DNA from: a virus
Virus record (IMG/VR): IMGVR_UViG_3300032291_001217
Coordinates: 1 to 39,531 of that record
Length of the DNA stretch: 39,531 nucleotides
Direction: 5' to 3' (one strand)
The notes under the pieces: generated by a model
The model's input: only the letters and a program-made list of their open reading frames with translations
Told to the model about the DNA's origin: nothing
The model's database searches: none
In this document: piece by piece, positions 1 to 39,531 of the stretch
Numbering within the stretch: the stretch's first letter is position 1
Layout of the letters: each line of letters opens with the position of its first letter
Translations under genes and position numbers: made by a program

Positions 1-397
1 CAGCGTCAGCTACGCTCATCATGATTCTGCGCTTCTCGGGGTCCTGCTCCATCATCGCCTTTTCTTTGTAGTACTTAACCTTGTTGACCTGGCGATCGAC
101 GTATGCGTCAACAAGTTCTTCTGGAAGTCCGGCTGGAACTACAATGCTTGTTCCAGGCGCTGCTCTTGTTCCTGTCGTCTCTGCTAGTCTATTCATTAGC
201 GCAGCCTGCTCGACAGGATCGCTTGATGCCATGAGGGCTTGCCCAACTCTTTTGGCCTCTTCTTCCGGATAGAGTTTTTGCTTCAACATTTCAACGCGCA
301 ATTTGCGGTCTTGGTCTTCGACTGCCTGGCGCTCATCTTCCTGCCTAAACTGAGCCGCCTGCCACGGCATTGGGATTAATGGTCTTGCTCCTGCCAT
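1..397 (-). CDS. Virion-associated protein, 3' part cut by left edge
   Basis: The frame is open from an ATG at 397 to the left edge, giving 132 codons plus one base with no stop. An AGGA ribosome site lies about eight bases upstream. The product is hydrophilic and rich in Glu, Gln, Lys and Arg, with a helical stretch around residues 12-60 and an Ala-rich middle. It follows the 569-residue virion protein after a four-base gap, so it belongs to the internal virion protein group. The gene cut by the right edge (39066-39531) could be its C-terminal part if the genome is circular, but the frames are offset by one base. No enzyme motif is seen. Confidence 0.75.
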   Translation of the reverse strand, partial: MAGARPLIPMPWQAAQFRQEDERQAVEDQDRKLRVEMLKQKLYPEEEAKRVGQALMASSDPVEQAALMNRLAETTGTRAAPGTSIVVPAGLPEELVDAYVDRQVNKVKYYKEKAMMEQDPEKRRIMMSVADA

Positions 398-401
398 AAA
401 A

Positions 402-2111
402 TTATCCTATCTTGCTGTCCATCCACTTGCGGATGATGGATTTGATTTTCGGTTTATTGCGTATCGATTCCGCAATTCTTTCTCCGTACTCAGTGTAGAA
501 GTTTCTGAGGTTGTCTGACGCCTTGGTCAGCATCCACTCCCTAAATTGCAACCACTTGGGATTATCTTCTCCATAAACCTCTCTAGCCACCCAACAAAAT
601 ACTCCGCCTGTTCCAAACAGACCACCAACCGCGTTGATATAGTTCGGGGTGGAGTACGCGCTAGCAACCTGGGCCTGTGCGCCAACCTGAGCACCGTATG
701 TGCTGGCCTGGTAGTTGGATTGCGAACGATAAAGATCATTAAACGCCTGAGTAAGTGCGACAGGAATGCTTTGATCAACTGTCTGGTAGAACGGAGAGGC
801 AGTAGAAGGTTGCTGGTTAAATCCACCAGGTAGCGCTTGATTGGCCTGGATGTAGCCCTGCATCGCACCCTGCTGTTGTGCTGTCCTGGCTTGGGCTAGG
901 TTGCCAATGCTAGGTCCTCCTGCAATGAACCCAGCCGCGGCCCCAAGCCTGTTCTGCTGGATGCCTTCACGAAGTAATAGATCGCGAGCCCTGGCTGCGC
1001 CGGAAGTTTCGCCGGAACCAAGGAACTGTTGCGCGGCTCCGAACCGAGCCAGCTTACGTTGTTCTCCGGCTGCACCGATCTGCGCGGCCTCCTGCACTGC
1101 TGGTCCAAGGCCAAAAATATTTCCCCGGGCAGTTTGAGCCCCGCGGATTGCCTGCTCGTACCCGCGACGTTCCTCGGCCCCGATCGTAGATCCAAGTTGA
1201 AGCTGATTGATCGCCTCGTCCTCAATCGTTCTGCGGAGTTGCTCTGTCTCTGGAGTGGTTGTGGGCCCGATCGGTTGAGTTGCCATGTCCCTGTACTGCC
1301 GACCCAGGCTAACCGCGGTGCGATAAGAATCCGGATCAATCTGGTAAAGTTGTTGGGCTGCGCGCTCTTCTGGCAACTGTGCGAAAGTGCGGAAAGACGT
1401 GATTTCCTTCAGCCCCTCCGGACTGTCCATTGTGATCGGAGTGAAATTCTTCTGCATGTCCTGCGCTTCAGTTACCGCATTGGTAACACTTTTCAGATCA
1501 TCGTTGAGTTGCTTGATGAATACTTCGGAAGATGTGCGTCTTGCGTCGCCAGCCGGGAGTCCAGAGAGAAGGTCGTTTGCAGATTTTAAGCGCTCGCTAA
1601 TTCCGGCAATCTGAGCGTTTCCACGATCAATTACGCTGTTTAGGCGTGATAGCTTTGAGTTGTTGTAGTCGTCAACGATCTGCTGATCGGATACTTGAAA
1701 GTTCAACATCGTGCCAAGGTCGGATGATCCATAGTTACGCCCAGCAGAGAGTTGGGATAGGGCTTGGTTGAAGGCTGGACCCGCGTTAGGATTTTGCATT
1801 CCACCTCCACCAGCAGTCAATGCTTGAATCTGAGCAGCAAGAGAGTTGCGGGTATTTTCTTGGCTTGTGACATCGGCAAGACGCTTTTCGTAGGTGTCTT
1901 GGAGGTTTTTGATGTTGGCTTGTTGTTGCCTTGAAACAACATTTTGAGCGTCTGCAATGTTTGTATATGGATAATTTTTAGCAGCTTCTTGATAGCTTTT
2001 TGATTGCTTAAAGTCAGTTAGAGCAGGAAGAGTTGAAATTGTCCCATCTTTATTAACCCTGTATCTTGCTGGCTGGCTTGATAAAGCCCCTCGTATGGTT
2101 TTAGAACTCAT
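402..2111 (-). CDS. Internal virion-type protein with CFI-box-like C-terminus
   Basis: This is a 569-residue protein placed between small conserved podovirus structural genes and the edge-cut virion gene. Residues about 30-240 are Gln/Asn/Asp-rich and probably coiled; the middle is Ala/Gly/Gln-rich, as in ejected or internal core proteins. The last 64 residues (from Cys506) form a distinct block: C-W-V-A-R-x-V-Y-G, then W-L-x-F-R-x-W, a Tyr/Gly pair and an Arg-rich end. It resembles the C-terminal CFI-box type segment of some exported proteins; this is recognition by pattern only. ATG 2111 was preferred over TTG 2129 because it lies just after the previous stop. Function in the virion is inferred from position. 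Confidence 0.7.
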   Translation of the reverse strand: MSSKTIRGALSSQPARYRVNKDGTISTLPALTDFKQSKSYQEAAKNYPYTNIADAQNVVSRQQQANIKNLQDTYEKRLADVTSQENTRNSLAAQIQALTAGGGGMQNPNAGPAFNQALSQLSAGRNYGSSDLGTMLNFQVSDQQIVDDYNNSKLSRLNSVIDRGNAQIAGISERLKSANDLLSGLPAGDARRTSSEVFIKQLNDDLKSVTNAVTEAQDMQKNFTPITMDSPEGLKEITSFRTFAQLPEERAAQQLYQIDPDSYRTAVSLGRQYRDMATQPIGPTTTPETEQLRRTIEDEAINQLQLGSTIGAEERRGYEQAIRGAQTARGNIFGLGPAVQEAAQIGAAGEQRKLARFGAAQQFLGSGETSGAARARDLLLREGIQQNRLGAAAGFIAGGPSIGNLAQARTAQQQGAMQGYIQANQALPGGFNQQPSTASPFYQTVDQSIPVALTQAFNDLYRSQSNYQASTYGAQVGAQAQVASAYSTPNYINAVGGLFGTGGVFCWVAREVYGEDNPKWLQFREWMLTKASDNLRNFYTEYGERIAESIRNKPKIKSIIRKWMDSKIG

Positions 2112-2112
2112 A

Positions 2113-2601
2113 CTATTTGCCAGTCCCAACTGTTAAATTTGGACTACCAATGTTCGTGCCAATCGTGCCATAGAAATCAACTGGTCCTGGTTGGCGATTG
2201 AACGCTACGTTCTGCTCGACTGAGGCATAAGGCGATGTGCCATAAAGACGCTCGAACTGGCGGGTCATTTGATCCCCTAATCCGCGGTTCAAAGCATAAG
2301 CCTGTGGACTCTGCTCGTAGGCCCTACGCAATCCTTCAAGAGTTCTTTGCGGTCCATACTGGCGCTCAAGTTGCATCCCGGCCTGCACCCCGGCCTGCTG
2401 GTCAAGTGCTGACAACTGGCGCTCCAGGGAACGCTGTTGTGGCATGTACTGAATCCGTAGCTTATTCTCTAGCTCGGCCATGCCAGGAGCCTTCTCCATG
2501 TACGTCTCAATGTTTGTCCTGTACGCAGCCGCGTTGGCCTGCGCTACCGCATTCGGATCGGGCGGGGGAGGAGGCGCGGGAATAGAAGGTGATCCACCCA
2601 T
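2113..2601 (-). CDS. Conserved podovirus virion protein (Pro-rich N-terminus)
   Basis: A 162-residue protein whose start overlaps the previous stop as TAATG. The N-terminus is a short Pro-rich stretch (residues 5-15) after MGG. It is followed by a Gln/Leu/Arg-rich helical region with a YMPQQR motif near residue 52, and a YG-x-R-x-L-E-x-L-R-R-x-Y-E segment near 82-95. I have seen this layout in conserved proteins next to nozzle and internal virion genes of podoviruses, but the family has no firm function. Position between the acetyltransferase-like gene and the 569-residue protein supports a virion or virion-assembly role. Confidence 0.75.
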   Translation of the reverse strand: MGGSPSIPAPPPPPDPNAVAQANAAAYRTNIETYMEKAPGMAELENKLRIQYMPQQRSLERQLSALDQQAGVQAGMQLERQYGPQRTLEGLRRAYEQSPQAYALNRGLGDQMTRQFERLYGTSPYASVEQNVAFNRQPGPVDFYGTIGTNIGSPNLTVGTGK

Positions 2602-2969
2602 TAGACCCTTGCCTTTTTCATAAAATTCATATAGTCATAACTCCTGTATCTTCCAGAACGATTAAACGTAATACGTTTACGAATGCCAAAACGCTCCCAA
2701 AGGAGAAGCAACAGGCACCTCAAGGAGATAGCACCCTTTGAGGAGATCGTCAAGTCTACAAAGACATTGTCACCATCCTCGGAGTGAACGTAGTGGTCAG
2801 GCTTCTGGCCCTCTTTAAGGCACCTGGCTAGAGCCACCCCGGCGATGCCGTTTGAGTCCTCGACGATGCCGACCATGCCCTGCCTCTCAAACCAATTAAA
2901 CCAATCAGCTAGGTTGTGCCACATCCCCTCCGGAACCCCGGACGCTTCAATGTATTCTATAGCGGTCAT
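2601..2969 (-). CDS. Small conserved podovirus protein, possibly GNAT-like
   Basis: A 122-residue protein starting inside the nozzle gene's stop (ATGA, 2969-2966). The layout is helix-rich N-terminus, strand VGIVED, strand GVALARC, strand NVFVDLTISS, then a long helix with a Leu run (about 84-90). It ends with F-G-I-R-K-R-I-x-F-N-R-x-G-R-x-R-S-Y-D-Y. This is compatible with a shortened GNAT fold, and proteins of this kind occur beside tail genes in podoviruses. I see no clear acetyl-CoA loop (Q/R-x-x-G-x-G/A), so enzymatic activity is doubtful. A structural or chaperone role is equally possible. Confidence 0.65.
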   Translation of the reverse strand: MTAIEYIEASGVPEGMWHNLADWFNWFERQGMVGIVEDSNGIAGVALARCLKEGQKPDHYVHSEDGDNVFVDLTISSKGAISLRCLLLLLWERFGIRKRITFNRSGRYRSYDYMNFMKKARV

Positions 2970-4816
2970 ATTACCTTCTGGATCTCGATCGTGTCCGGGT
3001 TAGCGGCCGCGACAATCTGCCGAATTGCCATTTTGTTTGCAGTGCTTGAGATCTTTATATTCAGCAGGCGCCACTTTTCGTACTTACGAAGATCGCTTGC
3101 AATGCGTTTCTTTACTGACGTCGGGAGTACTGCTGGCAAAACAAAATCCAATGTGAGCACTGAGCTCGCAATGTTCAGACCGGACTGAACGCTAATGTCT
3201 CCGGTATCGACGTCTCTCTGAATAAAAATATTGGCACTGTTTGAGAAGGAATCATCAAAGATGACCTCGAAATGCGAGCCATATTTGGCAGCAAACGTAT
3301 CTCCGAAGTTAAAATCTTTCGTGCGAACATAGGAGTCATAGTTTGTCCCGGCATCCTGGTAATCTGACGACACTGTTCCAGCCGGGGACTTATAACCAGC
3401 ATATTGCTCAATAACTCCGTTCACCTTCTTAAACATTGCTCTAGTTCCGGCCTGGTTAAAGTTAGCAAGAGCAAACTGCATAATCTTTGGGCTCCAGGTC
3501 CCCTCAAATGCCCCGAGCACAGTGTTGTAAACTATAAGCGTATCGTTGGTGTTGTTTGATCCTGTGGGAACTGCAAGAAAATATCTATTGTCGTAATAAA
3601 TTGCTGTCGAAATTCTGATTGAGTCAGTGTTGATGGTTTGGATGACGTCTTTGACAACTTCCGAGATTGGAACCCCCACCGAGCTAAAGTCGTCTGCAAC
3701 TGAGCGGACCAGGGACCGAATTCCGTTGTCTGATAAAAACAAGATATCGCTACTTACCTGGACTGCAGTCCCGGATGCTACGCAACCAGTGTTATTTGAT
3801 ATGATGGACACGACCCAATCGGCTGCGGTTGTAGCGTCGCTAGGAATGTCCACCTGGAAGACTCGGCGTTTCTTGAATACGATGATTCTGTTTTTATAGT
3901 ATGGGACAATTGCCGTGATCTGATCTCCGTCGTCTCCGTTGACGACGATGCTGTTTGATGCATCCCATACGGCAGGATCGAGAATGTCCGACGCGTAAAG
4001 AGTATTCCTGGTATCTCCAGATCCAACCCCAAAAAGCCTGTTTTCGGTATTGATCAAAAGCCTAAGATTTTGCGGTGGCGGACTAACTGTTGCCGTTGCT
4101 GTGGCTCCAGATCCATTCCCAATAATTGTCACGGTTGGGGCTGCGGAATACCCGGATCCTCCTTCGACGACGGTCACGCCTGTGACGACGCCTCCTGCGA
4201 CCTGGGTAATAAGCGTAGGGAATTGTCCGCCCCATTGTGGTCCTGTCACGATTGCCGTTGCGCTTGTGTACCCGGTGCCACCACTGGTTATCGTGATTGC
4301 CCTGACCTTCCCGGCCTGCCTTACCACAATATCTCCGTCCCAATAGTGCAGATCACCGTCAGCGTCGGCTATGTACATCTTGTTATTGAATTGTGCCATG
4401 TTCACTTCGACGGCAGAACCAATAGAATATCCGTTAGCCCATTTTTGTGTACTCGTTCCAAACAGGCTTGTGTTTGCGATCCATGTTGAGTCTGCAGGGT
4501 GTATTGTCGCACTCCCGCTTGAATTGATGCTGTAGAATCTTCCGTTTGTCACGGTAAGCAATTGCGACGTTGATCCTGTTTCGTAGTACCGCATCCCGCC
4601 GATAGATCCTGTTCCGCTAGTCGCCCCGGTGGCAAAACTTGAAGTTCCGACCCTGGTCTCAAGATTCCCCTTTGGGGAAAGGGTCATGTTGTACAACTGC
4701 TGGACTTGATTTTCGCCAAGCAGATCAGACTGCAATCCGCTAGCCTGGCCCCCTGTAAAATTGCGAATTCCGTCGAAGGACAAGACTTCGTCTAAATTGT
4801 CCTGGAAATATGGCAC
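2966..4816 (-). CDS. Tail nozzle / stabilization protein (T7 gp12- or P22 gp10-like)
   Basis: A 616-residue, beta-rich protein directly after the connector gene. Segments such as N-R-L-F-G-V-G-S-G-D and the following L-Y-A-S-D-I-L-D-P-A-x-W are typical of podovirus nozzle proteins, which form a beta-propeller ring at the tip of the short tail. Residues about 171-244 hold two copies of a G-G-x-G-Y-x-S-A repeat inserted in the propeller, a module widespread in marine and soil phage appendages. The order portal, scaffold, capsid, fibres, connector, nozzle supports the call. The ATG at 4816 is three bases from the previous stop. Confidence 0.8.
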   Translation of the reverse strand: MPYFQDNLDEVLSFDGIRNFTGGQASGLQSDLLGENQVQQLYNMTLSPKGNLETRVGTSSFATGATSGTGSIGGMRYYETGSTSQLLTVTNGRFYSINSSGSATIHPADSTWIANTSLFGTSTQKWANGYSIGSAVEVNMAQFNNKMYIADADGDLHYWDGDIVVRQAGKVRAITITSGGTGYTSATAIVTGPQWGGQFPTLITQVAGGVVTGVTVVEGGSGYSAAPTVTIIGNGSGATATATVSPPPQNLRLLINTENRLFGVGSGDTRNTLYASDILDPAVWDASNSIVVNGDDGDQITAIVPYYKNRIIVFKKRRVFQVDIPSDATTAADWVVSIISNNTGCVASGTAVQVSSDILFLSDNGIRSLVRSVADDFSSVGVPISEVVKDVIQTINTDSIRISTAIYYDNRYFLAVPTGSNNTNDTLIVYNTVLGAFEGTWSPKIMQFALANFNQAGTRAMFKKVNGVIEQYAGYKSPAGTVSSDYQDAGTNYDSYVRTKDFNFGDTFAAKYGSHFEVIFDDSFSNSANIFIQRDVDTGDISVQSGLNIASSVLTLDFVLPAVLPTSVKKRIASDLRKYEKWRLLNIKISSTANKMAIRQIVAAANPDTIEIQKVI

Positions 4817-4819
4817 GGA

Positions 4820-5518
4820 CTAAACCCCTATGTCTGTGATGCTGTATTCGCCTAAACTTGACGGTGTGATGACCTTTATTCCTCCGACCTGGCTCATCTC
4901 GTACTGAGCCATCTGCGCCAGGTCAGCATTCGCGGTCGACACAACCGCTTGAGCCTTTGCGTACTGACGCTCGCGTTCCAATGCGTCGGCGTGAGTAAGC
5001 GCCAGGACAACGTGCTGGACGTGGGGAAGACGCAATTCGTCGGTAAGGGCAGAAGAGCTCGGAGGAAACTCAACAACATTATTCTGCCTTGTGACACAGG
5101 CAACTTTTTCTATTACCTTCAACGTGGTTGTGCTGGACGTATTGAGCAGTGGGTACAGATCGATCTCTGCGGTCCCGGACGTGTTTCTGCCCTTGAAATA
5201 ATATTGAGTTGGAGTTCCGGTCCTTTCCTGGTCAAGCAAGTCCGCGTCCTGGCTCACAATTGTCTGAAGGTCTACAGATAGCAACTCGCTGTCTCCGTAG
5301 GCTACAGATAAAGGATTTTCAACAAGAGATCCAAGAGTCACCGTCCTGGTCGACGTCGAGACAGAGTATGTGGAATTTGTGATGCTTTCACGCCAAGGGG
5401 CAAAGTTCCAAACGCGCCTGTAGTTCAGCGATGCTGACTTTTGCAAGAAGGTAAGCGTATCGGCGTCGGTCTTGCCAACCTTCTCGCCTGCGTATTGGGC
5501 GATTTCAGTTAGGGTCAT
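4820..5518 (-). CDS. Head-tail connector / tail adaptor (gp11- or gp4-like)
   Basis: A 232-residue protein placed immediately before the nozzle gene, the usual place for the podovirus adaptor that joins portal and nozzle. The N-terminus is helical and contains a N-Y-R-R-V-W-N-F-A-P-W-R segment (about residues 32-43). A beta-rich middle follows, with Y-Y-F-K-G near 105-110, and then a C-terminal helical part with L-P-H-V-Q-H-V-V-L-A-L-T-H-A-D-A-L-E. That is the pattern of tail tube A-type adaptors. The start overlaps the preceding small gene as ATGA (5518-5515). The match is by layout and motif memory, not by search. Confidence 0.75.
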   Translation of the reverse strand: MTLTEIAQYAGEKVGKTDADTLTFLQKSASLNYRRVWNFAPWRESITNSTYSVSTSTRTVTLGSLVENPLSVAYGDSELLSVDLQTIVSQDADLLDQERTGTPTQYYFKGRNTSGTAEIDLYPLLNTSSTTTLKVIEKVACVTRQNNVVEFPPSSSALTDELRLPHVQHVVLALTHADALERERQYAKAQAVVSTANADLAQMAQYEMSQVGGIKVITPSSLGEYSITDIGV

Positions 5519-5754
5519 TTAAGAATATCAGGCCAGACAGATTTAATCTCTTCTGGAGTGTTTCCAACAATCTCGATTTGGGTCACATCACGCAAGGCTT
5601 GTTTCTTTGATGCAATTTCAGCCTGCTTCTCTGTGTTACCAGTTTCAACGGCTTTCATAAACTCAATATCAAGCAATTCGAGAATCTTTTCCCTAGCTCC
5701 ACGCCATTTGTTTTTCCAAATTGCTTTGGCCTTTTCTGGATTAATTGTAATCAT
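5515..5754 (-). CDS. Small tail-fibre-associated protein (chaperone-like)
   Basis: A 79-residue, charged, helical protein. ATG 5754 overlaps the previous stop as ATGA and was chosen over an upstream start at 5769. Residues 7-40 hold E-K-A-K-x-I and R-x-A-R-E-K-I-L-E-L-L-D-I-E-F-M-K-A; near the end is L-R-D-V-T, followed by P-E-E-I. This layout is common in small phage proteins that follow tail-fibre genes and are thought to act as tail assembly chaperones. The partner gene just upstream (5751-5942) is of the matching kind. Confidence 0.7.
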   Translation of the reverse strand: MITINPEKAKAIWKNKWRGAREKILELLDIEFMKAVETGNTEKQAEIASKKQALRDVTQIEIVGNTPEEIKSVWPDILK

Positions 5755-5942
5755 TCTGTGTACTCCCATGCGTTGCGGAAAGTTCGGTCTGAGGGAATTT
5801 CTGAGCCATCCACAATTTTGTATGGCTTCCCAGCTGGAACGTCCTTAGATGCCAATTCTTCTAGAGTTCCAGTCCAGTTAGGAGATGGAATTAAAACAAC
5901 TACCCCACCATTATCATTCGGATATATAATTCTTTTATTCAT
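5751..5942 (-). CDS. Small tail-fibre-associated protein
   Basis: A 63-residue protein with R-I-I-Y-P-N-D-N-G-G-V-V-V-L-I-P near its start, D-V-P-A-G-K-P-Y-K-I-V-D in the middle and I-P-x-D-R-T-F-R-N-A-W at its end. This is a recurrent short phage protein found next to fibre genes, of unknown function and usually paired with an XkdW- or chaperone-like gene, as here. ATG 5942 lies two bases after the stop of the preceding fibre gene; the upstream TTG at 5954 would overlap it and is not needed. Confidence 0.75.
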   Translation of the reverse strand: MNKRIIYPNDNGGVVVLIPSPNWTGTLEELASKDVPAGKPYKIVDGSEIPSDRTFRNAWEYTE

Positions 5943-5943
5943 G

Positions 5944-6465
5944 TTATGATCCAAAAATTGTTACGCAAGCTGTTGATATGTCTTGAACAAATGCAGAAGC
6001 AGAAGCATCATTTGTCGCCTGAAGTCTTATCAATGCTGTTGTCTGTGTAAAATTTGTACTAACACCCCATGAACCCATAAACGCATCAGTAGCCGTGTCA
6101 GCTCCATGTGTTGCAAATGCGTAGTTTGCATTAGACATTGGTGTTGAGAAATTAGTCGTATAATCACCAGTTCCGTTATCTGTTATGGAGCTAACATTAA
6201 AATCATCTCTAATTGCAACTGTTCCAGTTCCATTAAAATTAACCCAAGCCTTTGCGGTTCGCTTTGCAACATTATCTGCTTCGGTTGCTGAAGTGGAAAG
6301 CTTGCCATAAGTAATGTTGCCATCAGCAATCTTTGCTGTCGTAATAGAGGAATTTTGAATTGAAGCTGTCGTTATCCCTGTAGGCGTTACCAGTACGGCA
6401 TCGCTTCCATTGATAACAATAGATCCGCTAGTTCCGCTTGAATCGCTTTTTAGTCCTATGCTCAT
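5944..6465 (-). CDS. Tail fibre / appendage protein 5
   Basis: A 173-residue Ser/Thr/Ala/Asn-rich protein. The N-terminal half has repeated short strand-turn motifs (S-I-T-T-A-K-I-A-D-G-N-I). The C-terminal half starts at K-A-W-V-N-F-N-G-T-G-T-V-A-I-R-D-D-F-N-V and contains M-S-N-A-N-Y-A-F, a head-domain type common at the ends of marine phage tail fibres. It is the last of five consecutive beta-rich fibre-like genes separated by only 1-3 bases. It most likely forms part of a host-binding appendage; the receptor is unknown. Confidence 0.75.
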   Translation of the reverse strand: MSIGLKSDSSGTSGSIVINGSDAVLVTPTGITTASIQNSSITTAKIADGNITYGKLSTSATEADNVAKRTAKAWVNFNGTGTVAIRDDFNVSSITDNGTGDYTTNFSTPMSNANYAFATHGADTATDAFMGSWGVSTNFTQTTALIRLQATNDASASAFVQDISTACVTIFGS

Positions 6466-6467
6466 AA

Positions 6468-7148
6468 TTATCCTTCGTACAAAATGTTTACCGAGCCAGC
6501 GTCAAAAGTGTCTGTCCCGTTGACTGTGGTTATGCGAACCTGGGTAAGTGTATCGGATAGTTGTTTTGATCCCGCACAAACAGTCATAACCGTTGCGTCA
6601 CTTAGCGCAATGTTTCCATTGGCAACCCAGTTATTGCCAGTTACGTTTGTAAAAACAATTGAACCGTGTCTTACGTTTGCAGCCGAGGCCGCGTTAATAC
6701 CAATACCAGTTGTAAGGTTTGAGGTTGTTGTTAAATTTGATAAAGCTCCAAGGTAACCTGTGGTTTCAATTCCGCCAGAATCACCAAGTTGAACTTGAAT
6801 GATGCTAGTTCCGTTAGTGCTAACACCATTAAACATCACCGTAACCCTCTTCACCCAGCTCGGAATACCAGTAAAGTCAATCGCTGTACCGCTGGTTGAG
6901 GCTTGAACAGTACCAGAAGTAATTGAGCCACCATTGACCGTGGATGAGTTAATCGTCGCACCAGAAAATGTTGATCCAGTAATTACTCCGCTTGCATTGA
7001 TTGAAAGAATATCAGCCGTAGTCGCACCGCTATTGCCCCTCGCCAGCTTAATCGTGCCATCGGGTGAGGATGGGACGGAGAGCGTGAAGTTGTTTGTGGC
7101 AGTTGCTGACTGGCCGATTTGAACTGAGTTTGCTTTTAGGAGGCTCAT
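6468..7148 (-). CDS. Tail fibre / appendage protein 4
   Basis: A 226-residue protein rich in Thr, Ser, Gly and Asn. Residues 1-90 are short repeated beta turns (A-T-I-N-S-S-T-V-N-G-G-S-I-T-S-G-T). From about residue 93 a globular C-terminal domain begins, with I-P-S-W-V-K-R-V-T-V-M-F-N-G-V-S, a jelly-roll-like segment seen in phage fibre tips. It sits between a collar-domain fibre gene and another fibre gene, in one tight run, so it is probably co-expressed with them and assembled on the same tail. Confidence 0.7.
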   Translation of the reverse strand: MSLLKANSVQIGQSATATNNFTLSVPSSPDGTIKLARGNSGATTADILSINASGVITGSTFSGATINSSTVNGGSITSGTVQASTSGTAIDFTGIPSWVKRVTVMFNGVSTNGTSIIQVQLGDSGGIETTGYLGALSNLTTTSNLTTGIGINAASAANVRHGSIVFTNVTGNNWVANGNIALSDATVMTVCAGSKQLSDTLTQVRITTVNGTDTFDAGSVNILYEG

Positions 7149-7151
7149 AAA

Positions 7152-7676
7152 TTAGGTTTTAATACAATGCAGCAATGCAATGTTTGCTGGGCGGGTTTCG
7201 GATGCCGTGCGTGGTGTTCCGTTAGTGCCGTCTGTTATTGGGCTGCGGACAGAGTTGTTGTCGGTTGTCGCTGCAGCCGTATTCGCTGTCCTTGTATCAA
7301 ACGTACTGTTGACATTGGCGTTGGTTGTGTAAACAGACTGATGCCAGTGACCTTGCAGGGCATCACTCTCTTTTGTTGCAAATGTTTTGCTGTAAGTGAT
7401 TCCGCCAATCGTCTGCGATCCGCTGGCTCGAACAAAAATTCCTTGCAAGTCTGGCACGTTAAATGTTGTACTTCCATCACCAGTTCCGTGAGTTGTTCCG
7501 ATTGCAGTAAATAAAGTTGCGTATGTTGTTCTGCTTACTGCCGATCCGTCTGCAGAAAGCCATCCAGAGGGAGCAGAATTCATAGCAAACGCCATAATTG
7601 CGCCTGCAGGGACTCCTGCGGTTTGCAATATATTTACGCCTGTAACTGTTCCTGTTCCGTCAATTGAGATGGGCAT
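7152..7676 (-). CDS. Tail collar domain fibre protein
   Basis: A 174-residue protein with a recognisable phage tail collar domain (Pfam PF07484 type) at about residues 22-84. The segment P-S-G-W-L-x-A-D-G is followed by Y-A-T-L-F-x-A-I-G-T-x-x-G, then F-N-V-P-D-L-Q-G-I-F-V-R-A. The C-terminus contains G-H-W-H, then a Thr/Asn/Ala-rich loop and R-P-A-N-I-A-L-L-H-C-I-K, the usual ending of collar-fibre proteins. It probably forms trimeric receptor-binding structures. It is the clearest functional anchor for calling the adjacent genes fibres. Confidence 0.85.
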   Translation of the reverse strand: MPISIDGTGTVTGVNILQTAGVPAGAIMAFAMNSAPSGWLSADGSAVSRTTYATLFTAIGTTHGTGDGSTTFNVPDLQGIFVRASGSQTIGGITYSKTFATKESDALQGHWHQSVYTTNANVNSTFDTRTANTAAATTDNNSVRSPITDGTNGTPRTASETRPANIALLHCIKT

Positions 7677-7677
7677 A

Positions 7678-8406
7678 TTAAACTACCGTCCAGACGCTTC
7701 CGTCTTGCACTGTAACAGTGCCAGTTCCGATTGTGATCGGTCCTGCGGATACTGCGTTTTTGTTGGTTGAGATTGTGTATGAAGTAGTCACGGTTATGTC
7801 GTTCTCCCAAAAGATTTTATCTGTTCCGCCACCCTTCGCGCCAGCAGCGGCTGCGACAGTTGAGACTGTAGTCACTCTTCCCTTCGAGTCAACTGAGATG
7901 ACCGGGACGGACTCTATGCCACCATATGTTCCAGTTGTTGCTCCACTCGTCGACAGGGTTCCTGTCCCACTGCTAATTGTAAAGTCGCCAACCAGGGTTG
8001 TGGTGAAGTTTGAAATTGTGCCAAGCGAACTGTTTACTCTTCCGCTATATGTTCCGGTCGTAATGGTCGCGGTGCCAATTGTCGCTGTACTTGCTGACAG
8101 AACATTGGCCGTGGACGTTCCGCATGTCAGATTGTTGGAAAAATTAGCACTAGCATACGTCCCACCAGTCAACGCGTCTTCAAACAGATTGTAAACCGTA
8201 GTCCGATTCGCAGCTATTTGAGGACTGCCTATCGATGACGAATTCGCAATAAGCAATAGATCCGCGGTACCTACCGACGTTCTCTCTTCCTGGGTCGAGA
8301 TTAGCCCGGCATAGATATTGGTTTCGTCAATAAGGTTGTGCAGACCCGCGGCCGTGACCGTTCCGTTGGTTGCGAAGTCAAAATTACGATCGAGTACGTT
8401 TGCCAT
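7678..8406 (-). CDS. Tail fibre / appendage protein 2
   Basis: A 242-residue protein. Residues 1-75 include L-D-R-N-F-D-F-A-T-N-G-T-V and look like an attachment domain. The middle carries S-T-A-T-I-G-T-A-T-I-T-T-G-T-Y-S-G, close to the 5-residue repeat of the neighbouring gene. The C-terminal 45 residues (K-I-F-W-E-N-D-I-T-V-T-T-S-Y-T-I, then S-A-G-P-I-T-I, ending D-G-S-V-W-T-V-V) are a short C-terminal module that I recognise as widespread in marine phage fibres. The repeat shared with 8408-9250 suggests exchange or duplication between the two. Confidence 0.75.
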   Translation of the reverse strand: MANVLDRNFDFATNGTVTAAGLHNLIDETNIYAGLISTQEERTSVGTADLLLIANSSSIGSPQIAANRTTVYNLFEDALTGGTYASANFSNNLTCGTSTANVLSASTATIGTATITTGTYSGRVNSSLGTISNFTTTLVGDFTISSGTGTLSTSGATTGTYGGIESVPVISVDSKGRVTTVSTVAAAAGAKGGGTDKIFWENDITVTTSYTISTNKNAVSAGPITIGTGTVTVQDGSVWTVV

Positions 8407-8407
8407 A

Positions 8408-9250
8408 TTAGGTTGTGAACCTCATTGCGGTTGCAAAGATTGTTCCTGCAGGAATTGTCCCTGCGGTTGAGCCTTTTCCGATTATGTTGTATTCGACAAC
8501 ATCCGTTGCTATTGGAAAGAAGTTTGTTGCAATCAAAGCACCAGTTCCAGTTGTTGATCCAAGGCTATTGATTGAAGCAATCACAATATCTCCAAGCTGA
8601 CAAGGCAACGCAAATGTGCCAGTTGTGGTATCGTTAGCAGCGTGTGTCTGAACTGTAGCCCCAGTAAAGGCAAACGTGCCATAGGAAACATTTGTTATTT
8701 TTGGGCCAGTGCTACTGGTTGCAACTTGAAGCGTGCCAACCGTGGCAAGTCCAGTATTGTTGATCGTCGTGGAAGCAATCGTTCCAATCGTAGTCGTCCC
8801 GGTAGACATGGTCACGTTAGTTCCAAATGTTACCGGACCAAGCTGGAGAGGGATTGTGGCAGTGCTAATTGTAGCAGTGCTAATTGTGGCTGTGCTAATT
8901 GTAGCAGTGCTGATCGTTGCTGTGCTGATAGTTGCCGTGCTAATTGTAGCAGTGCTGATTGTTGCGGTACTGATCGTAGCAGTGCTAATGCTGGCAGTAG
9001 CTATCGTTGTTGTGCCTGTTGAAAGAGTGGTATTGGAGCCAAACGTGACCGGGCCCAGGAGCGTCGAAGCACCATCCACCGCAAACGTTCCGGTGCTCTT
9101 GGCCCCTGTGGTGCATATCTGAAGAGCTGAAACTCCAGCCTCGTCGCCACTGGAAATGGCTCGCATGGTTCCGTCGACAATATTGCTACCAAACGTCTTT
9201 AGAAGTTGGGTGTAGCTTGTGCTAATTGTCTGTGTGCCAAGTGTTGCCAT
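8408..9250 (-). CDS. Tail fibre protein with ISTAT pentapeptide repeat
   Basis: A 280-residue fibre-like protein with a striking shaft: nine exact units of Ile-Ser-Thr-Ala-Thr, encoded by a 15-base repeat at 8853-8987 plus a degenerate tenth unit. The shaft is flanked by two related blocks (L-G-P-V-T-F-G-x-N-x-T-x-S-T-G-T-T-T-I). The N-terminus contains I-S-T-S-Y-T-Q-L-L-K-T-F. The C-terminal 70 residues form a globular beta domain starting near C-Q-L-G-D-I-V-I-A. The pentapeptide repeat suggests a beta-helical or triple-stranded shaft whose length could vary by slippage. The start overlaps the previous stop by one base. Confidence 0.75.
   Translation of the reverse strand: MATLGTQTISTSYTQLLKTFGSNIVDGTMRAISSGDEAGVSALQICTTGAKSTGTFAVDGASTLLGPVTFGSNTTLSTGTTTIATASISTATISTATISTATISTATISTATISTATISTATISTATISTATIPLQLGPVTFGTNVTMSTGTTTIGTIASTTINNTGLATVGTLQVATSSTGPKITNVSYGTFAFTGATVQTHAANDTTTGTFALPCQLGDIVIASINSLGSTTGTGALIATNFFPIATDVVEYNIIGKGSTAGTIPAGTIFATAMRFTT
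8853..9002 (-). repeat. 15-base tandem repeat encoding ISTAT units
   Basis: Nine units of 15 bases run from 8853 to 8987, with a degenerate tenth to 9002. The plus-strand consensus is attgtagcagtgcta, with scattered changes mostly at third codon positions of the minus-strand frame. The units differ from each other, so the array is not the product of a very recent slippage. It encodes the fibre shaft and also creates long shadow frames on the plus strand. Confidence 0.9.
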
Positions 9251-9477
9251 TAGTGATTTATCCTGTTTTTGACCAGGTCCCAGGCAACAGAAAACAGTAG
9301 CCCGGCGACACCAGCAATTGCGAATATCCTGGAACGGAGGTGTTCCAGGGCAGAAACTCTATTTACCACATCCGCGTAGTTTGACAAGCTGGTCTCGACC
9401 ATTTTGTACAATTGGACCTGACGCTCTTCCATTCGGGCCAATTTGATTTCTATGCTCCAGACCTGGTCTTCACTCAT
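9250..9477 (-). CDS. Coiled-coil plus C-terminal membrane protein (XhlA/holin-like)
   Basis: A 75-residue protein: residues 1-47 are amphipathic and probably coiled (I-E-I-K-L-A-R-M-E-E-R-Q-V-Q-L-Y-K), and residues 52-66 (F-A-I-A-G-V-A-G-L-L-F-S-V-A-W) form one membrane segment before a short basic tail. This is the layout of XhlA-type holin accessory proteins and some antiholins. ATG 9477 overlaps the previous stop by eight bases; the longer frame from 9525 has no support. Two further small membrane or exported genes precede it, so a lysis or membrane role for the cluster is inferred. Confidence 0.6.
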   Translation of the reverse strand: MSEDQVWSIEIKLARMEERQVQLYKMVETSLSNYADVVNRVSALEHLRSRIFAIAGVAGLLFSVAWDLVKNRINH

Positions 9478-9742
9478 TGCGAGACTCCAGGTACTTGAGA
9501 CTGACCGCAAGATGTACGACCGCACCGACGACCTCGTCTCGGTCCCTGCCGTCTGCCACCATCCTTTTGATCGATCTGTTGACTGACAGAAGATGCTTTA
9601 CTGCACCGATATACCTCGTCCCCCTTGCAAGCCTGTTGTTGTCCTCGGCACACTTCAGCGCCTCCATGAAACAGGCGTAATCTTTTGCCGTCAGCAATAA
9701 ACGCAAACCCAGGATTGTGATCCATGTGGCGATGCGTTTCAT
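9470..9742 (-). CDS. Hypothetical protein with N-terminal hydrophobic segment
   Basis: A 90-residue protein starting inside the stop of a small lipoprotein gene (ATGA, 9742-9739). Residues 3-18 (R-I-A-T-W-I-T-I-L-G-L-R-L-L-L-T) are hydrophobic and could be a membrane anchor. The rest is a basic helical domain with N-N-R-L-A-R-G and S-I-K-R-M-V-A-D-G-R-D-R-D-E-V-V. Orientation with a cytoplasmic N-terminus and periplasmic helices would fit an inner-membrane spanin subunit next to an outer-membrane lipoprotein, but no family was recognised. Confidence 0.6.
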   Translation of the reverse strand: MKRIATWITILGLRLLLTAKDYACFMEALKCAEDNNRLARGTRYIGAVKHLLSVNRSIKRMVADGRDRDEVVGAVVHLAVSLKYLESRNE

Positions 9743-9858
9743 TTGACATTACCAGCGTCCGTGGCTGCTCCCATGTCGGAATAGCGAGGCAGTGCATTGT
9801 TATCCGCTGGCTTTGGCGAGCAGGAGCAGAGCATGATGGCGATGAAAAGGAATGGCAT
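9739..9858 (-). CDS. Tiny lipoprotein, possible o-spanin
   Basis: A 39-residue peptide whose ATG overlaps the previous stop as TAATG (9858). Residues 1-10 are hydrophobic (M-P-F-L-F-I-A-I-M-L) and lead into L-C-S-C, a workable lipobox with Cys13 as the lipidated residue. The mature part is short and Pro/Asn/Asp-containing. Small outer-membrane lipoproteins of this size serve as o-spanins in many Gram-negative phages. The genes on its downstream side have membrane segments. The longer frame from 9942 lies inside the fibre gene and is rejected. Confidence 0.55.
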   Translation of the reverse strand: MPFLFIAIMLCSCSPKPADNNALPRYSDMGAATDAGNVK

Positions 9859-10628
9859 TATTGTACGTCTATTAAGTAATAGTTCGACTGGAAAAGTGCT
9901 GAAGGAGTTGCTGTCGGAGCTACGCTCGCATTGTTTGAACATTGAATTTCTGGCCCAAATCGATTTGTGCTGGTGTCGTTTGTTGGGCCACCAGTAAGAG
10001 TAAGAAGAGGAGTTTGCCCAATGTTAATGTTTGGATTTATAGATGAGTCTGCACCATAAAGATAAATGTTCCCAGCCCCATCGGATTCTATTACAACACC
10101 AAAGAAACGATTATCAGATGCGGCAAGGCCAAATCCGTTTGTAAGAGTTGTATAGGATGTTGGCGTTAAATATGCCGAGTTAAACCCAATTAGCCTTGCT
10201 TGTATCACGCCTGATTGCAAGGCAAATTCAGCACCAAAACCTTTAATTGTTAGTCCGTTTGCGCCAGCAGCTGGAGCGTCAGTTGAATTTCCAGTTCCAC
10301 CAAACACGATTCTAATAACAGAGTTTGTGCTGCCCATGTACATCATTCCACCAATTGAAAATCTTATTCTTTTAGCGTAATCAATCTTTCCTGCGCTTGC
10401 TGTCATTAGTGCTGCGGTTGGGTCGAAATATCCAACTTTCGCTGTTCCCGCAGCAGCAGACCCAGCATTTATGCTTAAATTAAATCCAAGAGTATTGCCA
10501 CCAGTAGCACTAGATCCAACCCCAGTATTCTTAAAATAAGCTCCAGCATGACCAACGCGAAATGCTCTCGTTCTTCCTGTGGAAAACAAAAAGCTATCAA
10601 TATTGCTAGGATTCTTAACGAGAGGCAT
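9858..10628 (-). CDS. Beta-rich appendage or head decoration protein
   Basis: A 256-residue Gly/Ser/Thr/Asn-rich protein without recognised domains. It carries N-S-V-I-R-I-V-F-G-G-T-G-N-S-T and F-F-G-V-V-I-E-S-D-G-A-G-N-I-Y-L-Y-G, typical of large beta-sandwich structural domains. It is placed between small head-type genes and the fibre run. I infer a virion surface or tail-spike-like role from composition and position only; no catalytic triad or hydrolase motif could be seen. Confidence 0.65.
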   Translation of the reverse strand: MPLVKNPSNIDSFLFSTGRTRAFRVGHAGAYFKNTGVGSSATGGNTLGFNLSINAGSAAAGTAKVGYFDPTAALMTASAGKIDYAKRIRFSIGGMMYMGSTNSVIRIVFGGTGNSTDAPAAGANGLTIKGFGAEFALQSGVIQARLIGFNSAYLTPTSYTTLTNGFGLAASDNRFFGVVIESDGAGNIYLYGADSSINPNINIGQTPLLTLTGGPTNDTSTNRFGPEIQCSNNASVAPTATPSALFQSNYYLIDVQ

Positions 10629-10637
10629 CGCCTACTC

Positions 10638-11051
10638 CTAGCTCAACTGCGTCACTTCAGCAGTTCCAGCGGTGGCAAAGATACCACCAATCAATCCAGT
10701 GTAGTTGAATGGGACTTCGTAGTAGTCTCCAGCACTTAGTCTAACGCTGAAAGCTGATGTACTGGCTGTAGCTGTACCCAGCATAACGTGGAGGTTGCCT
10801 GGGCCAGAATTAAAGATTGTGCATCCCAGCCTGCCAGTGCTTGCCGTTGCAATCGTGCCGTAGCTGGTGGAGGTGAAGTCGGTAGGGCCAGTTCCGCCAG
10901 TTGTGGCGTTGGGGGGCCTGAGCCCATCAGCAACGTCAGCCTGGAGCGTGACCATTAGGGCCTCAATCGCCTCCAGGTTATAGTTAATGCTTTGCGTTCC
11001 GCCTGTGGCAGTGCCTACGGTTTCAAGAATGCGTTGTGTTTGCCAGCCCAT
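10638..11051 (-). CDS. Beta-rich virion surface protein
   Basis: A 137-residue protein. The first 45 residues are helical (I-N-Y-N-L-E-A-I-E-A-L-M-V-T-L-Q-A-D), a likely trimer-forming or anchoring segment. The C-terminal 70 residues form a compact beta domain containing G-C-T-I-F-N-S-G-P-G-N-L-H-V and D-Y-Y-E-V-P-F-N-Y-T-G-L-I-G-G-I-F-A. The last segment is a common ending in phage decoration or fibre-tip proteins. The exact role is unknown. Confidence 0.7.
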   Translation of the reverse strand: MGWQTQRILETVGTATGGTQSINYNLEAIEALMVTLQADVADGLRPPNATTGGTGPTDFTSTSYGTIATASTGRLGCTIFNSGPGNLHVMLGTATASTSAFSVRLSAGDYYEVPFNYTGLIGGIFATAGTAEVTQLS

Positions 11052-11115
11052 AAATTTGTCCTTTTTAGTTTAACACGCTAGGTGTGGTTCATCAAGCGGC
11101 GGTGATGGTGATTCA

Positions 11116-11535
11116 TTACTGAGTTGTAAATGTTCCTGGCACAACTCCGTTGTACTGAATCCAGTTTGTTGTTGGGAATGATGTGTAAACTGTGCTTGGA
11201 TTTGCGTTTGATTGAATTGCCTCAAAATTAATGCTTCCAGAATCCCAGTACCAAGTCTCGTAATACCAAACATTGCCAGTTGTTAGTCCTATGTTTATTC
11301 CAAATCCGTATGGTTGTCCTTCTTCGTTGTATTGAGTGTTATCTAAATAATACCACTTTCCAGCTATGAATCCTGGAGTTCCAGTTTGAGTTCCAGTATT
11401 ATCAATGTCATTTCTGGAAATTTGTCCGTAATACGATGAAGTGACTGTTAGTGGGAATCCAATTCCTGCAGCACCACCGCCAAAAGGCAGTTTTCTTCCG
11501 CCGTTTAGTCCAATGTTAAGCCTTAGCGATGGCAT
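11116..11535 (-). CDS. Aromatic-rich structural protein
   Basis: A 139-residue protein starting M-P-S-L-R-L-N-I-G-L-N. It then carries a Gly-rich loop and many Tyr and Trp residues (W-Y-Y-L-D-N, V-W-Y-Y-E-T-W-Y-W), as in carbohydrate-binding or fibre-tip domains. ATG 11535 has no clear ribosome site; the alternative TTG at 11550 has none either. A stem-loop lies just upstream (11555-11580). A surface or receptor-related role is inferred from composition and neighbours only. Confidence 0.65.
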   Translation of the reverse strand: MPSLRLNIGLNGGRKLPFGGGAAGIGFPLTVTSSYYGQISRNDIDNTGTQTGTPGFIAGKWYYLDNTQYNEEGQPYGFGINIGLTTGNVWYYETWYWDSGSINFEAIQSNANPSTVYTSFPTTNWIQYNGVVPGTFTTQ

Positions 11536-11554
11536 AAAATTACAATGCAATCAT

Positions 11555-11580
11555 CCGCCAAGGGATAGAACCTTTGGCGG
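11555..11580 (-). terminator. Stem-loop between head and appendage genes
   Basis: CCGCCAA (11555-11561) pairs with TTGGCGG (11574-11580), with an extra GG/CC pair across a bulge. It lies in the 64-base gap between the genes at 11600 and 11535. No T-run follows on the minus strand, so it may be an RNA processing or stability element and not a classical terminator. Confidence 0.4.
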
Positions 11581-11599
11581 GTTGACTGCTAATAGGTAA

Positions 11600-11836
11600 T
11601 TAGCCCTTGTAGGCGATCACACGTCCAGTTCCAGCAGTAAAGCTGTTAAACCGTCCGTAGATTATGTTCCCGGAACCGATCGTCACGCCTGTCAGTGTGC
11701 CATCGAAGTCTCCCGCAATAGCGCTGAAGGTCGTGTCGGCCAGCATTTGGATCGCCCAATATGCCTGCCCGGCAACGCCTGTGGTGCCAACGGTAAAACC
11801 GTTCCTGGCTCCAAAACGATCTAAGTCTGCAGACAT
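11600..11836 (-). CDS. Small beta-rich structural protein
   Basis: A 78-residue protein whose ATG overlaps the previous stop by one base (TAATG at 11836). It contains D-R-F-G-A-R-N-G-F-T-V-G, then W-A-I-Q-M-L-A-D-T-T-F-S, and ends I-I-Y-G-R-F-N-S-F-T-A-G-T-G-R-V-I-A-Y. This short W/Y-containing beta fold is like small phage head or fibre decoration proteins found behind capsid genes. It is not assigned to a family. Confidence 0.65.
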   Translation of the reverse strand: MSADLDRFGARNGFTVGTTGVAGQAYWAIQMLADTTFSAIAGDFDGTLTGVTIGSGNIIYGRFNSFTAGTGRVIAYKG

Positions 11837-12027
11837 TAGCTGTAGACCGGGATCTTGTACGAAGTGCCGTTGAGCTTAATGGTAATTCCCAGGGTCGAAG
11901 TACCAGAAATAAATGTTCCGGTAGTTGCGTTTGTGGTGAATTCCATCGCGGTAGATTCCAGCCCAGAATTAATCCGGACAGGTTTGCCTTTTGCTTTCAA
12001 TTCTCGGCGAATGTTGATTTGACTCAT
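11836..12027 (-). CDS. Small structural protein
   Basis: A 63-residue protein starting in the stop of the preceding gene (ATGA, 12027-12024). The N-terminus is basic (I-N-I-R-R-E-L-K-A-K-G-K-P-V), and the rest is Thr/Gly-rich with a strand pattern (I-T-I-K-L-N-G-T-S-Y-K-I-P-V). The following gene overlaps its stop by one base, so the two are probably made together. A capsid-surface or neck role is a guess from location only. Confidence 0.65.
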   Translation of the reverse strand: MSQINIRRELKAKGKPVRINSGLESTAMEFTTNATTGTFISGTSTLGITIKLNGTSYKIPVYS

Positions 12028-12317
12028 GGATCTAATTTCCTATGTTTTGCCCAAACTTGTTTGATTGTATCGGCTTTATGTCTTGGGCGGAACTTAGAGC
12101 CGAGTTTTTGTTCTAGTGCGTGATAACCTTTAAGAATGTTGCGACCGTCCATGGCCGCTGGATGATGTGCTGGATCTGAACCACAGTTAACAAGTCTGAA
12201 GCTGGAGGGAAAGTTGCGTCGTTTTAGTTTACTTGGGACGTTGTCCCTTTCATCTACCGGACGCTCGAGCGTTACAACGCCCCCGGTGTCCCTGTCTTCG
12301 TACTCGTAGAGTGGCAT
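12024..12317 (-). CDS. FmdB-like small protein without zinc cysteines
   Basis: A 97-residue protein opening with M-P-L-Y-E-Y-E, the hallmark start of FmdB-type zinc ribbons. The Cys-x-x-Cys that normally follows is replaced by D-R-D-T-G-G, and the only cysteine is at residue 45. The remainder is basic (R-H-K-A-D-T-I-K-Q-V-W-A-K-H-R-K) with an A-H-H-P-A-A-M motif. Similar FmdB-like proteins occur in phage head modules. Zinc binding of the usual kind seems lost. The start is joined to the previous stop as TGATG. Confidence 0.6.
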   Translation of the reverse strand: MPLYEYEDRDTGGVVTLERPVDERDNVPSKLKRRNFPSSFRLVNCGSDPAHHPAAMDGRNILKGYHALEQKLGSKFRPRHKADTIKQVWAKHRKLDP

Positions 12318-12568
12318 CAGTCTTCCATCATTTCCCCACCGTCCATCTTGACGGCTTCATTCCTGAGACGTTCGCCTTCGGTTTCGGCTTCTGGAGATTC
12401 TTTTTCAATCTCTCCTTCTGCTTCGCTAACGCGAACGACGGCAACGCCTTCTTTGATTTCAACAACTTCTCCGGTCAATTCAACCATATCGCCAACCATA
12501 GGCTCGGCCTGTTCGGTCTCTTGCGAGATGGTTAGATTCTCGATCGGAATATTTACCATGTTAGCCAT
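12317..12568 (-). CDS. Acidic small head-module protein
   Basis: An 83-residue, very acidic protein. Residues 25-52 form a strand-rich core (D-M-V-E-L-T-G-E-V-V-E-I-K-E-G-V-A-V-V-R-V), and the C-terminal 40 residues are mostly Glu with scattered Met and Lys. ATG 12568 has an AAGGGG ribosome site about six bases upstream; the longer frame to 12661 would run through the strong stem-loop and is rejected. It lies just after the capsid gene. Function is unknown; an acidic DNA-mimic or decoration role is conceivable. Confidence 0.6.
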   Translation of the reverse strand: MANMVNIPIENLTISQETEQAEPMVGDMVELTGEVVEIKEGVAVVRVSEAEGEIEKESPEAETEGERLRNEAVKMDGGEMMED

Positions 12569-12587
12569 TTTTGTCCCCTTGCTTTTA

Positions 12588-12623
12588 GGCTCGGGCCCGG
12601 GGAGATTTTTGCCTCCCCGAGCC
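12588..12623 (-). terminator. GC-rich stem-loop after the capsid gene
   Basis: GGCTCGGG (12588-12595) can pair with CCCGAGCC (12616-12623). Alternatively CGGGGAG (12598-12604) can pair with CTCCCCG (12613-12619). The two stems exclude each other. The element lies between the capsid gene and its downstream neighbour, where phages often place a terminator or RNA-stability hairpin. No T-run follows on the minus strand, so full termination is doubtful. Confidence 0.45.
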
Positions 12624-12665
12624 TTCGCTTCGGGCCCGATCATTAATACGATCGCGCCCATTTAA

Positions 12666-13682
12666 TTAGCTGACTTCAGAACGGCTAAACACGACTCGGT
12701 AGAACGCTCCGTTCAACTGAACCGCGGTGTAGTACGTTTTGACAGCGACCGAGGTTACCAAATCCAGAGGGTCGGACTTGTCCGGACCTTCTGCAATCAG
12801 AACCTTGGGGCTATAGGGCGAGTCGCCTGTGAGGCTAGGTACGCCGAATGCCTGGTCGCCGAGCACAATGTTCGCCAAGAAAGGCGCAGTGCTGGAGTTA
12901 TAGGCCGCAGCTGCAGTGCCAGAGATGGCATTAGCAGAAGCAGAACCGAAGGACAGAATGTTGTGCGACAACAGAGTCTTCACTCCGTAGTACGCGCCAA
13001 CTTCACCCTTCAGCAAGCTGTCCGTGCCCGAATAGTGATGCGCCTGGATATAGTCGTCATCATTGAGGATCGAGCGAGCAGTACGAGGATCTGCAACCAG
13101 GATGTATCCACCCTTGATTGTAGGAGCCTTGTCAACCCGGAGTGACGTCACGGAATCGAGCAAGTCGAGTGCCGTGAAGGACGAGTTGGCTGCAGTCGCG
13201 GCGATGAATGCCGTCGAGTTGCTGTTCTGCGCGTAGCGGACCGAGGTAGACAGAGTGCCAGTTCCGGAGGTAGTTCCGGTCGTGAGCACACGATGCACCA
13301 ATGTATCCGCGTGTAACGCGTGATCTTCTGCGAGTTGAGTCGTGGCCTGTGCCATGGAATCAAACAAGTTTGTGGCTTGCAAGATATCAGACAGCTTGAC
13401 CAAGCTGGCAAACTGCTGGAGGGTCGCACCAACAGTCGACAGGGTCAACTGACGTTCGTTCGATCCAGGGTTTGTGCCTTCCGACGTTACTTCGATGATC
13501 GAGCTAATGCTCGGGTTGTCATAACGGAAGAAGCGAATCTGCTTGTTGCCGTTCTTCCGGGGAAGCGCGGCTTTCATTCCAAATTGTTCCATCTGCAAGA
13601 TGGGCAATTGACGTTGGAGCAACTCTTTCGAGAAGTACTCCTGGTAGGCCGCTGCGAGCGAGCCAGAGGTTACTAGTGCCAT
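12666..13682 (-). CDS. Major capsid protein, N4-gp56 type
   Basis: A 338-residue protein of HK97 fold, N4-gp56 family by pattern. The N-terminus has A-Y-Q-E-Y-F-S-K-E-L-L-Q-R-Q-L-P-I-L and then Q-F-G-M-K-A-A-L-P-R-K-N-G-N-K-Q-I-R-F. E-G-T-N-P-G follows near 68, then L-Q-Q-F-A-S-L-V-K-L-S-D and a helix ending in A-L-H-A-D. The middle carries Y-I-L-V-A-D-P-R-T-A-R-S-I, and the end is beta-rich. The scaffold gene precedes it by 27 bases. A GGAG ribosome site lies about ten bases before ATG 13682. Subunits would form the icosahedral head. Confidence 0.88.
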   Translation of the reverse strand: MALVTSGSLAAAYQEYFSKELLQRQLPILQMEQFGMKAALPRKNGNKQIRFFRYDNPSISSIIEVTSEGTNPGSNERQLTLSTVGATLQQFASLVKLSDILQATNLFDSMAQATTQLAEDHALHADTLVHRVLTTGTTSGTGTLSTSVRYAQNSNSTAFIAATAANSSFTALDLLDSVTSLRVDKAPTIKGGYILVADPRTARSILNDDDYIQAHHYSGTDSLLKGEVGAYYGVKTLLSHNILSFGSASANAISGTAAAAYNSSTAPFLANIVLGDQAFGVPSLTGDSPYSPKVLIAEGPDKSDPLDLVTSVAVKTYYTAVQLNGAFYRVVFSRSEVS

Positions 13683-13709
13683 ATAATTTTATCTCCTGTT
13701 GTCTAAACC

Positions 13710-14666
13710 CTAATTAGCGTCGTCAAATTCCATCGCCATTCGGCGAAGTTCGGCACCTTGTTCTGCAGAGGATAAATCCTTAAACTGCTTCTTGGGCGCC
13801 GGGGTTGACGGTGAACCAACTCCAGGTTGTAAACGTTTTTTGAACTCCGCATTTTCTTTGCGGAGCTTTTCGACTTCATCTGCTAATCCGGTTGAGTTAT
13901 CCGTTTTCAGAGCAAGCTGTGCGATCTCGACTGCATCGACGATGCCGTCAGGATACTGGCGAAGGACTGCTTTCGAGTTAAGTAGTTCTGCTACTTTTTT
14001 ATGCAGGCTTGAATTTGAATCCTTCAGATCTGGATGCTTATCAACCAATCTGTTCAGATTCTCGTTCCAAGCCTTCTCGCCCATCTCCTTAACTTTTCTC
14101 TCTTGAGATTGTACCTCGTACCTTTCAACCTCTTGAGCTCTCTTGTCGGCCTGCTCGGCCAGGTCCTCTCGACCCTCTTCCCGGAACTGCTTCGCAGCGT
14201 TTCGGTAGTCGGTCGCGTCGAACTTGCCTACTGGTCTCTCCTGGTCTGCCTTCCGTGCCTCTTCACGCTCGCGCATGAATTCCTGGCGCTCACGTTCCAA
14301 GCGTTCCTTTTCGGCCTTAGCTTCCGCCTTTGCTTGTTGAATGGCATCCCATTCCTTCTGCTGGCGATTCTTTAGCTTCTCGTACTTGCTGGGTTCCTTG
14401 GCCTTGTCGGATGACTCAACCGGACTCTCAGACTCTGTCGTTGTTAAAGAACTATCACCTTTTTTGTCCACGACTTCGGTCGTAGAAGGCGAATTTTCTG
14501 TTTTAGGTTCTGTCGTCGACGTGGGATTCGACTCGGTCTTCTCCACTGGTTCCGACGTTGGTGCCGTCTCCGGTTTTGCTTCCACTTTATCTGGAGGGAT
14601 AATCCCATCCTCAATCATGGCTGCTCTGCGTAACGACTCCGCTGTCAGTTCTATTCCATCACCCAT
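13710..14666 (-). CDS. Capsid scaffold protein
   Basis: A 318-residue highly charged protein just before the capsid gene. Residues 20-95 are Pro/Thr/Ser/Glu-rich and disordered. Residues about 95-205 are a long Glu/Lys/Arg/Gln coiled coil (E-R-L-E-R-E-R-Q-E-F-M-R-E-R-E-E). A short helical domain with K-H-P-D-L-K-D follows, and the C-terminus ends with L-S-S-A-E-Q-G-A-E-L-R-R-M-A-M-E. This is the standard composition of internal scaffolds that guide procapsid assembly and leave before packaging. There is no protease motif, so release is probably not by self-cleavage. Confidence 0.85.
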   Translation of the reverse strand: MGDGIELTAESLRRAAMIEDGIIPPDKVEAKPETAPTSEPVEKTESNPTSTTEPKTENSPSTTEVVDKKGDSSLTTTESESPVESSDKAKEPSKYEKLKNRQQKEWDAIQQAKAEAKAEKERLERERQEFMREREEARKADQERPVGKFDATDYRNAAKQFREEGREDLAEQADKRAQEVERYEVQSQERKVKEMGEKAWNENLNRLVDKHPDLKDSNSSLHKKVAELLNSKAVLRQYPDGIVDAVEIAQLALKTDNSTGLADEVEKLRKENAEFKKRLQPGVGSPSTPAPKKQFKDLSSAEQGAELRRMAMEFDDAN

Positions 14667-14748
14667 GCTAACCCCTTTACTCCAGCCCCGGAATGGTTAA
14701 CGATCCCGGGCGGGATTGTGACTAGTCTTTGTACTCCGCGGGCAACCT

Positions 14749-15036
14749 CTAGTCGTCTGCCCCTCCCGCGGGATGAGTGGCATCAATTCCAAGGGAATCG
14801 ATTACTGCCACTGCAGATCGGAAACCTATTGCGAATCCACACGCTGTCAAGTCGCCTTTTTGAACTGCGCTAGAATCCTGTCGAATTGTCATGTTTCTAA
14901 GGATCGCCGCGAACCGGACCCCATGCTCGGATCTCATGAAACTTCCCAGGGCCCTTGCGTCGTCCCCGGTCCACTCCGGCTCGTCGACCCACTTGGTAAA
15001 GCGTATAAAGTTTAGAATTGCCCTTAGTCTTGTCAT
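14749..15036 (-). CDS. Conserved small phage protein between methyltransferase and scaffold
   Basis: A 95-residue protein. The first part is M-T-R-L-R-A-I-L-N-F-I-R-F-T-K-W-V-D-E-P, then E-W-T-x-x-D-A-R-A-L-G-S-F-M-R-S-E-x-G and F-A-A-I-L-R-N-M. This recurrent phage family lies between portal and scaffold genes and has no known role. ATG 15036 overlaps the methyltransferase stop as ATGA and has GGAAAG upstream; the GTG at 15060 lacks a ribosome site. An 82-base gap with a short GC palindrome separates it from the scaffold. Confidence 0.75.
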   Translation of the reverse strand: MTRLRAILNFIRFTKWVDEPEWTGDDARALGSFMRSEHGVRFAAILRNMTIRQDSSAVQKGDLTACGFAIGFRSAVAVIDSLGIDATHPAGGADD

Positions 15037-15833
15037 AGAATGCTTTCCGTCGAAAAACACAAGTTGTATACACTCTCAAACTTGGGCTCTTCGTCCATTG
15101 ATATCTCTTTCGGGTCCTGATCTTCAATCAACCAACATCTGTACCCAATCTTTCCCATGACCTCCCGGACGTCGCGGTAGCTATGTCCCATTTGGGCTAG
15201 CCCGAAATTGTTTATCTCAAGCGCTACAATTGGAAGATTCTTTTTGAGAAGCTCAATCATTCCGTTCAGCGCCAGGACCTCTGCTCCCTCAACGTCCATC
15301 TTGATAAAATGAACTTTATCAAAAGAATCATAATGATCCAAGGCTATCGAATAGGAAACCATCTTTTGTGGCAAGACCCTGCTCTTCTCGTTAAAACTAT
15401 GCTTCCCGCAATCCCATAGAGAGTGACCACCGTCGTTATCCTGGTTAAGCCAAAAGTATATTGGTTTCGAGTCGTCGGACACGGCCCAATTGTGGGGCCT
15501 TATGTTCTTAAAGTCATTCAGTCCGGCATTCGTTATAAGTCTTGAGTAGTTTTCTGGGTTCATCTCAAACGAATAGACCGATCCGGATTCTCCGACCAAC
15601 TTCGCTGCGATCACGCTGAAGAATCCAACGTGGGCACCAATATCAAGAAACGTGTCTCCACGTTTTAGCTTTTTGAGCATTAGGGCGAATAGTTCGCCCT
15701 CATATGCGACCCCTTGCTCAAGGTGCGAGCCAATAAATTTTTGGCTTACGTTTGAGTAATCTAAAAGTATTTTTACTTTTCCGTCCGCAGCCTTGCCTAG
15801 GTTTATTTCAAATATTTTCGACGTTTCGCTCAC
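15033..15833 (-). CDS. FkbM-family SAM-dependent methyltransferase
   Basis: A 266-residue protein with a class I methyltransferase fold. The SAM motif F-L-D-I-G-A-H-V-G lies at 62-70, the acidic strand end S-F-E-M-N-P at 88-93, and the FkbM signature I-K-M-D-V-E-G-A-E at 177-185. FkbM enzymes usually O-methylate sugars or natural products. The gene is wedged between portal and scaffold and coupled on both sides by ATGA overlaps (15833-15830 and 15036-15033), so it is expressed with head genes. Likely substrates are a host or virion glycan, possibly one built by the two glycosyltransferases at 26442-28147. Its lower-GC, longer style suggests acquisition. Confidence 0.85.
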   Translation of the reverse strand: MSETSKIFEINLGKAADGKVKILLDYSNVSQKFIGSHLEQGVAYEGELFALMLKKLKRGDTFLDIGAHVGFFSVIAAKLVGESGSVYSFEMNPENYSRLITNAGLNDFKNIRPHNWAVSDDSKPIYFWLNQDNDGGHSLWDCGKHSFNEKSRVLPQKMVSYSIALDHYDSFDKVHFIKMDVEGAEVLALNGMIELLKKNLPIVALEINNFGLAQMGHSYRDVREVMGKIGYRCWLIEDQDPKEISMDEEPKFESVYNLCFSTESIL

Positions 15834-17737
15834 ACCATCGGTTGTTGCATGTTTCCTGGCATCTGTCCAGCCATTTCCGGGGGTGGTAGTTGCCCCTGCG
15901 CGCCTTGCAATTGTTCCTGCTGTTGCTGTTTCGCCCTGTTCATTTTCTTGAGCTCGGCAGTAATTGCCCTGGCAGTGTTCGGATCGATCTGTTCCAACGC
16001 CTGCAAGTGCTGATCCAAGTGCTGACCAATCGCCTGTGCTGTAGCCTGGTCAACCTGGCGGAATCCTTTTTCGGCCGCCTGCTGAAAGTCAAAGATGATC
16101 TCAAGATGGGCCCGGTGATCGTCGGTCGGTTTGATCGCAATCGGGAATGCGGTCGTCATCATCGCGGCGAGTTCCTTCGCCTGCTCTTCTCTCTGCTCCT
16201 GTTGGTTCATCATCGGGTCCTGGACCAGGCGACGTACCAAGCTCGGGTCGTCGAGCTCGAGCACAGACTTAACAAGTTCAGCCTGGTTGATGAACGGAGA
16301 CTGACCGAGCAGTTGCATCCGGGCTACTGCCTTCTGAAGCTGGAACTGGCGAGTCTGGAAATCGTACCCGCCCTTCGGCATGATCGAATACTGTTCGTGC
16401 AATGCTTCCGGCGGTACGGTCCCGGTATCTTCTGCATATCGGAAGTTTAGATCCTTCTTGTCGTACTGCAGATAGATCGACCAGCACTGACGGAACAGGC
16501 GACCTAGCGACATGCGGAAAAGACGGTTGCGTAAATCAGCACCCGCGGACCCGGTGTTCACCAACGCTTGAATTTCAGTTGCTGTTTTTCTGGAGCTACC
16601 AGGTTCCGCGGGATTGTTGCCGACGCCAAAGTCGATCGTTCCGACCCTCTGCTCCGCTTCCGCACGCTCGTCGTACATGACGCGCATGAAGTCCATCGGA
16701 GGTGTTGTCATCTGAACAGGCTTAATGCCCTGGGGCAGGATCTGTCCAGGTTGCATCTTGAGATTCGCCATGTTGAGAGAGACAGGATTGTCTGCCTGGA
16801 ACAGTGGACGGTTTGCCAGTTCCAAAAAGTCGAGCATGGAGTTTTTCAGCTTCGCCAGGGTCATCTCATTCGCAGCCAGGATCTCGGCGACCCCGCGTGA
16901 CGAATAGAATCCACCGTTGGTCAACTCATAGCTAAACTCTGTGAAAGGACACTGCTTGTGCTTGTAGGGAAGCACGAAATCTTCACGCACTGCCTCGGTC
17001 GTTGCCAGGGGCGAGTATGTACAAACATTCCACTCGTCGTCTTCGTTCCTGGTGTAGATCTCCCAAAGGATAATCCGGTCCGGGCGAGAGTCGTAGGTGA
17101 TGCCTTCACGTTGGTAAACGGCTTGTTCTTTTTCGGTATTGATCCCCTCAAACTTAGTCCCGCGTCCGGCAATTCTTTTGATAAAGTCTTCGTCCTGGTT
17201 GTAGGCCGCGACGCGCTTGTACTGGTCAACTGACAGGACCATGACGTGGCAGAGGTAGTCGGCGTCGTCTAGGGCAACGGTCTGGTCAGGCACGATGAAC
17301 CTGGTCGGATCGATCGCTTGGAAAATGATCTCCTTCTTGCCCTCGTCCCAAATGGACTTGAGGACGGAGCGACCGAACAAAAGCATGTCGTCAATTAAAC
17401 GAACGATCTCAAATTGGAATGCGGTACGCTCCCGGATCTTGTAGTCGAAGTAGCGTTCCGCGGTAACCGTGAGTGGCGCCAACTGCTGGCGCATAGGAAC
17501 GAATCCGGCGACGACGTCGTTGCCCAGGGCTGAGTTGACGTAGTTGGGTTTGAGACGTTCGATAATACGATCAATCAGCGCGACGTGCATGTCGGCCGCG
17601 GTGGGCCATGGCTTAACCTTCCGGCGCATTCCAAACGTGCGCATCTCATAGAACTGCCTCTGCCGGGCGTCCCATGTCGCACGGTTCTTCAGATCCCGGA
17701 GGATGCGCGTATGAAGTTCGTTATTGATTGGTTCCAT
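15830..17737 (-). CDS. Portal protein
   Basis: A 635-residue portal of the podovirus type. The N-terminus holds R-Q-R-Q-F-Y-E-M-R-T-F-G, then P-W-P-T-A-A-D-M-H-V-A-L-I-D-R-I-I-E-R-L near 43-62, the usual first conserved block. It is followed by F-D-Y-K-I-R-E-R-T-A-F, L-L-F-G-R-S-V-L-K-S-I-W-D, and I-D-P-T-R-F-I-V-P-D-Q. The C-terminal 70 residues are Gln- and Met-rich, as in barrel-forming portals. Twelve copies would form the DNA channel at one head vertex, docking terminase and later the connector. Its start overlaps the lipoprotein gene by 17 bases. Confidence 0.88.
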   Translation of the reverse strand: MEPINNELHTRILRDLKNRATWDARQRQFYEMRTFGMRRKVKPWPTAADMHVALIDRIIERLKPNYVNSALGNDVVAGFVPMRQQLAPLTVTAERYFDYKIRERTAFQFEIVRLIDDMLLFGRSVLKSIWDEGKKEIIFQAIDPTRFIVPDQTVALDDADYLCHVMVLSVDQYKRVAAYNQDEDFIKRIAGRGTKFEGINTEKEQAVYQREGITYDSRPDRIILWEIYTRNEDDEWNVCTYSPLATTEAVREDFVLPYKHKQCPFTEFSYELTNGGFYSSRGVAEILAANEMTLAKLKNSMLDFLELANRPLFQADNPVSLNMANLKMQPGQILPQGIKPVQMTTPPMDFMRVMYDERAEAEQRVGTIDFGVGNNPAEPGSSRKTATEIQALVNTGSAGADLRNRLFRMSLGRLFRQCWSIYLQYDKKDLNFRYAEDTGTVPPEALHEQYSIMPKGGYDFQTRQFQLQKAVARMQLLGQSPFINQAELVKSVLELDDPSLVRRLVQDPMMNQQEQREEQAKELAAMMTTAFPIAIKPTDDHRAHLEIIFDFQQAAEKGFRQVDQATAQAIGQHLDQHLQALEQIDPNTARAITAELKKMNRAKQQQQEQLQGAQGQLPPPEMAGQMPGNMQQPMV

Positions 17738-17981
17738 TGTTCCTTGACCTTACTTCGTATTCTAAATCGTTTATTGTGTGTACTGCGTCGTATGCCCAGG
17801 ATTGAACGTTAGGGGTAGATCTTGTGACCTCTTCAAACCTTGGGTCGTTCAGAAGCCTGTCCGCGTTCCCCGACGTCCTCACCACCGGGCCTACGGTTGC
17901 GCATCCACCAAGCGCTACCACTGAAAGAAGCGTCGATGCGATTCCGAGCGTCAGACCATTCTTTCTTGGCTGCGGACTCAT
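17721..17981 (-). CDS. Lipoprotein, candidate o-spanin
   Basis: An 86-residue lipoprotein. It has a basic N-terminus (P-Q-P-R-K-N), a hydrophobic stretch L-T-L-G-I-A-S-T-L-L-S-V-V-A and the lipobox L-G-G-C. The mature part contains N-D-P-R-F-E-E-V and W-A-Y-D-A-V-H-T-I-N-D-L-E-Y. It overlaps the preceding membrane gene by about 150 bases in another frame, as is typical of Rz/Rz1-like pairs. It would sit in the outer membrane and contact the inner-membrane partner to fuse the membranes at lysis. GTG 17990 is a possible alternative start. Confidence 0.65.
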   Translation of the reverse strand: MSPQPRKNGLTLGIASTLLSVVALGGCATVGPVVRTSGNADRLLNDPRFEEVTRSTPNVQSWAYDAVHTINDLEYEVRSRNNGTNQ

Positions 17982-18057
17982 TGCGCTCACGTTCCCCGGG
18001 GAACAATCCTACAATTGCCTTGAGCAATTCGATGAGTGCGCCGATCCACGAAAACAC
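17833..18057 (-). CDS. N-terminal membrane protein, candidate i-spanin
   Basis: A 74-residue protein with one N-terminal membrane segment (residues 2-19, F-S-W-I-G-A-L-I-E-L-L-K-A-I-V-G-L-F). A very charged region follows (G-E-R-E-R-N-E-S-A-A-K-K-E-W-S-D-A-R-N-R-I-D), then an Arg/Gly-rich tail. The start is GTG 18057, six bases after the holin-like stop. The tail region overlaps the lipoprotein frame, which may explain its odd composition. Coiled coil length is short for an i-spanin, so the call rests on topology and gene order. Confidence 0.55.
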   Translation of the reverse strand: MFSWIGALIELLKAIVGLFPGERERNESAAKKEWSDARNRIDASFSGSAWWMRNRRPGGEDVGERGQASERPKV

Positions 18058-18063
18058 AAAATC

Positions 18064-18225
18064 TTATTTGGCGTCGGCGGCCTTGATCAGTCCGATCCCG
18101 GCGATGATCGCGGCGATGAGTGTTCCGAGCTCAGGCACTTTGCCTGTCTTCAAAAATTCCACCGCTGCCCCAGCGACGGCTACTACGATTGACAAAACTC
18201 CAGTTGCAGTTGTTTTCCAGTTCAT
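18064..18225 (-). CDS. Small two-segment membrane protein, candidate holin
   Basis: A 53-residue protein. Segment one is T-G-V-L-S-I-V-V-A-V-A-G-A-A-V-E-F (about 8-24); segment two is L-G-T-L-I-A-A-I-I-A-G-I-G-L-I-K-A (about 33-49). They are joined by a short loop K-T-G-K-V-P-E. The size and hairpin topology fit class II or pinholin-like holins, which time lysis by permeabilising the inner membrane. A strong AAGGGGG ribosome site lies about eight bases before ATG 18225. It sits between the large terminase and the spanin-like pair. Confidence 0.65.
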   Translation of the reverse strand: MNWKTTATGVLSIVVAVAGAAVEFLKTGKVPELGTLIAAIIAGIGLIKAADAK

Positions 18226-18240
18226 GTTTTATTCCCCCTT

Positions 18241-19800
18241 TTATCCCCCGGCATCCCAACCGGACATTTCTGTGTCCGCGGACGCCTGCTTCATTAGTTC
18301 AAGCAAAGATGGACGCGTGTATGCCATTGTCAAGTCGTAGTCAAGCCCCGCGTTGTCGCATGCCATAACAACTGCGTCGGCCCTGTCCGGAGACGCCACT
18401 CCGCGGGACCGCATTGCGTCTTTCGACTCCAGGCCCAGCTTTCCGCGGGACGTTGCCTGGGCCCTCCTGGTCACTAGCTGGCTTTTGAGAATATCGTCTT
18501 CCGGCAGGATGATATCGCAAGTGTCGATCTTCCGGGCCAGCCTGTGCCACATTTCCGAACCCCTGTTCTGGTAGGCGTCGCTGTCCCTGGCGTTGCCACC
18601 AAAGTTTACCCGGTTCACGGTCCACCCGGCTTCGTTCAGCGCGTCGCACATTGGTAGACCCAGGCCCCCGGCGTCGGCGAATACTTGTTCCGGCTTAACC
18701 CCGGCTTTCTTTAGCTCCATGATGATCCGCCCGACCGTTGCCATCGTATCCCTTTCGCGCCATGTGATCAGTGGGAGGATTCGGTTCCCTTCCCGGATCG
18801 CGATCACGTTCTCGTCGCCACCCGCGGAAAAGTCGATGCCAGCTGCCCTGTCTGTCCCATTAGGGACAGGTGGGTTGTTTACGCAGTTGTCGTAGCTACC
18901 CAGGCTCACGACCAGGCGCTCCTCGCCAAGGTCCATGAATTCCGCCTTGAGCATGGACTGAGTGAACGGACTGTTGACCCCATACCGTTGCTGGATCTCT
19001 GAAATGTATAGCGGACTGATGTGGGGACAGTCCCAGGCAGTTGCCCGGGTCTTTTTCCACAGATCTGCTTCCTTTGTGAAGCATCGGTAGAACTGACCCA
19101 CCGGGGCCCCGGGCGAACTGGCGACCAGGAGGCGGGTTGGTTGGCATCGAAACACTGAAACGTAGATCGGGTCCTGGACGGTCTTGGCTTCGTCAACAAC
19201 GTACATGAGGGGAGCGGTTTCATGGTTTGCAGCGTGGAAACCTTCCGCCCGGCCTGCTGACTCGTTGTCATTGCCTGCTGTAAACCCCAAAATTCGGCTT
19301 ATACGCCCCGAGGCGTGCTTGAAGCGGATTTCCCCACTGGTGACCTCAACCATGTCCCCGAAGGGCCTTAAAAGGGCTTTAATCGCAGGCCAGAGCACAG
19401 ATTCGACCTGGCGATAGACTGACGCGGTAACGACCGACAAAGACTCCTCAAAGCATACCATGTGCCAGACCAGGGCCGGGGCGATGACGTTTGACGTCTT
19501 GCCAGATCCGTTCGCAGCCACTAGCGCGACCCGGCTATAGATCGGGGCCAGGTTATTCATGACCTCCTTTTGCCAGGGGTATAGATTCAATCTGAGCACA
19601 CCCTCCGCGAATCCTGCCGGGGTAGCTTGTTCGTCAACCTTCGATGCCGGGCCGGGTTTCGATGACCCCTTTTTATTTTTAGCCGAATTTCTGTGGGGGG
19701 TCGCGCGCGCGCGCGCGCGGGTGGGGGGCCCCCCGGGGGGGGTGTCGTGGGGGGTCACGATTGTTTGGGGCGTCGTCTCCACAATTTTATTGACTCCCAA
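18241..19800 (-). CDS. terL: Terminase large subunit
   Basis: A 519-residue packaging motor. The ATPase Walker A A-A-N-G-S-G-K-T lies at 95-102 and Walker B L-M-Y-V-V-D-E at 198-204. The RNase H-like nuclease follows: G-I-D-F-S-A-G-G at 321-328, F-A-D-A-G-G-L-G at 374-381, and S-P-D-R-A-D-A-V-V near the C-terminus. It would cut concatemers and pump DNA through the portal. The first 60 residues are a basic, Pro/Arg/Ala-rich extension encoded by an extreme G/C tract (19693-19754). An in-frame stop lies just upstream of 19800. The start is therefore TTG 19800 or GTG 19782, and neither has an ideal ribosome site. Confidence 0.92.
   Translation of the reverse strand: MGVNKIVETTPQTIVTPHDTPPGGPPTRARARATPHRNSAKNKKGSSKPGPASKVDEQATPAGFAEGVLRLNLYPWQKEVMNNLAPIYSRVALVAANGSGKTSNVIAPALVWHMVCFEESLSVVTASVYRQVESVLWPAIKALLRPFGDMVEVTSGEIRFKHASGRISRILGFTAGNDNESAGRAEGFHAANHETAPLMYVVDEAKTVQDPIYVSVFRCQPTRLLVASSPGAPVGQFYRCFTKEADLWKKTRATAWDCPHISPLYISEIQQRYGVNSPFTQSMLKAEFMDLGEERLVVSLGSYDNCVNNPPVPNGTDRAAGIDFSAGGDENVIAIREGNRILPLITWRERDTMATVGRIIMELKKAGVKPEQVFADAGGLGLPMCDALNEAGWTVNRVNFGGNARDSDAYQNRGSEMWHRLARKIDTCDIILPEDDILKSQLVTRRAQATSRGKLGLESKDAMRSRGVASPDRADAVVMACDNAGLDYDLTMAYTRPSLLELMKQASADTEMSGWDAGG
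19693..19754 (+). repeat. Extreme G/C tract: (CG)9 and G-run cluster
   Basis: The plus strand holds a pure (CG)9 run at 19702-19719 and G-runs at 19695-19700, 19723-19728, 19735-19742 and 19749-19754. It also has the self-complementary blocks G6C6 and C6G6 at 19723-19740. The motif GTGGGGGG occurs three times (19693, 19721, 19747). It lies within the 5' coding part of terL, where it encodes Arg-Ala and Pro-rich residues. It could adopt Z-DNA, hairpin or G-quadruplex forms. A packaging-site role is possible but unproven. Confidence 0.85.
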
Positions 19801-19833
19801 ACCCCATGTAATATAATTCTAATATTGGTCGTT

Positions 19834-20514
19834 TCATTTGTCGCACAATGAGTCTTGTACTGAATTCGGCTCGGAAACGGTCTTCGATTGCGACTTCCCA
19901 GCATACTTAATTTTGTTCGCGTTGACCAGGAGCGCCGCGTCGGCCGCGGTAAAATGCACGTTCGCTACTGCTCCTCCAACCTGGACCCTGGACTGCTGAC
20001 CGAAATGCTCCTGGGCCCTGCGCTCGATGCGCCATGCAGCCGCTTGCCAGGTCCCCTTTTCTGCCGCCCTGTCAATGACTTCCAGCGCGCGGGTGATGTG
20101 GAGCGACTCTGCTTTTTTTAAGCGTTCCACAATGTGGGGGTTGGCGGTGAGATATCTTGATAATGTGGACTTTGCGATTCCTAATAGGTCCGCAATCATT
20201 GCATATGGGAAACCTTTGCTGAGTGCGGTCTCGACAATTGTGAGATGCTCGTCGGTAATCTTTGGGAATCCCTTGACGCCGATAACAACGTCCGGGATGT
20301 AGTTCGGAACTTCATTCATGAGCCTGCGCTCTTTGTCCAGGCGCTTCTCATCCACCTTCTCGATTTTCTTTTCGGGAACGCGCAACTTCATGCGCCTCTT
20401 CTTTTGCCTTGGAGCATGACCATGAACATGGTCAGGTTCCCGGATGGGGCTAGAGACTAGATCCTTTGGACTCGTAGTAGTTGGCGAGTCGCTGGAGTTT
20501 CCAGATGCATTCAT
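19834..20514 (-). CDS. terS: Terminase small subunit (HTH DNA-binding)
   Basis: A 226-residue protein directly before the large subunit. Residues 1-75 are disordered and basic (H-A-P-R-Q-K-K-R-R-M-K-L-R). A helix-turn-helix lies at about 99-127: A-L-S-K-G-F-P-Y-A-M-I-A-D-L-L-G-I-A, then S-T-L-S-R-Y-L. After it comes a helical region with A-A-E-K-G-T-W-Q-A-A-A-W-R-I-E-R-R, typical of small terminases and their oligomerising core, then a short C-terminus that would contact the motor. It would recognise the packaging start site. ATG 20514 lies inside the upstream small gene. Confidence 0.8.
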   Translation of the reverse strand: MNASGNSSDSPTTTSPKDLVSSPIREPDHVHGHAPRQKKRRMKLRVPEKKIEKVDEKRLDKERRLMNEVPNYIPDVVIGVKGFPKITDEHLTIVETALSKGFPYAMIADLLGIAKSTLSRYLTANPHIVERLKKAESLHITRALEVIDRAAEKGTWQAAAWRIERRAQEHFGQQSRVQVGGAVANVHFTAADAALLVNANKIKYAGKSQSKTVSEPNSVQDSLCDK

Positions 20515-20647
20515 TGACTAGTGTCTCCCCAACTTCGTCACTGCACTTCCTGTTGCAATTGGTAAGCAACTTCCAGAACGATGAGCATGCTGACTTGAGC
20601 TTAACGTTCTCAGCGATGATCGATTTAATTTTAGCTTCGTCTGCCAC
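20450..20647 (-). CDS. Small helical protein before terminase
   Basis: A 65-residue protein of helical, charged composition with four cysteines (C-S-S-F-W-K-L-L, N-C-N-R-K-C, N-E-C-I-W-K-L-Q-R). GTG 20647 is preferred because GGAGG lies seven bases upstream; TTG 20653 would be too close to that site. It overlaps the first 65 bases of the small terminase gene, so the two are probably co-translated. It is the first gene after the structured non-coding block and may be the first late gene. No family recognised. Confidence 0.6.
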   Translation of the reverse strand: MADEAKIKSIIAENVKLKSACSSFWKLLTNCNRKCSDEVGETLVNECIWKLQRLANYYESKGSSL

Positions 20648-20840
20648 ATGCAACCCTCCCGGTAGTTAGAAAACCCCGCGCCCTGGAACCACTTTCACCC
20701 CTCCAGGGTCGCAACCAACTCCCCAACCAACCCCCAGGAACTGGCTTTCGTGAACGTATTGCATCCAGGCCGACGCGCAAGTCTTTCCGTTTCAGTTTAA
20801 TTTTCTTAATACAATACAGAAAAGGCATATAGTAAAACTG

Positions 20841-20918
20841 AAAAGACCCCGCGGTTGGAGCGGTACCGCTAGCGAAGCGAAGCGGGGGGACTTTAGTCCC
20901 CCGCTCTAACAGGGGTCT
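20841..20918 (-). terminator. Branched stem-loop followed by TTTT
   Basis: On the minus strand AGACCCC opens and GGGGTCT closes a long stem, immediately followed by TTTT. Inside are GAGCGG/CCGCTC pairs, a hairpin built from GGGGGAC (20885-20891) and GTCCCCC (20896-20902) with a TTTA loop, and a palindromic GCGGTACCGC. This could end early minus-strand transcription ahead of the terminase genes. The shape also allows a three-way junction RNA. Confidence 0.5.
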
Positions 20919-20963
20919 GTTTCACCATTCTGTATATATAAGGGGATCGAAATGGTGAAACAG
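20917..20963. repeat. 13-base perfect inverted repeat
   Basis: CTGTTTCACCATT (20917-20929) is repeated in inverted form at 20951-20963. The 21-base spacer contains the AT-rich TGTATATATAAGG. Such a layout suits a protein-binding operator or an origin-unwinding site. It shares one base pair of sequence with the neighbouring branched stem, so both may not form in the same RNA. Confidence 0.7.
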
Positions 20964-20997
20964 TGTAGAACCCGGGTTTAACAGAGTAGGGCGAAAT

Positions 20998-21032
20998 GAC
21001 TGTTTCTAGCCCTTTCGGGCTATGTTTCAGTC
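20998..21032 (-). ncRNA. Hairpin with GAAA tetraloop at gene end
   Basis: On the minus strand TAGCCC and GGGCTA (21007-21022) close a GAAA loop, a stable GNRA tetraloop, with an outer GACTG/CAGTC stem. It spans the stop codon of the gene ending at 21027. It may protect the 3' end of early mRNA or act as a processing signal; no T-run follows. Confidence 0.45.
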
Positions 21033-21233
21033 CAGTTTGATGGGTCGAAACGATGCCACCGGAAGCTCTTTCCCGGCCCAATTCCTGTTCCCTTTAGGCG
21101 CCCCACCCTTCTTACCATTAGCGATCGATGCCTTAGCCTTAGCCTCCGACCTCACCTTGCCGATCCTGGACGCAAATAACGCCACCGGGACCTCTCCGCG
21201 GCAGTGAGGGCATTCAATTGCCCGGCTCACCAT
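21027..21233 (-). CDS. Small Cys-pair protein with basic tail
   Basis: A 68-residue protein beginning with an I-E-C-P-H-C-R-G-E-V-P motif. This is one Cys-x-x-Cys knuckle, half of a zinc ribbon, followed by a basic stretch (A-K-A-K-A-S, then G-K-K-G-G-A-P-K-G-N-R-N). The second half resembles the G-K-K-G-G-R-P-K tails of small DNA-binding proteins. It could be a nucleic-acid-binding regulator that dimerises to bind zinc. The start overlaps the previous gene by seven bases. It is the last gene before the non-coding block. Confidence 0.65.
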   Translation of the reverse strand: MVSRAIECPHCRGEVPVALFASRIGKVRSEAKAKASIANGKKGGAPKGNRNWAGKELPVASFRPIKLD

Positions 21234-21499
21234 GTCCCCATCTCATCGATAAACGCGATCTGCTTATCCCGACGTTCCTTCAGCACTGCCAGGAGCCTGT
21301 CGGTCATGTCGACCTCGAACAGCAGGACGTTCCCGCCTATGCAACTCCCGCATCTGTTTAGATACTTCAAGATCTTGGGCCTTTTGCTGGAGTACTCATT
21401 GATCTCGCAGATTCCGTAGTCGTTACCGGACCGATAATACTTGCCCGGGACCATCTGTTCGAACGTTAATTCACCTTCCTCTTCGGCGTAATACTTCAT
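21227..21499 (-). CDS. Hypothetical early protein
   Basis: A 90-residue protein. ATG 21499 overlaps the stop of a 26-codon gene as ATGA and has a GGAGG ribosome site. The protein is acidic at its start (Y-A-E-E-E-G-E-L-T-F-E-Q-M). It has Y-Y-R-S-G-N-D-Y-G-I-C-E-I and two close cysteines (R-C-G-S-C-I-G-G), and ends with a helix R-L-L-A-V-L-K-E-R-R. This mixed alpha/beta layout was not recognised. It may be a host-takeover protein, judged by location only. Confidence 0.65.
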   Translation of the reverse strand: MKYYAEEEGELTFEQMVPGKYYRSGNDYGICEINEYSSKRPKILKYLNRCGSCIGGNVLLFEVDMTDRLLAVLKERRDKQIAFIDEMGTW

Positions 21500-21576
21500 G
21501 GTTTCCTCCAGTACATTTTCCACATAAACACGGTGCACAGGATGCCGCATGGGGTCAATAGGATTAGTTCAGTCAT
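21496..21576 (-). CDS. 26-residue membrane peptide
   Basis: An ORF of 26 codons: M-T-E-L-I-L-L-T-P-C-G-I-L-C-T-V-F-M-W and then basic residues. It is a single membrane segment with its positive end at the C-terminus. The stop is joined to the next start as ATGA, and a leader closely matching that of the gene at 21773 precedes the ATG. These signals support translation in spite of the size. The role is unknown. Confidence 0.55.
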   Translation of the reverse strand: MTELILLTPCGILCTVFMWKMYWRKP

Positions 21577-21602
21577 GGTTGTTGGTCTTTCTGTGTTTGG
21601 GT

Positions 21603-21773
21603 TTAGTCCCGGGGCTCGAATTGGTCCACCGGGAATACACGGCCGCGCACCTCCCAATCGTCTTCTGTCTTTTGGGTCAGGTCGTCGGCAATCTTCTGCG
21701 CGTTCGCAGCTGAGTACGGACCGCTGGAATCTAGGTTGCGTTTGTTTACTACGTACCATTTATTGTTGCTCAT
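21603..21773 (-). CDS. Hypothetical early protein
   Basis: A 56-residue protein with K-W-Y-V-V-N-K-R-N-L-D-S-S-G-P-Y near its start and a helix A-A-N-A-Q-K-I-A-D-D-L-T-Q-K-T, ending in a V-F-P-V-D-Q-F segment. The compact strand-helix-strand pattern is common in small phage proteins with no assigned role. ATG 21773 is used; the frame to 21833 would run into the upstream gene. The leader (21774-21802) resembles those of the genes at 21576 and 24060. Confidence 0.65.
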   Translation of the reverse strand: MSNNKWYVVNKRNLDSSGPYSAANAQKIADDLTQKTEDDWEVRGRVFPVDQFEPRD

Positions 21774-21805
21774 GTTGGTTGGTCTTTCTTGGTTGGGGTT
21801 GTGGG

Positions 21806-22033
21806 TTAGAGCCATTGGTTGAATGAGTACCACCTGATGTCATTCTTGATCCAGGTCAGCCTCTGCTTCGGGGCGAGTCTTGTGTTCCGGCAGTGCTTGT
21901 ATCCATCCTTGTCGAAGAAGTAATACGATCCATTTTCTCCTTCATGTATCAAGACTCCACAAAACTCTGCAATGGGGGTTAGGATTTCGATTGCCAAGGT
22001 TTCCGTCGTTGTTTGTGTTGCTGTGTTGCTCAT
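21806..22033 (-). CDS. Hypothetical early protein
   Basis: A 75-residue protein. A Thr-rich N-terminus is followed by a compact domain with I-A-E-F-C-G-V-L-I-H-E-G, Y-Y-F-F-D-K-D-G-Y-K-H-C and W-I-K-N-D-I-R-W-Y. The aromatic C-terminus suggests a small folded beta domain. It is separated from the helicase gene by an 88-base gap holding a stem-loop, so it may be separately controlled. No family recognised. Confidence 0.65.
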   Translation of the reverse strand: MSNTATQTTTETLAIEILTPIAEFCGVLIHEGENGSYYFFDKDGYKHCRNTRLAPKQRLTWIKNDIRWYSFNQWL

Positions 22034-22049
22034 GGTTAGAATTTAACCC

Positions 22050-22068
22050 ATCCGCTGGGTTATGTCTA
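22050..22068 (-). promoter_or_regulatory. Stem-loop before small early gene
   Basis: TAACCCA and TGGGTTA form a seven-base perfect stem with a five-base TCCGC loop in the 88-base gap between the helicase stop (22122) and the next start (22033). It could be an operator, an RNA processing signal or a translational control element. No T-run follows on the minus strand. Confidence 0.45.
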
Positions 22069-22121
22069 CAAGTATTTTCAATACAATGCGTAAGTTGTTG
22101 ATATTGAATGAAATACTTTTT

Positions 22122-23540
22122 CTAAAAACCTGGCGTCGGAACGCGGTAAACCTCGCCGAACTGCGTTTTATCTTTCAGCAACTTGCCGGACTTCACCAGG
22201 CGCGTGAGATATCTTGAGAGTGTTCCCCGCGGAATTCCCATCGCAGGATCTGCCTTCTCCCACACATCCTTGAATGAAGATCCTTTCTCCTTGTCAACGC
22301 ATGCCATCACTTCCTCATCCTCGTATGCCTTCTTCGATCCTTCGGTTGGTCGCGCGTCGTCCGGATTAAATTCTGCTGTGCGTTTCATCAGCGGAAATTC
22401 CCACTGCACACAGAACGGATCGATCGGAGAAAAGTCTCTCATCGTCGGCTCAACGATTAAAACATTCTCTTCCTTGTGAGGATGCATGACGAATATACTG
22501 TCCGGGTCCCGGGCGAATACTGTACTGCCTGACATCTTGTCAAACCCGGCCCTGTTGCCGTGGCCCTTGCTGAAGTGATGCCCGAACACGACGCTCGCGT
22601 TTGTCTCCACTGCAATGCTGTCCACCTCGTTCATTAACGTAGCCATTTCCCCGGCTGAATTTTCATCTCTCTCTCCGTACAACTTGTAGATCGGGTCGAA
22701 GCAAATCAGCCCAAACTCTCCGATCCTTAGCTGGTCGATTATCTTGGGCCGCAACGCGCTCAGGTCCGCCGAGTGTCCGCGCAGATTCCAAACAAACAAC
22801 TGGTCGCTAGGGATCTGGATGCCCATCGCCCTGCATACGGATCTAATCCGCTCCCGGAACGAGTACTGCTGGATCTCAAAGTTAATGAACAGCACTCGCG
22901 TCTTGCGGGTAGGCATCTCCCAAAACTTTGTGCCCGACGCTACGCATATCGCCAACTGCAACAGCGTCCAGGTCTTCATGCTCTTGCTGGTCCCGCCTAG
23001 CACCATCTTGCAACCGCGGTGCAGGGCTCCGTAAATAATCTCCTCCGGCTTCTCAATCGGCAATTCGTCCAGGGCCCCAGCCTCCATGATCAGCGGAAGG
23101 TTCCCACTGCCCCATGGCTTGCTGGCCCCGGCCAGGATGTTCCTAATATCTTCCGGGCACGCGTCCTGTTCTTCCATCGCACCGAGCGCCTTGAGCGCAG
23201 CTGTGTGCATGTTCCGCATCCGCGTAGTCTTCCGCAACCTGGGCAACCAATAGTCCATCTTCGACGCGGACGTGATCGATCCAGACATAATCTTCAGGCT
23301 GAATTCGTGCACATACTTCTGGTGTTCCTTCGCCACAAACTCACCCATGGCGACAGCGTCAGGTGGCACACCGTCCCTGAGCCCCCGGGCGACGCACCGG
23401 GCTACTGGTTGGTAGTAGTTGTGTGGGTCCAGGATCTCAGCCTTGTTGCGCTCCAGGATCTCGGGGTCAGTGAAGCATGCTGACAGCACTGCCCACTCAG
23501 CCTCGTTGTCCCGCGGTGGTCCGTAAGAGTCCGGGTTCAT
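22122..23540 (-). CDS. Replicative helicase: DnaB-like N-terminus, RepA-like core, wHTH tail
   Basis: A 472-residue protein. Residues 8-125 resemble the DnaB N-terminal helical domain (D-N-E-A-E-W-A-V-L-S-A-C-F, H-N-Y-Y-Q-P-V). The RecA-fold core follows: Walker A G-G-T-S-K-S-M-K-T at 182-190, F-I-N-F-E at 218-222, Walker B L-I-C-F-D-P-I-Y at 278-285, and V-V-F-G-H-H-F-S-K-G at 317-326, as in RepA-type hexameric helicases. Residues about 405-465 look like a winged helix (G-I-P-R-G-T-L-S-R-Y-L-T-R-L-V). It would unwind DNA at the phage origin and recruit host polymerase. ATG 23540 overlaps the previous stop as ATGA; the longer frame to 23603 is rejected. Confidence 0.85.
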   Translation of the reverse strand: MNPDSYGPPRDNEAEWAVLSACFTDPEILERNKAEILDPHNYYQPVARCVARGLRDGVPPDAVAMGEFVAKEHQKYVHEFSLKIMSGSITSASKMDYWLPRLRKTTRMRNMHTAALKALGAMEEQDACPEDIRNILAGASKPWGSGNLPLIMEAGALDELPIEKPEEIIYGALHRGCKMVLGGTSKSMKTWTLLQLAICVASGTKFWEMPTRKTRVLFINFEIQQYSFRERIRSVCRAMGIQIPSDQLFVWNLRGHSADLSALRPKIIDQLRIGEFGLICFDPIYKLYGERDENSAGEMATLMNEVDSIAVETNASVVFGHHFSKGHGNRAGFDKMSGSTVFARDPDSIFVMHPHKEENVLIVEPTMRDFSPIDPFCVQWEFPLMKRTAEFNPDDARPTEGSKKAYEDEEVMACVDKEKGSSFKDVWEKADPAMGIPRGTLSRYLTRLVKSGKLLKDKTQFGEVYRVPTPGF

Positions 23541-23701
23541 TTGTACTGCCTTCCCCACATGTTCCGCCAAGTAGTCCCGCGCATCTCCACGATCACTTGC
23601 CAAACCTTGTCAGGAAATATCCAGCACTTCTCGACCTGGAACTGTTCTGCCAGTTTCTTTAGTTCGTTTGGGACCGCGCACTTGTAGTCGTCGATCTTCA
23701 T
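23537..23701 (-). CDS. Small helicase-linked protein
   Basis: A 54-residue protein joined at both ends by ATGA overlaps (23701-23698 and 23540-23537). It contains D-D-Y-K-C-A-V-P-N-E-L-K-K-L-A-E-Q-F, C-W-I-F-P-D-K-V-W-Q-V-I and T-T-W-R-N-M-W-G. The tight coupling to the helicase suggests a partner or loader, but the sequence itself gives no family. Confidence 0.65.
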   Translation of the reverse strand: MKIDDYKCAVPNELKKLAEQFQVEKCWIFPDKVWQVIVEMRGTTWRNMWGRQYK

Positions 23702-24060
23702 CGGTTCCCCTTCCTGGACTGATGGAACTTCCTGTGCTCGTTCTCAATGCACTTCTCAGGGGTCAACTTCTCCAGGCGCCGGACTACGTCGCGGTGATCC
23801 ACATTGGCCCCGGCGACCATAAGCCATGTAGCCATGGGTTCCCCGCGTACCGCGCGCACTAATTCCTCGGACTCCGTATACGTTTTGTATCCGTCACCCT
23901 GCCAGGCAGTGCGTACTGGCTTGGCGATCTGTACTAAGCCGGACAGGATTCTCCTTCGGTTCAGTAGTTTAATATCTGAGATCATCTGCACGACGACCTC
24001 TCCTGCTAGTTGCCTGTACCGTTCGGTCAGGTCTCCTTTCGTGAGTCTGGTTGATTGCAT
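23698..24060 (-). CDS. Hypothetical early protein
   Basis: A 120-residue basic helical protein. Its N-terminal part is T-K-G-D-L-T-E-R-Y-R-Q-L-A-G-E-V-V. Then come L-L-N-R-R-R-I-L-S-G-L-V-Q-I-A, a W-Q-G-D-G-Y-K-T-Y segment, and a C-terminal half with G-E-P-M-A-T-W-L-M-V-A-G-A-N-V-D-H-R-D-V-V-R-R-L-E. Its start overlaps the previous gene by 34 bases. It sits two genes before the helicase, so a replication role is possible but unproven. Confidence 0.65.
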   Translation of the reverse strand: MQSTRLTKGDLTERYRQLAGEVVVQMISDIKLLNRRRILSGLVQIAKPVRTAWQGDGYKTYTESEELVRAVRGEPMATWLMVAGANVDHRDVVRRLEKLTPEKCIENEHRKFHQSRKGNR

Positions 24061-24278
24061 TGTGGGGTTCCTTTCGTTGGGGTTGTTGTCTTATCTTCTA
24101 CAAAACTTCCTGTCAACATGTCCAGCTTATATCCATTGCCGTGCCAATAATCGTAAAGCATCGCGTTGATTATTCTTCCCTGGTTGCCGAACTCAAGCGG
24201 GAACAGACTACCCGGGGCCAGCCCGAACTCCTTCACGAGAGCTCCGAACTTTGCCGTCGTTAGCTTGTAGATTTTCAC
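24027..24278 (-). CDS. Hypothetical early protein
   Basis: An 83-residue protein starting at GTG 24278, with AAGGA five bases upstream. It contains K-F-G-A-L-V-K-E-F-G-L, F-P-L-E-F-G-N-Q-G-R-I and Y-D-Y-W-H-G-N-G-Y-K-L-D-M-L. The C-terminal 20 residues are Thr/Pro/Gln-rich and lie in the overlap with the next gene. It overlaps the upstream gene by 71 bases. Function unknown. Confidence 0.6.
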   Translation of the reverse strand: MKIYKLTTAKFGALVKEFGLAPGSLFPLEFGNQGRIINAMLYDYWHGNGYKLDMLTGSFVEDKTTTPTKGTPQCNQPDSRKET

Positions 24279-24438
24279 TTATTTCCTTGTTGAATAACAG
24301 GGCCGCGTCGACGTTGGTAATAATCTGCCGGACTGACGGAGCGTGGGTATGGTCCGACGCATCTCTTTGCACAATGAGCATCCTCCTGGTTGCTTCGAGG
24401 ATATCACGTTGCCACTTGATGGTGTTTGCCAAACTCAC
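24208..24438 (-). CDS. Hypothetical helical early protein
   Basis: A 76-residue protein starting at GTG 24438, joined to the previous stop as GTGA. The first 60 residues are helical and charged (I-K-W-Q-R-D-I-L-E-A-T-R-R-M-L-I-V-Q-R-D, N-V-D-A-A-L-L-F-N-K-E-I). The tail is Gly/Arg/Ser-rich and falls in the overlap with the next gene, which may account for its loose composition. No family recognised. Confidence 0.6.
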   Translation of the reverse strand: MSLANTIKWQRDILEATRRMLIVQRDASDHTHAPSVRQIITNVDAALLFNKEISENLQANDGKVRSSREGVRAGPG

Positions 24439-24590
24439 CGATTCTTGCTCTTGCCAGCTGCGTTGAGTGCGATCGCGACCATCTGTTCAAAGCTCCGGGC
24501 CTTGCCTCCGGCCCCGCGCTCCTTGCCCTTCCTTTTGTTATCCTTCATCAGTTCCCGCATGTTCTTCGATACGTTCTTTCCTAATGGCAT
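24435..24590 (-). CDS. DUF6496-like small phage protein
   Basis: A 51-residue basic protein. It starts M-P-L-G-K-N-V-S-K-N-M-R-E-L, continues K-G-K-E-R-G-A-G-G-K-A-R-S and ends Q-M-V-A-I-A-L-N-A-A-G-K-S-K. This is the pattern of small phage proteins often labelled DUF6496, of unknown role but frequent in early regions. AAAGGAT lies just before ATG 24590. The next gene starts in its stop. Confidence 0.75.
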   Translation of the reverse strand: MPLGKNVSKNMRELMKDNKRKGKERGAGGKARSFEQMVAIALNAAGKSKNR

Positions 24591-24604
24591 ATGTATCCTT
24601 TCTG

Positions 24605-24880
24605 TTATTTGTTTACCGACATTGAGTGCATGAAGATCGGAGTCTGCTCACCCACATACGATCCGGCAATGTTATAATCAAAAAATTCCTGAGCATCTTC
24701 GTAAGACATTCCCTGCTCCTGGAGCTCTTCGATCACCTTGTCAATGTCGTACACTGCCCGGATCTTTTCCCCGAACGTAAAGGCAACGCCGACGAATGCC
24801 TTGTCGAGTCCATCGGCCAGCACCATGTTCTCCGCCTCTTCTCCGTACATTTCAATTAGTTCTTCGATTAGGTCGTTCAT
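24605..24880 (-). CDS. Conserved early phage protein
   Basis: A 91-residue acidic protein. ATG 24880 overlaps the previous stop as ATGA, so the longer frame to 24955 is rejected. It holds D-L-I-E-E-L-I-E-M-Y-G-E-E, then V-Y-D-I-D-K-V-I-E-E-L, the segment Q-G-M-S-Y-E-D-A-Q-E-F-F-D-Y-N, and ends G-S-Y-V-G-E-Q-T-P-I-F. This pattern (YD, GMS-x-E-x-A, F-x-x-N, YVG-x-x-T-P) is a recurrent small phage family without known function. Confidence 0.75.
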   Translation of the reverse strand: MNDLIEELIEMYGEEAENMVLADGLDKAFVGVAFTFGEKIRAVYDIDKVIEELQEQGMSYEDAQEFFDYNIAGSYVGEQTPIFMHSMSVNK

Positions 24881-25467
24881 GCTGTCTCCTCCCCCACTAC
24901 GTCGTCCCAGGTCGCCCCCTCGCCGTGCCAGGTCTCGCGCTGTCCGCGCAGCCACTTAGGCTTTTCGCCTGGAGTAGTGAAGCTCGACTCGTTCCATAGA
25001 ACATTGTTGCCCGGGACCGCGGTCATGCGTCCGTTGTTCAGCTTGATAAAGTGATGCGATTTGGTCTGCTCCGGGGCCATGGAGAATCCGTCTCCGTAAG
25101 GTTCCGCGGTAAACATGTAGCGCCCGACCTCCCATGTCTTCTTGCTGGCGATCCACACCTTACACGATAGGCCCATCAGATACTCGTACTCGATCGTCAC
25201 AAAGTTCCATCCGAAACAGTCCCACCTCTGCGCGTCGTTGAGATCCCAATCCATGATCGCAATGTCGCCGTGAGCCAAGGCATGCAGTGGAAGTCCGCGG
25301 TAGATCGCTCCACACTTGAGCATGACAGTGCATCCCCAGGCCCGGCCAGGGATCGCGGTCAGTCCAAACCAGACAGCGTCTTCTATCTCTTGCTTTTCAC
25401 CGTCCGACACAAACGCCATGTCGACCTTGACGTATAGGTGGCGCGGAAGGTTGGCTGCGTGTGTCAT
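24877..25467 (-). CDS. Conserved phage protein of unknown function
   Basis: A 196-residue protein. ATG 25467 lies just after the previous stop with GAAGAAG upstream; the track to 25527 would overlap that gene. The N-terminal half contains Y-V-K-V-D-M-A-F-V-S-D-G, A-V-W-F-G-L-T-A-I-P-G-R-A-W-G-C and Y-R-G-L-P-L-H-A-L-A. The middle carries A-Q-R-W-D-C-F-G-W-N-F and Y-E-Y-L-M-G-L-S-C-K-V-W. It is rich in Trp and beta-strands. I have the impression of a conserved phage family, but no activity can be named. Confidence 0.7.
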   Translation of the reverse strand: MTHAANLPRHLYVKVDMAFVSDGEKQEIEDAVWFGLTAIPGRAWGCTVMLKCGAIYRGLPLHALAHGDIAIMDWDLNDAQRWDCFGWNFVTIEYEYLMGLSCKVWIASKKTWEVGRYMFTAEPYGDGFSMAPEQTKSHHFIKLNNGRMTAVPGNNVLWNESSFTTPGEKPKWLRGQRETWHGEGATWDDVVGEETA

Positions 25468-25468
25468 T

Positions 25469-25642
25469 TTACTTCTTCCAAGGTGATTCGCTCTTAATCT
25501 TCTTCCAAACCGACTCATCCTTGTCAAGGCTAAGAGACCAGTTCATGACCCTATTGTATATCGAATACCCATATCCAAACCGCATGATCGTCCTCGAGAT
25601 CAAATCTCCTATCCAATAAAAAGTCCAGGCTAGTGCTCTCAT
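25469..25642 (-). CDS. Small membrane-associated protein
   Basis: A 57-residue protein beginning R-A-L-A-W-T-F-Y-W-I-G-D-L-I, a short hydrophobic, aromatic stretch. It continues R-F-G-Y-G-Y-S-I-Y-N and a charged C-terminus with W-K-K-I-K. ATG 25642 sits in the stop of the 26-codon gene as ATGA. There is no ribosome site of its own, so translation probably depends on coupling. A membrane-edge peptide is likely; function unknown. Confidence 0.55.
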   Translation of the reverse strand: MRALAWTFYWIGDLISRTIMRFGYGYSIYNRVMNWSLSLDKDESVWKKIKSESPWKK

Positions 25643-25719
25643 TTTGTTAGCTTGTCGCAGTAGATTGCCATCAATCCAAAAACAACTACCCAAACAATAA
25701 TTGCGAACCAACCGTTCAT
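25639..25719 (-). CDS. 26-residue membrane peptide
   Basis: An ORF of 26 codons with one membrane segment (G-W-F-A-I-I-V-W-V-V-V-F-G-L-M-A-I-Y) and a basic end (C-D-K-L-T-K). Both ends are fixed by ATGA overlaps: 25719-25716 with the hydroxylase stop and 25642-25639 with the next start. This double coupling is the main evidence that it is translated. Confidence 0.6.
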   Translation of the reverse strand: MNGWFAIIVWVVVFGLMAIYCDKLTK

Positions 25720-26279
25720 CTCCACTGCCCCCCGGTTAGCCAGGCGACCAGGACCCACCTAGAGCCAAAGAACACTGGCAGTGCCTGGTGCTTTATGTAG
25801 GTAGGAAACATAGTTGCCGATCCCCGCTTCTTAACATCCTTGGCGTTATGCAAATCACACTCAACCCGCAATCCTCCGCCGAGAAACTCTGATGGATCTG
25901 ATAGGTTGATCACCATCGTTAGCTTGCGATCGCTGCCGTCGAAGCAGTCGAAGTGTGGCAGGAAAAACTGCCCGGGCCTGTAGCGCAGAATCTGCAGTTG
26001 TTGCATCCCGGTAATGTCTAGCCTGTAGTGCTGTTGGTTTAGATCCCCGGCCATGTTCCTCACCACTTCGTATAGCCACTTGTAATGTTCCGCGAACGGC
26101 ACCCAACACGACGAGCATGTCCTGGTGAACGCGGCCCGGGTTGTTCCGTCCTTATTCATGATGTGAGATCTCTTCATGCCTATGACCTGGGCGTCATCGC
26201 GGATCATGTTGCACTGGTGCTCAGTCAACACGTCCGGCTCGCACACTGCTGTAAGGATCTTTTGTTTGAAGTTATCCAT
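25716..26279 (-). CDS. 2OG-Fe(II) dioxygenase (prolyl hydroxylase-like)
   Basis: A 187-residue enzyme with the double-stranded beta-helix motifs of the P4H/PKHD group. The iron ligands H109-F-D111 come after R-Y-R-P-G-Q-F-F-L-P, the distal ligand is H164 (Y-I-K-H-Q-A-L-P-V), and R174 (G-S-R-W-V-L-V-A-W) binds 2-oxoglutarate. L-G-G-G-L at 133-137 lies between them. It would hydroxylate a protein, sugar or nucleobase using oxygen. It lies next to two glycosyltransferases; a joint modification path is an inference. The start overlaps the upstream gene by eight bases. Confidence 0.85.
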   Translation of the reverse strand: MDNFKQKILTAVCEPDVLTEHQCNMIRDDAQVIGMKRSHIMNKDGTTRAAFTRTCSSCWVPFAEHYKWLYEVVRNMAGDLNQQHYRLDITGMQQLQILRYRPGQFFLPHFDCFDGSDRKLTMVINLSDPSEFLGGGLRVECDLHNAKDVKKRGSATMFPTYIKHQALPVFFGSRWVLVAWLTGGQWR

Positions 26280-26526
26280 TTGCTATCTCCTTGAGCGCGG
26301 TCTTCAGCGCGTACTGGAACAGTGCTTCCTTGTCGTTAGCGATATGGACGCGCCCGGCCTCAACGATTGATTCGTACACATCATCGTCAACATCAAGATT
26401 TAATTCGTAGCAAACAACTTTCTTCTCAGAAACGATTCTGATTAGATCTGTTTTAGGTTTGCCTGGATTTCTTTTGTCTTTGCCAGGATATCTTCTGGCT
26501 TGATTGACTTTAGAACGTTGCACCAT
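26272..26526 (-). CDS. Hypothetical small protein
   Basis: An 84-residue protein. The first 30 residues are basic (R-R-Y-P-G-K-D-K-R-N-P-G-K-P-K); the rest is an acidic domain with N-L-D-V-D-D-D-V-Y-E-S-I-V-E-A-G and a terminal helix K-E-A-L-F-Q-Y-A-L-K-T-A-L. ATG 26526 has GGGAG about nine bases upstream, so the 85-base overlap with the glycosyltransferase end appears real. No family recognised. Confidence 0.6.
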   Translation of the reverse strand: MVQRSKVNQARRYPGKDKRNPGKPKTDLIRIVSEKKVVCYELNLDVDDDVYESIVEAGRVHIANDKEALFQYALKTALKEIANG

Positions 26527-27506
26527 TTGGGTTCTCCCTGTATTGCGTTGACCGCGTCTTTACATTTGTCCTTGGGTTGCTCGTACACCGAGCATGGGGC
26601 GTGGGGACAAACATCTTTAGGAAAGATTGGCTTCACATACTTGTAGTACTTCGACGTGTGCTCAGGTCCGTAGGGTCCGTACAGTCCAACGGTTGGAGCG
26701 TCGAATATCGCTGTCATGTGCATGATTGCCGACTCCGGGCAAACTGCCATGTCGCAACGCGCGGCCAGATGCATTAGCGTCCTGACGTTGCGTAGTCTTC
26801 CCTGGAGATTGATGAGCCTCTGATGCGTGATGGACAGGGGAGGATCGTCATGGCCCACTGCTACGACTTGCCAATCCTTGTTCTCCTTTAGGAACGACTT
26901 GATGAACAGCCCCGCCTCGTATGTTGGGTAGCTCTTCCACAGGCTAGATCCGCTGATCGAATAGAGCAGGAACGGTCCTTCCGGATGAAATCCAATGTCG
27001 GCAAGCTCGTTCTGGTCCTTGTCCAGTAGCTTTGCGTAAGGCTTCTTAAAGTTGTCGTCGACCTCGACGCCCCAGGATCTGTAGACGTAGTCGTAAACGT
27101 TTCCGTCCAGGTGCGCTGTCTTTGATAGGATATCGTCCAGGCATACGTGGCCCTTGTAAGACTTCCAGGTGGCAATCGTAGGAGCCAACGGCATGACCCT
27201 GACTCCGGCGAATCCTTCCCACAGTGGCAAGTGCCGTTGCGGAACGTAAGCCTCGATCCTTCCGTCTCCCTCGTAGTGTTGCATGGCCCTGGCTATGCCC
27301 ATAGCGATGAACTGATCCCCGATCGCTCCACCGCGGTACAGGCAGGCATATCCTCCGGAAGCGCAACCAACCCGGTACGGAATTGTGTACGCGTCAGCGT
27401 GTGTGCCAGGAACCCCGCGGACCTCGTCCGGTACTACGATTGAATCGTGTGGATGATGCAAACGATCGTCCAACATCATGGGATCTTTTAGTGTCAATAT
27501 TCTCAT
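26442..27506 (-). CDS. Glycosyltransferase family 9-like (heptosyltransferase type)
   Basis: A 354-residue GT-B protein. The N-terminal nucleotide-sugar transferase motif Y-R-G-G-A-I-G-D-Q-F-I-A lies at 57-68. The C-terminal donor half has A-A-R-C-D-M-A-V-C-P-E-S-A-I-M-H-M-T-A at 248-266 and then P-T-V-G-L-Y-G-P at 271-278, the GT9 signature in which LPS heptosyltransferases bind ADP-heptose. Four Cys near 300-330 could bind a metal. In a phage it could alter the host LPS core or decorate virion or DNA. It is joined to the GT8-like gene by ATGA. Confidence 0.8.
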   Translation of the reverse strand: MRILTLKDPMMLDDRLHHPHDSIVVPDEVRGVPGTHADAYTIPYRVGCASGGYACLYRGGAIGDQFIAMGIARAMQHYEGDGRIEAYVPQRHLPLWEGFAGVRVMPLAPTIATWKSYKGHVCLDDILSKTAHLDGNVYDYVYRSWGVEVDDNFKKPYAKLLDKDQNELADIGFHPEGPFLLYSISGSSLWKSYPTYEAGLFIKSFLKENKDWQVVAVGHDDPPLSITHQRLINLQGRLRNVRTLMHLAARCDMAVCPESAIMHMTAIFDAPTVGLYGPYGPEHTSKYYKYVKPIFPKDVCPHAPCSVYEQPKDKCKDAVNAIQGEPKWCNVLKSIKPEDILAKTKEIQANLKQI

Positions 27507-28147
27507 GGTAGTACCTTGTCCATTTCCTCAATCCACTTCGCGCGGTCGTCTCCGTAGATCCCGGCTGCGTGTGGCATGAATCCGTCTGACTGCTTCTTGT
27601 CCTTCGGGGTATTGATCTCCATCGCATTCCATTCCCAACTCAGGAAACGAATGGAGTAACCGAGCATCCTGGCCCGGTAGTTAGTGAAGGTCTGCTCCGG
27701 GAACGCGAACGGTGCGTATACGAAATTGGCCCAGGCGCCTGCGTGTTGCTTGTCGCAAACCATCACCCCGGTGTTGAAATAGCCCTGGGTCCACTTGACC
27801 GATCCGAGCATTGCCTGAGATAGGATCATCTCGTTGGCCCGGCCCCAATGTAGCTGGTCACCGTGAGGCGCGTCGGCGCAGGCATAGAAGTGTCCCTGGG
27901 GAAAAGTCTCGAATGGGTTTACGCACTCGCGCGAGATCAATACATCGCTGTCAACGAATAGGGTTCTGTCAGCATTCTGCACCGCATCGACTAGCGACAT
28001 TTTGGCTAGCAGTCCGATCGGCTTCTCTGGTTTAATGACCACAAGATTTGCGTCCCACCGCTTAGATGATTCTTCCATCCTTGGGAGGGAATGCTTCTCA
28101 AACCATTCCGGCAACTGGCAACTAACTGTTACTATTTGCCTCTTCAT
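27503..28147 (-). CDS. Glycosyltransferase family 8-like
   Basis: A 214-residue GT-A protein: D-S-D-V-L-I at 66-71 is the metal-binding D-x-D, G-Y-F-N-T-G-V-M-V at 122-130 is a typical GT8 block, and E-Q-T-F-T-N at 151-156 is the usual E-Q-x-x-x-N. P-H-A-A-G at 192-196 gives the third metal ligand histidine. It would transfer a hexose from a UDP-sugar to an unknown acceptor. GGAGG precedes ATG 28147; the start overlaps the previous gene by 26 bases. Its partner GT9 gene follows immediately. Confidence 0.8.
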   Translation of the reverse strand: MKRQIVTVSCQLPEWFEKHSLPRMEESSKRWDANLVVIKPEKPIGLLAKMSLVDAVQNADRTLFVDSDVLISRECVNPFETFPQGHFYACADAPHGDQLHWGRANEMILSQAMLGSVKWTQGYFNTGVMVCDKQHAGAWANFVYAPFAFPEQTFTNYRARMLGYSIRFLSWEWNAMEINTPKDKKQSDGFMPHAAGIYGDDRAKWIEEMDKVLP

Positions 28148-28274
28148 GGATGCCTACCTCCTTAATTGCTTTCTTTAATCCCTCCGGGATGATCGTCAGC
28201 TTCCCGGTAGAATCAAACACATCTCCGTTGGAAGTGACCGCGTAGTATCTTTCGCCCCACTGGACGTAGGTCAT
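28122..28274 (-). CDS. Hypothetical small protein
   Basis: A 50-residue protein whose ATG 28274 overlaps the previous stop as ATGA, with AGGAAGG upstream. It contains Y-V-Q-W-G-E-R-Y-Y-A-V-T-S-N-G-D-V-F-D and a C-terminal helix E-G-L-K-K-A-I-K-E-V-G. The first part looks like a small beta-hairpin domain. The frame to 28334 is rejected. Function unknown. Confidence 0.65.
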   Translation of the reverse strand: MTYVQWGERYYAVTSNGDVFDSTGKLTIIPEGLKKAIKEVGIHEEANSNS

Positions 28275-28468
28275 GTCGCCTTCCTCTCGTCCATGAATCT
28301 CTGAATAATCTGATGCAGCCGATAATTTTCCCATGACAGATACTCCATGATGCGCTCCATCCTGGTCGACTCGTCCTTGTGAAGAAACACTGCGAGAGGG
28401 TCCTCCCAGGTCTTTGTCTTCGGCCCGATATGGATGCTGGTACTATTTGTCGTCACGGATTTTATCAA
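28271..28468 (-). CDS. Hypothetical small helical protein
   Basis: A frame of 65 codons. The convincing part is the C-terminal 45 residues (D-P-L-A-V-F-L-H-K-D-E-S-T-R-M-E-R-I-M, then Y-L-S-W-E-N-Y-R-L-H-Q), a helical segment. The start is unclear: TTG 28468 and GTG 28456 both lack a ribosome site and overlap the upstream membrane gene. The stop is joined to the next gene as ATGA, which supports the 3' end. Confidence 0.5.
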   Translation of the reverse strand: MIKSVTTNSTSIHIGPKTKTWEDPLAVFLHKDESTRMERIMEYLSWENYRLHQIIQRFMDERKAT

Positions 28469-28574
28469 TTTTATCGATTGCGATCATGGTCACCCAAACT
28501 GCTGGTGCAAGTACAATCACGATCGTTGTGACCAATCCGATTAAGAATATCAATTCGATGATGCGCCCAGCCAT
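28443..28574 (-). CDS. 43-residue membrane protein
   Basis: A small protein with one long membrane segment (I-I-E-L-I-F-L-I-G-L-V-T-T-I-V-I-V-L-A-P, about residues 4-31) and a charged tail I-D-K-I-D-K-I-R-D-D-K. ATG 28574 overlaps the previous stop as TAATG. It is a possible early membrane protein such as a superinfection or antiholin factor, but nothing specific identifies it. Confidence 0.6.
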   Translation of the reverse strand: MAGRIIELIFLIGLVTTIVIVLAPAVWVTMIAIDKIDKIRDDK

Positions 28575-28939
28575 TATCGTATCTTTCCTTCCTTTGCCTT
28601 GTAGAGCGTGAACACGGCTCGGACCAGTGCGCGCTCCAGATGGTCGATGCACGTCTCGCCGGAACCGTCCGGAGAAGACACGTTGCCATCGATCTGTTGC
28701 ATCGCCCGGGTCATGTGGGCAATCGCCCGGTCCGAGTTGTAGCGGAGTGAGTTCTTGTGGAACCACTCTCCAAACCTAGACTTGTTTGACCCGCGGTTCA
28801 TGATCTTTCTGATCACGCCGCTCGCATAGGTGGCTACGTATTCGATCGTTGGTTCTGTATGATCCTTGACCGGGAGCCCCTCCTGGAGCTCGCGGACTGC
28901 TGTGCCTAGCGAATCGATTGCCTCCATGATTGATTCCAT
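28574..28939 (-). CDS. Early protein, DUF5664-like at most
   Basis: A 121-residue helical protein. Its second half reads F-G-E-W-F-H-K-N-S-L-R-Y-N-S-D-R-A-I-A-H-M-T-R-A-M and then C-I-D-H-L-E-R-A-L-V-R-A-V-F-T-L. The spacing of H-x-x-x-A and D-H-L-x-x-A recalls the DUF5664 group (dATP/dGTP diphosphohydrolase-related), which supports phage nucleotide metabolism. Key acidic residues of a hydrolase are not clearly present, so activity is doubtful. Confidence 0.6.
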   Translation of the reverse strand: MESIMEAIDSLGTAVRELQEGLPVKDHTEPTIEYVATYASGVIRKIMNRGSNKSRFGEWFHKNSLRYNSDRAIAHMTRAMQQIDGNVSSPDGSGETCIDHLERALVRAVFTLYKAKEGKIR

Positions 28940-28940
28940 A

Positions 28941-29213
28941 TTAACAGTCCCACTTTCTCAGGCTCTTATTGATCCTGCTGTTAGGGTCCCGAGCAGTCTT
29001 GGCCGACGTCAACTTTTTCTTCATGCCCGACATGCGAGCACAAAAAGATTTGCGCCTCGCAGCCGAGGTCTCGGATCGGGCAGCCTGCTTCCTGCTGACC
29101 GGGGCCTTTAGGTTCCCGCCTGTAGACCGATTGTAGCTACGACGTCCGGCCTCATTCAGCCCACCTTCCGGGTTTTTACCCAGGGCCCTTTGCCATGCTG
29201 GACTATCGGCCAT
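28941..29213 (-). CDS. DUF6321-like small phage protein
   Basis: A 90-residue very basic protein. It starts with S-P-A-W-Q-R-A-L-G-K-N-P-E-G-G-L-N, continues G-R-R-S-Y-N-R-S-T-G-G-N-L-K-A-P-V and carries K-S-F-C-A-R-M-S-G-M-K-K-K-L, then T-A-R-D-P-N-S-R-I-N-K and K-W-D-C at the end. This matches the DUF6321 pattern of marine and freshwater phages. ATG 29213 has AAAGGAGG six bases upstream. Its role is unknown; the charge suggests nucleic-acid binding. Confidence 0.85.
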   Translation of the reverse strand: MADSPAWQRALGKNPEGGLNEAGRRSYNRSTGGNLKAPVSRKQAARSETSAARRKSFCARMSGMKKKLTSAKTARDPNSRINKSLRKWDC

Positions 29214-29361
29214 AACCAACCTCCTTTGCTGTTAGTTTTGACCTCTCAAACGCCTTCGCGGTCGGCGCTCCCTTCGAGCCGGGTTTCCTCATTCTCTCTT
29301 TCGAGCCAGCTTTAATCCTGGCCCTCTTCTTGTGAATGTTTGCGTATAGTCCTGGTTTCAT
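29203..29361 (-). CDS. Small conserved basic phage protein
   Basis: A 52-residue protein: M-K-P-G-L-Y-A-N-I-H-K-K-R-A-R-I-K-A-G-S, then R-M-R-K-P-G-S-K-G-A-P-T-A-K-A-F. This is a recurrent short phage protein found right before DUF6321 genes, as here. A strong AAAAGGAGG ribosome site precedes ATG 29361. It overlaps the DUF6321 start by 11 bases. Probably nucleic-acid binding; role unknown. Confidence 0.8.
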   Translation of the reverse strand: MKPGLYANIHKKRARIKAGSKERMRKPGSKGAPTAKAFERSKLTAKEVGYGR

Positions 29362-29373
29362 TTTTTCCTCCTT

Positions 29374-30246
29374 TTAAGCCACACCTTTGGGTTTGAATTT
29401 CTTGTCAAAGCACCACAGTGCCAGGCAGTGCTGAAAAGCACTCCAGCCATCTTCCAACTCCTGCTCGCTCCACTTGTGAACGTATGGGGCGGACGGAGTC
29501 TTCGACGACAGGATCACCGACATGCAGTGCACTTCTTTGCCAAGGGCCTTCCTATAGGCCCCTAGTTGCATCGCGTCGTGTGGGTACACCGGGCGCCTGG
29601 ATGCTGTGACCTTATCCGGGTCGAACGATCTGTTTTTCAGATCGATTAGGCATGTGCCATACTCGCAGTGATCGATCAGCGCGTCCGCCTTCCCGGCGTA
29701 TCCAGCACCGACCAGCACTTTCTCTTCCCAATGGGAGGAGACGACCTCGGAGTTGATCCACTTCACCATGTGCTCCGCGAAGGGCAGTAGATCCTCGCGA
29801 ATCTCAATATCCTTTACGGATACAGGCTCCTTCTTCTCGCGTAGCAGTGGTAGCAGTCTCTCCTGCACGTCATGCATGGCAGTGCCATGGTTCGACGCCT
29901 TCTTAGTTACTGCCTTGCTCAACTCCTCAACTGCCGAGGCCCAATCTTCCAGGGTTTCCCCGGGAAGTCTCGGGCGCTCGTCGGCTGCGAGTAGGATTTG
30001 AGTTATTTTCCATGCATTCAGTTGGGGGGCATCCTTCACTTTGATCACCGAAGTGACCGACGGAAGCAAATCAATTCCTTCCTTGGCTAACTTCCTCACG
30101 TCCCGGAGCGTCGTAGGACGGTCAAATCCTGACGCGTCCGGGACCGTGTGGTAAGCCTCTCCGTCAGTCGAGTACCAGTGCGCGGAGAATTCCGCGGACA
30201 CTAATCTCGTCGGCGTTTCCGAATGAGTGGAGAGTTCCAGTGCCAT
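29374..30246 (-). CDS. PD-(D/E)XK exonuclease (RecB/Cas4-like)
   Basis: A 290-residue nuclease. Motifs in order: H-G-T-A-M-H-D-V-Q at 120-128, E174-E175, G-K-A-D-A-L-I-D with D188, L-I-D-L-K-N with D202 and K204, and Q-L-G-A-Y at 227-231. This is the full RecB-nuclease set. It probably resects phage DNA ends for recombination or replication, working with the SSB-like protein encoded just upstream. ATG 30246 overlaps the SSB stop as TAATG; the longer frame to 30330 is rejected. Confidence 0.85.
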   Translation of the reverse strand: MALELSTHSETPTRLVSAEFSAHWYSTDGEAYHTVPDASGFDRPTTLRDVRKLAKEGIDLLPSVTSVIKVKDAPQLNAWKITQILLAADERPRLPGETLEDWASAVEELSKAVTKKASNHGTAMHDVQERLLPLLREKKEPVSVKDIEIREDLLPFAEHMVKWINSEVVSSHWEEKVLVGAGYAGKADALIDHCEYGTCLIDLKNRSFDPDKVTASRRPVYPHDAMQLGAYRKALGKEVHCMSVILSSKTPSAPYVHKWSEQELEDGWSAFQHCLALWCFDKKFKPKGVA

Positions 30247-30863
30247 TAGAACGGTGCTCCGTCGTCGGACGACTCTGGAGACTTGGTCCCGATCAACTCT
30301 TTCGACAACAGGATTTTCTCCCGGAGCCACTTGGGCAGGCTAGGGAATTCGCCACCCTGGCCCTGTTCAATCTCGTATGAGACAAGATTGTTTACGCGCT
30401 CAGGAACGACCATGCCCTTGGGCAATTTGGATGCCGATCCGATCGCAGCGTAGGTCTTGCCGGATACTTGGCTAACCTTGTGAACTACGTTGAGCAGTGC
30501 CGACTTCCCAAGAAAGTCCGTCACCTTGAATGAGGCGAGTTGCTTGGCGTTGAGCGCCGATCCTAGCCAGCCTTCAACGAATTTCCGAAGCGACGCCTTC
30601 GGTCCGATCGACGCGGTAAATTCCGCGGAACAGACCAACGGCTTTTTGATGATGGTGACCTTACCATTCTCTACTTGCTCGAAGTCGTCGTTCTGGTCGC
30701 AGATCTCAAACGCGATCCGGATCTTCTTCAACTCCTTCGTCTCACCTTGGTAGGTGCTCTTTTGGGTTCCGAGGTCAATGACCGAATAGCAGATTGCAGG
30801 ATGCGCTCCCGCCTCTACCAGGGGTCTTTCTTTCATTGTGTTTTCGCTCAATACTAGTGCCAT
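30246..30863 (-). CDS. Single-stranded DNA-binding-like protein (DUF669 type)
   Basis: A 205-residue protein with the typical phage pattern: G-A-H-P-A-I-C-Y-S-V-I-D-L-G-T-Q-K near the N-terminus, I-R-I-A-F-E-I-C, K-A-S-L-R-K-F-V-E-G-W, and F-L-G-K-S-A-L-L-N-V-V-H-K. The end has acidic residues (S-S-D-D-G-A-P-F). Phage proteins of this form bind ssDNA and often sit beside an exonuclease gene, as here. It would coat ssDNA during replication and recombination. Confidence 0.8.
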   Translation of the reverse strand: MALVLSENTMKERPLVEAGAHPAICYSVIDLGTQKSTYQGETKELKKIRIAFEICDQNDDFEQVENGKVTIIKKPLVCSAEFTASIGPKASLRKFVEGWLGSALNAKQLASFKVTDFLGKSALLNVVHKVSQVSGKTYAAIGSASKLPKGMVVPERVNNLVSYEIEQGQGGEFPSLPKWLREKILLSKELIGTKSPESSDDGAPF

Positions 30864-30876
30864 ATGTGTGTCTCCT

Positions 30877-31290
30877 TTATGGTTTATTTGGGTTTATCTG
30901 AGGTGAAGTCTGATGAATGTCTTTTGCGTGTGTGACTGCTGGCAACACGATCGGAAGACTATTGTTCACTAAATCGATCCAATCCTTAAATTTCATTGTG
31001 ACGTGCCATTCGGTTTGATTTCTTCGATGACAGACGATAGGCGTCTTACCAGTTTTTGAATCGTTGGAAGATTGTTGCATCCAATCGTAAATTTTGGTTT
31101 GCTGGCAGTACTTGACCTCGACGTGGTAGGGCCAGAATTCTGATTCGACCAGTACATCACTAGCTCCCCCATCCGGCGACCCGCAGAACTGCTGGGCGCG
31201 CCTAGCCTTCCATCCAGCCTCACTGAGCAGGCTTGATACCTCGCGCTCACCGCGTTTCCCCTTGTTGCGTGACATCTTTCCTCCGCCCAT
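30877..31290 (-). CDS. Hjc-like Holliday junction resolvase / PD-(D/E)XK nuclease
   Basis: A 137-residue enzyme. Motifs: N-K-G-K-R-G-E-R-E at 9-17 (catalytic Glu), Q-Q-F-C-G-S-P-D-G-G-A-S-D-V at 33-46 with D45, and H-V-E-V-K at 56-60 (E58 and K60). This is the archaeal Hjc or phage resolvase layout. It probably resolves branched phage DNA before packaging. An AAGGAGGT ribosome site five bases before ATG 31290 fixes the start, in preference to the second Met. A 94-base gap precedes it. Confidence 0.8.
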   Translation of the reverse strand: MGGGKMSRNKGKRGEREVSSLLSEAGWKARRAQQFCGSPDGGASDVLVESEFWPYHVEVKYCQQTKIYDWMQQSSNDSKTGKTPIVCHRRNQTEWHVTMKFKDWIDLVNNSLPIVLPAVTHAKDIHQTSPQINPNKP

Positions 31291-31384
31291 GGTGACCTCC
31301 TTGTTTCAAGATCACCGGACTCTGCCGAAACACGGCAGTCGGGTCAATACATTATTTTTGGGAAACTTTAATTAGCTTGACTTG
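31291..31384 (-). promoter_or_regulatory. Gap with stem-loop before recombination genes
   Basis: CTGCCG (31322-31327) pairs with CGGCAG (31333-31338) around a five-base loop, upstream of the resolvase. On the minus strand an AT-rich stretch (AATAAT) and a TTGACC hexamer lie before it, but neither forms a convincing promoter with good spacing. It may be an operator or an early promoter region; this is tentative. Confidence 0.35.
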
Positions 31385-31819
31385 TTATATTTTAGATAAA
31401 CTCATCCAGGCAATAGAATCTTCTGGAGATGCGGTGCAAGTTGCTTTTAATTTTCTTGAATCAAATACCCACAGCAAATCCTTGTCCAGCGCAACCAGGA
31501 ATATTAGATCGATGCACTTGCCGTACTGCCTCTTATCGACTCCGCGCCCGGTGCTGAACTTGTAGCTCGGGCCCCTTCTGCCACTGTCGTGCAACCGCGG
31601 GGCGCCACAAGACTTAACCTGGATTCTTTTGAATATCCCATTCCTCTCCGCGACAATATCGTACCCGGCGTTGTCCTCGAATGGGGTCAACACGTTCCAC
31701 CCGGAAGCGAGGAGTCCTGCAATTACCCTGGCAACTCCAACCGCTCCTGTCTGACGATTACCCGGTTGGAGCATTCCCGAAAAGTCGATATCTGTTCGAG
31801 ACTCTGTTTTGAAGACCAT
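31385..31819 (-). CDS. PD-(D/E)XK endonuclease-like protein
   Basis: A 144-residue protein. It contains G-A-V-G-V-A-R-V-I-A-G-L-L-A-S-G-W-N-V, P-F-E-D-N-A-G-Y-D-I-V-A-E at 46-58 and F-K-R-I-Q-V-K-S at 63-70: the D-x-n-E/Q-x-K order of the PDDEXK_9 / intron-endonuclease-like group. ATG 31819 is one option; TTG 31855 and ATG 31774 are others, and none has a good ribosome site. It overlaps the lysozyme end. A third nuclease in this region, it may target host or rival DNA. Confidence 0.65.
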   Translation of the reverse strand: MVFKTESRTDIDFSGMLQPGNRQTGAVGVARVIAGLLASGWNVLTPFEDNAGYDIVAERNGIFKRIQVKSCGAPRLHDSGRRGPSYKFSTGRGVDKRQYGKCIDLIFLVALDKDLLWVFDSRKLKATCTASPEDSIAWMSLSKI

Positions 31820-32582
31820 TGAGGAACTTTTTACGTTCCGGGTTCTGTTCCGCAAGCCTTCTCTCGTAGGTCATCTGCTCGACAGAAACGTTCCTCATTA
31901 CCTCTGATGGGTTTAATCCCTCCAGGGCCTTGAGCGTCTGAGGCCCAAGCGCTCCGTCATCCTTCACCCCAATCGCGCGTTGCAGGAACTTTGTCGCCCC
32001 TCCTACCCCTCGGTTGAATGCCAGGTCCTGGAAGAAGGGCCGGTAAGGCTCGGGAAGTTTAGACGTGAAGGGCTTAGTATATTCTACGACGTACCTGGCA
32101 GCTGCGTCCCGGCGTTCTCCAGGAGGAAGATTCTTCAGCATCTGTGCGGCCGCGGGGTGGTACTTGTCATTGATCCCGGCGACTTCGTAGCTCCCGCCCA
32201 TATCCCCGGAAGGGAGATTGTAGACCATGACGTTCCCGGACTTGTCCTTCCTGGCCTCCATGTCAACTGTTGCCAGGGCTGAGTCGTATTCGTTCTTCGG
32301 GACCTTCGGTCCGATTAGGTTTTGGTCTTGCATAATGTTTTTAGTCACTTCGTCCTCCATTGCTCTTTGCGCTGTTTCTGCCCGGATATCATCCATCGTC
32401 GCAGCCGACCGCATGCGCTCAGACATTGCGACCAGGCGCTGGCCCTTCTCGTCCGTCCACCCCGCCCTCTGTGGCTCCTGCATTTGCCTGGATGCGTTTT
32501 GCCTGTCAAATTCCCCGGCCCCAAATGGGGTAAAAATTCTGCTTGCGCTTAGTTCCGGGATCTGTGTTAGAATGCTTGCCAT
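31758..32582 (-). CDS. GH108-like lysozyme with peptidoglycan-binding end
   Basis: A 274-residue protein. After an extended N-terminus (1-95), E109 (V-D-M-E-A-R-K) matches the catalytic Glu position. D-M-G-G-S-Y-E-V-A-G-I-N follows at 127-138, then F-F-Q-D-L-A-F-N-R-G-V at 183-193 and a PG-binding part L-Q-R-A-I-G-V-K-D-D-G-A-L-G-P at 200-214. This is the GH108 plus PG_binding_3 layout. Coming after the internal virion genes it may be virion-bound and act at entry, or be the main endolysin. ATG 32582 has AGGA about nine bases upstream; the frame to 32642 is rejected. Confidence 0.8.
   Translation of the reverse strand: MASILTQIPELSASRIFTPFGAGEFDRQNASRQMQEPQRAGWTDEKGQRLVAMSERMRSAATMDDIRAETAQRAMEDEVTKNIMQDQNLIGPKVPKNEYDSALATVDMEARKDKSGNVMVYNLPSGDMGGSYEVAGINDKYHPAAAQMLKNLPPGERRDAAARYVVEYTKPFTSKLPEPYRPFFQDLAFNRGVGGATKFLQRAIGVKDDGALGPQTLKALEGLNPSEVMRNVSVEQMTYERRLAEQNPERKKFLNGLQNRVSNRYRLFGNAPTG
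32565..32573 (+). promoter_or_regulatory. Extended -10 promoter, probably giving a leaderless mRNA
   Basis: TGTTAGAAT at 32565-32573 is an extended -10 element. A weak -35-like TTGCGC lies at 32543-32548, 19 bases upstream. The expected start of transcription, about seven bases after the -10, falls at the ATG of the plus-strand gene (32581). No ribosome site precedes that ATG. A leaderless message is therefore likely if the promoter is active. Confidence 0.45.
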
Positions 32583-32853
32583 GAAGAAAATCCTATTGGT
32601 TACAGCATTATCACTCAGTCGTTGTTTCGCCGGGGATCTCACAGATGCAACCGGGAACTACGGTGGTTCCGTCTACCGCACTTCCTACAGTACATCCACA
32701 GGGGAATACGGTGGTTCCATCTTTAGGAACAGGAATCTCTCCGACGCCTCCGGAAACTACGCTGGATACCTCACAAGGAATGGAAGCATTGTCGACGCCA
32801 AGGGAGCCTACGGAGGTTTTATTTCTAGGTTTGGAGATACTGACGTCGAGTGA
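32581..32853 (+). CDS. Secreted GxYxGxxxR repeat protein, only plus-strand gene
   Basis: A 90-residue protein. Residues 1-17 form a signal peptide (M-K-K-I-L-L-V-T-A-L-S-L-S, cleavage near A17-G18). The mature part is four repeats of G-x-Y-G/A-G-x-V/I/L-x-R at 25-33, 41-49, 58-66 and 75-83, spaced 16-17 residues. Repeat Gly and Arg codons differ synonymously (GGG/GGA, CGC/AGG), as expected for selection in this frame. The gene fills the gap between the giant protein's stop and the lysozyme start; its ATG shares CATG with the lysozyme ATG. The repeat recalls short beta-repeat proteins of bacteria. It may be a moron expressed on its own. Confidence 0.7.
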   Translation: MKKILLVTALSLSRCFAGDLTDATGNYGGSVYRTSYSTSTGEYGGSIFRNRNLSDASGNYAGYLTRNGSIVDAKGAYGGFISRFGDTDVE

Positions 32854-32859
32854 GGTCAT
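32611..32859 (-). CDS. Antisense ORF to the secreted repeat protein
   Basis: An 82-codon frame whose ATG overlaps the giant protein's stop as ATGA and has GGAGG seven bases upstream, the standard coupling signal of this genome. The product is Val/Gly/Thr/Pro/Ser-rich (G-E-I-P-V-P, P-C-G-C-T-V-G, P-G-C-I-C-E-I-P-G) and looks less like a folded protein than the plus-strand reading. It may be translated, or be a by-product of the repeat on the other strand. Kept as a low-confidence alternative. Confidence 0.3.
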   Translation of the reverse strand: MTSLDVSISKPRNKTSVGSLGVDNASIPCEVSSVVSGGVGEIPVPKDGTTVFPCGCTVGSAVDGTTVVPGCICEIPGETTTE

Positions 32860-35800
32860 TTTTTAGCCTCCAGTTGTTTTTTAATTAGCCTAGACTTTAC
32901 TGCTGATTCGAGGTCTTGAGTCTGAACATTTCTGGCAGTTGCGCCTCGAACTCCGCGTCCAGTTCGTCCGTCACCGTCCTGTCGGGCCACGCCACGCTCA
33001 GGTAGTTCTCCCGCGTTAGTGGCAGTCCCTCCCTCAGTAGGAACCTGACCGCTCCGTCTTGCCCAGCTAGGGTCTTCAATTCCTCCTGCGAATTTGCTGA
33101 TTGTGTCTCTTGCTTCATCTATTTTTACCTTTCCTTTAGTATAGCTCGACCACACGTCGTCGACAAATGCTTTATTTTTAGCCTGGCCCTTAAACGTCGG
33201 CTTGAATAGGCCACGGATTGCCTCCCAGGTGATGCTTTGCATTTCCCGCGGGAGCACCCCTCGCTCCTTCGCTGCGTTCCTGTAAGCCTCGGCAAATAGT
33301 GCATAGGTACCAGAGGCGCCGACGATTTTAGAAGAGGGTCCTCCGCCAAGATTGTGAAGTACCTCCGTAGACCCACCGGACAGGGGCCGGAGTAGCCCGG
33401 CCGCGACTGCATGCGTATCAATTGTGACGTCTCCAAATTTGGAATTTGGCTGGAGAATGTTGTTGAAGAAGTTCCTGACTTTATGCTCTTCGCCAAGCTG
33501 GTTGTGGATGTTTTCCCTTGCGCCATTCCCAAGAATGCTAATGCCCTTCTCGATCTGTGGGAACGATCCCCATGCCACCTTCCCTTCGCTTCCGTCGTCG
33601 TTGAGCTTTTTGCCAAGAGTCTGTCCGTTCGGACTGTAAACGTCGAATGACCTGGAATTGTTTACCTCGTCCCAGGCCCTTAAAAACACTGCCTTGTCAA
33701 ATGTGTCGCTGATCTGATCATATCTCTTCCCCAACAAATTCTTCTTCGCGGCCTTTGCCAGGATCGCTCTTTTGGGATCAGACTTCAGCCAGTTAAACAT
33801 TTCTTGAGAAAATACTTCTTTCGACTTATTGGTATTAATGTCGATAACCCTGTTTGCCAGGGATACATTCATAAACCAATCCTTCTGGGGCGATAGGACT
33901 GCGAGCACCCCGGCATTCTGCCTAGTATTAGTGCCATACTTGCCAGCCCACTCCTCAGAAATCTTCCTGGCTCCGTCGTACCACTTCTTTGCCTCTTCGC
34001 GCAGTTCCGGCTTAAAAGAGTCGTAAAGGTATAAAAGATTGCCCTTAACGTGATCGACGAATTCACCAAGGATTCCTTCGGTCGTTTTGCTCTTTGGGCT
34101 AAAGCCAGGATACTTCTTAATGAGATCTGCCTGTTTTTTTGCTAGTTCTTTGTCTTTTAGGATTACGTCCAGGCCAATCGTCAGCTTCTCTGTTAGCGGA
34201 TTCTCTGTTGCCCTTACTGCCTTTGGATTCCTCTGACTGACCCAAAACTCTTCGTCTTTTATCTCTTCCGGACTGGCAGGCGCAAACTGCTTCTGCTCCT
34301 CGCCACCGATTAAGCTAGTAAACTTTGGTTCATTCTTGGCAGTACCGGAAAACTCTTTCTCCATCTCCTGCATCTTACGAACCCCGGCGACAACCTCTGG
34401 GGTAATATCAATCTTCCACATTGGAATTTTATCCGGCTCCACAATTCTTGAGCCAGGATTTGACTTCATTGATTCCATTGCGCTTTTCTTGCCGTCCATT
34501 GGCAACGTCCTGCCATCCTGGGTTATTACATAGTAACGGTCGTTTGTTATGGACGACTTCTCTACAGGGGCTCCGTACTGCTTCATGTACTTGCCGATCT
34601 CGGATGGCAACATTTCGTCATAAAACTTTGCCATTCCAGCCTTGCTGTTTTCGGCCATGCCAGGGTATCTTTCCTGTTGCTCTGCGCCTACCGTCCATCC
34701 AATCCATTTCTTCCCTGAGTCAACTGCTTCGGCCAGGGCCCTTTTGAACATTTGAATCGGCCAATCTTTCCGGAACGGTGCGTCCGGTACGCTTTTGTAC
34801 GGATCTATCTTGCTCTCTCCCTCTGCCCTGTACCATCTCGTTTGATCCTCTCTGCTTAACTTGTCAAATTCAATTGGATCACCGTACTTCTTTCTGAATT
34901 CATTTTCTAATTTTACCAGACTATCATCCTCTTTATATCCGTACTTTCTTCCTTCCTGGTGCCTATCGCTTTGAATCTCTTCAATGAACAACCCATCGCG
35001 TCCGGCGGAGTCTGGTCTTTCGTCCAGGCGCATGTGCGCGATATAATCAGTAACCTTTGGGTAATGTTTCGATATGTATGCTTTTTCGATCGGGCCTTCC
35101 GGGAGTTTTGCGTCGTATTTTCTCGCCATGTCGACAATTTCCTGCGTGACGGTATCATTAAATTCAACCACCCTGTCGTTCATCGAGATATCGTCACCGC
35201 TAATTCTTCCGTAATCCAACTCATCAAGCCCGGCTGCGCTTATGTCTGTGAGGAAATCGTCCGCATCTTGCGCGTTCTTGAATTCAATTTTATACGGTCC
35301 TTCTCCCCTGACTCCCGACTCCTTCTTTTTAGAAAGCACAACTTCTCTGTAATTTTTTCCTCCAGGGATCGTGTACCCTCCAAACCTTGGCGCATTCCCT
35401 GATACTGAGGCCCTATCAAATTGCTCTGCCCTTGCGTTCAAGTGCTCTGCTTTTTTCATCATGCGATCAAAAGTTTCGTAAATCTTGCTTTCACCGATTT
35501 TCCCAAGATTTGTTGGAGAATTCTTTAGGAATGCCCTTGCTTCCTCTTCTGCAGCCATTGCCATCCTTGTGAGTTGGCTGGATGTGGAAATATTGTCGCG
35601 ACGATTCTGTAAATCCATCATCTCTCCGTAGGCACCATCGCCCATCTCGTCGTCCATTCCTCCCAGGGGATTAGCTGAATCTGCAACCTCAAGCTCATTC
35701 AGTCTTACAATGTCCTGCTCGTTTAAGGCAGTTTTTGAGCCTTTTGCTGAACCGTATCTTGTCTCTTCAAGCTGGACCTTGCCCCTTCCAGCCAGGAATT

Positions 35801-38800
35801 CTTCCAGCTTATCTCTTGGTACTTTCCCTGCGTTTTCACTTGCAAGTCTATCAATCTCTTCATTAATTCCTGACCACTTAATATCCTCCTCGTTCACCCC
35901 GCGAGTCTGGCCTGGCTTAATAATTGCCTTTACTTGCTCCGGAGTGGCAAGTCTTGGCATCTTGTCGCGAATAGCCTTCTGGAGCGACACATCTCCAGGC
36001 GCCAAGTTCGCAGCCTGCTTCTGGTAGTCGAAGAAGAATCCTGTGCGCCCGGTATCGCGAGAGTTGGCGATACGGTCTAGGCGATAGGATTTTACCAGGC
36101 TCCCCGGGGGGCGTCCTTCGGCTGCGTACATGGGATTCGCATTTTTGTTGGCAATGTTTGTGATGCCGAATAGGTAGTTGATCGCGTTGCGCTTATCGAT
36201 ACCGATCCCTGTCTCCCCGGGCCTTTCGTTGGCATGGTTGTCCAGGTACTGCATGACGTCCTTCTCGTAGGACGCCAGGTCTCCGCCCCACACCTCGTTG
36301 ATCCGGCCCTTGCCACTCCTGGCAAAATCAAGCATGCGACCGCGCAGAGCAGATATGTCCACTGCCTGGGCCAGGATGTTCCCGGCCTTAGATAGACGCC
36401 AACCCAGGAACGCGATTTCGGATTGTCCAACCTTAATGTTGCCTAGTCCGCGCTTAACAGACTGAGCCCAGCTACCATCCTCGCCTGTGCCGACCTTTTG
36501 GTACCAGACAGAATATGTCTTACCTTCCTTGCGACTATCTTGAAGGGCCTTGGCTACTTCCTTTGTGAAATCATTAAAACTGTCGAGACTGAAGAATCCC
36601 TCTGGCAACGTATTGCCTCCGACGTATGGTTTGCCGTCGGACTGAATTTTGACGCCAAACTCAGGGCTCCCGCGTTCAAGGACAGCGTCAGGATTGTAGA
36701 GGCGCCCAACGTCCGCTACCCGGGCCTTGTCAACTGCCAGGATCGATGCCGGGTCCTTGGCTCGGACAGTGCCGTCCGGGAACCTGACAGCAAAATCGTT
36801 CTCCTCAAGATTTGTCTTCCTGTTGCGAGTAAACTGGATCGCTGGATTGTTCGCCAGGTTCCTGTTGCCCGGCCCAGGAACTAGCGTCACGTCCTTCTGC
36901 TTCTCTGCCTTCTCTAGTCCGTCAAGATACTTGTCGCGGTCCCGGAACCATCTTGCGGTCAATTCACGAAGTTGTTTGGATGGAACCAGGGGGTTATCCT
37001 TGAATAGCGTGTCAATATTCGTCGGCTTAGGCCCTGTCGTATCGATCCCGAACTTATTCAAAAGCCTTCCAACAGGGGCCAAGAATCCTTCCTGGAGAGA
37101 TAGAAGATTCGTTCCTGGCAAGGTTCTGCGACGAAGTGAGTCAAGATCCCTACCGCGGGACTCGCCAACAAACTGCTCCGCCAGGACCTCGTCCGCGATC
37201 CAATCGAGATCCCCGGCGCCAGGCTCGGACCGCTGAGACGCTTCTCGTAGCTCGTTCGCCTTGGCTCGCACTTCAGCCTCGGTTGGTGTGCCTCTTCCCT
37301 GGCGCTCGCCCTCCAGAAGTTTCCTGGCGTACTCGTTCCCTCTCCTGCGAAGCCCTTCTTCACCGTATTCAGTCATAACTGCCATACGACCCTCGGACTT
37401 ATTAATTGCCGGGGACTTCTGAATTGCGTGTAAAATCTCATGTCTCACCGTGTCTCCGGTAGACCTCTTGTCGTCCATGTTAATCAGCAGTCTGAATTTT
37501 CCGCTCCTGTCCTGCACTCCCTTGACAACTCCGGCCGCGTTGATCCCGGCATTCTCTGGCATCATGAATGAATCGCGACTATGGAATTCAACCTGGACGT
37601 CAGGAGCCATCATCTGGAGAGTCGCGGCGTCTAGGAATGGACGATTATCCTTGCGGACATAGTCGGCAATCTTGTTTACGTCTAGGCCAAGATCCGCCTG
37701 CCTTGCAAACAATCTGTTGACGTCACCCTGCTTTGCGAGCGCCTTCTTTGCCGGGATCGCTGCGACTCCCTTGACCGCTCCGCCAATTCCTCCAAGACCT
37801 CCTCCAATAACCAATCCACCTCCGATTCCTTCCTCTTCCCCGCCTGACGCGACATAGCCCAACCCTGCGCCGACGGCCGCAGATTTGACAGCGCCCTTGC
37901 CTGTCTCCAAGCCAAGTTCCGCGGCCCCTTGCGTGATCGGAGAAGATACGATCGAGGTGTTCGCGGCCTTTCTAAGCCACTCAGGATTCTTCTGGTTCTT
38001 CGCGACGCGCTCCATGACGGTCATCCTGGACGGTCCTGTCATCGCCTCTTCCCCGGCGATTCGCACTGCCTGGGCTCCGCGTTCAGCGATCTCCGCCCCG
38101 GCCCTAACTCCGGCAACCTTGGCTCCGATTGGGAATGCCCCGGGGATGCCTATTGCGGCCGCTCCTGTGGCGATTGCTCCTGCAGTCTTTGGCGCAGTTA
38201 CGCCAGGGAGAACGCGCTGGATGCCTTGTCCAACCTTTTCAACTCCAAGATCAATGGCTCCGCCTGTTGCCCGGGCCGCTGTCTCAATCCCTCCGGCGAT
38301 TTTAGTTGTGGCGCCTAATCCTCTTCCGGCAACTCCGGTTGCCTTGGCTCCAGGCCCAATGAATGGAACTGCGAGCGTAGGATCTAGTACCATGCTCGCG
38401 GCCTCCGCGGCTTTTGGTGCAAACGTTCCTTCCGGCAATCCGATAATGCTTTTCCCCTGAGCCCTTTCGGCATTCATCTTGTCGATCGCCTGCATCTGAT
38501 AGTTTTGGTCGATCGTCTTCTGGTTTAGGTAGGACTTGTAGTCGTCCTGCAACCCGAGCGCTCCGGCCGCCATGAATGGAGCCTTTTCAATAAATTTAGA
38601 CGCTCCAACTGCCATGGTTCCAAGGTCAACAGTTCCCCTGGCCCCGGCCTCAAGCAGTGTAGCCGGAAGAGAAGGATCGCCCGGCCTTGGCTCACGCATC
38701 GATGCCGTTTTGATTAGCTCAGGGATGCCTTCTTTAATTACAGGGCCAAAATATTCCGCGGCACCAGCCATTGCCCCACCAATTCTGCTCATTGCCCCTG

Positions 38801-39059
38801 GCTCAGTAGCCTTCAAAATGGAGAATTCTTCTTCGCTAGCTACAAATGTAGGATCGGATTCGTCCTGAGATCTTAGAAATGACGAGGTCGACGCCTCATC
38901 CATAACAGGCTTGGAGTCGACGAATGAAACTCCGCCTTGGTATGCGTTGTGGACTAGTGACGCTTCTTCTTGCGTGAACTCAAAGTTCGGATTGTCGCGA
39001 TACTGGCGCAGCAAATAATTTGCTGCCTCCAATGGGTCCTGGATGATTTCGTCGGCCAT
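32856..39059 (-). CDS. Giant internal virion / polyvalent protein with HExxH protease motif
   Basis: A 2067-residue protein. Residues 1-220 are helical. Residues 220-440 are Ala/Gly-rich with glycine-zipper membrane-like stretches (near 295-320 and 390-435), suited to a channel. A zinc protease motif H540-E-I-L-H544 has a possible third ligand near 624-628 (D-E-V-L-A-E-Q-F). A polyvalent-protein segment lies near 1330-1465 (I-E-E-I-Q-S-D-R-H-Q-E-G, then W-T-V-G-A-E-Q-Q-E-R-Y). A C-terminal domain near 1640-1985 has L-A-V-L-S-P-Q-K-D-W and T-I-D-T-H-A-V, resembling DUF7178-type, glycosylase-like domains. It is probably carried in the head and ejected with the DNA, to cut cell-wall or host proteins and protect the genome. 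Confidence 0.8.
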   Translation of the reverse strand: MADEIIQDPLEAANYLLRQYRDNPNFEFTQEEASLVHNAYQGGVSFVDSKPVMDEASTSSFLRSQDESDPTFVASEEEFSILKATEPGAMSRIGGAMAGAAEYFGPVIKEGIPELIKTASMREPRPGDPSLPATLLEAGARGTVDLGTMAVGASKFIEKAPFMAAGALGLQDDYKSYLNQKTIDQNYQMQAIDKMNAERAQGKSIIGLPEGTFAPKAAEAASMVLDPTLAVPFIGPGAKATGVAGRGLGATTKIAGGIETAARATGGAIDLGVEKVGQGIQRVLPGVTAPKTAGAIATGAAAIGIPGAFPIGAKVAGVRAGAEIAERGAQAVRIAGEEAMTGPSRMTVMERVAKNQKNPEWLRKAANTSIVSSPITQGAAELGLETGKGAVKSAAVGAGLGYVASGGEEEGIGGGLVIGGGLGGIGGAVKGVAAIPAKKALAKQGDVNRLFARQADLGLDVNKIADYVRKDNRPFLDAATLQMMAPDVQVEFHSRDSFMMPENAGINAAGVVKGVQDRSGKFRLLINMDDKRSTGDTVRHEILHAIQKSPAINKSEGRMAVMTEYGEEGLRRRGNEYARKLLEGERQGRGTPTEAEVRAKANELREASQRSEPGAGDLDWIADEVLAEQFVGESRGRDLDSLRRRTLPGTNLLSLQEGFLAPVGRLLNKFGIDTTGPKPTNIDTLFKDNPLVPSKQLRELTARWFRDRDKYLDGLEKAEKQKDVTLVPGPGNRNLANNPAIQFTRNRKTNLEENDFAVRFPDGTVRAKDPASILAVDKARVADVGRLYNPDAVLERGSPEFGVKIQSDGKPYVGGNTLPEGFFSLDSFNDFTKEVAKALQDSRKEGKTYSVWYQKVGTGEDGSWAQSVKRGLGNIKVGQSEIAFLGWRLSKAGNILAQAVDISALRGRMLDFARSGKGRINEVWGGDLASYEKDVMQYLDNHANERPGETGIGIDKRNAINYLFGITNIANKNANPMYAAEGRPPGSLVKSYRLDRIANSRDTGRTGFFFDYQKQAANLAPGDVSLQKAIRDKMPRLATPEQVKAIIKPGQTRGVNEEDIKWSGINEEIDRLASENAGKVPRDKLEEFLAGRGKVQLEETRYGSAKGSKTALNEQDIVRLNELEVADSANPLGGMDDEMGDGAYGEMMDLQNRRDNISTSSQLTRMAMAAEEEARAFLKNSPTNLGKIGESKIYETFDRMMKKAEHLNARAEQFDRASVSGNAPRFGGYTIPGGKNYREVVLSKKKESGVRGEGPYKIEFKNAQDADDFLTDISAAGLDELDYGRISGDDISMNDRVVEFNDTVTQEIVDMARKYDAKLPEGPIEKAYISKHYPKVTDYIAHMRLDERPDSAGRDGLFIEEIQSDRHQEGRKYGYKEDDSLVKLENEFRKKYGDPIEFDKLSREDQTRWYRAEGESKIDPYKSVPDAPFRKDWPIQMFKRALAEAVDSGKKWIGWTVGAEQQERYPGMAENSKAGMAKFYDEMLPSEIGKYMKQYGAPVEKSSITNDRYYVITQDGRTLPMDGKKSAMESMKSNPGSRIVEPDKIPMWKIDITPEVVAGVRKMQEMEKEFSGTAKNEPKFTSLIGGEEQKQFAPASPEEIKDEEFWVSQRNPKAVRATENPLTEKLTIGLDVILKDKELAKKQADLIKKYPGFSPKSKTTEGILGEFVDHVKGNLLYLYDSFKPELREEAKKWYDGARKISEEWAGKYGTNTRQNAGVLAVLSPQKDWFMNVSLANRVIDINTNKSKEVFSQEMFNWLKSDPKRAILAKAAKKNLLGKRYDQISDTFDKAVFLRAWDEVNNSRSFDVYSPNGQTLGKKLNDDGSEGKVAWGSFPQIEKGISILGNGARENIHNQLGEEHKVRNFFNNILQPNSKFGDVTIDTHAVAAGLLRPLSGGSTEVLHNLGGGPSSKIVGASGTYALFAEAYRNAAKERGVLPREMQSITWEAIRGLFKPTFKGQAKNKAFVDDVWSSYTKGKVKIDEARDTISKFAGGIEDPSWARRSGQVPTEGGTATNAGELPERGVARQDGDGRTGRGVRGATARNVQTQDLESAVKSRLIKKQLEAKK
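32897..33118 (-). CDS. Small phage protein overprinted on the giant gene's 3' end
   Basis: A 73-residue protein in a different frame, wholly inside the giant gene. It contains R-F-L-L-R-E-G-L-P-L-T-R-E-N-Y-L-S-V-A and then D-E-L-D-A-E-F-E-A-Q-L-P-E. This T-R-E-N-Y-L ... E-x-E-A-x-L-P-E pattern recurs in small phage proteins found beside virion genes. AAAGGAAAGG lies 9-17 bases before ATG 33118. In this zone the giant protein becomes Gly/Arg/Thr-rich and disordered, as expected if this frame is the constrained one. Confidence 0.7.
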   Translation of the reverse strand: MKQETQSANSQEELKTLAGQDGAVRFLLREGLPLTRENYLSVAWPDRTVTDELDAEFEAQLPEMFRLKTSNQQ

Positions 39060-39065
39060 GACCGA

Positions 39066-39531
39066 CTAGCGGTTTTGAATTACCTTGCGAGTGCGAGGAT
39101 CGTATCCGCCAAATCCTGTAGGATTCATTGGGCGTTGCGCGGGTTGTTGTGGCATCTGCTGTTGTTGCCCAGCCTGTCCGGCTTGTCGGCCCTGCGATTG
39201 ATCGTCCAAGTTCGACTTGGGCAACTCAACGGTTCTTCCGGCAATGCTCTTATAGTCTTCAGCCCTTGCCTTCAGTCTCGTCCTCATGCTCTTAATCGCA
39301 GCGAGTGTCGTTGCTGTGGTTGGGCCTGTGAGCGGATTATTGAAGCCAACAGATACAGGAGTTGTCCCCATCGGAATGGCAAACTTTCTGGCTGCCTCAA
39401 CTTCGCCTTCTCTTGCCACAGATCCTGGATCAAGAACTTTCGCCAGGGACACTGCGAATAGATACGGAATTTGCTTTAATGTTGCGGACCCCTCCGGATC
39501 AACAGTTTCAAAATTCCCATACTTTTTAACG
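39066..39531 (-). CDS. Virion protein C-terminus, 5' part cut by right edge
   Basis: The frame stays open from the stop at 39066 to the right edge (155 codons including stop, plus one base), so the GTG at 39452 is not its start. The visible part reads S-L-A-K-V-L-D-P-G-S-V-A-R-E-G-E-V-E-A-A-R-K-F near residue 28 onward, a pattern I recognise (L-D-P-G-S-V-x-R-E-G-E) from podovirus internal virion proteins upstream of a giant protein. The end is Gln/Pro-rich. It may continue the gene cut at the left edge (1-397). Confidence 0.75.
   Translation of the reverse strand, partial: VKKYGNFETVDPEGSATLKQIPYLFAVSLAKVLDPGSVAREGEVEAARKFAIPMGTTPVSVGFNNPLTGPTTATTLAAIKSMRTRLKARAEDYKSIAGRTVELPKSNLDDQSQGRQAGQAGQQQQMPQQPAQRPMNPTGFGGYDPRTRKVIQNR

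Follow-up and report, generated by a model that had tools for sequence, protein, structure and literature searches.

Why does a phage genome that is otherwise read from one strand carry a single short gene facing the other way, placed between a giant protein and a lysozyme and opposed by a second open frame? The locus belongs to the IMG/VR virus record IMGVR_UViG_3300032291_001217, and the whole stretch of 39,531 bases was analysed here (the window). Its minus strand holds every identifiable large gene, including those for the major head protein, head-tail adaptor, terminase, primase/helicase, exonuclease and RusA, in agreement with the first-pass annotation, which had seen the genome as otherwise read from that strand. 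A group of minus-strand genes at 25716-28147 encodes a 2OG-Fe(II) oxygenase and two glycosyltransferase-like proteins (a GT9/heptosyltransferase and a GT8-like protein below the cut-off), and is likely to represent envelope- or DNA-modifying cargo. Adjoining the 3' end of the lysozyme ORF is the ORF of a PD-(D/E)XK nuclease (31385-31855), which would overlap it by about 100 bases if read from its TTG start; the true start probably lies further in. The lysozyme frame also has a further upstream GTG at 32642, within the plus-strand gene.

Table 1. Positions of the plus-strand gene, its putative signals and its neighbours in the window.
Feature	Position	Strand	Basis
Lysozyme with PG_binding_3 domain, downstream neighbour, late strand	31758..32582	-	PF09374 6e-10; phrog_315 1.3e-16
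Possible -35 TTGCGC, weak, spacer 19	32543..32548	+	sequence only; GCTTGC invariant in relatives
Candidate extended -10 TGTTAGAAT, predicted +1 at 32580/32581	32565..32573	+	sequence; conserved lysozyme codons CTA ACA CAG
Exported repeat protein CDS, allele A, 90 aa	32581..32853	+	open frame; intact in 19/19 copies; pN/pS 0.09-0.27
Apparent signal peptide MKKILLVTALSLSRCFA	32581..32631	+	by eye; nearly constant over three alleles
AGGA, likely lysozyme Shine-Dalgarno, within signal-peptide codons 4-5	32591..32594	-	sequence
In-register antisense frame, 82 codons, ATGA start, TGA stop	32611..32859	-	open in 19/19; sequence unconserved; TCA avoidance
Exported domain, four hairpin repeats (predicted), part swapped between alleles	32632..32850	+	AlphaFold2, eight strands, pLDDT 86.6; allele comparison
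Giant 2067-aa protein, upstream neighbour	32856..39059	-	DUF7178 1.4e-28; 3' part mosaic among relatives (identity profile)
GGAGG Shine-Dalgarno before antisense frame, 7 nt upstream of ATGA	32867..32871	-	sequence; GAGG in four giant C-termini

The plus-strand gene, its junction and its promoter

The product of the plus-strand ORF (MKKILLVTALSLSRCFAGDLTDATGNYGGSVYRTSYSTSTGEYGGSIFRNRNLSDASGNYAGYLTRNGSIVDAKGAYGGFISRFGDTDVE) begins with MKKILLVTALSLSRCFA followed by GD, and contains exactly four GxYxGxxxR units (GNYGGSVYR, GEYGGSIFR, GNYAGYLTR and GAYGGFISR), which confirms the signal-peptide protein of four repeats described in the first-pass annotation. The apparent signal peptide was judged by eye, and its cleavage would probably occur after CFA. 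Relatives were collected from IMG/VR by a protein search (ten relatives), by a pattern search with the promoter plus start (17 contigs) and by an independent lysozyme search, which gave 18 loci with lysozyme identities of 87-97%. The gene is intact and in the same place in all 18 of the latter and in the window (19/19), a sample in which some loci are nearly identical. Within alleles (see below), the pN/pS of the exported part in the plus frame is 0.09 for allele A, 0.17 for B and 0.27 for C (raw Nei-Gojobori proportions), and all ten sites of this part that differ between the window and one relative (L030) are synonymous in the plus frame and nonsynonymous in the minus frame. Its intactness in every copy and this purifying selection make the ORF more than a chance occurrence: it is a genuine gene. 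Relatives with a broken plus frame and a conserved minus frame had been named beforehand as the finding that would speak against it, and comparison of the two strands revealed the opposite, with the plus frame intact and constrained and the minus frame drifting. No convincing homologue of the protein was found in sequenced phages, bacterial genomes, PDB sequences or folds, and NCBIfam gave no match near a cut-off. The plus frame also stays open for 354 bases 5' of the ATG, antisense to the lysozyme (a 208-codon ORF, 32227-32853, plus strand), and automatic annotation could therefore call the gene too long.

The gene fills the gap between its neighbours as first described: the stop of the giant gene extends to 32856 and that of the plus gene to 32853, and the plus-strand ATG shares a CATG with the lysozyme ATG (32582-32580). 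Among distant relatives (L047-L108, lysozyme identity 44-60%), 13 junctions were listed, and in all of them the upstream stop overlaps the lysozyme ATG or lies within about 12 nt of it and the plus gene is absent. In the window clade, about 277 bases intervene between the giant stop and the lysozyme ATG, and an ATGA start at the giant stop opens the antisense ORF. Because the distant relatives lack the gene and have the upstream stop abutting the lysozyme ATG, the gene is an insertion: it entered a tight stop/start junction and reads from the other strand. The empty junction is new beyond the first-pass annotation and strengthens its proposal of a moron, as do the presence of the gene in all close relatives, its own promoter-like element and its opposite strand.

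The last T of TGTTAGAAT lies at -7, placing +1 at the plus-gene ATG or the adjoining base, and the sequence before this ATG contains no Shine-Dalgarno. Only three copies of TGNTANAAT exist on the plus strand of the 39.5-kb window, and its occurrence just before the plus gene is hence unlikely by chance. The lysozyme codons CTA ACA CAG, which write CTGTGTTAG, show zero synonymous variation in 17 distinct lysozyme sequences, in which 187 of 260 degenerate lysozyme codons vary overall; TAGAGT replaces TAGAAT in three of the 17. Since the element sits within lysozyme codons, we downgraded its conservation as proof of a promoter, and consider it suggestive of an extended -10 that serves the plus gene. 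A sigma-70 scan requiring also a -35 box did not call the promoter. The sequence is consistent with the leaderless promoter proposed earlier: the spacing is right, the element is conserved and a Shine-Dalgarno is missing, but the element lies within lysozyme codons, its -35 is poor and the sigma-70 scan was silent. Elsewhere in the window, TGCTACAAT occurs three times in 84 bases (8868-8951, minus strand) within ORF 8408-9250, so that the window has 9 extended -10-like motifs where 3.2 are expected; the triplet is probably an internal repeat.

Exchanged alleles and the predicted fold of the exported domain

Three alleles of the exported domain, missed in the first-pass annotation, are found among these phages: A, carried by the window, B (LLLDETGTYSGML...) and C (IIQTSGGEYAGYI...). 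The last two share 36-43% identity with A, and the promoter and signal peptide are nearly constant before all three. Two signal-peptide types, LLVTALSL and LLLVVLSLGH, each occur with A, B and C, while on the other side the giant C-terminal type KKQLEAKK is found with A, B and C, EEAKK with A and B, and RGVQ with B and C. Moreover, four relatives (L035, L037, L040 and L041) carry an identical or nearly identical allele B next to lysozymes that diverge at 17-38% of synonymous sites, and between phages of different alleles identity falls over 32595-32858 and recovers on the lysozyme side. The shuffling of alleles against both flanks and the local drop of identity show that the cassette moves between backgrounds by recombination among related phages. 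The giant gene is itself a mosaic towards its 3' end (32881-33860 and the corresponding region in L029-L046): when phages with similar lysozymes are compared, this part either shows 80-95% identity or cannot be aligned, with the break near the giant stop, and the same ATGA closes several different C-terminal modules.

The AlphaFold2 models of alleles A and B (pLDDT 86.6 and 87.1), built from alignments of the mature proteins, each show four hairpins formed from eight short strands, in agreement with the strands and hairpins of a beta-flower. Proteins of this kind have 8, 10 or 12 strands with four-, five- or six-fold symmetry, carry a [DNEQ]xxG motif at their tips, are related to Tubby-like domains and are in some cases possibly membrane-associated (PMC10584680). 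The tip motif is present in three of the four repeats of the window protein (DATG, DASG and DAKG; the fourth has TSTG). A search of the repeat against short beta-repeat families, suggested in the first-pass annotation, recovered a weak similarity to the Pfam family Bflower_2 that stays below the Pfam cut-offs: six of 12 members matched (best 1.6e-4; consensus 7.5e-6), the consensus reaching 26.2 bits against a gathering cut-off of 38 for PF21785 and 16.2 against 25 for PF21784, and the window protein itself had zero matches to either. Weak matches to phrog_18536 were obtained for 10 of 12 members, the best viral fold match was an unnamed 83-aa phage protein (E=0.0024, allele B), and the fold search among solved structures gave nothing close to the exported domain. 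We predict the protein to be beta-flower-like but outside the Pfam families as such, a likeness absent from the first-pass annotation.

The antisense frame

The opposite ORF of 82 codons, with ATGA coupling and a GGAGG, is present as first reported (32859-32611). The GAGG before its ATGA is kept in four different giant C-termini, and its TGA stop, 28 nt before the lysozyme ATG, corresponds to plus codon 11, which is TCA in 17 of 17 sequences. Because it is in register with the codons of the plus gene, the frame can be closed only by TTA, CTA or TCA on the plus strand, and it is uninterrupted in every one of the 19 copies, which span three diverged alleles. Phage codon usage gives a chance of 6-23% per copy, or 7-19% per allele, for such an open frame, which also occurs in 14-19% of 72-codon stretches of this phage's genes; in one sequence alone, an open antisense frame of this length is not surprising. 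TCN codons of the plus gene end in A in none of 16 columns, compared with 12 of 31 for other NCN codons (p=0.004), the columns being not fully independent owing to shared descent, recombination and internal repeats. In the lysozyme, used as a control, the corresponding values are 7 of 12 and 46 of 76 (p=1). However, GTA and CGA are also missing from the plus gene and TCC is favoured over TCT and TCG, which means that the bias goes beyond stops. The absence of CTA and TTA was dropped as a sign of stop avoidance, GTA being equally absent, and the TCA contrast alone was kept. Codon 5 of the signal peptide, which forms part of the lysozyme AGGA site, is CTA in 16 of 17 sequences and CTG in one.

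What keeps the minus frame open may be explained in several ways. A functional protein, encoded alone or beside the plus gene, is highly improbable: the ATGA coupling, the Shine-Dalgarno and the openness of all copies would suit it, but the changes in allele A are all minus-nonsynonymous, the minus-frame ratio is 0.7-1.1 in B and C, and the minus peptides of the three alleles are unrelated apart from their ends. A conserved minus-strand protein was rejected on this substitution pattern together with zero family matches, and the idea of a second gene is not supported: the sequence drifts even though frame, start and stop are kept. It seems probable that the frame is open by chance, through few Leu and Ser codons, a local preference for TCC/CTC and the shared descent of the alleles; the frequency of such stretches in other genes of the phage, the unconserved peptide and the other missing A-ending codons all agree with this, while the openness of all three alleles, the avoidance of TCA and the conserved start, Shine-Dalgarno and stop do not. 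These same features would be accounted for if the frame were a ribosome bridge, on which ribosomes coming from the giant gene reinitiate at ATGA, translate through the backward gene and terminate shortly before the lysozyme, which would stay translated and escape Rho-type polarity whatever the peptide. The low chance per allele, the lack of TCA bias in the lysozyme control, the GAGG in four giant C-termini, the invariable stop codon and the tight coupling of the ancestral junction would favour such a bridge; the non-independent columns, the additional codon bias, the lysozyme's own AGGA and the lack of any sign that the host terminates transcription by Rho-type polarity speak against it. We regard the bridge as rather unlikely, and chance with codon bias as likelier. 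That selection keeps a meaningless antisense frame open as a bridge to the lysozyme, and that the exported domain is at the same time exchanged as a cassette, is a slightly more doubtful combination. No clear precedent for an antisense bridge frame was found in the open-access literature. If the bridge is real, a backward gene can live inside a coupled operon, and where compact genomes contain antisense frames that are open but not conserved, neither 'overlapping gene' nor 'noise' is an adequate reading.

Function and likeness to known systems

Our best explanation, which we hold with a little less than even confidence, is that the gene is a moron with its own promoter and encodes an exported, beta-flower-like envelope or exclusion factor whose alleles are swapped. 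The gene, inserted backwards between the giant late protein and the lysozyme, would be transcribed from its extended -10 into a leaderless or nearly leaderless mRNA, we infer before or outside late transcription. The product would be exported, fold as the predicted small four-hairpin domain, and most likely act in the infected cell's envelope, where it would block or alter a target at the surface or in the periplasm, in the manner of small superinfection-exclusion proteins. Its three alleles, behind one common promoter and signal peptide, would be exchanged via recombination in the conserved flanks, as might be expected if target specificity is under diversifying selection. An envelope-acting role agrees with what is seen of the protein: it is small and apparently exported, its gene has the position of a moron, its alleles are swapped, and it is likely to be expressed separately. 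An early exported envelope or superinfection-exclusion factor is the most likely function that we infer, and the host-surface change proposed in the first-pass annotation appears plausible in view of the apparent export and allele swapping. This explanation is compatible with the ribosome bridge, and both can be true.

The main functional rival is a protein that aids lysis or entry together with the neighbouring lysozyme on the cell wall instead of acting in exclusion. It adjoins a peptidoglycan-binding lysozyme, as such a helper might, but its opposite strand and separate promoter put it outside the late operon, and swapping affects the exported domain but not the lysozyme; we consider this role improbable. 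Somewhat less improbable, though still unlikely, is the earlier suggestion that the plus gene is silenced when the minus strand is transcribed late in infection. The presumed late transcript spans the whole gene, which faces the opposite way, a geometry that would nevertheless result from any opposite-strand insertion.

The locus offers a compact natural case in which a phage has added a gene backwards in a tightly coupled operon while both strands continue to work, and its three natural alleles can serve as replicates. In addition, a beta-flower-like protein, with a fold to which no function has been assigned, is here found in a phage, where its part in infection can be studied.

Among known systems, morons consist of an extra gene and a promoter-like element between genes that are neighbours in relatives, and the same is seen here. 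The plus gene differs from them in its opposite orientation, the in-register open antisense frame and allele swapping, and no plus-strand terminator-like site was found downstream of it; many described morons carry their own terminator, which is not required of all. Antisense overlapping genes (for example PMC9927249) are two opposed open frames on the same DNA, as in this locus. Both products of such a gene pair would be expected to be under purifying selection; here, protein-level constraint is confined to the plus frame and the minus frame drifts. The T5 protein Llp and Rtp45 are small exported superinfection-exclusion proteins made early (PMC9586334, PMC12685063), and the plus protein resembles them in being small, exported, phage-encoded and probably made apart from the late genes. 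However, they are lipoproteins with known outer-membrane targets, whereas no lipobox is found in the signal peptides of the relatives (LSRC, LGHC, LGRC, FGNC and LSHC have R, H or N before Cys), and the plus protein has no sequence similarity to these or other known exclusion proteins; they serve as working analogies, not relatives. With the beta-flower families PF21784 and PF21785 it shares antiparallel hairpin repeats (as predicted), the tip motif, apparent export and a weak profile similarity. It departs from them in falling below the cut-offs, in a mature length of only 72 aa without lipobox or central helix, and in being encoded by phages that carry it as three swapped alleles.
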